Source: Terriglobia bacterium (GTDB taxonomy: Bacteria; Acidobacteriota; Terriglobia; Acidiferrales; UBA7541). Taken from it: DNA of 51,390 nucleotides. A model generated the notes under the pieces. The model was not told where the DNA came from and did not search any database. It saw only the letters and a program-made list of their open reading frames with translations. Position 1 is the stretch's first letter, and every line of letters begins with the position of its first letter. Positions 1-51,390 of the stretch are shown piece after piece. A program made the translations under genes and the position numbers. The stretch is from assembly GCA_020072765.1 (NCBI GenBank), contig JAIQGD010000005.1:1-51390 (forward strand), given 5' to 3'.

Positions 1-116
1 GGCGGGGGCGCGCCGGACGGCGCGGACTGCTGCGCGCGCACCCCTCCGCCGGAAACCGCGAGCAGCACAGCAAGCCCGAAGAACGCGACCCTCCGCTTTG
101 CGTTAAGGGGTTTCAT
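1..116 (-). CDS. N-terminus of an exported protein (partial)
   Basis: The reading frame opens with ATG at 116 and runs off the left edge of the window after 38 codons. The N-terminus MKPLNAKRRVAFFGLAVLLA has a basic n-region, a hydrophobic core and then a VRAQQ stretch that looks like a signal-peptidase I site (cleavage after VRA). After that the chain turns Pro/Ala/Ser-rich, as in a linker. The start lies 7 bases after the stop codon of the upstream pseudouridine synthase gene, so the two are probably co-transcribed. The function cannot be told from 38 residues. The call rests on the signal peptide and the spacing. Confidence 0.6.
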   Translation of the reverse strand, partial: MKPLNAKRRVAFFGLAVLLAVSGGGVRAQQSAPSGAPP

Positions 117-123
117 GAAGGGA

Positions 124-1128
124 TTATAGGAACTCCCGGAGCGCAGCGTCAATCAAAGCCGGATCGGTCTTCGTCGCCCGGCCCAGTTCCGCCAGGTAGT
201 CCGCAAGTTCGCGGGGCAGCGGCGCGCGGACTTCGATGCGCCGCGCGGTGCGCGGATGCGCGAACGCCACGCGCGCGGCGTGCAGAAAATTCCGGCCGAG
301 CGGCGGCAGCAGCGTGGTCCCGATACGCTCCTGGCGCGGCGCGCCGTACAGCGTGTCGCCCACCACGGGGTATCCCAGCGTCGAGAAGTGGACGCGGATC
401 TGATGCGTTCGACCTGTGCGCAGGTCCGCTTCGATCAGCGTAAAACCGTCCAGGCGCAGCCGGGCGCGCCAGTCCGTGCGGGCCTCGCGGCCCTCGCGGC
501 GGCGGGCGGTCATGCGCGTGCGGCGGCGCAGGTCGCGCGCCACCGGCAGCGTCACACTGCCCGACTCTCCCTGGATCTTCCCGTGCAGGAGCGCGACGTA
601 GGTTTTCTGGATGCGGCGTTCGCGAAATTCCTCCACCAGCTTCTTGTGCGCGGCGTCGGTGCGCGCAATCACCAGCGCGCCGGACGTGCCTTTGTCCAGG
701 CGATGCACGATTCCGGGGCGCAGCGGCCCGCCCACGGCGGAAAGCCCTTCGACGCCGCCGAACCGGTGCAGCAACGCCGCTACAATGGTGCCGCCTTCCG
801 CCCCCGCGCCCGGGTGCACGACCATTCCGGGAGGCTTGTTGATGACGGCGACGTCTTCATCTTCGTAGAGAACCTCCATGGGAATCGCCTCGGCTTGGAC
901 GCCGGGCGGGCGCGCCGCCGGAATCTCGACGGTGACGGCTTCGTCGGGCACGACGTGATGCGACGCCTTGCGCGCCACTCCCCCGGCCTGCACGCGGCCT
1001 TCGTCGATCAGCGATTGAATGCGCGAACGGCTCAGCGCGGGCAGCTGCGAAACCAGGAAGCGGTCGAGCCTCTGGCCGGCCTCCTCGGCGGAGACGATGA
1101 ATTCCACGTGGCTGGAAGATGTATTCAC
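124..1128 (-). CDS. rluD: RluA/RluD-family 23S rRNA pseudouridine synthase
   Basis: Isomerises uridines to pseudouridine in large-subunit rRNA. A 334-residue protein with an S4 RNA-binding domain at about residues 18-70 and the RluA catalytic domain from about 85. The signature HRLDKGTSG places the catalytic aspartate at D145. The second conserved block (RTGRTHQIRVH) follows in the C-terminal half. S4 plus catalytic domain and the length fit RluD, which modifies helix 69 in E. coli, but paralogues such as RluC share this layout, so the exact sites are inferred. The start is GTG at 1128; no strong ribosome-binding site is visible. A signal-peptide gene follows 7 bases downstream. Confidence 0.9.
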   Translation of the reverse strand: MNTSSSHVEFIVSAEEAGQRLDRFLVSQLPALSRSRIQSLIDEGRVQAGGVARKASHHVVPDEAVTVEIPAARPPGVQAEAIPMEVLYEDEDVAVINKPPGMVVHPGAGAEGGTIVAALLHRFGGVEGLSAVGGPLRPGIVHRLDKGTSGALVIARTDAAHKKLVEEFRERRIQKTYVALLHGKIQGESGSVTLPVARDLRRRTRMTARRREGREARTDWRARLRLDGFTLIEADLRTGRTHQIRVHFSTLGYPVVGDTLYGAPRQERIGTTLLPPLGRNFLHAARVAFAHPRTARRIEVRAPLPRELADYLAELGRATKTDPALIDAALREFL

Positions 1129-1306
1129 GGTTTAGGATTGCACTGAGTTGGAGAATAGCACAGCGCGCGAAAGGCGAAGAAAAGACCCTCGGATTCTGTG
1201 TCGATTAGAGCGGCTCGCTGTCCAAAGCGACCCCTAGCAATACCCCCAAACCGCCGTTTCGAGCTGCCGTAGTAAGATATTGTGTTGGCTCAAGCGGTGA
1301 GCTTAG

Positions 1307-2518
1307 ATGGAATTACGAACTGCGATGCTGAAGGCTAGGCAAATCCTGGATGAGGAGCTTTCTTCTCCTACGGTTTCATATAAGCTAGCGGTGCCTCCGC
1401 TGAGCTCAGGTTCAGCTGCTCTTCTCTCCCAGATTGGCACCGTACTGACTCTCTCGCAAGTACGCTCGCAGCGACCGCGCCCAGTATTCGAGGACCCGGC
1501 AGCCTTTCGATTCGAAAGCATGAACTGTGATCTATTGCGGGTGCTCCTCTCCCAACTCTCGGAATCAGCGCGGCCTCAATTTCTGCGCTTGGTGCAAACG
1601 CGTTTCTTATCGGGCCTGGCATGCAGAAAGGAACACTCGAACATCTACCCGAAATGGGACAACCTCATATCGGAATTGCCTCTAGTGGTGGAGTTCTTGA
1701 CACGAAACGGTGGAAAAGAAGAGCTGTTTGGCGCGCTGGAGGCCAAAGACACTCCTATTATCCCCGGACATGTGTTGATGTTGGCGCAGATCGAGGACAT
1801 GATTGCTCTGAACTACACGGTATTCAGCGATTCCGAATACGATCGACTCGGATCGGCTGTGACGTCTTTTGGCTCGCTTGCGGCGGCCTTTGCGGACAAG
1901 CATAGGGAAAAGACGCCAGGAAATGCCGGCGGGTACGGCAAAATAATTTACAGGGGCCTGGGTAGCATTAGCCTCTTGAACCTGCGGAACGAAATTGTGC
2001 GCATTTGCAACGGCATAATTGAGGAGTGCCAGAAAGCCAAATATCTCTACCTGAAGGGCTCACTTCTAGAAGGCCTCAATCTCGAGGTAAACCAGGACAA
2101 GCTCAAAGTGGAAGGCTACCTCAGGCGCTTTGGGTTCACGCCCCTTCTAAATGGTTCACTCGATGAGGCAGACCGGCTATATCACGAACAAGCGACGCCC
2201 TTCGACTTCAAGAGTAGCATCGGACACATTCGGAGCTTTCTCGAGAATCTGCAGAAGGAAGCGATACCGAAGATACACGCAAAGTATGGCGGAAGCCTTC
2301 CTATGAAATGGGGAGAGGGGCTCACCTATCTGCTGCAGCAAGGCATCCTCTCAAAAGCCGAGCAACAGTTTGCGGTCCATTTCTTCACTCTAATCAGTGA
2401 CGAGGGAGTCCATCCGCTCATTGCCGAAAGGGAATTCGCCCGACTGGCGCGAAACATGGTAATCGAATATGCGTTACTCTTCCTGAGCAAACTGGAGAAG
2501 CTAGGCCTTGCCCTCTAA
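1307..2518 (+). CDS. Hypothetical protein, possible HEPN-like C-terminal helices
   Basis: A 403-residue soluble protein that I do not recognise. It has no signal peptide or membrane segment and looks mostly helical. The last 60 residues (region around ISDEGVHPLIAEREFARLAR followed by a long Leu-rich helix) resemble the terminal helical bundle seen in HEPN or abortive-infection-type proteins. This is only a resemblance: no clear Rx4-6H catalytic motif is evident. The gene is AT-richer than its neighbours, with codons such as AAA, ATA and CTA common, and stands alone between housekeeping genes, which suggests horizontal acquisition. A repeat element starts directly after its TAA stop. Defence function is a guess. 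Confidence 0.7.
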   Translation: MELRTAMLKARQILDEELSSPTVSYKLAVPPLSSGSAALLSQIGTVLTLSQVRSQRPRPVFEDPAAFRFESMNCDLLRVLLSQLSESARPQFLRLVQTRFLSGLACRKEHSNIYPKWDNLISELPLVVEFLTRNGGKEELFGALEAKDTPIIPGHVLMLAQIEDMIALNYTVFSDSEYDRLGSAVTSFGSLAAAFADKHREKTPGNAGGYGKIIYRGLGSISLLNLRNEIVRICNGIIEECQKAKYLYLKGSLLEGLNLEVNQDKLKVEGYLRRFGFTPLLNGSLDEADRLYHEQATPFDFKSSIGHIRSFLENLQKEAIPKIHAKYGGSLPMKWGEGLTYLLQQGILSKAEQQFAVHFFTLISDEGVHPLIAEREFARLARNMVIEYALLFLSKLEKLGLAL

Positions 2519-2678
2519 CAGAATAATGAAAAAGACGCCTCAGGGAACTTCAGGGGCTAAAGCCCCGTTGATTGTGCCGAGTTGATGTCGCGGCGTCCCG
2601 ATACAAAACATCGGGACGCCCAAACCGCGAAAGCCGCGACCCACAAAGCTGCCCGGATTTTTCAGCACTCGACTAAAG
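2519..2678. repeat. MITE-like palindromic repeat, copy A
   Basis: Starts at the base after the TAA stop of the preceding gene (CAGAATAATGAAAAAGACG) and ends in TTTTTCAGCACTCGACTAAAG. It contains the palindromic module AGGGGCTAAAGCCCC and a perfect 11-bp hairpin (GGCGTCCCGAT at 2592-2602 with ATCGGGACGCC at 2610-2620). The right part (AGCCGCGACCCACAAAGCT) is the reverse complement of sequence in copies F and G. The left part matches copies C and G in reverse. It belongs to the family described under findings. Confidence 0.75.
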
Positions 2679-2768
2679 GACAAGGAGATCGGCGGCAGAA
2701 CGGCAGGAAAGGCGACGTGCTGCGCGAAAGAGCCAGGAACACACGCTGTACTGGAAAGCGACGCTGAG

Positions 2769-2803
2769 ATTCTTCGCCCATCCTGATCGGATGGGCTCAG
2801 AAT
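2769..2803. repeat. Perfect hairpin repeat
   Basis: ATTCT-tc-GCCCATCC, a 5-base loop, then GGATGGGC-tc-AGAAT: two nested perfect stems (2769-2773 with 2799-2803; 2776-2783 with 2789-2796). It lies between the convergent 1307-2518 gene and lgt, where it could end transcription from either side, but there is no T-run. The ATTCT...AGAATGAC arms resemble those of the long hairpin at 48692-48848. Confidence 0.6.
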
Positions 2804-2896
2804 GACGCGCGGAGTGTGATTGCGTTTTCCGATGCAGTTGTTTGCTTGCGAGAAGTCCCGGCCAGTAGGACCGGCGGAAGGGCTGCCGGGCCGCCG

Positions 2897-3697
2897 CTAC
2901 ACAACCGAGGGTTGACCAGCGCCGCGCCGAAGGCCGCGCCACCAGAGCAGCCCGCCGCCGAGAATCAGGCCCGCGCTCGCGAGCTGCATCAGCGACACCG
3001 CATCGTGAAACATCAGCGTGCGGCCGGGATCGCCGCGGAAGAATTCGATGGTGCCGCGCTCGATGCCGTAGAAGATGAAATACGCGCCGATCATTTGGCC
3101 GCGAAGGCGCGGCCTCGTCCCCAGCCAGAGCAACAAAAGAAAATTCAGGAATTCGGCGCCGGCCTCGTACAGCTGCGTGGGGTGCAGCGAGACGTGAAGC
3201 GGCGTTCCGGCAATCTGCACGGCCACGGGACTCGTAAAGGTCACGCCCCAAGGCAGCGACGTCGGTTTGCCATAGCAGCAGCCCGCGGCAAAGCATCCCA
3301 GCCGGCCGATCCCGTGGCCCAGCGCGATGGCCGGGGCCACCAGGTCGAGCACGCCCAGAAGCGGCATCTTCTTGAAATGGCAGTACAGCACCACCCAAAC
3401 GATTCCGCCGAGGACGCCGCCATAAAACGTCCCGCCCGACTGGAACGTGACGACGCTAAAAATCAGGCTGGGGTCGGCAGTGAAAAAATCCCACGCGCTC
3501 AGGACCATCCACACCTTGGCCACCAGCAGCGCCACCAGGATTCCGTAAATGCCGAGGTTCCAGATATTGCGCGGGTCGAGGCCCGCCCGGGGAGCCTGAT
3601 GCCGCGCGTAGACGAGCGCGACCAAGAACCCCGCCGCCACCAGCGCGCCGTAGGTGTAGATGGTGACGGAACCGAGTTCGAAGAGGACCGGGTGCAC
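2897..3697 (-). CDS. lgt: Prolipoprotein diacylglyceryl transferase
   Basis: Transfers diacylglycerol from phosphatidylglycerol to the lipobox cysteine of prelipoproteins in the inner membrane, the first step of lipoprotein maturation. The 266-residue product is polytopic, with the conserved GHGIGRLGCF block at residues 128-137 and the HPTQLYE block downstream. The GCCYG stretch after GRLGC is the shorter variant of the Lgt signature. The open frame extends upstream to 4402, but that extension overlaps lspA out of frame. GTG at 3697, two bases after the lspA stop, gives the normal Lgt N-terminus. Last gene of ileS-lspA-lgt; lspA acts on the product of this enzyme, so two consecutive lipoprotein steps are co-transcribed. 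Confidence 0.93.
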   Translation of the reverse strand: MHPVLFELGSVTIYTYGALVAAGFLVALVYARHQAPRAGLDPRNIWNLGIYGILVALLVAKVWMVLSAWDFFTADPSLIFSVVTFQSGGTFYGGVLGGIVWVVLYCHFKKMPLLGVLDLVAPAIALGHGIGRLGCFAAGCCYGKPTSLPWGVTFTSPVAVQIAGTPLHVSLHPTQLYEAGAEFLNFLLLLWLGTRPRLRGQMIGAYFIFYGIERGTIEFFRGDPGRTLMFHDAVSLMQLASAGLILGGGLLWWRGLRRGAGQPSVV

Positions 3698-3699
3698 GG

Positions 3700-4203
3700 C
3701 TAGGCCCGCTCCTGATGGGGATGCCGCCAGTCCCGCAACATCTCGAACAGCACGAGCGCCGCGCCGGCGACAATCGCGGAATCGGCCACGTTGAACGTGT
3801 ACCAGTGGTAGGCGCCCAGATGAAAATCGATGAAGTCCGTGACGCTCTGCCGCAGCACGCGGTCCAGCACATTGCCGGCGGCGCCGCCCAGAATCAGCGT
3901 CATCCCATAACGACCCAGCCCGCCGCCCGCTCGATCGGTGGCCAGTAGCCACACGATCAGGGCCATCACCGCGGCCGAGAAGCAAATGAGCAGCGGCGCG
4001 CGCCAGGGCGCTCCGCCATCCGCAAAAATGCCAAAAGCGACGCCGGGATTGGTGGTGTGCGTGAGATTCAACAGGCCGGGGATCAGCACGCGCAGCTCGC
4101 CGGGATCCGTGAGCTTCGCCACGGCGTATTTGGTCGCCTGGTCCGCGGCCACCACGGCGGCGAAAAGGGCCGCGAGCCAGCCCGAACGTGACACCCCGCC
4201 CAT
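3700..4203 (-). CDS. lspA: Lipoprotein signal peptidase (signal peptidase II)
   Basis: Aspartic protease of the inner membrane that removes the signal peptide from diacylglyceryl-modified prolipoproteins. A 167-residue protein with four hydrophobic segments. The catalytic aspartates are in GNVLDR (D114) and FNVADS (D141), and the TTNPGVAFG block at about residues 50-58 is also conserved. The ATG at 4203 overlaps the ileS TGA by one base (TGATG), so translation is likely coupled. The ileS-lspA pairing is common in bacteria. Confidence 0.95.
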   Translation of the reverse strand: MGGVSRSGWLAALFAAVVAADQATKYAVAKLTDPGELRVLIPGLLNLTHTTNPGVAFGIFADGGAPWRAPLLICFSAAVMALIVWLLATDRAGGGLGRYGMTLILGGAAGNVLDRVLRQSVTDFIDFHLGAYHWYTFNVADSAIVAGAALVLFEMLRDWRHPHQERA

Positions 4204-7028
4204 CAGGGCTTGGCGCTCCCGGCCAGACTGCCGCCGCCCCGCTCGATTTCACCGAGCGCGGCGACGCAGCGCTCGCAAATCGTCGGATACTCGGCGCTCT
4301 TGCCAACGTGCGTCGAATAGTTCCAGCAGCGCTCGCATTTCTTGCCTTCGGCGCGCTGGATTTCGACGTGACACGCCTCGGAGCGATCCGCGCTTGCTGC
4401 ACCCTCCACCGAAACCAGTTCCACCTGAGAAACGATGAACAGTGCAGGCAGCGAGGAAGCGTATTGTTTCAACAGGCCGAGAGTCTCCCCATGCGCCCCG
4501 AGAGCGACTTTCGCTTCCAGCGCCGATGAAATCGTCTTAGCGCTGCGGGCCGCTTCGAGCGCCTTCAACACGGACTCGCGCACTTGCAGCAACCGCTCCC
4601 AATTCTTCGCGCGGGCTCCGTCACACGCGCGCTCGAATTCCTCCCCTGCCGGAAACAATGCCATGTGGACGCTTTCGGGATCGCCGGCCACGCGCGGCAC
4701 GTATTTCCAGACTTCCTCCGCGGTGAACGTGAGGACCGGCGCGATCAGGCGGACCAGGGCATGCGCGATGCGGTAGACGGCCGTTTGCGCCGAGCGACGG
4801 CCGAGACTCCGGGGCGCGGAAGTGTAGAGGCGGTCCTTGAGCACGTCGAAATAGAATGCGCTCAGCTCGACGGTGCAGAAATCGTGAATGGCATGGTAGG
4901 CGCGGTGGAACTCGAAATTCGCGTACCATTCGCGGCACTGGCGCACCAGCTCGCCCGTGCGGCGGAGCATCCACGCGTCCAGCTCCCACAGTTCGGCGTC
5001 GGGCACGGCGTCGCGCGCCGGATCGAAATCAAAAAGATTCGAGAGCGCGAAGCGGAACGTGTTGCGAATCTTGCGATAGGCCTCGGCGAGCTGGGTCATC
5101 ATGGCCTGCGAGATGCGCACGTCGGCCGTGTAGTCCTGCGAAGCGACCCACACGCGCAGCAGATCGGCGCCCCATTTCTCGCAGATTTCGTTGGGATACA
5201 TGGCGTTGCCGAGCGATTTCGACATCGGCGCGCCCTTCTCGTCGAGCGTCCAGCCGTGGGTCACCACCTGCTTATAGGGCGCGCGCCCGCGAATCCCCGT
5301 GGCAACCAGCAACGAACTCTGGAACCACCCGCGATACTGGTCGGGGCCTTCGAGATAGACGTCCGCGGGCCATGTGCCGTCCTTTTCGCTGAGCACGGCC
5401 AGATGCGTCGAGCCGGAATCGAACCACACGTCGAGAACGTCGGTTTCCTTGCGCCATTTCGCAGCCCCGCAGGCGCACTTCGTTCCCGGCGGGAGGAGTT
5501 CCTCGGCGGAGTGCGTGTACCAGGCGTCGGCGCCCTCGCGCTCGAAAAACGGCAGCACGTGCCGCAGGGCCTGATAGTCCGCCAACTGCTTGCCGCAGCC
5601 CTCGCAATAGAACACGACCAGCGGCACGCCCCAGTAGCGCTGGCGCGAGATGCACCAGTCCGGGCGCTCGGCCACCATCTCACGAATCCGCTCGCGCCCC
5701 CAGGCTGGGAGCCATTTCACCTTTTCGATTTCCGCGAGCGCATTCTGGCGCAGATTGCCGTGATCGAGCGCGATAAACCACTGCTCGGTGGCGCGGAAGA
5801 TCACCGGATTGTGGCACCGCCAGCAGTGCGGGTAGCTGTGCGAAAGTTTTCCCTCGCCGACGAGCATGCCGCGCTTCTTCAGCAATTCGATGACGATGGG
5901 ATTCGCCTCGAAGACCGTCTTGCCCTTGTATTCGGGCAGGCCTTCGACGAAGCGGCCGTCGTCGTCCTGCGGGGCATAGGCTTCCAGGCCGTATTTCTGG
6001 CCGGTGCGGAAGTCGTCGGCGCCGTGGCCGGGAGCCGTGTGGACCACGCCGCTGCCCTGATCAAGCGTGACGTAATCCGCAAGGACCGCGGGCACGCGCA
6101 GATCGAGAAACGGGTGCTGAAACTGGATGCCTTCGAGATCTCTTCCCTTCCATGATCCGTGGACGATGGGCGTCCCCAGCTTCAACTCGTCCGCGGCAGC
6201 CTGGACGCGATCCTTCGCCAGCAGGAGTTTTCCCGCCGAAGTTTCCGCGACGACGTATTCGAAGTCCGGATGAAACGCCAGGGCGCGGTTGGCGGGCAGG
6301 GTCCAGGGAGTGGTCGTCCAGATCAGGGCGCACACGTCGCTGCCGAGCGCGCTCGATTTCGGCCCGGCCACCACGGGAAATTTCACCCAGATGGAAGGGC
6401 TGGTGTGATCTTCGTATTCGACTTCGGCTTCGGCCAGGGCCGTGCGGTCGGAAATGCACCAGTAGACGGGCTTCAGCCCGCGATAGACGTAGCCCTTTTC
6501 GAGGAAGTCGATGAAGGCTCCGGCGATGCTGGCTTCGTGGCTGGGGTCCATGGTGAGGTAGGGCTTGTCCCACTGGCCGAAGACGCCCAGGCGCTTGAAA
6601 TCCCGTTTGTGGGCCTCGACGAAGCGCGCGGCAAATTCGCGGCACGTTCGCCGGAACTGCGCGGCCGTGACCTTGCTGGTCTTCCCGCCCAGCTCCTTTT
6701 CCACTTTCGTCTCAATCGGCAGGCCGTGGCAATCCCAGCCGGGGATGTACGGCGAACGGAAGCCGGCCATGGTCTTCGACTTCACGATCATGTCCTTCAG
6801 AATCTTGTTGAGCCCGGTGCCGAGATGGATTTCGCCGGTGGGATACGGCGGGCCGTCGTGCAGCACAAACAGGGGCGCATTGGCGCGCGATTCCAGAATG
6901 CGGCGATACAGCCCCGCCTGCTCCCAGGCGGCCAGTTGCTCGGGCTCGCGCTCGGGCAGGCGCGCCTTCATGGGGAAGTCGGTCTTCGGCAGATTCAGCG
7001 TGCTTTTCAGGTCGATGGTCTTTTCCAT
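4203..7028 (-). CDS. ileS: Isoleucyl-tRNA synthetase
   Basis: Charges tRNA-Ile with isoleucine and edits mischarged valine. A 941-residue class I synthetase. The Rossmann-fold HIGH element appears as HLGTG (H68-L-G-T71), so the last His is Thr. The second signature MSKS occurs in GAPMSKSLGN, and the C-terminal zinc knuckle is CERC...CERC near residues 895-920. GWDCHGLPIE after the first signature is typical of IleRS. The length is that of the bacterial type. The ATG at 7028 lies about 200 bases from the divergent TonB-like gene at 7230. No T-box leader is visible. First gene of ileS-lspA-lgt. Confidence 0.97.
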   Translation of the reverse strand: MEKTIDLKSTLNLPKTDFPMKARLPEREPEQLAAWEQAGLYRRILESRANAPLFVLHDGPPYPTGEIHLGTGLNKILKDMIVKSKTMAGFRSPYIPGWDCHGLPIETKVEKELGGKTSKVTAAQFRRTCREFAARFVEAHKRDFKRLGVFGQWDKPYLTMDPSHEASIAGAFIDFLEKGYVYRGLKPVYWCISDRTALAEAEVEYEDHTSPSIWVKFPVVAGPKSSALGSDVCALIWTTTPWTLPANRALAFHPDFEYVVAETSAGKLLLAKDRVQAAADELKLGTPIVHGSWKGRDLEGIQFQHPFLDLRVPAVLADYVTLDQGSGVVHTAPGHGADDFRTGQKYGLEAYAPQDDDGRFVEGLPEYKGKTVFEANPIVIELLKKRGMLVGEGKLSHSYPHCWRCHNPVIFRATEQWFIALDHGNLRQNALAEIEKVKWLPAWGRERIREMVAERPDWCISRQRYWGVPLVVFYCEGCGKQLADYQALRHVLPFFEREGADAWYTHSAEELLPPGTKCACGAAKWRKETDVLDVWFDSGSTHLAVLSEKDGTWPADVYLEGPDQYRGWFQSSLLVATGIRGRAPYKQVVTHGWTLDEKGAPMSKSLGNAMYPNEICEKWGADLLRVWVASQDYTADVRISQAMMTQLAEAYRKIRNTFRFALSNLFDFDPARDAVPDAELWELDAWMLRRTGELVRQCREWYANFEFHRAYHAIHDFCTVELSAFYFDVLKDRLYTSAPRSLGRRSAQTAVYRIAHALVRLIAPVLTFTAEEVWKYVPRVAGDPESVHMALFPAGEEFERACDGARAKNWERLLQVRESVLKALEAARSAKTISSALEAKVALGAHGETLGLLKQYASSLPALFIVSQVELVSVEGAASADRSEACHVEIQRAEGKKCERCWNYSTHVGKSAEYPTICERCVAALGEIERGGGSLAGSAKP

Positions 7029-7229
7029 CTTGCGGGGTCGAGAAGCCCTTTCTTGGACGCGCCACCGCTGCGTGCAGCGCGCACACCGTTGTGGTGACGC
7101 ATGTTGGCGCGGTGGAAACTCGGATTTCCGGTTGCAGACCGTATGTTACAATGAATTCTGAAGCGTGTCAGCCGCGCCCGGACCCGGACATCCTTTTTTG
7201 CGGAAAAGCATCGAATAAGGAGAAGGGTT

Positions 7230-8423
7230 ATGGGAGGCAGGCTTGCTGGTATGTCTGATTTCAGCGCCAGATTGAACGACGCGGGCCACTCAACGATGGA
7301 ACCCACACTCCGGCTGGATCGTCTGGCGAAGCCCGTACACGGCTCCAGCCTGAAAAGCCTGTTTTCGAACCTGCGAGACTTCCTCGCCGAGCGTCCCGTC
7401 AAAATTCGCGGCGGGGCCCCGGAAGTGTTTGCCTCTCAGCGGTTTGGCGGGGGCCTGGGCGAAAACCTCAAGGAATTTTTCCACTCCGGGCCGCGCGGCC
7501 GCGTCAATTCCGCGCTGCTGGTCCAGTGGGAGAACGAAACCACGTTCTGGCAAAATCTGCGCGATTTGATCACTCCCCCGAAACGGCCGCCCCTGCAGAC
7601 CACCAGCCAGTCGGTTCCCGTGCCCGAAATTTGGTCGAAGAACGCGGGGCTGCCGCGGGCGCAGGCGCTTTCGATCGCCGTTCATGTCGTCATGTTGCTG
7701 GTGTTGCTGGTCGTCATTCCGTTGCTGCCGGAACTGATGTCTCCGCCCACGACGAAAGCCAGCAACATGTCGGCGACCTCCATCGAGGTCTCGCCGTATC
7801 TGCCCAAGATGGCGCCCGCAGCCAAGAAAGCCGGCGGGGGTGGCGGACAGCACGATTTGGCTCCGGCCAACAAGGGCCGCGCGCCGAAATTCTCGTGGAC
7901 GCAAGTCTCCCGGCCCATGGTGAAACCGCCGGAGCGCCCCGAGATTGCCGTGACGCCGACCGTGCTGGGCAATCCGGCCACGGTTCCACCGAATATCAAT
8001 GCGTCGACCTGGGGCGATCCCCTGGGCAAGACGTCCAGTGACTCGATGGGGCAGGGACGCGGCACCGGCCTGGGGAATGGAAACGGCGCGGGCCTGGGCC
8101 CGGGCGAGGGATGGAACACGGGAGGAGGACTCCCGAATGCCGGAACCGGAGGTTACGGCTCCGCATCCTGCCTGTATTGCCCCAAACCGGACTACACCAC
8201 CGAAGCCATGAAAGTGAAAATTCAGGGTGTGGTCGAACTGGTGGCCGTGATTACGGCCGATGGCCGGGTGACGGACATTCATGTGGCCAAAGGGCTCGGC
8301 TACGGCCTGGATGAGAAGGCCATCGAAGCGGCGCGCACCTGGCGCGTCACGCCGGCGCGGGGTCCCGATGGCAGGCCTGCCGCGGTGCGGCAGCTCATTG
8401 AAGTCACGTTCAATTTGTACTGA
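7230..8423 (+). CDS. TonB-family energy transducer
   Basis: Probably couples the inner-membrane proton gradient to outer-membrane transport. The 397-residue protein has an unusual cytoplasmic N-terminal region of about 145 residues, one membrane segment at about 146-167, then a Pro/Gly-rich periplasmic linker. The TonB C-terminal domain (about 315-397) contains CPKPDYTTEAM, the VTADGRV-type strand and AARTWR. Ordinary TonB proteins have only a short N-terminal tail, so the long cytoplasmic part is atypical. The start at 7230 follows a good ribosome-binding site (AAGGAGAAGGG). No exbB/exbD or receptor gene is adjacent. Confidence 0.88.
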   Translation: MGGRLAGMSDFSARLNDAGHSTMEPTLRLDRLAKPVHGSSLKSLFSNLRDFLAERPVKIRGGAPEVFASQRFGGGLGENLKEFFHSGPRGRVNSALLVQWENETTFWQNLRDLITPPKRPPLQTTSQSVPVPEIWSKNAGLPRAQALSIAVHVVMLLVLLVVIPLLPELMSPPTTKASNMSATSIEVSPYLPKMAPAAKKAGGGGGQHDLAPANKGRAPKFSWTQVSRPMVKPPERPEIAVTPTVLGNPATVPPNINASTWGDPLGKTSSDSMGQGRGTGLGNGNGAGLGPGEGWNTGGGLPNAGTGGYGSASCLYCPKPDYTTEAMKVKIQGVVELVAVITADGRVTDIHVAKGLGYGLDEKAIEAARTWRVTPARGPDGRPAAVRQLIEVTFNLY

Positions 8424-8531
8424 GGTTCTCCGCTTCGCATCGCCGTGCTCGACGGCTCCGCACTCCGCGCTTCCAAAAAAAGTTTCAGCAACTCCGCGTG
8501 CCGGTGTCGCCGCGCCCTCCCTTCTGCTACG

Positions 8532-9392
8532 ATGAACGGCATGAAAACGGCGATCCGCACCGCTGCGCTTCTGCTGCTGGGCCTGCTCCTGGCTCGGGCG
8601 CCACGCGCCTTGGCGCAAGAAGGCTCGATCGAATTTGTGGCGCGCGCCACTCCCTCGGGAGGGCTCGACGAGCCCGTGCGCGGGTTTCCTTTCTATCTGC
8701 TGGGCCAGAGCTTCGAGGCGATCGGCCACGAAGCGGAGGCCTCGTATCCGAAGCCGGATCTGGACGCGTTCGTCGATCATCTGGATGTCTCGCCGCAACT
8801 CAAGGCCTGGATGAAAAAGCGCCGCTGGACTTCCCTTTCGGGTGAGGCGTTCACGCGCCAGCTGCACGCGGACGACATCATGGAAGTTCCGGAGTTTTAC
8901 AAGGCGTATAGCGACCGCGTCGCCGGCGACCGGACGGTGCGATGGCCCAAGCCGAAGTTCAAGCCGTCGGACAAGACGAAGGACCCGGCAAAATACCAGA
9001 GGCTTTCAGACGAGTACACCGCGACGGTCCACCAGTTTATCGACCAGAATCCGCAGACGATCTCGGGAATCGACATCAACCTCCAGGAAATTGATCCGGG
9101 CCACCGATGGAACACCCTGGAGGCCACGCGGAATTCGGACGTGCACCGGCGCACGCTCGATCTGGCGCAATCAAAATATCTGGTGGGGCGCGTCGAAAGC
9201 GACCTGCAAGGGCAGGGGTCATTCCACGGCCTCGCGCCGGGAACGTACTGGCTCAGCACGCTCGATGTGGCTGCCTCGGTCGGCGATGTGCGACCCCAGT
9301 GGGATGTTCCCCTGACGGTGCGCGCCGGCCAAACCAGCCGCCTCACGCTTTCCAATACCAACGCCGTGCCGCCCTCCCACCCTTCCCCCTGA
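8532..9392 (+). CDS. Exported protein of unknown function
   Basis: A 286-residue protein with a signal peptide (MKTAIRTAALLLLGLLLARA, cleavage predicted after RALA before QEG). The frame is open back to a GTG at 8445, but ATG at 8532 or 8541 puts the signal peptide at the N-terminus; 8532 is used here. The mature part has a charged central region. Its C-terminal segment, with GLAPGTYWLSTLDV and a final strand-rich stretch ending in TLSNTNA, resembles a carboxypeptidase-regulatory-like or other beta-sandwich domain. The next gene starts 10 bases after the stop, suggesting one transcript. No specific function is assigned. Confidence 0.7.
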   Translation: MNGMKTAIRTAALLLLGLLLARAPRALAQEGSIEFVARATPSGGLDEPVRGFPFYLLGQSFEAIGHEAEASYPKPDLDAFVDHLDVSPQLKAWMKKRRWTSLSGEAFTRQLHADDIMEVPEFYKAYSDRVAGDRTVRWPKPKFKPSDKTKDPAKYQRLSDEYTATVHQFIDQNPQTISGIDINLQEIDPGHRWNTLEATRNSDVHRRTLDLAQSKYLVGRVESDLQGQGSFHGLAPGTYWLSTLDVAASVGDVRPQWDVPLTVRAGQTSRLTLSNTNAVPPSHPSP

Positions 9393-9402
9393 CGCTCCGC
9401 GC

Positions 9403-10035
9403 ATGGCTGAAACCAGCGACATCGTTCGATGGATCAGTGGCCTGGCCGATCGCGACGCGGGCCAGCGCGTGGCGGCCGCGCAGCAACTGTATCGCGCGGG
9501 CACCGGTCTGTGCGACGCTCCGCTCCGCCGGTTCTCAACGGATCCCGAATTCCGCAGCCTGATGTGCACGCACCGCAGCGGTTCGGCGCAAACCGAAAGC
9601 GGGCCAGCCGTGATCGTCGTGGGGATTGCGGTCCCGCCGGACGATTTCGAGCGGATTCGCGCCGCGCATGGCTCGCCGCCGCTCGCCGAGGTCCCACCGG
9701 ATCAGGACGCCAGGGAATTCGAGCTGCATTTCGAGCATCACGCCGCGCTGGATATTCTCACGGCGCGCGATCCCGGCGGCACGGGCGCCATCGCGCGCTA
9801 TCTGCAGAAATTTGCGCGGGGGATTCAGCAGGTGGAGATTTACGTCCGCGATGTGGACCGCGCCGCCGAGATTCTTCGCGCCCGGTTTGGCGTCGAACCG
9901 GTATATCCGGCGACGCGCCCCGGCGCGGGCGGCACCCGCGTCAATTTTTTTCTGGTGCCCACGCACGCCAACCAGAAAGTCCTGATGGAACTCGTGGAAA
10001 TGCCCGTGCACGGCAAGTCGCAGGGACGGCTGTAA
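9403..10035 (+). CDS. VOC/glyoxalase-superfamily-like protein
   Basis: A 210-residue soluble protein. The C-terminal half has the beta-alpha-beta-beta-beta pattern of a vicinal-oxygen-chelate domain: IQQVEIYVRDVDRAAEILRA, then an FGVEP turn, then VNFFLVP and VLMELVEMP. A metal-binding His/Glu set is plausible (H in HFEHH, E in LMELVE), but the full quartet cannot be assigned by eye. The substrate is unknown; methylmalonyl-CoA epimerase and glyoxalase I share this fold. It sits 10 bases downstream of the exported-protein gene and convergent to the GH63 gene. Confidence 0.65.
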   Translation: MAETSDIVRWISGLADRDAGQRVAAAQQLYRAGTGLCDAPLRRFSTDPEFRSLMCTHRSGSAQTESGPAVIVVGIAVPPDDFERIRAAHGSPPLAEVPPDQDAREFELHFEHHAALDILTARDPGGTGAIARYLQKFARGIQQVEIYVRDVDRAAEILRARFGVEPVYPATRPGAGGTRVNFFLVPTHANQKVLMELVEMPVHGKSQGRL

Positions 10036-10069
10036 GGGCACACGCCGGCCGCACCGTGCCGGCCCGCTG

Positions 10070-12724
10070 TTATTCCCCGCTTTGCTCCAGGAGCTTGGCC
10101 ACGAGTGCCGTCCACCCGGTCTGGTGGCTGGCGCCCAGCCCGACGCCCGTCTCCCCGTGAAAGTATTCGTAAAAGGAAATAAGGTCGCGCCAGTAGGGAT
10201 CGTTCTGAAACAGCGCCACATCGCCGTAGGCCGCGCGCCGCCCGTCACGCTGGAGGAAAAGGCGGGAGAGGCGGCGGGAAATTTCGCTCGCAGCTTCCCA
10301 AAGCGTTTTCTCCTGGCCTGACCTTGACGGGAATTCCACCCGAAAATCGTCGCCGTAGTAAAAGTGAACGCGCTGCATGGACTCGATGAGAAGGACGTTC
10401 ATCGGAAACCAGATGGGCCCGCGCCAGTTCGAGTTCCCGCCGAACAGCTCGGTGACGGATTCGCCGGGCTCGTAGTCCACGTCGTGGGAATGGCCATCGA
10501 AGTTCAGTACGAACGGGTGGTCCTGATGAAACTTCGAGAGCGCCCGGATGCCGTAGGGAGAGAGAAATTCATTTTCGTCCAGGACGTAGCGGTAGATGCG
10601 TTCGAGCTTGCGGCGGTTCGCAATCGTGAGGAGATATCGAGTTCCGCCGGGCGACCGGCGGCTCATGTCCAAATGGTCGGCGACGCCGGGATGATGATCG
10701 AGAAACCATTGCGCCCGGCGCCGGAAATCCTTCAGGCCCTCCACGTCTTCCGGCTCGAACGTTTCCACGGCAAACAGGGGTATGAGACCAACCATCGAGC
10801 GCACTTTCATGGGGAGGCGCCGGTTGTCGCCCATGTGCAGGACGTCATAATAAAACCCGTCCTGCTCGTCCCACAGGCCGACCCCTTCGCCACCCATGTT
10901 GTTCATCGCTTCCGAGATGTACACGAAATGCTCGAAAAACTTGCTGGCCACATCCTCATACGCCGGGTCCTCGCGGGCCAGTTCCACGGCAATCGCCAGC
11001 ATGTCCAGGCAGTACATGGCCATCCAACTCGTTCCGTCGGATTGCTCGATACTGGCGCCGGGGCCCAGTGGCAGCGAGCGGTCGAACACGCCGATGTTGT
11101 CGAGGCCGAGGAGTCCTCCCTGAAAAACGTTCTTGCCATCCGGATCCTTGCGATTGACCCACCAGGTGAAATTAAGCAGGAGCTTCTGAAAAACGCGTTC
11201 GAGAAAAGCGCGGTCCGTTTTCCCCCAAATACGCCCCTCGATGCGATAGACGCGCCACGCCGCCCACGCGTGCACGGGGGGATTCACACCCGAGAAATCC
11301 CACTCGTAGGCAGGGATCTGGCCGTTCGGGTGCATGTACCATTCGCGCAGGAGCAGGATAAGCTGTTCCTTGGCGAAACCGGGATCGATCAGCGCCATGG
11401 CCACGCAATGAAACCCCAGGTCCCAGGCCGCGTACCACGGATACTCCCACTTGTCCGGCATGGAGATCACTTCGGAATTGCGGAGGTGCGTCCAATCGCG
11501 ATTCCGGCCCGTCCGTCGAGCCGGATCGGGTGCGGGCTGGGAGGAATCGCCGTCCAGCCATCGGCGCACATCGTAGTGGTAGCTCTGCTTACTCCAGAGT
11601 AGCCCGGCAAACGCCTGGCGCTGGACGCGGCGCGCATCGTCCCCTAACCGCGAGCAGGCTCGTGCGTAGAACGCATCAGCGTCTTTCTGGCGCTCGGCGA
11701 AGACGGCGTCAAACGCGGGACCGAATAGAACCTGCGGCGACACCGAACCCGTGGAAGGATTCCGATCGGCCAAGCGGAGTCGAATTGTCCAGCTCTCACC
11801 GGGGGCAATTTGAGAAACATAATGCGCGGCCGCCTTCGTGCCGTGGAGCGCGGGATTCACGGCGGCACGCTCGCCGCCAATCACGTAACGGTGAAACGCA
11901 TCCTTGACGTAGGGCGTGCGGTTGTTTTCTTGGTACAGACGCTCGGTATTCGTCTCGTTGTCGGTGAACAACAAATCCGGCGAACCCTCCGCGGACAGCC
12001 ATCGCGGACCGTAGTGAGCCTCGGTCACTTCGATGAGACCGGTTCCCGAAGGCCCTTCGATTCGCGCCGCTCGGGGCAGGTCGCACGGGTCGCCCCACGC
12101 CCACCGATTTCGGAACCAGATCGTGGGAAGAATCTGCAGGCGCGCCGGTTCGGGCCCTCGATTCCAGGCCGTGACGCGAATGAGGATTTCCTCTGCATCC
12201 GCCTTCGCGTACTCGACGAACACATCAAAATAACGGTTCTCGCGAAACACGCCGGTATCAATCAGCTCGTACTCCGGATCATGCCGCGTGCGCTTCGCAT
12301 TTTCCGTGACGAGCTGGTTATAGGGAAAAGCCGCTTGTGGATACTTGTAGAGGAACTTCAAATAGGAACTGGTCGGCGTGGCATCCAGATAATAGTAGTA
12401 CTCCTTGACGTCTTCTCCGTGGTTGCCCTGGTGGTTCGTCAGGCCGAATAGCCGCTCCTTGAGAATGGGGTCCTGTTCGTTCCACAGCGCGAAGGCAAAA
12501 CAGATGTGCTGGTGGCGATCGCAAATTCCTCCCAGGCCATCCTCCCCCCAGCGATACGTGCGCGACCGCGCGTGGTCATGCGGGAAGTATTCCCAAGCAT
12601 CGCCCTCGGCGCTGTAATCTTCGCGCACCGTACCCCACTGGCGCTCGGAAAGATACGGCCCCCAGCGCTTCCAGGGGGCTTGGCCGTCCATGCAGGCCGC
12701 GAGTCTCTGTTCCTCGTTCGTCAT
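10070..12724 (-). CDS. GH63-type glycosidase (mannosyl-oligosaccharide glucosidase-like)
   Basis: Probably hydrolyses alpha-linked glucosides. The 884-residue protein has no signal peptide, so it is likely cytoplasmic. The N-terminal beta-rich domain begins with [18 protein letters not shown] and leads to an (alpha/alpha)6-barrel with [44 protein letters not shown] and the late block [16 protein letters not shown]. These are typical of bacterial GH63 and mannosylglycerate/glucosylglycerate hydrolase-like proteins. The acid and base residues are likely in the WDFSGVNPP and DEQDG blocks, inferred from the family. Some members act on trehalose- or glycerate-linked compatible solutes, so the substrate stays open. 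Divergent from the membrane protein gene at 12912. Confidence 0.88.
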
Positions 12725-12911
12725 CCGTAATCACTCGGGCCGCAGAAATTGCAAAGAGCCTTGCGGAGCGCACTCTGTACGCGGCTGTCGCGATTCTACC
12801 TCACTGCAGCCGCTCGGTCCGAGCGTCCCAAGACACGCCGGCTTCGAGGCGCTTGTGGATGGCACAGTTGCAGTCACAAGTAGCGCGAACGCCGCCTTAT
12901 TCTGTATTCTC

Positions 12912-14687
12912 GTGGGTCTACATCCTCACGGACGAGGCCCTATTCTGACCGAGCCGACACCACACGTTGCGCCGCCCTTCCTGTCCAGGGAGGCCTCTTC
13001 GCTCCGCACCGCTTTGCTGTGCGTTTTTCTCGCGGCCACCGCGGTCGTCGCGCCCCTGTGGTTTCGCGGCGACGCCTCCGGCCACGACTTCCTGTTTCAT
13101 CTGGCGTCCTGGATGGACGTCTCCAGCCAATGGCACGAGGGCATCGTCTATCCGCGCTGGGCGGAATGGGCCAACTGGGGATTCGGCGAGCCGCGCTTCG
13201 TCTTCTACCCGCCCGCGTCGTGGACGCTGGGCGCGGCGCTGGGCGCGGTGCTGCCGTGGAGGATGGTGCCGGGCGCGTTCATTTGGCTGGCGCTGGCGAT
13301 CGGCGGGATGTCCATGTGGAAGCTGGCGCGCGAATGGCTTCCCGGTCCGCAGGCCACCGCCGCGGCCGTCCTGTTTGCCGTGAACCCCTACAACCTGGTG
13401 ATCGTGTATTACCGCAGCGATTTTTCGGAACTGCTGGCGGCCGCGCTCTTGCCGCTGCTGGTCTGGGGCGCCCTCCGCTGCGCGCGCCAGGAGTGGCGCT
13501 GCGTTCCCCCGCTGGCGGCTGTGTTCGCCGCCCTCTGGCTCTCGAACGCGCCAGCCGCCGTCATTGCGACGTATTCCCTGGCCCTGATCCTCTTCACCGC
13601 GTGCGCCGTGCGCCGCAGCCTGCGGCCGCTGCTGCCCGGCGGAATCGCCATGGCCGGGGGCTTCGGCCTGGCTGCCTTCTACATCCTGCCCGCGGCGTGG
13701 GAGCAGCATTGGGTCCAGATCGCGGAGGTGGTCGCGGACAACGTCCAGCCTGCTCGCAATTTCCTGTTCACGCAGGCGAACGATCCCGAATTCGTGTTCT
13801 TCAACTGGAAGGTATCGTGGGTGGCACTCAGCATGATGCTCGCGACCGGCATCGCGGGAGTCTGGGCCGCCAGGAAGCGCCGGGAGTTCGGCGAGATCTG
13901 GTGGACGCTCATGGCCCTGGGAGCCACGTCCGCTCTCCTGATGTTCCGGCCGAGCGATTTCGTGTGGCGCCATCTGCCGAAGCTGCAATTCCTGCAGTTT
14001 CCGTGGAGATGGCTGGACGTGTTATCCGTGGTTTTCGCCTGCTCCCTCGCCACAGCCATGTCCTGCATGCGAAAACGGGCGGCCTGGGTTGTAGGCGTTT
14101 TGCTGCTGGCGATGACCGGCGCCACCGCCACGGCCATGATCGAAGACGCCTGGTGGGATAGCGCGGGAGCGCCGGTCCTGTCGGAGGCCATCAGTTCCCA
14201 GCGTGGCTATGAGGGCACCGATGAATACATGCCCACGGGCTGCGATCGCTCCGAATTGCCGGGAAATCCCGATGACGAGACGCGCCTGCCCTATGTCTCC
14301 TCGACTCCCGCCGCGCCCGTGGAGAAGTTTGACGCGGCAACCGGCAGCGTCGCCCCGGCAAAAGACGTGCGGCTGCACATCGAGCAGTGGTCCGTCGAGC
14401 ACAAGGCGTTCACCGTGAACACGGCAGCCTCGGTGACGCTGGCCTTGCGGCTGCTCGCCTATCCTGCCTGGGAGGTTCGCGTGGACGGGCGGAAGGCACG
14501 CTTCGAGCAACACCCGGTAACGACGCAACTGCTTCTGCCGCTCGGCCCGGGCACCCACCGCGTGGAGGTCCGCTTCCGCCGGACGTGGGACCGCACCGCG
14601 GGCGGCGTCGTATCCGCCCTCATCGCTGCGGCACTTCTTGTATTTGCGGGCGCTCTGCGCAGGCGGCGCCGCAATCGCGCGGCGTGA
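12912..14687 (+). CDS. Polytopic membrane protein, GT-C/YfhO/PTPS-related type
   Basis: An approximately 591-residue integral membrane protein with around a dozen hydrophobic segments. The first loop after TM1 carries GHDFLFHLASW, the acidic-histidine motif position typical of GT-C fold glycosyltransferases using polyprenyl-phosphate sugars. The C-terminal region after about residue 440 is a soluble beta domain (YPAWEVRVDGRKA, LGPGTHRVEVRFR) as in YfhO-like and 6-pyruvoyl-tetrahydropterin-synthase-related membrane proteins, followed by one last TM. The open frame reaches back to 12690, but that would overlap the divergent GH63 start. GTG at 12912 is the best remaining in-frame start, without a strong ribosome-binding site. 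Likely role: envelope glycan or lipid glycosylation (inferred). Confidence 0.75.
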   Translation: MGLHPHGRGPILTEPTPHVAPPFLSREASSLRTALLCVFLAATAVVAPLWFRGDASGHDFLFHLASWMDVSSQWHEGIVYPRWAEWANWGFGEPRFVFYPPASWTLGAALGAVLPWRMVPGAFIWLALAIGGMSMWKLAREWLPGPQATAAAVLFAVNPYNLVIVYYRSDFSELLAAALLPLLVWGALRCARQEWRCVPPLAAVFAALWLSNAPAAVIATYSLALILFTACAVRRSLRPLLPGGIAMAGGFGLAAFYILPAAWEQHWVQIAEVVADNVQPARNFLFTQANDPEFVFFNWKVSWVALSMMLATGIAGVWAARKRREFGEIWWTLMALGATSALLMFRPSDFVWRHLPKLQFLQFPWRWLDVLSVVFACSLATAMSCMRKRAAWVVGVLLLAMTGATATAMIEDAWWDSAGAPVLSEAISSQRGYEGTDEYMPTGCDRSELPGNPDDETRLPYVSSTPAAPVEKFDAATGSVAPAKDVRLHIEQWSVEHKAFTVNTAASVTLALRLLAYPAWEVRVDGRKARFEQHPVTTQLLLPLGPGTHRVEVRFRRTWDRTAGGVVSALIAAALLVFAGALRRRRRNRAA

Positions 14688-14726
14688 TTTTGGCGATCGA
14701 ACGGAGCAAATGAGGGAAGCGCGGCG

Positions 14727-16070
14727 CTACTGCAGCCGGCGGTGCTTGAACTTCTTTTCGCCCGTGGTGTACGGGGCGACGGTATGGCCGTCGCCGAACA
14801 GCTTGTACTTATAAGTGGTCAGGCCCTCGAGTCCCATCGGGCCTCGCGCGTGGAGTTTGCTGGTGCTGATGCCCACCTCGGCCCCCAGGCCGTAGCGGTA
14901 GCCATCGGCGAAACGCGTCGAGGCATTCTGATACACGCCCGCGGAATCCACCTCGCTCATGAATCGCTGCGCGGCTTCGGCGTCTTCGGTCACAATCGCG
15001 TCGGTGTGGCGCGAGCCGTAGCGGTTGATGTGGTCGATGGCCTCGTCAAGATCGGCGACAATCTTGACGGAAAGAATCAAGTCGCCGTATTCCGTGGCCC
15101 AATCGCGTTCGGTGGCGGGCACGATGGCCGCGGCCGGCAGGAGCGCCAGGGTCTTCGCGCAGCCTCGTATCTCGACTCCCGCCTCTTCGAATTTCGCGGC
15201 CATGCGCGGGAGGAATGCCTCCGCGATGCCCTCGTGCACCAGAAGCGTTTCGGCGGCATTGCACACCGCGGGGTACTGCACCTTGGCGTCGTAGGCGATG
15301 TCGATGGCCTTGTGGATGTCGGCGGCGCGGTCCACGTAGACGTGGCAGATTCCTTCGCTGTGCCCCAGCACGGGGATGCGGCTGTGCTGCATGATGAACT
15401 GGACGAGTTCATACGATCCGCGCGGAATGATCAAATCCACGTCGCGGTCCAGCGACAGCAGATCCAGGACGTCCGCGCGCGTCTGCAGCAAACTGATGGC
15501 ATCCACCGGAACGGACGGAAAGCGGCCCAGGCACTCGCGCCAGATGGCGACCAGCACTTCGTTAGTCTGCGCCGACTCCGCCCCACCCTTCATAATGACG
15601 GCGTTGCCCGACTTCAGGCCCAGCGAAGCGAGCTGCGGCACCACGTCCGGCCGGGACTCGAAGACCACGCCCACCACGCCGAACGGGCAGGTTTCCTTGT
15701 AGAGCACCAGATGGTCGTCCAGCTCGGTGACCGACAGCCGGCGGCCCAGAGGATCTTCCAGCCGGGCCACCTCGCGCACCTGCGTGGCCATTTGGGCGAT
15801 GCCGTGCTCGGTCACGCGCAGCCTCGCAAACATCGCCGCAGACATCTTCCCCGCGCTAACAGCGCCCTGCGCGGCGCGGCAATCGCGCTCGTTGGCTTCC
15901 AGGATCCTCGCCGAGCCCTGATCGAGGGCCTGCGCGGCGGCCATCAGAACTTCGTTGCGCGTTTCCGCGGAAAGCTTGGCGAGCGACCGCGAGGCCGCCC
16001 GGGCCCGCCGGGCGATGGCGGCCACCGCGGCGGCGCTTTCCTGCAACTGCGCGCTGGTCTGCTGGCTCAT
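14727..16070 (-). CDS. proA: Gamma-glutamyl phosphate reductase
   Basis: Second step of proline synthesis: NADPH-dependent reduction of gamma-glutamyl phosphate to glutamate semialdehyde. 447 residues, aldehyde-dehydrogenase superfamily. The catalytic cysteine is C270 in QYPAVCNAAET; PFGVVGVVFESRPD (about 129-142) is the ProA nucleotide-binding region. Its ATG overlaps the proB stop by four bases (ATGA), so translation is coupled. About 20-30 residues longer than E. coli ProA, mostly at the N-terminus. Confidence 0.97.
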   Translation of the reverse strand: MSQQTSAQLQESAAAVAAIARRARAASRSLAKLSAETRNEVLMAAAQALDQGSARILEANERDCRAAQGAVSAGKMSAAMFARLRVTEHGIAQMATQVREVARLEDPLGRRLSVTELDDHLVLYKETCPFGVVGVVFESRPDVVPQLASLGLKSGNAVIMKGGAESAQTNEVLVAIWRECLGRFPSVPVDAISLLQTRADVLDLLSLDRDVDLIIPRGSYELVQFIMQHSRIPVLGHSEGICHVYVDRAADIHKAIDIAYDAKVQYPAVCNAAETLLVHEGIAEAFLPRMAAKFEEAGVEIRGCAKTLALLPAAAIVPATERDWATEYGDLILSVKIVADLDEAIDHINRYGSRHTDAIVTEDAEAAQRFMSEVDSAGVYQNASTRFADGYRYGLGAEVGISTSKLHARGPMGLEGLTTYKYKLFGDGHTVAPYTTGEKKFKHRRLQ

Positions 16071-17233
16071 GGCTTCTCGAATAACACAATATTATCGCGC
16101 GTGACAAGCACCGGGGAGGGCGCCCCGGCCCGCCCGCGGCGGGTTCCCTTCTTCCGCGAAAACTTTTCCGCCGCCTCGCTATCGCAATTGGCGATGCCGC
16201 GCGCGATTTCCCGGCCCTCCGCGTCGACGATGCTCACGACATCCGCGGGTTCAAAAGAATGCTCCACCCGCGTGATCCCCGATGCCAGCAGGCTGGCTTT
16301 CCCCTGCGTGATGGCCCGCTGCGCTCCGGCATCCACCACCACGCGGCCCCGCACCCCCGCCGCATAGGCGATCCAGCGCCGCTTGCCGCGCATCCGCTTG
16401 ACCGGAAGAAACGCCGTGCCGATACTCTCCCCGGCGAAGAGGCGCTCGAGGGTGTCGGGACGGCTGCCGTTGGCGATCACCGCCGTGGCCCCGCAATTCA
16501 TGGCGATTTCCGCGGCTTCCAGTTTCGTGCGCATCCCGCCGCGCCCGCTCTCAGACGGCCCCGCGCCCAGCGCCTTCAGTTCGGGAGTGATTTCGCTCAC
16601 CAGAGGAATGACCTCGGTAAGATCTCCATTGCGGGCGCCCTCAGGCGCTCGCAGCAAACCATCCACGTTGGTCAACAGCACAAGCGCATCGGCCTCGAGC
16701 CCGCTCATTACCAGCGCAGCCAGGCGATCGTTGTCGCTGAAGACGGCCGCCCGCGCCCCTTGTCCCACGGACTCGAGTTCCGCCGTGGAAACCGTGTCGT
16801 TTTCATTGACGATGGGCAGGACCCCGAATCCGGTCAGCTTCTCCATGGTGCGCCGAAGATTTGAATAACGGCGCCAGTTGGTGAAATCGTCTTCGGTGAG
16901 CAGTACCTGGGCGATCTTGATCTCCCACTTCGAAAATAGCCCCTTGTAGGCATCCATGAGCAGGCTCTGGCCGACCGCGGCACAGGCCTGCTTGGTCACT
17001 AGGTCGTCCAGCCGCGAGCGGTGCAATCCCAGCCAACCCCGGCCGAGCCCCACCGCGCCCGAAGACACCAGCACCACCTGGCGCCCCGCCTTCATCAACG
17101 CGGCAATGGACCGCGCAATCGGCTCCACGCGCTCGGGGTAAAATTCGCCCTCGGCCCCGGTGACCGTGCTCGTGCCCACTTTGATGACGACGCGTCGCGC
17201 CGCGCGCAGCAGCCGGCCGCGTTCGGCGTCCAT
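16067..17233 (-). CDS. proB: Glutamate 5-kinase
   Basis: First and committed step of proline synthesis: ATP-dependent phosphorylation of glutamate. The ATG at 17233 gives 388 residues, close to the family length, starting MDAERGRLL before the first kinase strand RVVIKVGTS. The frame is open to 17515, but the extra N-terminus has no counterpart in the family. The amino-acid kinase domain ([27 protein letters not shown]) occupies about residues 1-260 and a PUA domain the C-terminal 100. The proline feedback site in the family lies in the kinase domain. Forms proB-proA. Confidence 0.95.
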
Positions 17234-17498
17234 GTGGCGATCTTCCGGCACTCGAAATACCTCGAAAAACACCGTTTCCAAGCTACGGACAGGATCTGTT
17301 GACTCTCCGCCTACCTCCAATTGTACCGAATTCACCGAATCGGGCAGGGATCTTTTCCGCCGGGCCATCCCGCGGGCCACCGCCGGGGTGGGTGAGGAGG
17401 GCGTTGCCCTGCAAGAAAACACCATTAGGAACTGGGGCGGAATTGTGTTATTCTTCAATTGCGTTTGTCGCTCTTGTAACACCTTTAGATTCGTTCGA

Positions 17499-17532
17499 AG
17501 GGGCTGCAAGTTCACACTTGCCGCCCCTTTTT
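17499..17532 (+). terminator. Terminator-like hairpin in the csp leader
   Basis: AAGGGGC-t-GCAAG, a 6-base loop, CTTGC-c-GCCCCTT followed by TTT: a 12-bp stem with one central mismatch and a T-run on the plus strand. It lies about 60 bases before the cold-shock gene, and no plus-strand gene precedes it. It may be a leader attenuator or the terminator of a short leader RNA. The promoter was not identified. Confidence 0.6.
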
Positions 17533-17591
17533 GCTTTACGGCTGGAGGCGGTCGAGAAGCACAAATAGCTTACAAAGAAGGAAGTACATCA

Positions 17592-17795
17592 GTGAGAGAA
17601 CAAGGAACAGTAAAGTGGTTCAATGCCAGCAAGGGATTTGGGTTCATCCAGCGCCAGTCCGGCGAGGACGTTTTCGTCCATTTCTCCGCCATCCAGGCGG
17701 AGGGGTACAAATCGCTGAACGAAGGTCAGGCGGTTGAATTCGAAGTCACCCGCGGCCCCAAGGGCCTGCAGGCGGCGAACGTCACCAGCCTCTAG
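17592..17795 (+). CDS. csp: Cold-shock-domain protein (CspA family)
   Basis: A small single-strand RNA/DNA-binding OB-fold protein that acts as an RNA chaperone. The GTG start at 17592, with ribosome-binding site AAGGAAG nine bases upstream, gives 67 residues, the standard size. RNP1 is KGFGFI (residues 14-19) and RNP2 is VFVHF (27-31). The N-terminal [10 protein letters not shown] is canonical. An open frame extends upstream but lacks any family similarity. A terminator-like hairpin lies in the leader and a strong terminator directly follows the gene, so it is monocistronic. Whether it responds to cold cannot be seen from the sequence. Confidence 0.96.
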
Positions 17796-17800
17796 TCGAA

Positions 17801-17838
17801 AAAGGCGGGCCGGGTATCCCCGGTCCGCCTTTTTTCTT
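17801..17838 (+). terminator. Intrinsic terminator of csp
   Basis: AAAGGCGGGCCGGG, loop TATC, then CCCGGTCCGCC and a run of seven T. The stem pairs GGCGGGCCGGG with CCCGGTCCGCC (one G-U pair in RNA). It starts five bases after the csp stop codon. Confidence 0.9.
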
Positions 17839-17893
17839 TCTTACGCGCTGCTCACCGCGCCATCCGTCCGAAAGTAGCAGTTCCAGGCAGCCC

Positions 17894-18223
17894 GTGAGCC
17901 CTAACATCATCGTCCAATTCGTCGGATTCCAGGCTACCCCCCGCGGCCGCGAGTACACTTTTGCCGTCCGGGAGCCCGCCGCCGAGCCGGTCGATTACGT
18001 TCTCATCATTCCCAGCTCAGCCTTTGACTCCCGCCGCATCCGTTACCAGGATGCACCCGACATCTGCTCCCACAAACTGCACCACGAACTGGCCCTTTCG
18101 GGCAACCACCCCTTGGAAACCGAATTCTGTCTCAGCGATCAGGAATTGGACGAATATCGCGCTGCTCATGCCCCCAAACCCCTGAAATACCCCTACGCAC
18201 CCAGGCCATCTCACGACGACTGA
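17894..18223 (+). CDS. Small conserved-looking hypothetical protein
   Basis: A 109-residue soluble protein with GTG start at 17894. I do not recognise the family. Features: an N-terminal strand (NIIVQFVGFQ), the segment VDYVLIIPSSAFDSRR, a Cys-His segment (DICSHKLHHEL) and a C-terminal stretch with LSDQELDEYRAAH followed by a Pro-rich tail. Composition and codon third-position GC match the neighbours, supporting a real gene. It lies between csp and the PilZ gene. No ribosome-binding site is obvious. Confidence 0.6.
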   Translation: MSPNIIVQFVGFQATPRGREYTFAVREPAAEPVDYVLIIPSSAFDSRRIRYQDAPDICSHKLHHELALSGNHPLETEFCLSDQELDEYRAAHAPKPLKYPYAPRPSHDD

Positions 18224-18438
18224 CTCTCCCTGCCGCCACAAGCCAAGTAATGAGAATGGGAATTGGTCCGATTTGTCTTACGTGAACTGTTCCGAACCCA
18301 GGAATGGCCTGGAGCCGCCGCCCAAGCGCATTTTTCAGCCTCACGATTGCATGTGCCGGAACGGTGCGCCAATCGGGCGCAGGGGCTGTGCCACCGGCGC
18401 GATTCACTGCCCCGCGAGCTGAGAGCTCGAGCATCCCT

Positions 18439-18855
18439 ATGGCCGACGAAAAAACCTCGGCGCCCGCAACTTCCACCGACCATCCGCAGGACCGGCGGCG
18501 CTCCATCCGCCTGCATCTGGCCATGCCGGTGATTGTCCGCGGCGTGGTTGCCACACAACCGTTCGAGGAAAAGACGCAGACAATCACGGTGAGCGCCTAT
18601 GGCTGCATGCTGCGCGTGTCGGCGCAGGTGGTGCGCGGACAGGAAGTGATGATCGTCAATCCCAGAACTGCCGAGGAGATGTCCTGCCGGGTCATTTCCC
18701 TCCGGCCCAGTGAGGGCGAGCACAGGGAAATCGGCCTGGAATTCACCGAGCCGTCGCCGGTGTTCTGGCGCATCGCTTTCCCGCCGGAAGACTGGGACTC
18801 CTCCGAGCGCAAGCTGCCAGCCCCCGTGCCTCCGCATGCCCCGCCGCACCGTTAA
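18439..18855 (+). CDS. PilZ-domain protein (paralogue 1)
   Basis: A 138-residue single-domain protein. The ATG at 18439 was chosen because it gives a short hydrophilic tail before the PilZ motif; the frame is open to 18304. The first PilZ element RxxxR is present (R20-R24 in RRRSIRL). The second, normally [D/N]xSxxG, reads VSAYG, keeping the Ser and Gly but lacking the leading Asp/Asn. The C-terminus FWRIAFPPEDWD is shared with the 38087 protein. PilZ domains bind cyclic di-GMP and control motility or polysaccharide output; here binding is plausible but not certain. Confidence 0.82.
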   Translation: MADEKTSAPATSTDHPQDRRRSIRLHLAMPVIVRGVVATQPFEEKTQTITVSAYGCMLRVSAQVVRGQEVMIVNPRTAEEMSCRVISLRPSEGEHREIGLEFTEPSPVFWRIAFPPEDWDSSERKLPAPVPPHAPPHR

Positions 18856-18909
18856 ACGCTCGAATCATGGTATGTTGGCTCCCGGCGACGAAGCGACATT
18901 TGCCCCGGG

Positions 18910-20457
18910 ATGCAAGCGTTGACGCTGGGATCGAACGGCAACCCCCTCCACACCAACAGCCGAACGACGGGGCATGGCCCTCTGGCACCTCCGCAAGCGC
19001 GCGTCCTCGCGGAGTCCACCTCGTTCGTGCGCCGGCACTCGCTGAGGCTTCTCGCGATTTCCTGCGTGCTCCTGATCCCCTGCTTCTGGCACCGGCGGAT
19101 CGTGGCCACCGATCTGGGAAGCCATTTGTATAACGCCTGGCTGGCGCAATTGATCCGCCACGGACAAGCGCCCGGCCTGTGGATCGCGCGCCAGTGGACC
19201 AACGTGCTGTTCGATTTCCTGTTGAGCGGCCTGAGCTCGGTCTTCGGGTTTCCAGTGGCCGAAAAGGTGGCGGTCTCACTCGCCGTGCTGATCTTCTTCT
19301 GGGGCGTGTTCGCAATGGTCTCGGCGGCCACGCGGCGCGCTCCGTGGTTCCTGCTGCCCTGCATCGCCCTGGTGACCTACGGCTACACGTTTCACATGGC
19401 CTTCTTCAACTACTACCTTTCTCTCGGCCTGTCCTTTTTCAGCCTGGCGATTTTCTGGCGCGGCAGGGGCTGGGAGCGGTTGCTGGGTTACGCCCTGGCC
19501 CCGCTGATCGTGCTGGCGCATCCGCTGGGATTGGCGTGGCTGGTGGGCGCGTCGGTCTACGTGGTGATTGCGGAACGGCTGCCGGCGCGCTTTCAATGGC
19601 TGCTGCTGGTGCCAGCCGCCGCGGCGCTCGCCGGCGCGCATTACTATCTCTGGCGCCACTTCATCGTCGAGGCCGCGCCGGACCCGCTCTATATGTTCAA
19701 CGGCGCCGATCAACTGCTGCTGTTCGGCGAGCGTTACCACCTGATCGAAAGAGCGGCTTTGGCTTTCGGCGCCGTCGCCTGCGCGACCGATTTCGTGCGC
19801 CGCCGGCGCGAGCCGGGGATGGGGAGGGATTACGCCATTCCCCTGCAACTCTACCTGCTCGTGGCTCTGGCCGTTCCCCTGCTGCCCCGCGGAATCACGT
19901 TTTCGCAACACAATTCGGCCATCGCCCTGCTGACCGAACGCATGACCTCGGTCTCCGCCGCTCTGGTCTGCTGCATCCTGGGCGCGATGCGGCCCAGCAA
20001 GTGGCATCTGGCCGGTTCGGCGGCCATCGCCGCGGTCTTTTTTCCCTTCGTCTACCACGACACTGCCGTGTTCAACCGCATGGAGCAACAGGCCGAGCAA
20101 CTGGTGCGCACGCTGCCGCCCAACCAGCGCGTCCTGGCGACCATCCTGGCGCCCTCCGATTCGCGCATCGCCATCCAGCACATGATCGACCGCGCCTGCA
20201 TCGGCCACTGCTTCAGCTATGGCAATTATGAGCCCGCATCCTCCGATTTCCGCGTCCGCGCCTTGCCGGGCAATCCCTACGTCATGAGCCGCTCGGAGGA
20301 CACCGACGCGATGGAGGACGGTTCCTACGTCGTCAAGCCGGAAGATCTGCCCGCCTATCAGGTCTATCAATGCGACGAGACCGGCACGATGCTGTGCATC
20401 AGCCCGCTCAAAGCCGGCCAGGAAAACGACACCCTCGGCGTTCATCCCGACGAGTAG
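18910..20457 (+). CDS. Polytopic membrane protein, GT-C-like
   Basis: A 515-residue integral membrane protein with about ten hydrophobic segments and a C-terminal soluble region of about 130 residues from FNRMEQQAEQ onward. After TM1 the loop has ATDLGSHLYNAWLAQLIRHG, resembling the acidic first periplasmic loop of GT-C glycosyltransferases. The soluble tail contains several Cys (DRACIGHCFSYGNYEP; YQCDETGTMLC) that could form disulfides in the periplasm. No specific family assigned. Related in general architecture to the 12912 protein. Ends convergent with msrQ across a hairpin. Confidence 0.7.
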   Translation: MQALTLGSNGNPLHTNSRTTGHGPLAPPQARVLAESTSFVRRHSLRLLAISCVLLIPCFWHRRIVATDLGSHLYNAWLAQLIRHGQAPGLWIARQWTNVLFDFLLSGLSSVFGFPVAEKVAVSLAVLIFFWGVFAMVSAATRRAPWFLLPCIALVTYGYTFHMAFFNYYLSLGLSFFSLAIFWRGRGWERLLGYALAPLIVLAHPLGLAWLVGASVYVVIAERLPARFQWLLLVPAAAALAGAHYYLWRHFIVEAAPDPLYMFNGADQLLLFGERYHLIERAALAFGAVACATDFVRRRREPGMGRDYAIPLQLYLLVALAVPLLPRGITFSQHNSAIALLTERMTSVSAALVCCILGAMRPSKWHLAGSAAIAAVFFPFVYHDTAVFNRMEQQAEQLVRTLPPNQRVLATILAPSDSRIAIQHMIDRACIGHCFSYGNYEPASSDFRVRALPGNPYVMSRSEDTDAMEDGSYVVKPEDLPAYQVYQCDETGTMLCISPLKAGQENDTLGVHPDE

Positions 20458-20495
20458 CCGCTCGACTCAGAATCTACTTCTTGCCGCGCCTCCGT

Positions 20496-20543
20496 AGGGG
20501 CACGGCACGCCCCGCCCCGGACAGCAGTCGGGGCCGTGCCCGC
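20496..20543. repeat. GC-rich hairpin between convergent genes
   Basis: GGGCACGGC (20498-20506) pairs with GCCGTGCCC (20533-20541), enclosing a second stem CCCCG...CGGGG. It lies between the convergent stops of the 18910 gene and msrQ and may act as a bidirectional terminator, though no long T-run follows. Confidence 0.5.
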
Positions 20544-20631
20544 GCTGCTGGGGGGACACCTCTCCTGCGATTCTTGGCCGCCGCTTTCACCACGCTTCAG
20601 CCTGTTCAGGATTGGGGTGAGAAACCAGGGT

Positions 20632-21285
20632 TTAAGCCGTATCCGCGGTGGCCGGTTCCTGGCGTCCGGCGCTGCGGCCGGAGCGATGCTGTCGCCGCGC
20701 CACCAGCCACGCGCCGAGCCTCCAGGCCAGCAAAACACCCACCAGGCACGCGTATTGCCGCGGCTTGCGGACGTCGGACTTGACCAGCCAGTAGTAATGA
20801 ATGACGCCGGCGATCGCCGTCAGGTAAATCGCGCGATGCAGCCACTGCCAGCGCCTTCCACCGAGCCGGCGAATCCATCCCGCGGTGGACGTGATGGCAA
20901 GAGGAATCAGGAGGACGAACCCGGTAAATCCCACAGTGATGAATCGCCGCTTCTGCACGTCCTTCCACATTTCGGCCCAGTCGAAAAACTTGTCGAGCCC
21001 GATCCACGTGCCGAAGTGCAGGCAGCCGTAGAAAAACGCAAACAGCCCCAGCATGCGCCGGAAGCGGATGAGTTGCCCCGCGTGCGGAATCTTGCGCAGC
21101 GGCGTGATGGCCAGCGTGAGAACCACGAAGCGCAGCGTCCAATCCCCGGTCCGGTGGGTGATGAACTCGATGGGATTGGCGGTCAGGTCCCCGTGCGCCG
21201 CCCGCCAGAGGAGGTTCGCAAGCGGCGCCAGGCAGGCCAGAAACACGGCAAGTTTCGCCCACTTGCTGGTCAAAATCCGGTTCAA
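20632..21285 (-). CDS. msrQ: Heme-binding membrane subunit of methionine sulfoxide reductase
   Basis: Inner-membrane b-type cytochrome that passes quinone-derived electrons to MsrP. TTG at 21285 gives a 217-residue protein close to family length. The frame continues upstream to 21492 but overlaps msrP; an ATT at 21300 is the other possibility. Five to six TM helices are visible with heme-ligand-type histidines in FYGCLHFGTW, WLHRAIYL and AGVIHYYW. The alternating pattern matches the YedZ/ferric-reductase-like fold. It lies directly downstream of msrP. Confidence 0.9.
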   Translation of the reverse strand: MNRILTSKWAKLAVFLACLAPLANLLWRAAHGDLTANPIEFITHRTGDWTLRFVVLTLAITPLRKIPHAGQLIRFRRMLGLFAFFYGCLHFGTWIGLDKFFDWAEMWKDVQKRRFITVGFTGFVLLIPLAITSTAGWIRRLGGRRWQWLHRAIYLTAIAGVIHYYWLVKSDVRKPRQYACLVGVLLAWRLGAWLVARRQHRSGRSAGRQEPATADTA

Positions 21286-21299
21286 CGCGGCGGCTCCAA

Positions 21300-22271
21300 T
21301 CAGTAATTCTTGCGCAGGTCCATCCCGGCGTAGAGGCTCGCGACCTGCTCGCCATAGCCATTGAACATCAGCGTCGGGCGTTTCAGAAATTCGCCCAGGC
21401 GGCGTTCCTTCGCCTGGCTCCAGCGGGGATGATCGACCGTCGGATTCACATTGGAGTAAAAGCCGTATTCCCGCGCGTTGGCGATGTTCCACGTCGTGGG
21501 CGGCTCCTTCTTGACGAAGCGAATCTTCACAATCGACTTGATGCTCTTGAACCCGTACTTCCAGGGAATCACCATGCGCACCGGCGCGCCGTCCTGATTG
21601 GGAAGCGTTTCGCCGTACATCCCCACGCAGAGCAGCGTGAGCGGGTGCATGGCCTCGTCTAGCCGCAGCCCTTCCACATAGGGCAGGTCAATTCCCGAGC
21701 CGGCGCCCCACGGCATCTGCCGCCGATCGTAATAGCTCTCGAATGCCACGTACCGCGCCTGGGAGGTCGGCTCGGCCAGCTTAGCCAGCGCGCTGAACGA
21801 GTAGCCGATCCAGGGCACCACGATCGACCAGGCTTCGACGCAGCGATGCCGGTAGATGCGCTCCTCGAGCGGCGCCAGCTTCATGATTTCGTCCATCGTG
21901 AACTTGCGCGGCTTCGCTACTTCTCCTTCGACCGAAACCGTCCACGGCGAGGCCTTAAAATTCGTGGCGTTGGCGGCCGGGTCCGACTTGTCCGTCCCGA
22001 ATTCGTAAAAGTTGTTGTAGTGGGTCGCGTCGTTGTAGGACGTCGCCTTCTCATCCGTGGTGTAAGGACCCTTGAGACCCGTGATCACGCCGTTCAGCTT
22101 CACGGGCACCGAGCCGGTGCCCGCCGCCGACACCAGCCGCGGCAGTTTCTTCCACGCGGCCGCCGCCCCGCCGGCGGCCAAAAGCCCCAGCAGGAAATTC
22201 CGGCGACCCATGTAGAGCCCCCGGGGAGTGATGTCCGCATAGGTCAATTCCGAGGCTCGCTTGATAAGCAC
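21300..22271 (-). CDS. msrP: Periplasmic protein-methionine-sulfoxide reductase, molybdopterin subunit
   Basis: Repairs oxidised methionines of envelope proteins using a molybdopterin cofactor. GTG at 22271 follows GGAGGA at five bases and gives 323 residues; the frame is open to 22310. The N-terminal [20 protein letters not shown] contains the twin-arginine Tat signal. The Mo-ligand cysteine is in [27 protein letters not shown] and [11 protein letters not shown] are typical of the YedY family. Next gene is msrQ, which supplies electrons. Confidence 0.95.
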
Positions 22272-22521
22272 GTCTCTCCTCCGCCACGCTGAAAAACCTG
22301 CGTCGATCATACGCGGTGCGCTGCCAATTGGATGCGCGAACTTGCCGCCCGGAACCTAAGTCGCACCGCCGAGTCCACTTCCGGCGGCCCAGCCGGATTC
22401 GCCGGGGCTGCAAGGAGGCGCTCCCCAGCAAGGGAGGCGTGCTGTGCGGGTTCTTGGGAGGGTGCGGAGTAAGTACTTTCGTTGCAGCGCCCAAGGGGTG
22501 AGTGATACGGGGCGATTCCTG

Positions 22522-22905
22522 TCAAAGCTGCGGCTTGGCTTCTTCGACACTGACTACCAGCGTAGCGCGCGCCCAAGGAAATTTGGCTTTGACGGCCTCG
22601 TAGCGCGGACCTGCGGTTTGGAATTCCGCCCTGCCGACGAGCGCGCAACCTTTACCCGGGCCGCGCGTACCCTGCACTTGGCGCGAGCCGCAGAGCAACT
22701 CGACGCGATTGTCACGCTGCAGGTTTGCTTCGGTCTTGCGCATGAGGCCGACGGGAATGAGGATCGTGTCCTCATTGATGCCGAGCGCACGAACATAATC
22801 GCCCCACGTAGCCACCACGTGCGGGCCGTCCGGACCGGCCGTGGAGATAGCGATCCATTCGGTTTTCTCGATCACTTCTTTACAAACTGCATCGATTTTG
22901 GCCAT
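22522..22905 (-). CDS. Pyridoxamine-5'-phosphate-oxidase-like split-barrel protein
   Basis: A 127-residue protein of the FMN-binding split-barrel type. It starts with a helix (KIDAVCKEVIEKTEW), then strands IAISTAGPDGPHVVATWGDY and DTILIPVGLMRKTEANLQRD, the latter being the typical Lys-Thr-x-x-Asn-hydrophobic element, and RVELLCGSRQVQGT. Small members of this family bind FMN, F420 or heme and reduce diverse substrates; this one's substrate cannot be told. Monocistronic by spacing. Confidence 0.78.
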   Translation of the reverse strand: MAKIDAVCKEVIEKTEWIAISTAGPDGPHVVATWGDYVRALGINEDTILIPVGLMRKTEANLQRDNRVELLCGSRQVQGTRGPGKGCALVGRAEFQTAGPRYEAVKAKFPWARATLVVSVEEAKPQL

Positions 22906-23010
22906 AGCGAGTGTCCCCCGATATTTCTACGAGCCAGACAGCAGGCCAATGGAAATTTCCGTTTTGAGCTTCCCCTTGGCCCGAGAGCCTAGCCCTCCCG
23001 CCCCGTCGTG

Positions 23011-23139
23011 TCAATCGCAAACGGCGCTGGCCCCTTTGCGGTGGTAGTGCAGCTCGATTTGGCCGTTCTGCGCAGCCACTGTGCTGGTCTTGCCCGCCGC
23101 AGTCTGCCTCGCGACCATGCCACCATCGCGGCACTTCAC
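23011..23139 (-). CDS. Possible 42-residue small protein or gene remnant
   Basis: A short frame from GTG at 23139 to TGA at 23011 reads VKCRDGGMVARQTAAGKTST, then a segment with QIELHYHRKG and a final Cys-Asp. It has two Cys and protein-like composition. It is the same frame as glnD and is open from the glnD stop at 23233, across a hairpin. No ribosome-binding site is visible and I do not recognise the sequence. It could be a decayed 3' fragment. Low confidence. Confidence 0.2.
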   Translation of the reverse strand: MKCRDGGMVARQTAAGKTSTVAAQNGQIELHYHRKGASAVCD

Positions 23140-23161
23140 TTGAAAGTCTGTTGTGAGGGTG

Positions 23162-23198
23162 CCCCATCCTTCGCGCCGTGGGCGAAGGGTGGGGTTTT
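23162..23198. repeat. Hairpin repeat with T-run, downstream of glnD
   Basis: CCCCA-t-CCTTCGC, short loop, GCGAAGG-g-TGGGG followed by TTTTT on the plus strand: a 12-bp stem with one mismatch. It lies 35 bases past the glnD stop. On the minus strand the stem has no T-run, so termination of glnD here would rest on the hairpin alone. Similar GTGCCCCATCCTTCGC hairpins are, from memory, frequent in Acidobacteriota intergenic regions; a genome search would confirm. Confidence 0.55.
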
Positions 23199-23232
23199 TG
23201 ATTTTGCCGTCACGCCGAAGGGACGAAAACGC

Positions 23233-25824
23233 TCATTCCGCCGCGAGTTCGGTGAGCAAGGCGGCGCGCAGGCGGTTCTGGTGCTCGGGCGTGAGCTTGG
23301 CGCCGCCTGATGTGAGGTAGAAAACGTCGATGGCCATCTGGCCCTCGGTTTCAATCAGGGCGATCTCGATGTTGCACTTCTCCCGCGCGAATTGCGAACT
23401 GATGCGGTACAGCAGGCCGGGCACGTCCTGCGTGATGATCTCGACCAGCGTGCTGTGCGCCGAGCAGGAGTCGTCGATTTCGACCTGCGTCTCGACCTTC
23501 ACCTTGGGCGCCACGTTCTTCTGCGACCGCAGGCGGTCGCGGAGCATGCGCTCGAGATCAACCTTGTCGAGCAGCACGTCGTGAATGCTCTTCTTGAACC
23601 GTTCCCATTCGGGCAGGTTCAATTCGAGCGTCTGAAAACGGTCCGTGAAGAAAAACGTGTCCACGACCACGCCCGCCTGGTTCGAGAAAGCCCCGGCCTT
23701 CACGATGTTCATCCCCCAGGCCGCCAGCGCGCCGGCCACCTTGGCGAACAGGAAGGGCCGGTCGGGCGTGACGAGCGTCAGATCGTACCAGTGGCGCCCG
23801 CGCGTCAGCGACAGTTGCACGGGATCTTCGTCCAGATGTCCGGCCATCTCCATGTGGTGGATGACGTCGTTGGCCGTGTGCGTCCCCAGATAGCGCCGCG
23901 GCAGCCCTTCCAGAAAACTCTGGAGTCTTTTTCCGGCGGCCGGCGCGAGCGTGCTCAGGTGCGTCAGCACCTCGTTGTCGGCGCTCACGTGCAGCCGCTC
24001 GTCCACGCTGCGCATCATGAAATTGGCCGTGCCGATGTAGAGCTGCCAGATGTTCTCCGCCTTCCACGGCGTGAGGGCCTCGGGATTCACCGCCTTGATA
24101 TCGGCGTAGGTGAGCAGGCACAGCATCTTCAGGCGCTCGGGCGTTCCCACCTTCTCCGCGAGCTGGCGAATCGTTTCCGGATCGAAGATGTCGCGGCGCA
24201 AGGAGGAACTCAGATCGAGATGGTGCCCGATCAGAAAGAGCACCGTCTCGCGGTCGGGCGCGTCGAGATCCAGCCGGTCGAGGCACCGCCCGGCAATCTC
24301 CAGGCTCGCGGTGACATGATTATCCGATTTCGCGCCCTTGCCCGTGTCGTGCAGCAGCAGCGCCAGGTAGAGAAGATCGGGCTGCTCGAGCTCATCCAGA
24401 ATTTCGGCGTACCGCTGGTCCCATTTCGAAGCCGACTTGCGCAAATCGTGAAGATTCTCGATGGTGACGAAGCTGTGCTCGTCCACCGTGAAGCGGTGTG
24501 AATAGTCGCGAATCACCAATGAATCGATGGCCTCAAATTCCGGCACCAGCGCCGTCAGCAGCCGCAGCAGGTGCATCGTGCGAAGCGCGTCTGCCGCGTG
24601 GGGCGCGAGCAGAATGTCCTGGAGGTAGTGCCACAGCTCCGCGCCCTTGGGCGGCGCCGCCATCAGAGCCGGGAGCGATTCCTCCATCTGGTGTTCGGTG
24701 GCCGAACTGAGGTGCAGGCCGTGGCGCGCCATGAAGCGGAACATCCGCAGAGGCAGCTCGGGATCCTCGAGCGATTCCGCGCGCTGCAGAAAGATCCTTC
24801 CATCCACCACGGCAAATTCGGAATTGGAAAGCCGCGACCGCAGATTCTGAAATTGGCGGTACAGCGACGGCCGCGCCGCGGGAAATTCCTCGATCAGCTG
24901 GGTGGCGACCCGGTGGATCAGCCGCGCATGCCCGAAATAGAAGCGCATCCAGTCCGAAGCTGTGAGCGAGCCGGCGCCGGGCGCTCCGACTTTCTCGGCA
25001 GCGGCTTCGTCCTGCGCCACCCAGGCCAGCGTATTATCGTCGCGCCCGTGGCGGAAGTGGAGAAAGCAGCGCACGGACATCAGGAAATCGAGCGCGGCGC
25101 CCATTTTCGCGCGCAGCCACGGCGGCAGGAGCGTCTGCTCGTCGGGCCACCCGGCTCTTTCTTCCATGGCCGCGATCAGAGCCAGCCAGCAAGCCAGGTT
25201 GTAATCGCGCAGCCCGCCGGGACCATCCTTGATGTTGGGTTCGAGATGAAAGACGGTGTTGCCGAATTTGTTGTAGCGGCCGCGCGTCAGATCGGTGAGC
25301 CGCTGCACGATGGCCCGCGCTTCCCGCGCTACCAGCTTCGGAATCACTTGGTCGTGCAGCCGCGCGAACAGGTTGGCGTCGCCGGCCAGATACCGGCAAT
25401 CGAGCAGCGAGATGGTGAACTCGACGTTGTTGGGATCGAACTTCTCGCACTCCCCCAGCGTCCGCGTCGCGGGACTCAGCTTCAGCCGCAGATCCCACAT
25501 CTCCTGCGAGAAGCTCCGAATGCGGCTCTTGTATTCCTGCTCCGTCCCGCCGCCGTGCAGAAGCAGAATGTCGATGTCCGAATACGGGAAAAGCCACCGG
25601 CGGCCGAACCCGCCCAGCGCGACCAGCGCGAAATTGCGCGGACCTTCGGCCTCGGGCGAGATCACTTCCTTCCACAGGCGCAGCGCGAGCGATTCGACCA
25701 GCGCGGTGCGGCCCTGGACGGCGGCGCGGCCGTCCCCCGTGGCGGAGAACTCCTGCTGCAGGCGAGCCGATTCCGCCGCATATAACGCGCGCAGTTCGTT
25801 CCCCAGTGCGGCATTTGTGGACAT
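23233..25824 (-). CDS. glnD: [Protein-PII] uridylyltransferase / uridylyl-removing enzyme
   Basis: Senses glutamine and adds or removes UMP on PII. The 863-residue chain has the full family layout. The nucleotidyltransferase domain is at the N-terminus (GGFGRRWLFPYSDIDI, residues 71-86, with metal ligands D83 and D85). A central helical region follows. The HD hydrolase domain has LALLLHDTGKG and FLIGHHLDL. Two C-terminal ACT domains are marked by LVTPDRPFLFAKVAGALAAW and IITQDVPGLLYRISSQFA. All active-site elements look intact. It follows glnB with a terminator-like hairpin between, in the amtB-glnB-glnD order. Confidence 0.96.
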   Translation of the reverse strand: MSTNAALGNELRALYAAESARLQQEFSATGDGRAAVQGRTALVESLALRLWKEVISPEAEGPRNFALVALGGFGRRWLFPYSDIDILLLHGGGTEQEYKSRIRSFSQEMWDLRLKLSPATRTLGECEKFDPNNVEFTISLLDCRYLAGDANLFARLHDQVIPKLVAREARAIVQRLTDLTRGRYNKFGNTVFHLEPNIKDGPGGLRDYNLACWLALIAAMEERAGWPDEQTLLPPWLRAKMGAALDFLMSVRCFLHFRHGRDDNTLAWVAQDEAAAEKVGAPGAGSLTASDWMRFYFGHARLIHRVATQLIEEFPAARPSLYRQFQNLRSRLSNSEFAVVDGRIFLQRAESLEDPELPLRMFRFMARHGLHLSSATEHQMEESLPALMAAPPKGAELWHYLQDILLAPHAADALRTMHLLRLLTALVPEFEAIDSLVIRDYSHRFTVDEHSFVTIENLHDLRKSASKWDQRYAEILDELEQPDLLYLALLLHDTGKGAKSDNHVTASLEIAGRCLDRLDLDAPDRETVLFLIGHHLDLSSSLRRDIFDPETIRQLAEKVGTPERLKMLCLLTYADIKAVNPEALTPWKAENIWQLYIGTANFMMRSVDERLHVSADNEVLTHLSTLAPAAGKRLQSFLEGLPRRYLGTHTANDVIHHMEMAGHLDEDPVQLSLTRGRHWYDLTLVTPDRPFLFAKVAGALAAWGMNIVKAGAFSNQAGVVVDTFFFTDRFQTLELNLPEWERFKKSIHDVLLDKVDLERMLRDRLRSQKNVAPKVKVETQVEIDDSCSAHSTLVEIITQDVPGLLYRISSQFAREKCNIEIALIETEGQMAIDVFYLTSGGAKLTPEHQNRLRAALLTELAAE

Positions 25825-25837
25825 GCGTGTATTATCG

Positions 25838-25888
25838 CAAAAAAACTGGTCCGGGACCGGGCCTCGCGCGGCCCTTTTCGGGCCCGGT
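25838..25888 (-). terminator. Terminator-like structure between glnB and glnD
   Basis: On the minus strand ACCGGGCC...GGCCCGGT forms a stem around a GC-rich loop, then GGTC-CCG-GACC, then AG and seven T (plus-strand A-run at 25838-25845). Its place after glnB and just before the glnD start suggests at least partial termination, so glnD may be expressed below amtB-glnB. Confidence 0.6.
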
Positions 25889-25920
25889 GCGATGCGGGGC
25901 GGGAACGGGCCGGGTGCGCG

Positions 25921-26259
25921 TCAGAGGGCGCTGTCGCCGCGTTCGTCGTTGCGGATGCGGATGGCGTCTTCAACCTTGGAAAGGAAAATCTTGCCGTCGC
26001 CGATTTTCCCCGTGCGCGCGGCCGTCATGATCGCCTGGACCGCCTTTTCCACCATGTCGTCCGCCAGGACCATCTCCAGCTTGATCTTGGGGATCAGATC
26101 GACGGTGTACTCCCGGCCGCGGTAGAACTCGGTGTGGCCCTTCTGTCGGCCGTGCCCGCGCGCCTCGAGCACGGTCATGCCCTCCACGCCGATTTCGTGC
26201 AACGCGTCTTTCACTGCATCCAGCTTCGAGGTTTGAATCACCGCTTCGACTTTTGTCAT
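25921..26259 (-). CDS. glnK: PII nitrogen regulatory protein (GlnB/GlnK)
   Basis: Trimeric signal protein that reads 2-oxoglutarate and ATP/ADP and blocks AmtB or regulates glutamine synthetase. ATG at 26259 gives exactly 112 residues, the family size; the frame extends to 26310 without similarity. The uridylylation site is Y51 in the T-loop (EFYRGREYTVDL). The C-terminal KIGDGKIF block is the PII ATP-binding element. Being directly downstream of amtB, the GlnK name is preferred over GlnB. The modifying enzyme GlnD is the next gene. Confidence 0.95.
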   Translation of the reverse strand: MTKVEAVIQTSKLDAVKDALHEIGVEGMTVLEARGHGRQKGHTEFYRGREYTVDLIPKIKLEMVLADDMVEKAVQAIMTAARTGKIGDGKIFLSKVEDAIRIRNDERGDSAL

Positions 26260-26334
26260 GGTTGTCCGTCCCGATTCTCGTCTTGCCTCTCCACGAAGTT
26301 CCCCTGCCACAAGGAGCCGAAAGGGGGCGGCTCG

Positions 26335-27786
26335 CTATGCGGATTGCTCCCAGTAGTAGCCCTCTTCCCCATGCTGCGAAAGATCGAGGCCCTGGGCTTC
26401 GTGTTCCTCGGAAACCCGCAGGCCAATCACGACATCCACGATCTTGAGAAGGATCAGCGTGCCGACGATGGCCAGAACCCAGGCAATCGCCACGCCCGCC
26501 AGCTGATAGAAGATCTGGCGCACGTTGCCTTCGAGAACGCCGGAGGGCAACACATGCCCGCTGGCGTCCTTGAAGATCGGATTGATCACGCTCGAGGCGA
26601 AGATTCCGGTCAGCAGCGCGCCGATCGTGCCTCCCGCTCCGTGCACGCCGAACGCGTCCAGCGAGTCGTCGTAGCCGAAGACGGCCTTCACCGTGGTCAC
26701 CATCCAGAAACAGAAGACTCCCGCAATCAGCCCGATCACCAGCGCCGACATTGGGCTCACGAAGCCCGCCGCCGGCGTAATCGCCACCAGTCCCGCCACG
26801 GAACCTGAGATGGCGCCCAGCGCGCTCGGTTTGCCGTTGCGAATCCACTCGGCCGCGCTCCAGCCCACCACCGCCGCCGCCGCGCCAAAGTGCGTGGCCA
26901 CAAACGCCGAAGTAGCCAGCGATCCTGCCGCCAGCGCGCTGCCCGCGTTAAATCCAAACCAGCCCACCCACAGCAGGCAGGCGCCGATGAAGCTGGTCAC
27001 CACGCTGTGCGGCGGCATCGACTGCTTCGGATATCCCAGCCGCTTGCCCAGATACAACGCGCAGACCAGCGCGGACACGCCCGAGGTCACGTGCACCACC
27101 GTGCCGCCCGCGAAATCCAGCGTCGGCAATCGCCCGCCGAGCGCCGCATTCAACAGTCCGCCCTTGCCCCACACCATGTGCGCCATCGGGTCATACACGA
27201 ACAGCGACCACAGCGTCAGGAACAACAGCATGGCGCTGAATTTCATCCGCTCCGCGAACGCTCCGGTGATCAGCGCCGGGGTGATGATGGCAAACATCAG
27301 CTGATAGATCATGAACGTCTGGTTGGGAATGGTGGCCGCGTAATCGGCGTCCGGCTGCAAGCCCACGCCCCGCAGGAAAAGATTGTGGAACCCGCCAATG
27401 AAGCTATGTCCCTGGCCAAAGGCCAGGCTGTATCCCACCAGCGCCCACACGACGGTGATCACTGCCATCATGGCGAAGCTTTGCATCATCGTGCTCAGGA
27501 CGTTCTTCTTGCGCACCAGGCCGCCGTAGAAAAGCGCCAGCCCCGGCCCCGTCATGAACAGCACCAGCGCCGCGCTCACCAGCATCCAGGCATTATCCGC
27601 CGAGCCCTTGGCGTCCGCCGCCGCCTGCTCGACCGCGGCCAGGCGGTCGACGTGAATCTCCGGAGCCACTACAACGGCCGCCGCCACCGGGAACATGCCT
27701 CCGGCAGGCAGCGCAAAAATTGTCTGTGGAACACAGCACAGCAAACCAAGCAGTATAAGAAGCCGCGGAATCATATGTTTCCCCAT
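26335..27786 (-). CDS. amtB: Ammonium transporter
   Basis: Ammonium channel of the inner membrane. 483 residues with a cleavable-looking N-terminal hydrophobic segment (LLILLGLLCCVPQTIFALPA), a 45-residue periplasmic stretch, then the eleven TM helices of the Amt family. Conserved blocks: AERMKFSAMLLF, FNAGSALAAG and DAFGVHGAGGTIGALLTG, the last containing one of the pore twin histidines. The cytosolic tail ends in GLDLSQHGEEGYYWEQSA. PII follows 75 bases downstream, the usual amtB-glnK pair. ATG at 27786 or 27774 are both possible. Confidence 0.96.
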   Translation of the reverse strand: MGKHMIPRLLILLGLLCCVPQTIFALPAGGMFPVAAAVVVAPEIHVDRLAAVEQAAADAKGSADNAWMLVSAALVLFMTGPGLALFYGGLVRKKNVLSTMMQSFAMMAVITVVWALVGYSLAFGQGHSFIGGFHNLFLRGVGLQPDADYAATIPNQTFMIYQLMFAIITPALITGAFAERMKFSAMLLFLTLWSLFVYDPMAHMVWGKGGLLNAALGGRLPTLDFAGGTVVHVTSGVSALVCALYLGKRLGYPKQSMPPHSVVTSFIGACLLWVGWFGFNAGSALAAGSLATSAFVATHFGAAAAVVGWSAAEWIRNGKPSALGAISGSVAGLVAITPAAGFVSPMSALVIGLIAGVFCFWMVTTVKAVFGYDDSLDAFGVHGAGGTIGALLTGIFASSVINPIFKDASGHVLPSGVLEGNVRQIFYQLAGVAIAWVLAIVGTLILLKIVDVVIGLRVSEEHEAQGLDLSQHGEEGYYWEQSA

Positions 27787-27917
27787 CGCGTGCCAGCCAT
27801 CTCCTTCGGCGGAACATACGCGTTACGCCACACTGTACCGCCTCGCTCCGCCCCACGGTAGTGCATATTTATTGCCGACCGGGCGACCCGCCTTCGCCCC
27901 CGAATCAACCGCCGCGC

Positions 27918-27923
27918 ATTATA
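27918..27923 (-). promoter_or_regulatory. Candidate -10 element upstream of amtB
   Basis: TATAAT on the minus strand, about 130 bases before the amtB start. No good -35 hexamer at 16-18 bases and no sigma-54 (TGGCAC-N5-TTGC) match were found. Weak support; based on the perfect -10 alone. Confidence 0.35.
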
Positions 27924-28012
27924 CACAATCTTTCCCAAATGCGATGCCCTGAGAGCGCCTCCTCCATATTCTCCCTGCCGGCCTGTGCCAGACCTCCGGT
28001 CCACCTCGCCCC

Positions 28013-28390
28013 CTACACGTACTGCTGATAGCGCGCCACGCGGATGTGCTTGAACTTGCCGTCCGCCAGATCGTAGTGCACGAAATTCAGTATGCGCCGC
28101 ACCTCGCCTTTCTTGAAGGGCAGCGCGGTGTTGGGATAATCCCGAAAGCAGTCGAATTCCGTGTACATTTCGGCGGCCACTCCGGCGTCGTCCGCCACCA
28201 GAAACTTCACGTCCACGAATTCGCGTACGTAGGTGTGAAAATCGGTGTAGAAGCTGATGATGCCCTTGGGCCCCTTGAGCGTAAGGCTGCTCAGGTTGAC
28301 CTCCACGTCCTCGGCGTAGTACGCCGCGAACTTCTCGTACTGCTTGTTGTTGAAGTGATCGATGTAACGGAGGTAGTCCTCTTTGGTCAT
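28013..28390 (-). CDS. SnoaL/NTF2-like protein
   Basis: A 125-residue cone-shaped-fold protein. ATG at 28390 has GGGAGG nine bases upstream. It opens with the typical helix of the SnoaL-like group (DYLRYIDHFNNKQYEKFAAY), then YAEDVEVNLSSLTLKG, a DFHTYVREFVDVKF helix-strand, and paired strands ending in HIRVARYQQYV. Members are ketosteroid-isomerase-like enzymes or ligand-binding proteins; no catalytic residues can be assigned. Divergent from the acyl-CoA synthetase gene. Confidence 0.8.
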   Translation of the reverse strand: MTKEDYLRYIDHFNNKQYEKFAAYYAEDVEVNLSSLTLKGPKGIISFYTDFHTYVREFVDVKFLVADDAGVAAEMYTEFDCFRDYPNTALPFKKGEVRRILNFVHYDLADGKFKHIRVARYQQYV

Positions 28391-28549
28391 GGCCAGGGCC
28401 TCCCGCTGTGATTTCCGCGAGCCACCATCTACTTGGCGGGAAGAGCGCCTAACACGGGGCATCCCGCAGGACCCGCCGAGGCCGCCGATTATAGCCGAAT
28501 GCCGGGGCACGCAAAGGGCCTCCCGCCGCACCGGCGGGCGACGGCTCTC

Positions 28550-28577
28550 TTTACGCCCCTGCGCTCTCAGGTATACT
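28550..28577 (+). promoter_or_regulatory. Candidate sigma-70-type promoter for the acyl-CoA synthetase gene
   Basis: TTTACG (28550-28555), a 16-base spacer and TATACT (28572-28577), about 65 bases before the ATG at 28645. Matches to consensus are four of six and five of six. Confidence 0.45.
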
Positions 28578-28644
28578 CGCTTGCCCGTCCATCCCGGCGG
28601 CCGGTTGACATTCGGAGAATCGCGAACGTACCACGAGGCAGGGC

Positions 28645-30249
28645 ATGAAACTTCCTCTCACTCCAATCCGCTTCCTCCGCTATGCGGAGGCGCAGTTCCC
28701 GCAAGCCACGGCGGTCGTTTGCGGCGAGGAGCGCTTTTCCTACGCGCAATTTGCGGATCGCGCCGGGCGCCTGGCCGGCGCGCTGCGCGCGGCGGGACTC
28801 CAGCCGGGGGACCGGGTCGCTTTCCTGAGCGCGAATTGCCACAGGTTGCTCGAAGCGTATTACGGCGTTATCGAAGCCGGCGGCATCCTGCTTCCCCTGA
28901 ATATCCGGCTGTCGCCCGGCGAGCTTTCCTACATCCTGAACGATTCGGGCGCGCGCTTTCTGTTCCTGGAAAGCCAATTCCTCGATATGGCCGCGTCGTT
29001 TCCGGCGTCCGTTCCTTCGCTGGCGTCCTGCATTTTGCTGGATCGCGCCCCGGAAGCGGGTTGGCTTGCGCCCCGCAACTACGAAAGCCTTCTGGCCGCG
29101 GCCACGCCCTCGCGCCGCGACATCACGGAATTTGATGAAGATTCGGTGGCCGAGCTCTTTTACACCAGCGGCACCAGCGCCCATCCCAAAGGCGTCATGC
29201 TCACGCATCGCAACGTCTATCTCCACGCCTTCACCGTGGTTCTGGGCTTGCAGTTCGCGCACGAACCCACGCAGCATCCCCGCGTCGAACTCCACACCAT
29301 TTCGCTGTTTCATGCCAACGGCTGGGGCGTCGCGCACCGCCTCACGATGATCGGCGGCACCCACGTGATCGTCCGCCGCTTTGATCCCGCCGAAATCTTC
29401 CGGCTGATCGAGCGCGAGCGCGCCCACGCCTGCTCCCTGGTTCCCACCATGGCGGCGGCCCTGGTGCATTCCCCCGAGCGGACGAAATACGACCTGAGCA
29501 GCCTGCAACGCATCATGCTAGGGGGAGCCGCATCGTCTCCCACGCTGGTGCGCGAAATCGAGGAAAAGCTGGGATGCACGTGCTTTGGTTCCTACGGGCT
29601 CACGGAAACGTCTCCGGCGCTCTCCGTTTCGCCGAGCAAGCCCGGCCTTTCCTGGGAAGGCGACCGCCGCTATGCGGGCCAGGCCATGACCGGGTTTGCC
29701 ATGCCCGGCGTCGAACTCCGCGTGGTCGATTCCGAAGGACACGATGTGCCGCACGACGGGAAATCCATCGGCGAAATCGTCGCCCGCGGCGACGGCATCA
29801 TGGAAGGCTACTGGCACCAGCCCGAAGCCACCCGGGAGGCCTTCCGCGGCGGGTGGTTCCATACCGGCGATCTCGCCACGATGGACGAACATGGCTACGT
29901 GCTAGTCGCCGACCGCAAGAAGGACATCATCGTCAGCGGCGGTGAAAACATTTCCTCAGTCGAAGTCGAAACCGTCCTCCTGGCCCACCCCAGCGTCTAC
30001 GAGATCGCCGTCATCCCCGTCCCCGACGAAAACTGGGGCGAAGTACCGAAGGCGCTGGTGGTGCTGAAACCGGGAGCCACGGCGACCGAATCCGAGTTGC
30101 TGGAATTCTGCCGCCCCCGCTTGGCTCACTACAAAGCGCCCCGCTCGGTGGAATTCCTCGAAAGCCTGCCCAAAACCGGCACGGGAAAAATCCTGAAAAG
30201 GGATCTGCGCAACAAGTATTGGCCGGCGGAGAAACCCCGGGAGCATTAG
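28645..30249 (+). CDS. AMP-dependent acyl-CoA synthetase
   Basis: Activates a carboxylic acid, probably a fatty acid, to acyl-CoA via acyl-AMP. 534 residues of the ANL superfamily. The phosphate-binding motif YTSGTSAHPKG is at 173-183, the adenine/acyl region SYGLTETSPA follows, then the hinge region DRKKDIIVSGGENISSVEVE and the C-terminal catalytic lysine in KTGTGKILKR (about 512-522). No transmembrane segment. Substrate chain length cannot be read from sequence. The TAG stop is also the first three bases of repeat B. The MaoC-like hydratase gene follows, in keeping with fatty-acid use. Confidence 0.93.
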   Translation: MKLPLTPIRFLRYAEAQFPQATAVVCGEERFSYAQFADRAGRLAGALRAAGLQPGDRVAFLSANCHRLLEAYYGVIEAGGILLPLNIRLSPGELSYILNDSGARFLFLESQFLDMAASFPASVPSLASCILLDRAPEAGWLAPRNYESLLAAATPSRRDITEFDEDSVAELFYTSGTSAHPKGVMLTHRNVYLHAFTVVLGLQFAHEPTQHPRVELHTISLFHANGWGVAHRLTMIGGTHVIVRRFDPAEIFRLIERERAHACSLVPTMAAALVHSPERTKYDLSSLQRIMLGGAASSPTLVREIEEKLGCTCFGSYGLTETSPALSVSPSKPGLSWEGDRRYAGQAMTGFAMPGVELRVVDSEGHDVPHDGKSIGEIVARGDGIMEGYWHQPEATREAFRGGWFHTGDLATMDEHGYVLVADRKKDIIVSGGENISSVEVETVLLAHPSVYEIAVIPVPDENWGEVPKALVVLKPGATATESELLEFCRPRLAHYKAPRSVEFLESLPKTGTGKILKRDLRNKYWPAEKPREH

Positions 30250-30368
30250 CAGGGTGCTGAAAAATGCTGCGGGGCGGAAGGGCGGGGTTTCAACCCCGCC
30301 GCCAGTGGCATACTTTCTTTAGGGGTTTTAACCCCTGAAGCCTGGCAGCTTTTTCAGCACGTTGTTAG
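30247..30368. repeat. MITE-like palindromic repeat, copy B
   Basis: Left end TAGCAGGGTGCTGAAAAA, right end CTTTTTCAGCACGTTGTTAG, inverted relative to each other. Inside are GGGCGGGGTTTCAACCCCGCC and the module AGGGGTTTTAACCCCT. The leading TAG is the stop codon of the acyl-CoA synthetase gene. Confidence 0.8.
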
Positions 30369-30443
30369 AGCGCGTTTTCAGAACTATTGCTGAGAACGCA
30401 AGCAACGCGGAGAACAATTCAGCAGGAGCGATCAGGAGTATCC

Positions 30444-30908
30444 ATGCCACCACTCATCGTGGAAACACCGCAATCCTTGCAGGAGTACGCCGGCCGCGAA
30501 ATCGGCGTGTCGGACTGGTTCGCGGTGACGCAGGAGCGCATCCGGCAATTCGCCGAAGCCACCGAAGACCGCCAGTGGATTCATGTCGACCGCGAACGCG
30601 CCGCGCGCGAATCGCCCTACCGCTCGACGATCGCCCACGGCTTCCTGACGCTTTCCCTGCTGAGCCACCTGGTGAAGCAGGTGTTTCAAATCCGCGGCGG
30701 CCTGCGCATGACCGTCAACTATGGACTGAACCGCGTGCGCTTCCCCGCCCCGGTGCGCGCGGATTCCGAAATTCGGGCCCGCGTCACCTTGCAATCCCTG
30801 AAGCAACTCCCCGATTCCGTCGAAGCCGTGTTCCTGCTGTCGGCGGAAGTGCGCGATTCCGACAAGCCGTGCTGCGTCGCCGAGTGGGTGGTCCGCTACT
30901 TCACTTAG
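30444..30908 (+). CDS. MaoC-like (R)-specific enoyl-CoA hydratase
   Basis: A 154-residue hot-dog-fold protein. ATG at 30444 follows CAGGAG at six bases. The hydratase-2 motif is visible as EDRQWIHVDRERA followed by TIAHGFLTLSL, with the Asp/His pair typical of (R)-hydratases. The rest (NYGLNRVRFPAPV, RARVTLQSL) matches the MaoC dehydratase pattern. It would hydrate trans-2-enoyl-CoA to (R)-3-hydroxyacyl-CoA, useful for PHA synthesis or bypassing beta-oxidation (inferred). Its neighbours are an acyl-CoA synthetase and a beta-oxidation multienzyme. Confidence 0.9.
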   Translation: MPPLIVETPQSLQEYAGREIGVSDWFAVTQERIRQFAEATEDRQWIHVDRERAARESPYRSTIAHGFLTLSLLSHLVKQVFQIRGGLRMTVNYGLNRVRFPAPVRADSEIRARVTLQSLKQLPDSVEAVFLLSAEVRDSDKPCCVAEWVVRYFT

Positions 30909-30937
30909 TATCCTGAGTCGCAAGCTCGTCGCATGGT

Positions 30938-31041
30938 TTATAGGAGGCCGGGGCTTCAGCCCCGGCGTTCAGGCATTTGTTTTCACCGGGCTTTAGCCCC
31001 TGAAGTTCCCTGATGCGTCTTCTTCAGCACCCCGCTGGCGG
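30938..31041. repeat. MITE-like palindromic repeat, copy C
   Basis: Contains GCCGGGGCTTCAGCCCCGGC and GGGCTTTAGCCCCTGAAG and ends in CTTCTTCAGCACCCCGCTGG. The segment GGGCTTTAGCCCCTGAAGTT onward is the reverse complement of the left end of copy A. Lies between the convergent maoC-like and fad genes; the left edge is unclear. Confidence 0.6.
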
Positions 31042-31051
31042 AAAATCCCCG

Positions 31052-33181
31052 TCAGTCGGCGGCCTGGCCGGTTTCGCGCTGATAGTCCGCAAACGTCTTG
31101 CCGGCTTCCGCCAATTGCTTCAGCAACGGAGCCGGTTCCCACAGCGCGCCGTGCTGGAGGTGCAATTTGCAGATGCGGTCGTATACTCGTTGGAGTCCCA
31201 CGGTGTCCGCGTACCACATCGGCCCCCCGCGATAATTCGGGAAGCCGTATCCATTCAAATACACGGTGTCGATATCGCCCGCCCGCAACGCGTAGCCTTC
31301 CTCGAGAATTTGCGCGCCCACATTCACGAGCGTGTAGATGCAGCGCTCCACGATCTCGTCGGCGGAAATCTTCCGCTGCGGCGTGCCTGCTTCGGCATTC
31401 CACTTCCGGATCAGCTCCGCGACTTCCGGATCGGGCGTCGCCCGCCGTTCCGCATCATATTTGTACCAGCCCGAGCCTGTTTTCTGTCCCAGACGTCCCG
31501 ACTCGACCAGACGATCTTCCAGATACGCCCGCCGCAGGCCCGGCTTCTCCTGGCCGCGGTGCTCTCGCCAGATGCGGTACGACACGTCAAGCCCTCCCAA
31601 GTCGCTCACCGCCAGCGGGCCCATGGCCATGCCGAAGTCGGTGATGGCCTTGTCCACCGCTTCCGGCGCCGCACCCTCCTCCACCAGAAACTGCGCCTCG
31701 CGAATATACGGCAGGAACATGCGGTTGCCGACGAACCCCCAGCAGTTCCCCACGAGCACGCCGATCTTGCCCAGCTTCTTCGAAAGCTGCATGCACGTGC
31801 CGATCACTTCCTTGCTGCTCCTTCTCCCGCGCACGATCTCGAGCAGCCGCATCACGTTCGCCGGGCTGAAGAAGTGCAACCCGATCACCGACTCCGGCCG
31901 CGAGGTGGTCGCGGCGATTTCGTCCAGATTGAGCGTGGAGGTATTGCTGGCGATAATCGCTCCGCGTTTGGCCGCCCGGTCGATTTCGGCGAAGACTTCC
32001 TTCTTGAGCGCCATGCTCTCGAACACGGCTTCGATCACCAGGTCAGCGCCGCCGATCTCCTCGTACCGCAGCGTGGTCTTGATCAGCTTCATCCGCTCGT
32101 CGACGTACTCCTGGGTGAACCGCCCGCGCTTCACCGAGACGGCGTAGTTCTTTTCGATGTTCGCAAGGCCCCGGTCCAGCGCGTTCCGGTCCACGTCCTT
32201 CAGCACCACCGGAATGCCCGCATTGGCGAATACCATGGCGATCGCCGCGCCCATGGTCCCCGCGCCGATGATCGCGGCCGAGCCCACCGGAATTACCGGC
32301 GTCTCCTTGGGGACGTCCGGGATCTTCGATACCTCGCGTTCGGCGAAAAACGCGTGGATGAGCGCCTTGGACTGATCCGAGAAGAGGCATTCGTCGAACA
32401 ATCGCTGCTCGTTCTGGCAGCCATCCTCGAACGGAAGTCTCGTGGCCGCCTCGATCGCATCGATGGCGACCAGCGGCGCCATCAGCCCGCGCTGCCTCTT
32501 GCGCACGTTCTCGCGTGCCGCGGCGACGACCGGGGCGTTCTGCTCCGGCGTTCCCAGTTTTTCAGTGCGCTCGCGAGTCTTGCGCGTCGGTTTTCCGGCG
32601 ACCTCGCGCGCAAACGCGACGGCCCCTGCTAACAGGTCGCCTTCGATCACCCGGTCCATGATCCCGAGCTTCAGCGCTTCCGGCGCCTTCACCGGCTTGC
32701 CGCTCGTGCACATCTCGATGGCCTTTTCGACCCCCGCCAGGCGCGGCAGACGCTGTGTCCCGCCCGCGCCGGGAATGATGCCCAGGTTGACCTCCGGCTG
32801 TCCCACCTGCGCGCCCGGAACGGCCACGCGGTAATGGCCCGACATCGCCAACTCCAGCCCGCCGCCCAGCGCATTCCCATGAATCGCCACCACCACGGGC
32901 TTGCGGCAATCCTCGATCTCCAGCAGCACCGGAAGCAATCCCACGCCGCGCTTGATCTTCCCCGAGGTCATCTTCACGAACTCGTTGATGTCCGCCCCGG
33001 CCACAAACGTCCGCCCCCCGCCGATCAGCACCGCGGCCTTCACCGTGTCATCCTGCTGGATTTTCCGGATGGATTCGCTGATCCCCTGGGGCACGCCCGG
33101 ACTCAGCGCGTTCACCGGCGGGTTATTGATGGTGATGATGGCGATATCATTGTCCTTGGTCAGTTGAACCAGGTCGCTCAT
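31052..33181 (-). CDS. fadJ: Enoyl-CoA hydratase / 3-hydroxyacyl-CoA dehydrogenase fusion
   Basis: Bifunctional beta-oxidation enzyme of 709 residues. The crotonase domain (about 1-190) has the oxyanion block AIHGNALGGGLELAM and the two catalytic glutamates at E110 and E130 (GQPEVNLGIIPGAGGTQ). The dehydrogenase domain has the NAD motif GAGTMG at 306-311, HFFSPANVMRLLEIV with its catalytic His, and two C-terminal helical repeats. It would hydrate (S)-specifically, then oxidise. Usually paired with a thiolase; none is in this window. FadB/FadJ/FadN naming is by domain order only. Mrp lies 63 bases upstream on the same strand. Confidence 0.93.
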   Translation of the reverse strand: MSDLVQLTKDNDIAIITINNPPVNALSPGVPQGISESIRKIQQDDTVKAAVLIGGGRTFVAGADINEFVKMTSGKIKRGVGLLPVLLEIEDCRKPVVVAIHGNALGGGLELAMSGHYRVAVPGAQVGQPEVNLGIIPGAGGTQRLPRLAGVEKAIEMCTSGKPVKAPEALKLGIMDRVIEGDLLAGAVAFAREVAGKPTRKTRERTEKLGTPEQNAPVVAAARENVRKRQRGLMAPLVAIDAIEAATRLPFEDGCQNEQRLFDECLFSDQSKALIHAFFAEREVSKIPDVPKETPVIPVGSAAIIGAGTMGAAIAMVFANAGIPVVLKDVDRNALDRGLANIEKNYAVSVKRGRFTQEYVDERMKLIKTTLRYEEIGGADLVIEAVFESMALKKEVFAEIDRAAKRGAIIASNTSTLNLDEIAATTSRPESVIGLHFFSPANVMRLLEIVRGRRSSKEVIGTCMQLSKKLGKIGVLVGNCWGFVGNRMFLPYIREAQFLVEEGAAPEAVDKAITDFGMAMGPLAVSDLGGLDVSYRIWREHRGQEKPGLRRAYLEDRLVESGRLGQKTGSGWYKYDAERRATPDPEVAELIRKWNAEAGTPQRKISADEIVERCIYTLVNVGAQILEEGYALRAGDIDTVYLNGYGFPNYRGGPMWYADTVGLQRVYDRICKLHLQHGALWEPAPLLKQLAEAGKTFADYQRETGQAAD

Positions 33182-33244
33182 GTTCGTTGTTTCTCCGATC
33201 GAGTGCGTATGATCTTCCGCCGTCCGCCAGCGGACCCACTTATC

Positions 33245-34330
33245 TCACAGAATCTGAACCAGCGGCGCCGACGCCGACAAATTTACCACCGAAAGCCTCG
33301 CCGCAACGCTGCGCGCCATCCCGTACATGCTTCGCGCACCCGGCGCATCCTCCCCAAGCGACGCCACCGGCTTTCCCGTATCGCCTCCGATGCGAATCTG
33401 CGGATCGATTTCGATCGCGCCCAGAAACGGCACGCCGAACTCCTGTGCCATCCGCTCGCCTTCGCCGTTGCCGAAGACGTCGATCCGCCCCTGGCAATGC
33501 GGGCAGGCGAAATAGCTCATGTTTTCGACCACGCCAAGAATCTCGACATTCACCTGCCGGAACATCTCCACCGCCTTGCGCACGTCGGCCAGCGCGACCA
33601 CCGACGGGGTGGTCACGATCACCGCCCCGCTCACCGGCGCCGTCTGAATCAGGCTCAACTGCACGTCTCCCGTGCCCGGCGGCAGATCCACGATCAGATA
33701 ATCGAGCTCTCCCCAGCGCACGCTGCGCAAAAACTGCTGAATCACGCTGTGCAGCATCGGCCCGCGCCAGACCAGCGGCTTGTCTCCCGGACTCAGCAGC
33801 CCCATCGAGATCATCTTCACGCCGTAAGCCTGCACGGGAATGATGGTGCGCTCGTCCAGCGCGCGCGGCTGCTCGTTCGTCCCCAGCATCACCGGGACGT
33901 TCGGGCCGTACACATCCGCATCCAGCAGCCCCACCGACGCGCCCATATTCTTCAGCGCGATCGCCAGATTCACGGCCACGGTCGTCTTCCCCACGCCGCC
34001 CTTGCCGCTTCCCACCGCGATCAGATTCTTGACGCCGGGAATGGACGCCTTGTCCTGCATCCGCTTGCCCTCCGGCACGGCAGCGTCGAATTTTACCTCC
34101 ACGGCCGTCACCCCCGGCAGTTTGCCCACCGCCGCGCGCACGTCCTTCTCGATGGTTTCGCGCAGCGGGCACGCCGGCGTCGTCAGCGTGACGCCCAACG
34201 ACACCACCCCGGCCTCGCTCACCTGTACGTTTTTCGCCATCCCCAGCGTCACGAGGTCCTTGTGCAGCTCTGGGTCCATCACCCCGCGCAACGCTTCCAA
34301 TACCGCCTGTTCACTCGGTCCGCTTGCCAT
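33245..34330 (-). CDS. mrp: Mrp/ApbC-type iron-sulfur cluster carrier ATPase
   Basis: P-loop NTPase that carries or inserts Fe-S clusters. ATG at 34330 gives 361 residues; the frame is open to 34414, overlapping repeat D. The N-terminal MIP18/DUF59 domain (about 1-90) contains DPELHKDLVTLGM and TTPACPLRETI. The deviant Walker A GSGKGGVGKTT is at 107-117, VDLPPGTGDVQL is the switch region and the conserved CPHC pair near residue 260 would bind the shared cluster. Probably co-transcribed with the downstream fad gene. Confidence 0.94.
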   Translation of the reverse strand: MASGPSEQAVLEALRGVMDPELHKDLVTLGMAKNVQVSEAGVVSLGVTLTTPACPLRETIEKDVRAAVGKLPGVTAVEVKFDAAVPEGKRMQDKASIPGVKNLIAVGSGKGGVGKTTVAVNLAIALKNMGASVGLLDADVYGPNVPVMLGTNEQPRALDERTIIPVQAYGVKMISMGLLSPGDKPLVWRGPMLHSVIQQFLRSVRWGELDYLIVDLPPGTGDVQLSLIQTAPVSGAVIVTTPSVVALADVRKAVEMFRQVNVEILGVVENMSYFACPHCQGRIDVFGNGEGERMAQEFGVPFLGAIEIDPQIRIGGDTGKPVASLGEDAPGARSMYGMARSVAARLSVVNLSASAPLVQIL

Positions 34331-34357
34331 CACGTTCCTTTCCGATAGCGCCTGCCG

Positions 34358-34450
34358 CCTTGCTGAAAAATCGCTTCGCGTGGAAGGACAAGGGTTCAAC
34401 CCCGCATCGACCATGCGCTCCGTGCGGGCGTCTTAGCCCCTGAAATACCG
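34358..34450. repeat. MITE-like palindromic repeat, copy D (degenerate)
   Basis: Starts with CTTGCTGAAAAATCGC, contains AAGGGTTCAACCCC and ends near TTAGCCCCTGAAATACC. Shorter and more degraded than the others. It lies upstream of mrp. Confidence 0.5.
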
Positions 34451-34585
34451 CTCCATGATAGACCCCTGCCCCTCGCCCGGCAACCGGCACGGAGAAATGA
34501 ACCTATCGGTCTTTTTCGTGGGAGCTACGTCATCACCAGCGCACTTGATCAAGCGCCACCGCGCCCGCCCTCGCCGTTGTAGAGG

Positions 34586-34664
34586 CGGGTCGGCGCCTTT
34601 TGCCGACCCGGCACTCTCTGCGCGTTCTCAGCGTCTCTGCGGTGAACGCTCTCTCTGGGCGGCT
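34586..34664. repeat. Hairpin plus CTCTGCG-type intergenic repeat
   Basis: CGGGTCGGC (34586-34594) pairs with GCCGACCCG (34602-34610). It is followed by a tract built of variants of CTCTGCGTTCTCAGCGTCTCTGCGGTGAA, an intergenic repeat that I recall from many unrelated bacterial genomes. The rest of 34451-34772 shows no gene on either strand. Confidence 0.45.
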
Positions 34665-34772
34665 AGCAGCTCTCTGGCTTTAGGGGCGATGCCTGCGTGC
34701 GTGCTTCTTGGGAAGGATGTCGACGGTGAGGATTCTATTCTGACCGGCTCGCGCAATTCTTTACCGCCGGAA

Positions 34773-35105
34773 TCAGGCCCGCTCGCGCTCTCCACAGTCC
34801 CGGCAGAAACGCGCCCAGGGGACCACATCGAGCCGCGCTTTGGCGATGGGCTGGCTACACGCCTCGCACACGCCGAACGACCCCGCCCGTATCCGCCCGA
34901 GCGCATCTTCGATTTCCTTGAGCACCAGGCGGTCGGCCTCGCGAAATCGCACTTGAAGATCGGCTTCGACATCAGCGCTGGCGACGTCCATGATATCCCC
35001 CTTGGTGCCGCCGGCAGGAGGCAGCGTCACTCCACGCGCCCACAACTCGTCCCGCTTGGCGAACAGCAGCGTCGTATATCGCTCCAAATCCTTGCCCTTG
35101 GTCAT
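34773..35105 (-). CDS. DksA/TraR-family zinc-finger protein
   Basis: Probable RNA-polymerase secondary-channel regulator. ATG at 35105 gives 110 residues, smaller than E. coli DksA (151) but close to the short TraR-like group; the frame is open to 35285. An N-terminal helical hairpin (LERYTTLLFAKRDELW; DVEADLQVRFREADRLVLKE) leads to the C4 zinc finger C80-x2-C83 and C101-x2-C104. ALGRIRAGSFGVCEAC is the classic junction. Acidic residues of the DksA tip (DxxDA) are not exact here. A CRP/FNR-like palindrome lies about 125 bases upstream. Confidence 0.88.
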   Translation of the reverse strand: MTKGKDLERYTTLLFAKRDELWARGVTLPPAGGTKGDIMDVASADVEADLQVRFREADRLVLKEIEDALGRIRAGSFGVCEACSQPIAKARLDVVPWARFCRDCGERERA

Positions 35106-35227
35106 CGCCCCTCCGCCAGCCATACGCTTGCCCTGCCTTCGCCCGCCGCCCGTGCAGCCTTCCCGCGGAATCTTTGGCCTGCGGCCCCCTCCGAGGCTCC
35201 TTTCTAACCCCATCCCGCCCAACCCAC

Positions 35228-35243
35228 AGTGACCTTGGTCACA
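35228..35243. promoter_or_regulatory. CRP/FNR-family-like operator, upstream of the DksA/TraR gene
   Basis: AGTGA-CCTTGG-TCACA. The core GTGACC-TT-GGTCAC is a perfect palindrome. It matches the TGTGA-N6-TCACA class in nine of ten positions. Centre about 130 bases from the 35105 start. The remainder of 35106-35475 contains no gene that I can support. Confidence 0.55.
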
Positions 35244-35475
35244 CCGGACGGTGATCTGCGTCGCCTCCCAGCCCGCGCAGCCCATTTAGTCAATCGTACG
35301 GAAGGGCTCGGAGCTTTAGCGCCACGAGAAGGATGCGATTCCGGGCCAAGCGACTGGTCGCCCCATAGCCCCATCCGATCCCGAAGCCGAGCCGAGAAAC
35401 TCGCCGAATCATGTGTGAAGTGGAATGTTTCCTTCGGAAGAACGGAGAGGTATAGGCAGCCGCAGCCGCTTCAAC

Positions 35476-35658
35476 TCAAGCCTGCGGAGCGCCTTCCTCG
35501 TGCAGAGGATTGTTGGATTCGTGCTCGTCCCGGCACTCGGAGCATACGTAGGCCTGGCACCAGTTGCACAGCTCCACGTGCTGGTCGCAGAAGTACTCCT
35601 CGCACTCGGAACACTGCTTCGGTGCTTCATGCGAACATCCCGAGGTGGCGCATTTCAT
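35476..35658 (-). CDS. Cys-rich zinc-finger miniprotein
   Basis: ATG at 35658 with a GGAGGG element upstream gives 60 residues. Pattern: C3...C8, C16-x2-C19, C24-x2-H (CDQH), C31-x2-C34, C39-x2-C42, plus a His near 45, enough for two interleaved zinc sites. It resembles eukaryotic B-box or cross-brace fingers in spacing. The C-terminus is acidic and hydrophilic. Upstream codons are open to 35814 but lack similarity. Probably co-transcribed with the coiled-coil gene 100 bases upstream. Target unknown. Confidence 0.7.
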   Translation of the reverse strand: MKCATSGCSHEAPKQCSECEEYFCDQHVELCNWCQAYVCSECRDEHESNNPLHEEGAPQA

Positions 35659-35758
35659 AGGCGGATACCCCCTCCACGTTGAGTTGAGCCCTTGAGCACG
35701 ACGGTGACTTAATCCTTGGCTCGTTTTGCGGAGCGCGGGATTGGGCCTATGCCGACGT

Positions 35759-36004
35759 TCAAAATTGGACGTTGGCGTCTTGTCGAAATTCCTTGGCCTC
35801 TTGGCCGAACTCAATGTTCGCCTCTTTGAGTGAATTCATCGCGGCTTCCCGCTCTTTGCGAGCTTTTTCGCCGCATTTCTCGCGCTCCGCCAGGGTAGTG
35901 GCCTGAATCGCGGATTCCTCCCATTCGATGGCCTTCTTCACATGATCCAGCGCTTCCTTGTCGCGCTGTTCCGCCAACTGCAGTCTCGAAACCGGCTGTG
36001 GCAT
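35759..36004 (-). CDS. Small coiled-coil protein
   Basis: An 81-residue, highly charged, helical protein; ATG at 36004 with AAGGAGAAAGGAC upstream, an excellent ribosome-binding site. Segments such as EQRDKEALDHVKKAIEWEES and EREKCGEKARKEREAAMNSL have heptad-type spacing. One Cys, no membrane segment. I do not recognise the family. A perfect TGTGA-N6-TCACA site lies about 125 bases upstream, and the zinc-finger miniprotein follows. Confidence 0.72.
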   Translation of the reverse strand: MPQPVSRLQLAEQRDKEALDHVKKAIEWEESAIQATTLAEREKCGEKARKEREAAMNSLKEANIEFGQEAKEFRQDANVQF

Positions 36005-36127
36005 GTCCTTTCTCCTTTCCGCGTGTCTCGACTCGATCCACCCTCCGCTCAGCACCACCTAGCCCGGTTATCCCTTCGCCCCAGACTTGAGGCGGAAACA
36101 ACAATACTGCCTTCGGCGGCGCCCCGC

Positions 36128-36143
36128 TGTGACACGGGTCACA
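36128..36143. promoter_or_regulatory. CRP/FNR-family-like operator, upstream of the coiled-coil gene
   Basis: TGTGA-CACGGG-TCACA, a perfect match to the CRP half-site consensus, with the extra symmetric C/G making TGTGAC-N4-GTCACA. About 125 bases from the 36004 start. In the rest of 36005-36571 I see no gene on either strand. Confidence 0.65.
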
Positions 36144-36443
36144 CCTGGAAGTCGTGCTTCCCTCGGGTTGCCGGCTGGCGGACTTCGTGAAGGGCCGCCG
36201 CACCCGGTCCCCTGTCACTCCAGCCCGGACGCCTGTGGGGACGGTGGCGAGGAATCTCCTTTTTCTTCCGGCGCGGAAGGCTACCGCGACGTTGAGACCG
36301 GCAAAAGCCGAGAAATTCGAGAGCGCCGCATCCGCCCGAAGCGCGCGGCTGATTGGCGAGACAAGCGAGACCGCACTTGGCCCCCACTCGCCCCTCATCC
36401 TCCATCCCTCATCCCTGCCACCTCACCCCTCTCCGCAACGCAC

Positions 36444-36459
36444 TGTGAAGTTGAGCACA
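36444..36459. promoter_or_regulatory. Degenerate CRP/FNR-like site upstream of the sugar dehydrogenase
   Basis: TGTGA-AGTTGA-GCACA has one mismatch in the second half-site. About 115 bases before the ATG at 36572. Weak alone; listed because it is the third such motif in 1.2 kb. Confidence 0.3.
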
Positions 36460-36571
36460 CGGGCAGAGCACAGCTTCTCTTATTGTTTCGCTTCCTGTTA
36501 TATTCGTCTTTTGGCCATTCTTTGACCGCGCCGCAACATCCGGCCGGGACCATCGCAGGAGAGGAACGCGA

Positions 36572-37927
36572 ATGAGCACGGAGCGCAAACCGGAATTCTT
36601 TGCAGGAAAGGGCATCCACATTGGAATCATCGGGTGCGGTTATGTGGGGCTTCCCCTCGCGCTGCGCTTTGCCGATGTGGGCCAGCGGGTCACGGGGTTC
36701 GATCTAGACCAGTCCAAGGTGGACAAGCTGAACACCGGCGAATCCTACATCCAGCACATTCCCGCGGCAAGAATCCGCGAGCACGTGCAGGCAAAGCACT
36801 TCGACGCGACCGCGGACTTCACTCGCCTCCGCCAGATGGATGCCGTCCTGATCTGCGTGCCCACGCCTCTCGACGAGCGGCGCGAGCCGGACCTGAGCTA
36901 CGTCGAGCAGACGGCGCGCGCCATCGCGCCCAACCTCCAGCGCAACCAGCTCATCATCCTGGAAAGTACCACCTATCCCGGCACGACCGAGGAACTCGTT
37001 CTGCCCATCCTGGAAAAGGGCGGCCTGCGCTGCCCCATCGTAGCCGACCAGTCCGCGCAAAATACCGCCACCGATTTCTATCTCGCCTTTTCCCCCGAGC
37101 GCGAGGACCCAGGCAACAAGCAATACGGCCTGGCGCAGATTCCCAAGGTCGTCGGCGGCATCAATCCGCCCAGCGGACGCGCGGCCGCCGGACTATATGC
37201 ACAGATCGTGTCGCGCGTCGTGCCGGTCAGCTCCACGCGCGCCGCGGAAATGGTCAAGCTGCTGGAAAACATCTTCCGCTGCGTGAACATCGCCCTCGTC
37301 AACGAACTCAAGCAGCTCTGCCTGCGGATGGGTCTCGACGTCTGGGAGATTATCGACAGCGCCGCCACCAAGCCCTTTGGCTTCATGCCCTTCTATCCCG
37401 GCCCCGGCCTCGGCGGCCACTGCATTCCCGTCGATCCTTACTACTTGTCCTGGAAAGCGCGCGAATACGACTTCTCCACCCGGTTCATCGAGCTGGCTGG
37501 CGAAATCAATACGGAGATGCCGTACCACGTGGTGAACGCGGTGGCCGCGGCGCTCAATGACCGCCAGAAGAGCATCAAGGGCTCGAAAATTTTGCTGCTG
37601 GGCGTCGCCTACAAAAAGGATGTGGACGACCTGCGCGAATCGCCCTCTCTGAAACTGCTCGAACTGCTGGCCGCGCGAGGCGCCGACATCGACTACAACG
37701 ATCCCTATTTCCCGGCGCTCTTCAAAATGCGCCACTACGATTTTTCCAATAAACGGTCCGTCGAGCTCTCCCCCGCCAATCTGGCCCGCTACGACTGCGT
37801 CCTGATCGCCACCGATCACTCCAGCTACGACTACGAGGCCATTGTGCGCAACGCCAGGCTGGTCGTGGATACGCGCCACGCCACGCATGGCGTCACGCAA
37901 GGCCGCGAGAAGGTCGTATCCTGCTGA
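36572..37927 (+). CDS. UDP-GlcNAc/UDP-sugar 6-dehydrogenase (WbpA/WecC type)
   Basis: Oxidises a UDP-N-acetylhexosamine or UDP-hexose at C6 to the uronic acid using NAD. 451 residues. The NAD-binding motif is IGIIGCGYVGLPLA (17-30), CVPTPL lies at 95-100 and the catalytic cysteine is C284 in GLGGHCIPVDPYYLSWKA. The latter is the signature of the UDP-N-acetyl-sugar group (WbpA/WecC/TviB), unlike Ugd. AGGAGAGGAACGCG precedes the ATG. Supplies precursors for exopolysaccharide or O-antigen; the epimerase at 39650 and the CpsB phosphatase fit this. Confidence 0.9.
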   Translation: MSTERKPEFFAGKGIHIGIIGCGYVGLPLALRFADVGQRVTGFDLDQSKVDKLNTGESYIQHIPAARIREHVQAKHFDATADFTRLRQMDAVLICVPTPLDERREPDLSYVEQTARAIAPNLQRNQLIILESTTYPGTTEELVLPILEKGGLRCPIVADQSAQNTATDFYLAFSPEREDPGNKQYGLAQIPKVVGGINPPSGRAAAGLYAQIVSRVVPVSSTRAAEMVKLLENIFRCVNIALVNELKQLCLRMGLDVWEIIDSAATKPFGFMPFYPGPGLGGHCIPVDPYYLSWKAREYDFSTRFIELAGEINTEMPYHVVNAVAAALNDRQKSIKGSKILLLGVAYKKDVDDLRESPSLKLLELLAARGADIDYNDPYFPALFKMRHYDFSNKRSVELSPANLARYDCVLIATDHSSYDYEAIVRNARLVVDTRHATHGVTQGREKVVSC

Positions 37928-38086
37928 TCTGCCATGGGTTCGCGGCCGTTCCCCGCTACAATCCAGGACCCCGGACGCGCGCGCAGGCCGAGCCAGGCCG
38001 GGAGCTGGAATGCTGTTTACTGAAACACGCATGGTCAACCACAGTTTCATTGCAGAACATCCCGCTTCGCGTTAGCGTATCCCCAT

Positions 38087-38467
38087 ATGGCTGGACCTAC
38101 CTCAACGCCGCAACCTAAGGGCGGCTTGAATGTGGAATCGGCACGCCGCCGAAGCATGCGTGTGCTCCTGAGCGTACCTGTCATTGTCAGCGGTAAGACC
38201 ACCAGCAAAGAAGACTTCCAGGAAGAGACGCGGACACTCGTCGTGAACGCCCACGGGGCGATGATCGCTCTGGCGGCGCGTTTGGCTTCGGGCCAGGAAA
38301 TCATGGTCTCGAACCGGGCTACGCAGGAAAGCTGCGCCTGCCGCATCGTCTACGTGGGCAATCTGCAGGGTGGCAAGACACAGATCGGCATCGAATTCAT
38401 AAAACCCAGCCCGGCATTCTGGCGCATCGATTTCCCGCCGGATGACTGGGTCGTCCCCGAGAACTAA
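38087..38467 (+). CDS. PilZ-domain protein (paralogue 2)
   Basis: A 126-residue single-domain protein. ATG at 38087. RxxxR is in ARRRSMRVLL. The second motif reads VNAHGAM, where N and G of [D/N]xSxxG are kept but the Ser is lost. Conserved tail FWRIDFPPDDW matches the 18439 protein (FWRIAFPPEDW), so they are paralogues. With the sugar genes around it, a cyclic di-GMP effect on polysaccharide is conceivable (inference). Repeat E begins at the base after its TAA stop. Confidence 0.82.
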   Translation: MAGPTSTPQPKGGLNVESARRRSMRVLLSVPVIVSGKTTSKEDFQEETRTLVVNAHGAMIALAARLASGQEIMVSNRATQESCACRIVYVGNLQGGKTQIGIEFIKPSPAFWRIDFPPDDWVVPEN

Positions 38468-38592
38468 CAACTTGCCAAAAAAAGACGATTTTTAGGGGGT
38501 CGGAGCTTCAGCTCCGACATAAACCACGCCTTATCATCAGGGGTTTTAACCCCTGAGGCGCGATTTTGGCTTTTTCCGCAACCTGCTGACCG
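38468..38592. repeat. MITE-like palindromic repeat, copy E
   Basis: Starts CAACTTGCCAAAAAAAGACG directly after the PilZ stop codon. Contains the palindromes GTCGGAGCTTCAGCTCCGAC and CAGGGGTTTTAACCCCTGAG and ends CTTTTTCCGCAACCTGCTGACC. The core is nearly identical to copies F and G. Confidence 0.85.
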
Positions 38593-38618
38593 GCCCGCCC
38601 CGGAAAACAACCCCGAGA

Positions 38619-39452
38619 TTATTGCGGCGCCGAAGCCAGCTCGGCGCGAAGGCTTCCAAACGGCAACTGCGCTTGAATCACCACCGGCGTGCGCGCCGCA
38701 TCGTTGGTAAACCACACCGAAAAATGGATCGCGGGCATTTCCTTGCCGTGCTGGAAGACGCGGATCGTGACGCGCGAGGCGGATACTGGGTCGCCGGCCA
38801 CCGTCACGGTCTCGCTGGCGCTCTCGCGCTTCGCTCTCATCTCGAAGACGTCGCGGCCATCGTACACAGAAGCCAGCAATTCCGGGGTGCGCTGCCAATC
38901 CACGCTCCGCAGTTCGTAAAACGCGCCCAGCGGATCCCGCGTCCCGGCCAGCACCTCCACGCTGGGCCCGGGAGCCCGGGAGGTCTGCCCGGCGGAAACC
39001 AGATGCAGCACCTGGTCCTCTTTGCGGCCCATTTCATTCAGATGCGTTTCATATTGGCGGCTGGCCAGCGTCGCCTCGTCGGAATAGGAGTCGAACTGGT
39101 CGTCCACTGCAAATAAAGACCGCACCGGGCTGAGCGTGTGGGCGGTGGCGCGGAAATGCCATGTCTTCCAGCCGAAAAGATCGCGCTGCTCGGGTACCGT
39201 CAGCTGCACCGTGGCCGCACTGGAAAACGCCGCCCACGCTACCCGGTAGCTCAGCGTTTCGCCGGTATGAAACGCCATCCCTGCGCCCCGGCTGCCCGTA
39301 GCTGCGTCCGTGTTAAGCTTTGCCGCTTGACGCTGCCCGGCGGCTCCGGTTTCCGCGGCCGCGCCTCCAAAACCACGCGCCACCGGAAACACAACAGCCG
39401 CCCCCGCGAGCAGCACCCCCAGCGCGAATCGCATGTTCCCTGGCAACGTCAT
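38619..39452 (-). CDS. DUF3108-type exported protein
   Basis: A 277-residue protein with an N-terminal hydrophobic signal (MRFALGVLLAGAAVVFPVAR) and a large beta-rich domain: ETLSYRVAWAAFSSAATVQL, LFAVDDQFDSYSDEATLA, RQYETHLNEMGRKEDQ. These fit the DUF3108 family of periplasmic or outer-membrane-associated proteins, whose function is not established. ATG at 39452 is used; a start at 39434 (MRF) is also possible. Convergent with the PilZ gene across repeat E. Confidence 0.8.
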   Translation of the reverse strand: MTLPGNMRFALGVLLAGAAVVFPVARGFGGAAAETGAAGQRQAAKLNTDAATGSRGAGMAFHTGETLSYRVAWAAFSSAATVQLTVPEQRDLFGWKTWHFRATAHTLSPVRSLFAVDDQFDSYSDEATLASRQYETHLNEMGRKEDQVLHLVSAGQTSRAPGPSVEVLAGTRDPLGAFYELRSVDWQRTPELLASVYDGRDVFEMRAKRESASETVTVAGDPVSASRVTIRVFQHGKEMPAIHFSVWFTNDAARTPVVIQAQLPFGSLRAELASAPQ

Positions 39453-39649
39453 GATCTCCCCATCAGTGCGAATCAGACAAGCGCGTCGCTCCGCAATCTT
39501 GTTTGGATGCGGGCGACCGGGCTATAGTCAAGCGTACCTGAAACGCGGGACGCCGTCATCTCAGCGTCCCTGAAGATCACCCTTCGAGGGGACATGCCCG
39601 GCACAAACCTGCGCATGCCGCCCGCGCGCTTCAGGAGAGGACGTTTCGA

Positions 39650-40591
39650 ATGCGTTATCTGGTAACAGGCGGCGCCGGCTTCATCGGGTCGAACATCGTG
39701 GATGAACTCGTCCGCCGCGGCCACGACGTCGTGGTGCTGGACGATCTGTCGACGGGCAAGGAAGCGAACCTCGCCGGCGTCCGCGGCAAAATTGATTTTC
39801 GCGCCGCAAGCATCACCGACCTTCCGGCGGTGCACGCGGCCTGCCGCGGCGCGGACTACGTGCTGCATCTGGCGGCGCGGACCTCGGTCCCGAAATCAGT
39901 AGCCGATCCGCTGGAAACCAATCGCATCAATATCGACGGGACCCTCAACGTGCTGGTGGCGGCGCGCGACGCCCGCGTGCGGCGGTTCGTGTTCGCCGCG
40001 TCGTCCTCGGCCTATGGCGAAACTCCCACCTTGCCCAAAGTCGAAGCCATGCCGCCCGAGCCCATTTCGCCCTACGGCGTCACGAAATTTGTGGGCGAGC
40101 TCTACGCGCAGGTATTCGGCCGCGTCTACGGCCTGGAAAACGCCTCCCTGCGCTACTTCAACGTTTTCGGCCCGCGCCAGGACCCCACCTCGCAGTACTC
40201 GGGCGTACTTTCCCGCTTCATGCTCGCGATTCTGGAAGGCCAGCCTCCAGTGGTGTATGGCGACGGCCGGCAGTCCCGCGACTTCACCTATGTCGACAAC
40301 ATCGTCGACCTGACGCTGCGGGCCTGCGAAGCCAGCGGCGCTTCCGGAAAGGTTTTCAATGGCGGCACCGGCGCGCGCATCACGCTGAATGAAGTTCTGA
40401 AGCTGCTCGAAAAGATCACCGGCCGGAAGGTCGCGGCCCGCTACGATCCGCCGCGCACTGGCGACATCCTCGATTCGCAGGCCGATGTCTCGCTCGCCGA
40501 AAAAATCCTCGGCTACCAGCCTCACGTTTTGTTTGAAGAAGGCCTTCAGCGCACCTGGAACTGGTACCAGAGCGCCTACGGCACGAAATAG
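39650..40591 (+). CDS. NAD-dependent nucleotide-sugar epimerase
   Basis: Extended short-chain dehydrogenase, 313 residues. TGGAGFIGS at 6-14 binds NAD; the catalytic Y142-x3-K146 is in SPYGVTKF, with SSSAYG (118-123) supplying the Ser. RDFTYVDNIVDLTL and the NGGTG block are typical of UDP-glucose or UDP-GlcNAc 4-epimerases (GalE/WbpP). ATG after GGAGAGGACG. The dehydrogenase at 36572 could act before or after it in making a UDP-uronic sugar. Exact substrate not determined. Confidence 0.92.
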   Translation: MRYLVTGGAGFIGSNIVDELVRRGHDVVVLDDLSTGKEANLAGVRGKIDFRAASITDLPAVHAACRGADYVLHLAARTSVPKSVADPLETNRINIDGTLNVLVAARDARVRRFVFAASSSAYGETPTLPKVEAMPPEPISPYGVTKFVGELYAQVFGRVYGLENASLRYFNVFGPRQDPTSQYSGVLSRFMLAILEGQPPVVYGDGRQSRDFTYVDNIVDLTLRACEASGASGKVFNGGTGARITLNEVLKLLEKITGRKVAARYDPPRTGDILDSQADVSLAEKILGYQPHVLFEEGLQRTWNWYQSAYGTK

Positions 40592-40645
40592 CCGGCGCCC
40601 GGGCCGTGGCATCGCGCGGCCCAAGACATTCGGAGAAAATCGCTG

Positions 40646-41038
40646 ATGCACTTGGCATTGATTCTGCTCTTGGGGTTGGTGACGGGGATTCTGGTCGGGC
40701 TAATGGGCATCGGTGGCGGAATCGTTATCATTCCGGCGCTGGTGTACCTGCTGGGCATGGATCAGCACATGGCCCAGGGCACTTCCCTGTTCATCCTCCT
40801 TCCGCCGCTCGGCCTGGGTGCGCTGTGGATGTATTGGAAGAGAGGGCAGGTCGACCTGCGGGCGGGCGTCGCCTGCGCGGCCGGCTTTCTCATCGGCGGG
40901 TACGGCGGGGGGCTGATCGCCATTGAAATTCCCTCGCGCACGCTGCACGCGTTGTTCGGACTGTTCCTGATGTTCTCCGCAGTCATGCTGTGGAAGCAGA
41001 CGCGCAAGGCCTCCGGGAAGGAAGGCGCCCGTGCTTGA
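40646..41038 (+). CDS. TauE/SafE-family half-transporter, first half
   Basis: A 130-residue membrane protein with about four TM segments. The N-terminal LVTGILVGLMGIGGGIVIIP and QGTSLFILLPPLGL are the family repeat-unit signatures. Full TauE/SafE proteins are about 250 residues with two such units; here each unit is its own gene. The second gene begins inside the last eight bases of this one. The function may be export of sulfite or sulfonate-type anions, inferred from the family only. It follows the epimerase by 54 bases. Confidence 0.85.
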   Translation: MHLALILLLGLVTGILVGLMGIGGGIVIIPALVYLLGMDQHMAQGTSLFILLPPLGLGALWMYWKRGQVDLRAGVACAAGFLIGGYGGGLIAIEIPSRTLHALFGLFLMFSAVMLWKQTRKASGKEGARA

Positions 41039-41414
41039 AAGTCCCGCGCGGTTCGGGAGCATCTTCGGGGTGGCCTGCGTTGTGGGCGTGATGAGCGGGC
41101 TATTCGGCGTGGGCGGCGGCGTCCTGCTGGTGCCTCTGCTGGTGCTGCTCTTCGGTTTCGAGCAGCACCGCGCGCAGGGAACCAGTCTGATTGCCCTGGT
41201 GCCGCCCAGCGGCCTGTTGGCGTTTCTGGTGTACTACCGCGCGCACGAGGTGGACGTCCAGGTGGGACTCCTGATTATTCCAGGCGTCTTCCTGGGCGGC
41301 CTGCTGGGCGGGAAGCTGGCGGCGCGACTCTCGCCGCAGCGGATGCGGATTGTTTTCGCCGCCCTGCTGTTCGTGGCCGGATCGTGGCAAGTCGTGTCGG
41401 CGTGGGCGAAGTAA
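41031..41414 (+). CDS. TauE/SafE-family half-transporter, second half
   Basis: A 127-residue membrane protein starting with GTG at 41031, overlapping the previous stop by eight bases in a different frame. It contains the second copy of the unit: VMSGLFGVGGGVLLVPLLV and HRAQGTSLIALVPPSGLLA, clearly homologous to the first half. Together the two would give the standard eight-helix protein, probably as a heterodimer. A frameshift of one ancestral gene is the alternative, but the second half has its own plausible start. Confidence 0.82.
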   Translation: MLESPARFGSIFGVACVVGVMSGLFGVGGGVLLVPLLVLLFGFEQHRAQGTSLIALVPPSGLLAFLVYYRAHEVDVQVGLLIIPGVFLGGLLGGKLAARLSPQRMRIVFAALLFVAGSWQVVSAWAK

Positions 41415-41496
41415 ACAGGGGAACCCGCTGGCCCGGCGCGCGGCAACGCTTCTCTCGTTGTGATCGCTTCCCGCGTGCGTTATTCTGCCTCCCCTG

Positions 41497-42291
41497 ATGG
41501 TCGACATTCACTGCCACATCTTGCCGGGGCTCGACGACGGCGCCGACTCGCTGGAAACCGCGCGCGCGATGGGAGAAATGGCCGTGGCCGACGGAATCAC
41601 CCACGTCATCGGAACCCCGCATGCCAGCCCGGATTACGCCTTCGATCCCCAGCGCGTGAAAGAGCGCCGGGACGAACTGCAGGCGCTATTCGAGGGGCGC
41701 CTGGTCCTCGCCACCGGCTGCGATTTCCATCTCAGCTTTGAGAACCTGCAGGACATCCGCCGGGACGCTCACCGCTTCACCCTGAACCAGAAAAACTACC
41801 TGCTCGTCGAGTTCGCCGATTTTTCGAGTCCCCCCTCGATCGACCAATCGCTGCACGAACTCCACCTGGCGGGTCTTCGCCCCATCATCACGCACCCGGA
41901 ACGCAATCCGCTGATCCGCGCGCGCCCCGAACGCTTCTATCGCTGGCTGCGCCAGGGCTGCTACGCGCAGGTGACCGCGCAGTCGCTGCTCGGACGATTC
42001 GGGAAGGCGGCGCAGGAAATGGCCGGGAAATGGCTGGCCGCCGGCGCCGTGCATTTCCTGGCCAGCGACGCGCACAACGTCACCTCGCGCCCGCTCCAGC
42101 TGAAGGAAGCCTTCGATTGGGTGGCGCAAACGCACGGCGCCCACGTCGCGCAGGCGCTGCTGGTGGATAACCCGCTGGCCGCGTTCGAGGGGCGCCCTCT
42201 GCCCTTCGTCCCCGATCTCGCCGAGGAACTGGAAGAGCACCGCTCCGGGTCACGAAGGCGAAGCCGCCGCAAGCGTTTCTGGTTCTTCTGA
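41497..42291 (+). CDS. CpsB/YwqE-type PHP-family tyrosine phosphatase
   Basis: Mn-dependent protein-tyrosine phosphatase that controls capsule or exopolysaccharide chain-length kinases in other bacteria. 264 residues. The metal-binding N-terminus is MVDIHCHILPGLDDGA (H5, H7), TPHASPDY is the second site, ITHPERN the third and SDAHN the fourth, all as in the PHP fold. No cognate BY-kinase is in the window. The context with sugar dehydrogenase and epimerase supports an EPS role. Repeat F starts at the base after its stop codon. Confidence 0.9.
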   Translation: MVDIHCHILPGLDDGADSLETARAMGEMAVADGITHVIGTPHASPDYAFDPQRVKERRDELQALFEGRLVLATGCDFHLSFENLQDIRRDAHRFTLNQKNYLLVEFADFSSPPSIDQSLHELHLAGLRPIITHPERNPLIRARPERFYRWLRQGCYAQVTAQSLLGRFGKAAQEMAGKWLAAGAVHFLASDAHNVTSRPLQLKEAFDWVAQTHGAHVAQALLVDNPLAAFEGRPLPFVPDLAEELEEHRSGSRRRSRRKRFWFF

Positions 42292-42451
42292 CAGAATGCT
42301 GAAAAACCTGGAGAGCTTTGTGGGTCGCGGCTTCATAGCTTGCGGAAAAAAGGAGCATTTTAGGGGGTCGGAGCTTCAGCTCCGACATGAAGCTCGCCTT
42401 GTCATCAGGGGTTTTAACCCCTGAGGCGCGTTCTTCAGCACCCTGCTAAAG
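42292..42451. repeat. MITE-like palindromic repeat, copy F
   Basis: Left end CAGAATGCTGAAAAACCTGG directly after the cpsB-like TGA; right end TTCTTCAGCACCCTGCTAAAG. Inside: GTGGGTCGCGGCTT, an inner end GCTTGCGGAAAAAAGG, then GTCGGAGCTTCAGCTCCGAC (42367-42386) and CAGGGGTTTTAACCCCTG (42406-42423). Confidence 0.88.
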
Positions 42452-42499
42452 ATTTCGTCGCCGATGCGACGGCTCGAATTCCTTCGAGCTTTCCCCCGG

Positions 42500-43630
42500 T
42501 CACGTCGCGCGGACCGCGGCACTTTTCTCCGGCGCGCCCTCCCAGAGGCTCGCCGGAATCAGCGCGTGGCCGCGAAACAGCGGACGCGCGGTGCGGATCA
42601 GGCTCGAACGCACGACCTTCAATTCCGCCGCGGATTGATCCACTTCGATTTCCAGGGAAAATTCACCGGTCGGATGCTCCACCGACAGCCGCTTCACGTT
42701 GCCCGGCGGCACCGCCACGATGCCGGTGGCCACCGACCCCGGCAGCACGCACGCCGTTCCCACCGTGACCGCCCCCAGCACGCCAATCGCCGCATGGCAC
42801 TTGTGCGGGATAAATGTCCGCGTGGCCACATGCCCGCCCTCGCGCGGCGGCGCGATCAACGTCATCTTGGGCACCACTTTCGGCCGCACATCGCCCAATT
42901 TCATCAGGCTGCCGGCCGCGAGGCGAACTTCTTCCAGGCGCGACTTGAACTGGCTGTCCGCGTCGAGTTCGGCAGGCGCTTCGTAACCCGATTTTCCGAA
43001 ATCGCTTGCCCGCAGCATGACCACGGGCATGCCATTGTCGATCAGCGTCGCGGCCATGCCCGCAACCACGTCGAGGGCGCGCCCGGTCGGCAGCATGGCC
43101 CCGCAGGACGATCCCGCGGTGTCGCGGAAGTCGATGCGAATGGCGGCGGCCGTTCCCGGCACGCCCGCGATGGCCGTGTCCCCTTCGTAGCCGACCTGGC
43201 CGCCCGGCGTGGGCACGTGCGCCACGGCAATGTTTCCGGTGTTGACCATGTAGATCGTCACCGGCGTCATCGGATCGCGCGCTTCGATCAGCCCCTGTTC
43301 GATGGCAAACGGACCCACACCCGCCAGCATGTTCCCGCAGTTGGGCGTCACATCCACCAGGGCCTTGTCGACCGAGACTTGGGCAAACAGGTAATCGACG
43401 TCAATGCCCGGCCGCGACGACCGGGAAACGATGGCGACCTTGCTGGTCAACGGATCGGCGCCGCCCACTCCATTGATCTGGCGCAAGTCGGGAGATCCCA
43501 TCACCGCCAGCAACACGCGGTCGCGCAACGCGGCATCGGCGGGGAGATCGCTGGCGAGAAAGAACGGTCCCTTGGAGGTTCCTCCGCGCATCAATGTGGA
43601 AGGAATAGCGGTCTGCGATGGACGAGCCAT
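42500..43630 (-). CDS. PrpF-family isomerase (4-oxalomesaconate tautomerase-like)
   Basis: A 376-residue diaminopimelate-epimerase-fold protein. STLMRGGTSKGPFF at the N-terminus is the PrpF signature; DVTPNCGNMLAGVGPFAIE holds one active-site cysteine and DTAGSSCGAMLPTGR the other region. Close families are 4-oxalomesaconate tautomerase (GalD; gallate degradation) and PrpF (2-methyl-cis-aconitate isomerase). No gallate or propionate genes are adjacent, so the substrate remains open. ATG at 43630. Confidence 0.88.
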   Translation of the reverse strand: MARPSQTAIPSTLMRGGTSKGPFFLASDLPADAALRDRVLLAVMGSPDLRQINGVGGADPLTSKVAIVSRSSRPGIDVDYLFAQVSVDKALVDVTPNCGNMLAGVGPFAIEQGLIEARDPMTPVTIYMVNTGNIAVAHVPTPGGQVGYEGDTAIAGVPGTAAAIRIDFRDTAGSSCGAMLPTGRALDVVAGMAATLIDNGMPVVMLRASDFGKSGYEAPAELDADSQFKSRLEEVRLAAGSLMKLGDVRPKVVPKMTLIAPPREGGHVATRTFIPHKCHAAIGVLGAVTVGTACVLPGSVATGIVAVPPGNVKRLSVEHPTGEFSLEIEVDQSAAELKVVRSSLIRTARPLFRGHALIPASLWEGAPEKSAAVRAT

Positions 43631-43689
43631 GTCATCCTCCGGCTAGCAATATTCGAGGCCGAGTTCCTTGCTTCTTGTGCGCGGGCCAC

Positions 43690-43858
43690 AGCAGGTGCTG
43701 AAAAATCCTAAGAGCCGTGTGGGTCGCGGCCTGAGAGGCCGCAGAAAAAAGGCGCATTTTAGGGCGTCGGAGCTTCAGCTCCGACATAACCCACGCCTTC
43801 TCATCAGGGGTTTTAACCCCTGAGGCTCGATTTTGACTTTTTCAGCACCCTGCTAAAG
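43690..43858. repeat. MITE-like palindromic repeat, copy G
   Basis: Left end AGCAGGTGCTGAAAAATCC, right end CTTTTTCAGCACCCTGCTAAAG, with the full set of inner modules found in F (GTGTGGGTCGCGGCCT, GTCGGAGCTTCAGCTCCGAC, CAGGGGTTTTAACCCCTGAG). The best-preserved copy. Confidence 0.9.
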
Positions 43859-43938
43859 CCGCGACATAAGCGCCGCAAAAATCACTGGGGCTTCAGCCGC
43901 TGAAGTTCCCTGGCGCGTATTCTTCCGCACCCTGATAG
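43859..43938. repeat. Partial copy adjoining repeat G
   Basis: Contains TGGGGCTTCAGCCGCTGAAG and TTCCCTGGCGCGTATTCTTC and ends CCGCACCCTGATAG. It corresponds in reverse to the left end of copy A and in the same orientation to the right end of copy C. A tandem or nested insertion. Together with copy G it fills most of 43631-44029. Confidence 0.65.
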
Positions 43939-44029
43939 AAATCCGAACCCAATTCACCGCCCACCTGCCGCTTCCGAGCCCCCTCTTCCTTCAGCACTTG
44001 CTGGTCCGGGGCCTGAGCCACTTCCGCCG

Positions 44030-44788
44030 TCACGCTGGGCGGCGCGGCGGCGCGGCTTCCGCGCGCGCGAGCGACGCGAACCATTCGGTCATCGCCGCCG
44101 TCACTTCCTCGGGCCGCTCCATCGGCGCCATGTGGCCGCAGTTTTCGATCACCACCAGCTTGCTTCCCGGAATCAGAGCCGCCATTTCGCGATGGGTGGC
44201 CAGCACGCTCCAGGCATCCTCGCGCCCGCACAGCAGCATCGCGGGACACCGGAGTCCCTGTAGCACGGGCGTTGCGTCGGGCCGGTTCAGCAAGGCCTGG
44301 ATCTGCGCGGCGAAGATTTCCGGCGTCTTGCGGCCGAACATCTCGACGATCGCGCTGGTCAGCGACTCGTCGGCCAGGCGCGCCGGGTGCACCATCCGCT
44401 GCAGCCAGCTGCGCGCCATCGCGCGCATGCCCTGCGTGCGCGCCAGTTCGACGAACGCCATCCGCTCGGCGCGCTCGCGCTCCCCGGCTTCTCCGGGCAC
44501 CCAGCCGCGATGGCCCGTATCGAGCAGCCCCACGCCCACCACGCGCTCCGGCGCGCGGCGCAGAATTTCGAAGGCCACGCGCCCGCCCATCGAATGGCCG
44601 CCCAGGGCAAAGCGCTCCGGCGCGCCATCGAGCACCACCTGCGCCATCCCCGGCAGCGAATCACTGCTCCCGTAATCCGCAATCGTCACCGTGGTGCTCT
44701 GGGCCAGGCTGCGAGCCTGGTGCTTCCACACCTCGGCGTCACAAGCCAGTCCGGGAAGCAGCAAAAGATGCGGTGGCGCGAGGCTCAT
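44030..44788 (-). CDS. Alpha/beta hydrolase
   Basis: A 252-residue serine hydrolase. HLLLLPGLACDAEVW is the first strand and oxyanion region, LGGHSMGGRVAFEIL gives the GxSxG nucleophile elbow, and VIENCGHMAPMERPEEV holds the catalytic His. The acid is probably in LLCGREDAWS. No signal peptide. Similar to esterases and 3-oxoadipate enol-lactonase-type enzymes; substrate unknown. A good promoter lies upstream (44893-44922), and a short leader frame overlaps its ATG. Confidence 0.88.
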   Translation of the reverse strand: MSLAPPHLLLLPGLACDAEVWKHQARSLAQSTTVTIADYGSSDSLPGMAQVVLDGAPERFALGGHSMGGRVAFEILRRAPERVVGVGLLDTGHRGWVPGEAGERERAERMAFVELARTQGMRAMARSWLQRMVHPARLADESLTSAIVEMFGRKTPEIFAAQIQALLNRPDATPVLQGLRCPAMLLCGREDAWSVLATHREMAALIPGSKLVVIENCGHMAPMERPEEVTAAMTEWFASLARAEAAPPRRPA

Positions 44789-44883
44789 CGGGCGGGCGTA
44801 ACCGTCTGCGCGGACTCGCGTTCCAGTTCCGCAGGATTTAACATCCGGGGCAGCTCCGTTTCGGAAATCGCTGAAGAATACAC
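44785..44883 (-). CDS. Possible leader peptide before the hydrolase gene
   Basis: GTG at 44883 (or ATG at 44844) opens a frame of 32 (or 19) residues, with ETELPRMLNPAELERESAQT in its middle, ending in a TGA that overlaps the hydrolase ATG (ATGA). The GTG lies about where the predicted transcript would begin. It looks protein-like but has no recognised family. Translation coupling is possible. Low confidence. Confidence 0.22.
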   Translation of the reverse strand: MYSSAISETELPRMLNPAELERESAQTVTPAR

Positions 44884-44892
44884 CGCCCCGCC

Positions 44893-44922
44893 AACATAGA
44901 TCAGGCCCGGCAAATTTGTCAA
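44893..44922 (-). promoter_or_regulatory. Candidate sigma-70 promoter of the hydrolase gene
   Basis: Minus strand TTGACA (44922-44917), an 18-base spacer, TATGTT (44898-44893). A perfect -35 and four of six at -10. Points at the hydrolase start 105 bases downstream. The remainder up to 45180 shows no gene. Confidence 0.6.
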
Positions 44923-45180
44923 CTTTGCCGCGACGCTTGGGAGAGCCTACTCACATCGTATCCCCCTGGCGAAGCGGACTCAGACTGATTGCGCCCGTGC
45001 CAACCGGAAACAAGCCTGCCGCCAGAAACCATGGCCAGTCCCGAGATTCATCAAATCCGAACTCACCCTTAACCCTGCGGTAACGAGCCTCCCCTAGGGT
45101 TCCCCTAGTCGAGGCAGCGCCAAGCGAGCATCACGAGGCCCGACACTCTCTTCCCTGAAAAGAACAGAAAGGTGAAACAC

Positions 45181-46449
45181 ATGAAAAATCTGAAAAAGGT
45201 GGCGACCACTCTGGGTCTCCTGGCTACGGCACTGGTGGGCACAGTGTCGGCTCAGGAGGGCCCCGTTCCCCAAGGCGTACCGCGTCTGGACCACGTGTTC
45301 GTGATCATGATGGAGAACCACGGCTACGGCGAGATTCTGAACAACCCGAACGCGCCGTTCATCAACCAGTATGCAAAAGAGGCCAATCTGGCGACGAATT
45401 ACTTCGCCATTGCCCATCCCAGCTTGACCAACTACCTCGAAGTGGTCGGCGGCTCGAACTTCGGCGTGCTCAGCGACAACAACCCGGATTGGCACAACAC
45501 CACCTGCATCACCAGCCTCGCCTCCGGCACAGCCAATACGGATAACCCGTCGAGCCCCAATGTTTGCCCGATCTGGGGCAGCGGCAAAGACGCGGCGACC
45601 GTGGCCGTCGACACCACGAACGAGGTCCAGGGAACTCCTGGAGAAAACAACATCGACGGCATTCAGTCCATCCCCGCCGCCAACAACATCGCCGGCAAAA
45701 CCATCGCGGATCAGTTGGTCGCGTTGCAGCGCCGGTGGAAGAGTTACCAGGAAGACCTGCCGCTCAGCGGCCCCGACACGGTGAATTACAGCGACGGATT
45801 CTTCACCGACAACACGGACTTCAGCGCCATCAAGCCGGCGCTCACCCCGGCGCTGTCGCAAGGCGGCATCGTCCGGCTGTATGCGGCTAAGCACAATCCG
45901 TTCGTCTACTTCCGCAATGTGCAGGAAGGCTACGACGACGACAACAGCCTGAACAATGTGGCCGGTTTTGAAGGTGCGGACGGCTTGTTTGCCGACCTGC
46001 GTTCCAGCCACGTCCCGGCGTTCTCGTTCATCGCGCCGAATCAGTGCAACGACCAGCACGGGCGCGGCAACGCCGGCCCCTTCTGCAACTACGATCCGAC
46101 GAGCAATGGTACGCAGGCGGGACTCAACCCGGCACTGATTATCCGGGGCGACATCACCGTGCAGCGCATCGTGACCGCGATCAAGAAATCCCAGGCCTGG
46201 CATGAAGGCAACAGCGCTATCGTCGTCATGTGGGACGAAAACGACTACAGCGTGGCGCCCAACACCAACCAGGTGATGGTGATCGTGGATACCAACTACG
46301 GCGTCCATGGCGTACACAGCGCGCGACGCTACACCCACTTCTCCCTGCTCAAGTCGCTCGAGGCGGGTTTTGGGCTGCCCTGCCTGAACCATGCCTGCGA
46401 CGCGGGCATCAACGTGATGTCTGACCTGTTCGCTGGCGCGGGACGATAG
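45181..46449 (+). CDS. Secreted phosphoesterase (phospholipase C/acid-phosphatase family)
   Basis: Alkaline-phosphatase-superfamily esterase of 422 residues. ATG at 45181 with AAAGGTG six bases upstream is chosen over GTG at 45172. The signal peptide (MKNLKKVATTLGLLATALVG, cleaved after VSA) implies export. HVFVIMMENHGYGEI carries the first metal-binding Glu-Asn; IAHPSLTNYLEVVGG is the nucleophile region; VVMWDENDYS and the late HYTHFSLLKSLE-like block match the PF04185-type phosphoesterases. Six or more Cys suggest disulfides. Substrate could be phospholipid, inositol phosphate or other phosphomonoester. Confidence 0.88.
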   Translation: MKNLKKVATTLGLLATALVGTVSAQEGPVPQGVPRLDHVFVIMMENHGYGEILNNPNAPFINQYAKEANLATNYFAIAHPSLTNYLEVVGGSNFGVLSDNNPDWHNTTCITSLASGTANTDNPSSPNVCPIWGSGKDAATVAVDTTNEVQGTPGENNIDGIQSIPAANNIAGKTIADQLVALQRRWKSYQEDLPLSGPDTVNYSDGFFTDNTDFSAIKPALTPALSQGGIVRLYAAKHNPFVYFRNVQEGYDDDNSLNNVAGFEGADGLFADLRSSHVPAFSFIAPNQCNDQHGRGNAGPFCNYDPTSNGTQAGLNPALIIRGDITVQRIVTAIKKSQAWHEGNSAIVVMWDENDYSVAPNTNQVMVIVDTNYGVHGVHSARRYTHFSLLKSLEAGFGLPCLNHACDAGINVMSDLFAGAGR

Positions 46450-46832
46450 CTCCGGAACTACGAACCTCGGCCCTAGAACGTGAAGCTGCTTTCGGTGCAC
46501 AGGCTGGGCCGCAGGCCACCCCTATCGGTGGTCTGTGGCCCGGCACTCACCGAAGCCCCTGCCTGCCGCACTCCTTCCCCCAATTCTCGATCAGCCTTAG
46601 AAATTGCTTCCACCCATTCAGCGTGTCGTTCCTGACCGATGTGCCAGCGGACCCCTACGCCGAAGTTCCTCCGCCGCTCGAACACGCCAATAAGACCCGC
46701 GCCACATCCGCAGGGGGACCGGGCTGGTAACTCAGGCCGAGGACGGCGCGAATTCGAGGTTGCTGCGAGAGAGCGGCGGGCGTATGGTCTTTTACTGAAA
46801 CAGCTACGGCCAATCAATTCGGAGGGCCAGCG
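46450..46832. other. Intergenic region without a supported gene
   Basis: Between the phosphoesterase and PQQ dehydrogenase genes. A minus-strand frame (46473-46817) includes NFGVGVRWHIGQERHAEW and ends in Ser-Phe-Thr-Phe, reminiscent of outer-membrane beta-barrel C-termini, but its N-terminal half is Arg/Pro-rich like a shadow frame. It may be a decayed fragment; not called as a gene. Confidence 0.3.
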
Positions 46833-46907
46833 ATGCGGACGAGCGTGCGGAAGATCGCTGCCATCGCAACGTTGATCTTAGGGGCATGGAAAACCGTCGC
46901 GCGATGA
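46833..46907 (+). CDS. Possible 24-residue hydrophobic leader peptide
   Basis: ATG at 46833 has GGAGG seven bases upstream, one of the best ribosome-binding sites here. The product has a basic start (MRTSVRK), a hydrophobic stretch (IAAIATLILGAW) and a short basic end. It could be a small membrane protein, a leader for the PQQ dehydrogenase gene 56 bases on, or the surviving signal peptide of a lost gene. Confidence 0.3.
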   Translation: MRTSVRKIAAIATLILGAWKTVAR

Positions 46908-46963
46908 CCGGCGGGCCGCCGTCACCGGCACATTTTTTGCTGCACCGATCGGGAGGAGAAAAC

Positions 46964-48694
46964 ATGGTCAGGATTTCGGCTGTGGTGCTGTCCCTTCTTT
47001 TTGCCGTCATGATGCCGGCTGCCGCGCAGGTTCAGAACTACACGCCGGTCACGCAAGAGATGCTGCTGAACCCCAGCCCCAATGACTGGCTGATGTACAG
47101 CCGAACCTACGACGCCTGGCGCTACAGCCCCCTCCAGCAGATCAACCAGAAAAATGTAAAACAGCTCCGCATGGCCTGGGTCCGCGGCCTGGCCGCCGGC
47201 ACCACCGAAACGATCCCCATCGTCCACGACGGCGTGATGTACGTGATCGCGCCCGGCGGAATCGTTGACGCCCTCAACGCCACCAACGGCGACCTCCTCT
47301 GGGAGTACAAGCGCGCGTACAAAAATCCTCAGCTCGGCTCGGTGGAAAGGACCAAGGCGCTGGCGATGTATAAAGACATGGTCTACTTCACCGCCCCCGA
47401 CGGCTACGTCGTCGCGCTGGATGCGCGCACCGGCAAGGTCCGCTGGGAAACCTTCAAAACCGAGACGCAGAATACTTCGGGCGCTCTGGTCGTCGACGGC
47501 AAGGTCATCTCCGGCGGCACCTGCGGCAAGGGCCGCGATACCTGCTTCATCGAGGCGGACAACGCGGAGACCGGAGAGAAAGTCTGGAGATTTTACACCG
47601 TGGCGCGCCCTGACGATCCGGGCTTCGCCTCCTGGCACGAAGCCGATAACTCGGAGGACATGGCCTCCACCTGGGGCCTGCCCGGCAGCTTCGATCCGGT
47701 TCGCAACGTGATCTACTGGGGCGTCGCCAATCCCATGCCGGACCAGCGCATCCTGCGCCACCACGGCAATCCCGATGGCACCTCGCGCTCCACGCCCGCC
47801 GACCTCTATAGCAACTGCACCCTCGCGCTCGATCCCGCCACCGGCAAGCTGATCTGGTATTACCAGCATCTGCCGGGCGATGACTGGGACACCGACCACA
47901 CCCACGAGCGCACTCTGGCGCGCGTGGCTTTCAATCCCGATCCCAAGTTCATCAAATGGATCAATCCCAACGTTCCGCGCGGCTCGATGCACGATATCGC
48001 GGCAATGGTGGCCGAAGGCGGCTCGGTGTTCGTCCTCGACCGCAACAACGGCCAGTTCCTCTGGGCCACGCCGTTTCCCTACGACGATCCGAACTTTGTG
48101 ATGTCCGACATCGACGTCAAGACGGGACAAACCACGCTCAATTGGAATTTGGTCTTCAAGCAGCCGGGCGATCACCACATCCTGTGCTACTGGAACACCA
48201 GAAGTTACTGGCCCACGGCGTACCATCCGGGCACGAACTCTCTGTATGTCCCCTATATCGACAACTGCCGCGACCTGACCACCCCGGGCCCGAACGGGCG
48301 GGGCGGCTGGAAGGTGATCCCGCGCCCCGGCTCGGATCCCAACGCTCTCACCGGCCTCGCCAAAATCAACATGTCCACCGGAGAGATCCTGCGGTTTGAC
48401 GTCGGCCGCGCTCCCGGCAACGGCGCCATGCTGACGACCGCCGGAGGACTGGTGTTTCACGGGGACATGAGCCGCAGGTTCCGGGCGTTCGATGCCACCA
48501 CCGGCAAAATGCTCTGGGAATCCATTCTCGGAGGCAATATTTCCGTCAGCACCATCGCCTACGCGGTCAACGGAAAGCAGTACATCTGCGTCATGACCGG
48601 AGACAACCTCAAGGTGCCGGAACTCAGCGCCGAGGTCCCGGACATGCACACGCCCACCGGCCACAACGCGATCTATGTCTTTGCGTTGCCCTAG
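46964..48694 (+). CDS. Secreted PQQ-dependent dehydrogenase
   Basis: Quinoprotein of the methanol/ethanol dehydrogenase superfamily, 576 residues. ATG at 46964 with GGGAGGAG upstream; the frame extends to 46886 without a signal. Signal peptide MVRISAVVLSLLFAVMMPAAA. The eight-bladed propeller is built of W-motif repeats (NGDLLWEYKR, TGKVRWETF, TGKLIWYYQH, TGKMLWESILGG). DDWDTDHTHERT is in the position of the active-site acid region. A GTCGKGRDTC pair replaces the vicinal disulfide of methanol dehydrogenase. No C-terminal cytochrome c domain and no adjacent cytochrome gene, so the electron acceptor is unknown. Its TAG stop begins repeat H. Confidence 0.9.
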   Translation: MVRISAVVLSLLFAVMMPAAAQVQNYTPVTQEMLLNPSPNDWLMYSRTYDAWRYSPLQQINQKNVKQLRMAWVRGLAAGTTETIPIVHDGVMYVIAPGGIVDALNATNGDLLWEYKRAYKNPQLGSVERTKALAMYKDMVYFTAPDGYVVALDARTGKVRWETFKTETQNTSGALVVDGKVISGGTCGKGRDTCFIEADNAETGEKVWRFYTVARPDDPGFASWHEADNSEDMASTWGLPGSFDPVRNVIYWGVANPMPDQRILRHHGNPDGTSRSTPADLYSNCTLALDPATGKLIWYYQHLPGDDWDTDHTHERTLARVAFNPDPKFIKWINPNVPRGSMHDIAAMVAEGGSVFVLDRNNGQFLWATPFPYDDPNFVMSDIDVKTGQTTLNWNLVFKQPGDHHILCYWNTRSYWPTAYHPGTNSLYVPYIDNCRDLTTPGPNGRGGWKVIPRPGSDPNALTGLAKINMSTGEILRFDVGRAPGNGAMLTTAGGLVFHGDMSRRFRAFDATTGKMLWESILGGNISVSTIAYAVNGKQYICVMTGDNLKVPELSAEVPDMHTPTGHNAIYVFALP

Positions 48695-48848
48695 CAGGCT
48701 GCGGAAAAACACACTACCATGTCATTCCGAACCCCGGTCGCAGTTTGACCGGGGTGAGGAATCTGCTTCTTCCTTAGGGTTGGTACAAAAAGCAGATCCC
48801 TCGCTCCGCTCGGGATGACATGGAAACGATTTTTTCCGCAAGCTGCTA
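48692..48848. repeat. MITE-like repeat, copy H, with a long hairpin inside
   Basis: Left end TAGCAGGCTGCGGAAAAAC, right end TTTTTTCCGCAAGCTGCTAGC: 18-bp imperfect terminal inverted repeats flanked by TA. The inside differs from other copies: ATGTCATTCCGA and TCGGGATGACAT arms face each other, with CCCCGGTC (48732-48739)/GACCGGGG (48747-48754) as an inner stem, and GAGGAATCTGCTT/AAGCAGATCC arms. The TAG is the stop of the PQQ gene. 48849-49107 holds no other gene; TATGAT at 49048-49053 is a possible -10 for the next gene. Confidence 0.8.
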
Positions 48849-49107
48849 GCGCCGTGAGCAGCGCCACCCGGTCACCAGGCTCGTTGAAATTCTCGGCGGC
48901 GCTGCCTCGATGCTCTGCTTTCTTTCGCTCCGTTAGTTGGCGCGGGCTCGGATTGCAGCAGGGATCGTGGCAACTGGCCAACCTAACGCATGTTTCCAAA
49001 CCGGTAACCGAAATCACCGGGGAGGCGTCAATATACGAGATGGGTGTTATGATGCGGCCCGCAATCCGGTCGAACATTTCGAGCGTACAGAGGAGCGGCG
49101 GAAAATC

Positions 49108-50901
49108 ATGAAAATCAACAGGCGCAAACTATTGTCCTTGCTCGGTGTTTCTCCGGCGGTTCTGGCCGGCTCTCCCGTTCTGGCGGACCAGCCGAAGAAG
49201 AAGGGCGCTGCAGCCGGCGGCGAATCCAAGATCACGGCCCTCAATCCCAAGGGCGTGCCGCCTCCGGTCGTGCTCATCCCCATGGCGCCTCGCCTCTCCA
49301 GCCTCGATGGCAAAACGATCTTCTTGGTTTCCGATGGCTTCGCTGGCGCGGACCGCTTCCTCAACCAAATCGCGGTCTGGTTCAGCAAGAACATGCCCAG
49401 CGTAACCACCATCTACCGCTTGAAGGCGGGGTCGTACTTTGATGATGACCCGAAGCTCATGGCGGAAATCAAGGCCAAAGGCAACGCCATGATCATGGCG
49501 TACGGCCATTGAAGCACCTGCACCCCAGCGACCGTGAGTCACTGCGCACAAGTTGAAAAATTGGGTTTCCCGACGGCCCCCCTGGTCACCATCGCCTTCA
49601 AGGATCTCGCCAAATCGAATGCCGCCAACCGGGGCATGCCGGGCGAGCGCATCACCTTCCTTCCGCACCCCATGACCAACAAGACCGACGAGCAAATGTA
49701 CGCGGTGCTCGAAGGGAACGACCCCGTCACGGGCAAGAACGTAATGAAGGAAATGATCGACGCGCTCACCCAACCGCTGACGGCCGAGGAAAAGAAAACC
49801 GGAACCGTCACTCCGGACGTCGGCCCGGCGACGTACACGGACACAGCGGACAACCTCCAGCGCTTTTACTGCGACAACAACCTTACGGATTTCATGCCGA
49901 TCATCCTGCCCACCGAGGAAAAAGTCGAAGCGATGCTCAAGGGCACGAGCCACAAGCCCGACGAGGTCGTCGGAGAGCTGAGCGCCGCCCGTGGAGCCCA
50001 GCCCTCGTGGTCATTTACGGTCAGGCACGTGGCCATCAATGCGGTCATGGCCGGCGCACGGCCGGAATATTTCCCCGTGATTCTCGCGATCGCCTCGACG
50101 GGTCAGCCCGCGCTGTTCAGTTCCACGTCCTCATTCTCCCGCATGCTGCTGCTGAATGGTCCCATCTCCGACCAGATCAAGATGAACTACGGCATTGGCG
50201 CGATGGGGCCCTTTGCCGAGCCCAATGCCACCATCGGCCGCGCGTGGACGATCCTTTCGAAGAATCTTGGCGGCTGCGGCATGCCCGGACTCACCTACAT
50301 GGGTAGCCTGGGATCCAACCTCAATTACAACAACATCTGCATCGCGGAAACGGAAAACAAGCTTCCGGACGGCTGGAAGCCGCTCCACGTGCAAAAGGGC
50401 TTCAAGCCGGATGAAAGCGTCGTCAGCATCTTCAGCGGCTGGAGCCTGAACAATGTCGCCTGGTTCAGCGCCCTGCCCATCCACGATGTCATCAAGAACT
50501 GGCTGACGCATTTCTTCTCGTTCGGCAACAGCGCTGCGACGCTGCTGCTCGATCCCACGGTTGCCAGAGACGCCAAAGATCACGGCTACAACTCGAAGGA
50601 AGAGTTAAGCGACTACCTGTCGAAGAACTCGAAGACGCCAGCTTGGCTCTATTGGGACACGCACCGGAACGAGCTGAAGCAGGCCCAGGCGGGCGTCGAG
50701 CCATACGCTTCCTATCTGAAGATGGGGGACGCCGACATTCCGTTCCAGCGCTTCTACCGCCGCGGACGCCCCGGCGCACCGCCCGATCCCAATCCGAAAT
50801 CTTCGATCGAGGTCGTCGTGCTCGGGGGCGAGACCAACACCTACTGGGCTGGGGGCGACTTCAGCTACGTCACCAGCGCATCCGTTGACAAGTGGCGATA
50901 G
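49108..50901 (+). CDS. UGSC-family selenoprotein with in-frame TGA (Sec135)
   Basis: One gene with an in-frame TGA at 49510-49512, read here as selenocysteine. The codons before (AMIMAYGH) and after (STCTPATVSHCAQVEKLG) join into a block matching the UGSC family as I recall it: a hydrophobic strand ending in Gly-x, then Sec/Cys-x-x-Cys, then ...EKLGFPTAPLVT. Sec135 and C138 form the redox pair. The total is 597 residues. The N-terminus MKINRRKLLSLLGVSPAVLA is a signal peptide with a twin arginine, so export by Tat or Sec is likely. A second domain (from about residue 285: VRHVAINAVMAGARPEYFPV onward) carries further conserved-looking blocks such as NLGGCGMPGLTYMG. The downstream frame alone would begin at GTG 49534 without a ribosome-binding site, inside the conserved motif. 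Alternative: a pseudogene with one nonsense mutation, less likely given intact frames on both sides and the hairpin. Substrate unknown. Confidence 0.85.
49526..49544 (+). promoter_or_regulatory. Candidate bacterial SECIS element
   Basis: CAGCGAC (49526-49532), loop CGTGA, GTCACTG (49538-49544): seven positions with one C-A mismatch in the middle. A lower stem TGC/GCA (49519-49521 with 49546-49548) can extend it. The upper stem starts 13 bases after the TGA and the loop G and U are 22 and 23 bases after it. This satisfies the bacterial rule of an apical loop 16-37 bases downstream with a G among its first two bases; in E. coli fdhF the upper stem starts 11 bases after the TGA. It lies within the coding sequence, as expected. 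Confidence 0.72.
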
Positions 50902-51084
50902 GAGCGCTGGCCCAGCCGTAGCTGACCGATGATCTCTCGTGGGAGCCGAACTCCTAGGCTCCCACCTCAATTGTTGCGCAGTCGACCCCGTCGAATCTCA
51001 CAGTGTCTTTCCTCGGTTTCCCGCTCGACGATCTAAGTAAGGCTGCGCGTCGTCCACCTAAGCTACAATCTCGTGCTGGTTGGT

Positions 51085-51390
51085 ATGGATTCCCCCGAAC
51101 AAACGCCTCCGGCCACCGGCCTCAGCGAGCAGGAGGCTGTGTCGAGGCTCCAGGCCGAAGGGCCCAACGAACTCCCCTCATCCCGAGCGCGTTCGATTGC
51201 CGCCATAACCTGGGGCATTCTCACGGAACCGATGATTCTGCTGCTGGCAGGTGCGGCAATCGTCTATCTGCTGTTGGGCGAGCTTAGGGATTCTCTGATC
51301 CTATTGGCTTCGGTTCTCGTCGTCGTGGGAATCAGCCTCTACCAGGAACGCAAGACGGAGCGCGCCCTGGAGGCGCTGCGAGACCTGACC
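51085..51390 (+). CDS. P-type cation-transporting ATPase, N-terminus (partial)
   Basis: ATG at 51085 opens a frame that runs off the right edge after 102 codons. The N-terminal region GLSEQEAVSRLQAEGPNELP is the cation-ATPase N-domain signature of the P2 (Ca/Mg/Na) type. Two hydrophobic helices follow (EPMILLLAGAAIVYLLLG; SLILLASVLVVVGISLYQ), then the start of the linker to the A-domain (ERKTERALEALRD). TACAAT at 51064-51069 could be the -10 element. The catalytic DKTGT lies outside the window. Confidence 0.88.
   Translation, partial: MDSPEQTPPATGLSEQEAVSRLQAEGPNELPSSRARSIAAITWGILTEPMILLLAGAAIVYLLLGELRDSLILLASVLVVVGISLYQERKTERALEALRDLT

Follow-up and report, generated by a model that had tools for sequence, protein, structure and literature searches.

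UGSC has long been recognised as a selenoprotein family, and the passages on it in PMC2398784 place it among the most abundant such families in water samples, call it probably thioredoxin-like and describe, from marine metagenomes in 2008, its fusion to a conserved domain named Unknown_1. A 2026 review counts UGSC among 119 families and subfamilies, noting that nearly all of those redox selenoproteins came from bioinformatics (PMC13188914). Family members (PF24696; NF041046) carry a U/C-x-x-C motif at the end of a strand, in which selenocysteine (Sec) and Cys exchange. A UxxC motif is also found in the Sec subunits GrdB, GrdF, GrdH and PrdB, those of glycine reductase B, sarcosine reductase, betaine reductase and D-proline reductase, respectively. 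In GrdB and PrdB, the Sec nucleophile acts on an activated substrate.

The locus described here lies at the end of a 51,390-nucleotide stretch of contig JAIQGD010000005.1 from a Terriglobia bacterium (hereafter the window), where a gene for a two-domain UGSC-type selenoprotein of 597 residues occupies positions 49108–50901 on the forward strand. Compared with the UGSC family, its product has in addition a signal peptide and a second domain of 360 residues, and this one genome carries 15 copies. Like the UGSC/Unknown_1 fusion, it joins a UGSC domain to a conserved domain lacking known function; the original prediction, which regarded the C-terminal domain of more than 300 residues as setting the protein apart, has to yield on this point, since such a fusion was described in 2008 in the UGSC passages of PMC2398784. 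Export, paralogue expansion and gene neighbourhood, in contrast, are absent from the description of the fusion in those passages. The kind of selenoprotein is already known, and what is unexpected is not the TGA but the number of copies, the genes that lie beside them and the uncharacterised second domain.

The gene and its in-frame TGA

Read-through translation starts at an ATG at 49108, ends at a TAG at 50899–50901, and meets a sole break in frame, the TGA at 49510–49512 (+), which is codon 135. The junction reads GH-U-STC-TPATVSHCAQVEKLG, with the codon of the partner Cys138 at 49519–49521 (+). The frame check agrees with the original prediction that two same-phase open reading frames are separated by a single TGA, and the list of open reading frames agrees that gene callers would return a shortened N-terminal protein, ending at 49512, and a second gene with a misplaced GTG start, at 49534–50901. 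The read-through translation, the PF24696 match of the joined protein and its paralogues confirm 49108–50901 as a single gene. Chance or a sequencing error behind the TGA, the latter raised by the original prediction as something that resequencing might reveal, is ruled out by TGA in the same aligned column of 14 other full or nearly full paralogues and of L036, an orthologue from another metagenome-assembled genome (MAG) that is 74% identical.

The genome encodes all four parts of the Sec machinery named by the original prediction, each over its curated cut-off: selA (568 bits), selB (373 bits), selD (371 bits) and tRNA-Sec (69 bits). A single TGA interrupts the frame of each of the 15 paralogues, always at the same alignment position and with xxC after it. 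Among relatives from public genomes, about 77 copies carry TGA at the Sec site and 9 carry TGC or TGT, so Cys homologues, which the original prediction had suggested looking for, do exist with Cys at exactly residue 135, in a GHCSTC context in 8 of the 9. On the maximum-likelihood tree the Cys forms represent three separate changes nested among Sec clades, and one Candidatus Acidiferrales contig (L040) carries a tandem array of three copies, two with Cys and one with Sec. Natural Cys homologues include those of Microbacterium album and of a Rhodobacterales isolate. Columns 135 and 138 are conserved in at least 90% of 79 sequences. The exceptions at the Sec position include L046:5619-7397, L047:5992-7767 and L053:6004-7581, where Leu or Met replaces Sec or Cys, which implies that some family members work without Sec; in these three the redox role has possibly been lost.

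Together, the Sec machinery, the Cys homologues and the TGA-bearing paralogues support the original proposal that this TGA encodes Sec, and on such comparative grounds codon 135 is almost certainly decoded in that way. Reading the TGA as an ordinary stop, with 49108–49512 as a short protein or pseudogene and 49534–50901 as a separate gene, could appeal to the GTG available at 49534 and to the genome's use of TGA as a true stop, but a lone TGA shared at one site by all 15 paralogues and by about 77 copies in relatives, with Cys in others, the complete Sec machinery, and protein homology that runs unbroken across codon 135 make it exceedingly improbable, and the comparative evidence already contradicts it. 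Several of the 15 paralogues use TGA as their terminator, which shows that the codon still serves as a stop elsewhere in the genome, and a genome-wide code change in which TGA specifies an amino acid everywhere was rejected.

A SECIS-like hairpin, CAG.GAC-[CGTGA]-GTC.CTG, is present at 49526–49544 (+), its loop starting about 20 nt after the TGA. Its position and the G within the first two loop bases match the bacterial SECIS pattern, and it is weaker than the hairpins of the relatives (z 1.56, with 10% of synonymous shuffles equally good). In Sec genes the small loop mostly starts 16–21 nt past the TGA, and 90% of them have a G among the first two loop bases, versus 33% of Cys homologues. Scored against synonymous-codon shuffles, the hairpin reached a mean z of +1.5 in 90 Sec genes and -0.1 in the 9 Cys homologues (Mann-Whitney p 2.8e-6, a rough value since the sequences are related). 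A general free-energy test of folding over the 48 nt downstream of the UGA did not separate Sec and Cys genes; its p-value is rough for the same reason. The group statistics clearly point to a SECIS-type hairpin after the TGA, as a predicted element.

Domain architecture and predicted export

The UGSC domain spans residues 57–199 (49276–49704, +), over which the joined protein matches PF24696 with 87.5 bits (E 1.5e-24; Pfam gathering cut-off 25 bits), bearing out its assignment as UGSC-type; all 79 aligned relatives match the same model. The NCBIfam model NF041046 (UGSC_fam) places the domain at 49306–49701 with 70.6 bits, and no copy in the genome passes its cut-off of 125 bits. The original prediction saw in USTC a departure from the canonical UGSC, a distinction that dissolves within the genome itself, where copies with UGSC, UGGC, UDGC, UPGC, UHGC and UNGC also occur and the two residues between U and C vary freely. 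An AlphaFold2 model of the whole protein, built from 79 sequences (pLDDT 91.6, pTM 0.89), shows the domain as an alternating strand/helix fold and places U135–C138 between strand 127–133 and helix 138–151. The listed structural matches of the Sec domain were Rossmann/flavodoxin-like, with Z up to 10.5 and none decisive. In the fold search with the full model, the two hits with E < 0.001, a serine hydroxymethyltransferase and a phosphosugar isomerase, were rejected for poor superposition (rmsd 14), and the VIA-align matches were Rossmann-like and tied with unrelated proteins. A sequence search of the PDB with family profiles gave no significant match.

GrdB, GrdF, PrdB and GrdH recur as next-best families for 18, 10, 8 and 5 of the 79 members, respectively (best E 1.2e-4), all far under the cut-offs of those families (TIGR01917, NF040794, NF040795 and TIGR04483). 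For the window protein, the match covers the Sec motif at residues 122–192 with E 0.16, and TIGR01917 scores 10.8 bits against a cut-off of 602. The likeness is weak and recurs over the Sec motif, UxxC in each case, and the next helix, and unlike GrdB and PrdB the window protein has another second domain and predicted export. The Sec domain may be distantly related to the glycine and proline reductases.

The C-terminal domain covers approximately residues 236–597 (49813–50898, +). Beyond residue ~230, no Pfam or NCBIfam family was found in the window protein and none consistently in 78 relatives. Its predicted structure is confident, with pLDDT 93.2 and pTM 0.92 when folded alone, and a fold search of the isolated domain against the PDB gave no clear match (best Z 4.9 over 90 residues); the best Foldseek match, a class I fumarate hydratase (E 2.9e-3, match probability 0.35), was set aside as too weak. 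Such weak matches to a predicted model do not establish a new fold. The many invariant residues of the domain would fit an enzyme domain.

Residues 1–26 (MKINRRKLLSLLGVSPAVLAGSPVLA; 49108–49185, +) form a putative signal peptide with a twin-arginine-like motif, NRRKLLSLLG, ahead of a hydrophobic stretch. The pattern xxRR[KNQ]xLxxLG followed by a short hydrophobic stretch stands at the N-terminus of 10 of the 15 copies, and some others have ordinary signal-like N-termini. The protein is likely exported, as judged from these N-termini. Of the twin-arginine signal claimed in the original prediction, the motif stands and the Tat route is only plausible, as no TatC was found in the window's assembly (96.6% complete); 17 of 19 congeners do have TatC, which makes a gap in the assembly likely. 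Outside Acidobacteriota, no signal peptide is visible by eye in the N-termini of many homologues.

Paralogue expansion and gene neighbourhoods

The core interpretation of the original prediction holds, and what lay beyond the reach of the window alone is that the gene belongs to a set of 15 UGSC-type paralogues in a 3.78 Mb draft genome. Identity of the other copies to the window protein ranges from 29 to 60%, and on the tree several of them are paired with copies of other MAGs, which indicates that they are not recent duplicates or mixed strains, and these two explanations were rejected. The nearest named relatives are acidobacterial MAGs, and the congeners include Candidatus Acidiferrales JOPF101 and Acidobacteria palsa_295. 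Within the genus, 13 of 20 genomes have 2–21 matches each, fragments included; no match was found in the 17 genomes from the family's other genera or in 6 from the rest of the order, and matches occur in 2 of 18 from the rest of the class. As selA and selB are nearly universal across the class, the expansion does not simply track Sec use. The two-domain protein also occurs in Pseudomonadota, Chloroflexota, Myxococcota, Bacillota and Actinomycetota. Among the paralogues of the genome, L033:2997-4673 and L027:7894-9546 include one whose C-terminus is disrupted and one from which a stretch of about 40 residues is missing; gene decay or faulty assembly may account for them. The current record for predicted selenoproteins is 63, in a Methylomirabilota MAG.

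Upstream of the selenoprotein gene, at 46886–48694 (+), is a gene for a PQQ-type quinoprotein with a beta-propeller (PF01011, E 5.2e-53). It scores 284 bits against TIGR03075, under the cut-off of 480, and falls under the cut-offs for both PQQ alcohol dehydrogenase and "acido-empty-quinoprotein group A". The arrangement of a quinoprotein gene followed by a UGSC gene recurs in L036 (84% identity). Across the genome, 8 of the 17 quinoprotein genes have a Sec copy no more than 3 kb away, where 0.43 would be expected, and the link is seen on 5 of the 10 contigs that hold Sec copies (p 2e-5). Several of the linked quinoproteins are PQQ alcohol dehydrogenases over the NCBIfam cut-off, and others belong to "acido-empty-quinoprotein group A". 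These acidobacterial quinoproteins (TIGR03075, TIGR04528) neighbour the Sec copies of the genus but are a different protein family; from the linkage we infer a functional tie between quinoprotein and UGSC protein. On contig C96, four quinoprotein genes (L027:48-1898, 2036-3895 and 6036-7907; L026:10009-11883) are interleaved with UGSC selenoprotein genes, and one of the four is an "acido-empty-quinoprotein group A" member over cut-off.

In some 16 of 80 loci from other organisms (for example L069:5019-5963, L068:7725-8633, L092:7654-8598 and L057:7638-8537), the same strand encodes, within about 200 nt, a thioredoxin-reductase-like flavoprotein whose CxxC, mostly CASC, is intact; it adjoins Sec and Cys forms alike and offers the best hint of a putative electron donor. 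Alongside the acidobacterial copies, no reductase gene was found. At L102:3892-5796 and L102:2984-3889, in a gammaproteobacterial MAG, genes for selB and a pyridine-nucleotide-disulfide oxidoreductase adjoin a UGSC gene. Full-text searches of the open-access literature turned up no description of an acidobacterial UGSC expansion, of the neighbouring reductase or of the linkage with quinoproteins.

Two other features of the window were recorded. At 40646–41414, two overlapping half-size open reading frames (130 and 127 aa) look like a membrane transporter in two halves, and 51086–51390, judged by eye, resembles the beginning of a cation-transporting P-type ATPase that is truncated where the contig stops.

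A candidate role in the cell envelope

We tentatively propose that the gene encodes an exported two-domain Sec reductase of the cell envelope, a mechanism that, taken whole, has a reasonable chance of being right while falling short of probable. UGA 135 would be decoded by SelB and tRNA-Sec, aided by the hairpin just downstream, and the mature protein would act in the envelope. There Sec135, at the end of a beta-strand, and Cys138 would form a selenol/thiol pair resembling the one in the Sec subunit GrdB or PrdB; by analogy with these enzymes, UGSC may use the same Sec chemistry. The target of Sec would be a small organic substrate that is bound together with the C-terminal domain, the reduced product would leave as a selenenyl-sulfide forms with Cys138, and a thiol donor would re-reduce Sec, the likely donor in homologues of other phyla being the neighbouring thioredoxin-reductase-like flavoprotein. 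The fifteen copies would differ in substrate, and because the multiplied family of the genus lies beside PQQ-type quinoproteins, the substrates would probably be products or substrates of quinoprotein dehydrogenases.

The UxxC motif and the adjoining flavoprotein in other phyla would also suit a UGSC selenoprotein engaged in envelope redox upkeep instead of substrate catabolism, whether as a thiol:disulfide exchanger, a peroxide-type scavenger or a reductase repairing quinoproteins, whose disulfides might need upkeep and whose genes adjoin; the probable thioredoxin-like nature stated in the UGSC passages of PMC2398784 points the same way. However, fifteen diverged copies, and a C-terminal domain that is large, conserved and rich in invariant residues, better suit substrate diversity than a single housekeeping task, and the listed structural hits of the Sec domain are Rossmann/flavodoxin-like, a result with which a thioredoxin-like role stays compatible; we consider upkeep unlikely, though deserving of weight. 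Envelope paralogues that bind or signal, using Sec to sense oxidants or metals, would explain the signal peptides and many copies of the genus, and Leu or Met in place of Sec in some relatives suggests that a Sec-free role can evolve; but retention of the two Sec/Cys positions across at least 90% of 79 diverse sequences, and the reductase genes adjoining in other phyla, make sensing distinctly improbable.

For the substrate-reducing enzyme that we favour, the broader picture would be a genus of uncultured soil Acidobacteriota with a periplasmic set of a dozen or more Sec reductases, each combining a GrdB-like Sec domain with a domain of new fold and paired with quinoprotein dehydrogenases as substrate-specific modules, a picture that we regard as possible but doubtful. 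Three handles on the function of this abundant family are now available: the flavoprotein neighbour in other phyla, the possible remote kinship with the glycine and proline reductases, whose chemistry is known, and the quinoprotein neighbour in Acidobacteriota. For the organism, the finding means that the selenoproteins of a soil-bacterial genus form a large and diverged set, which ordinary gene callers split or shorten.
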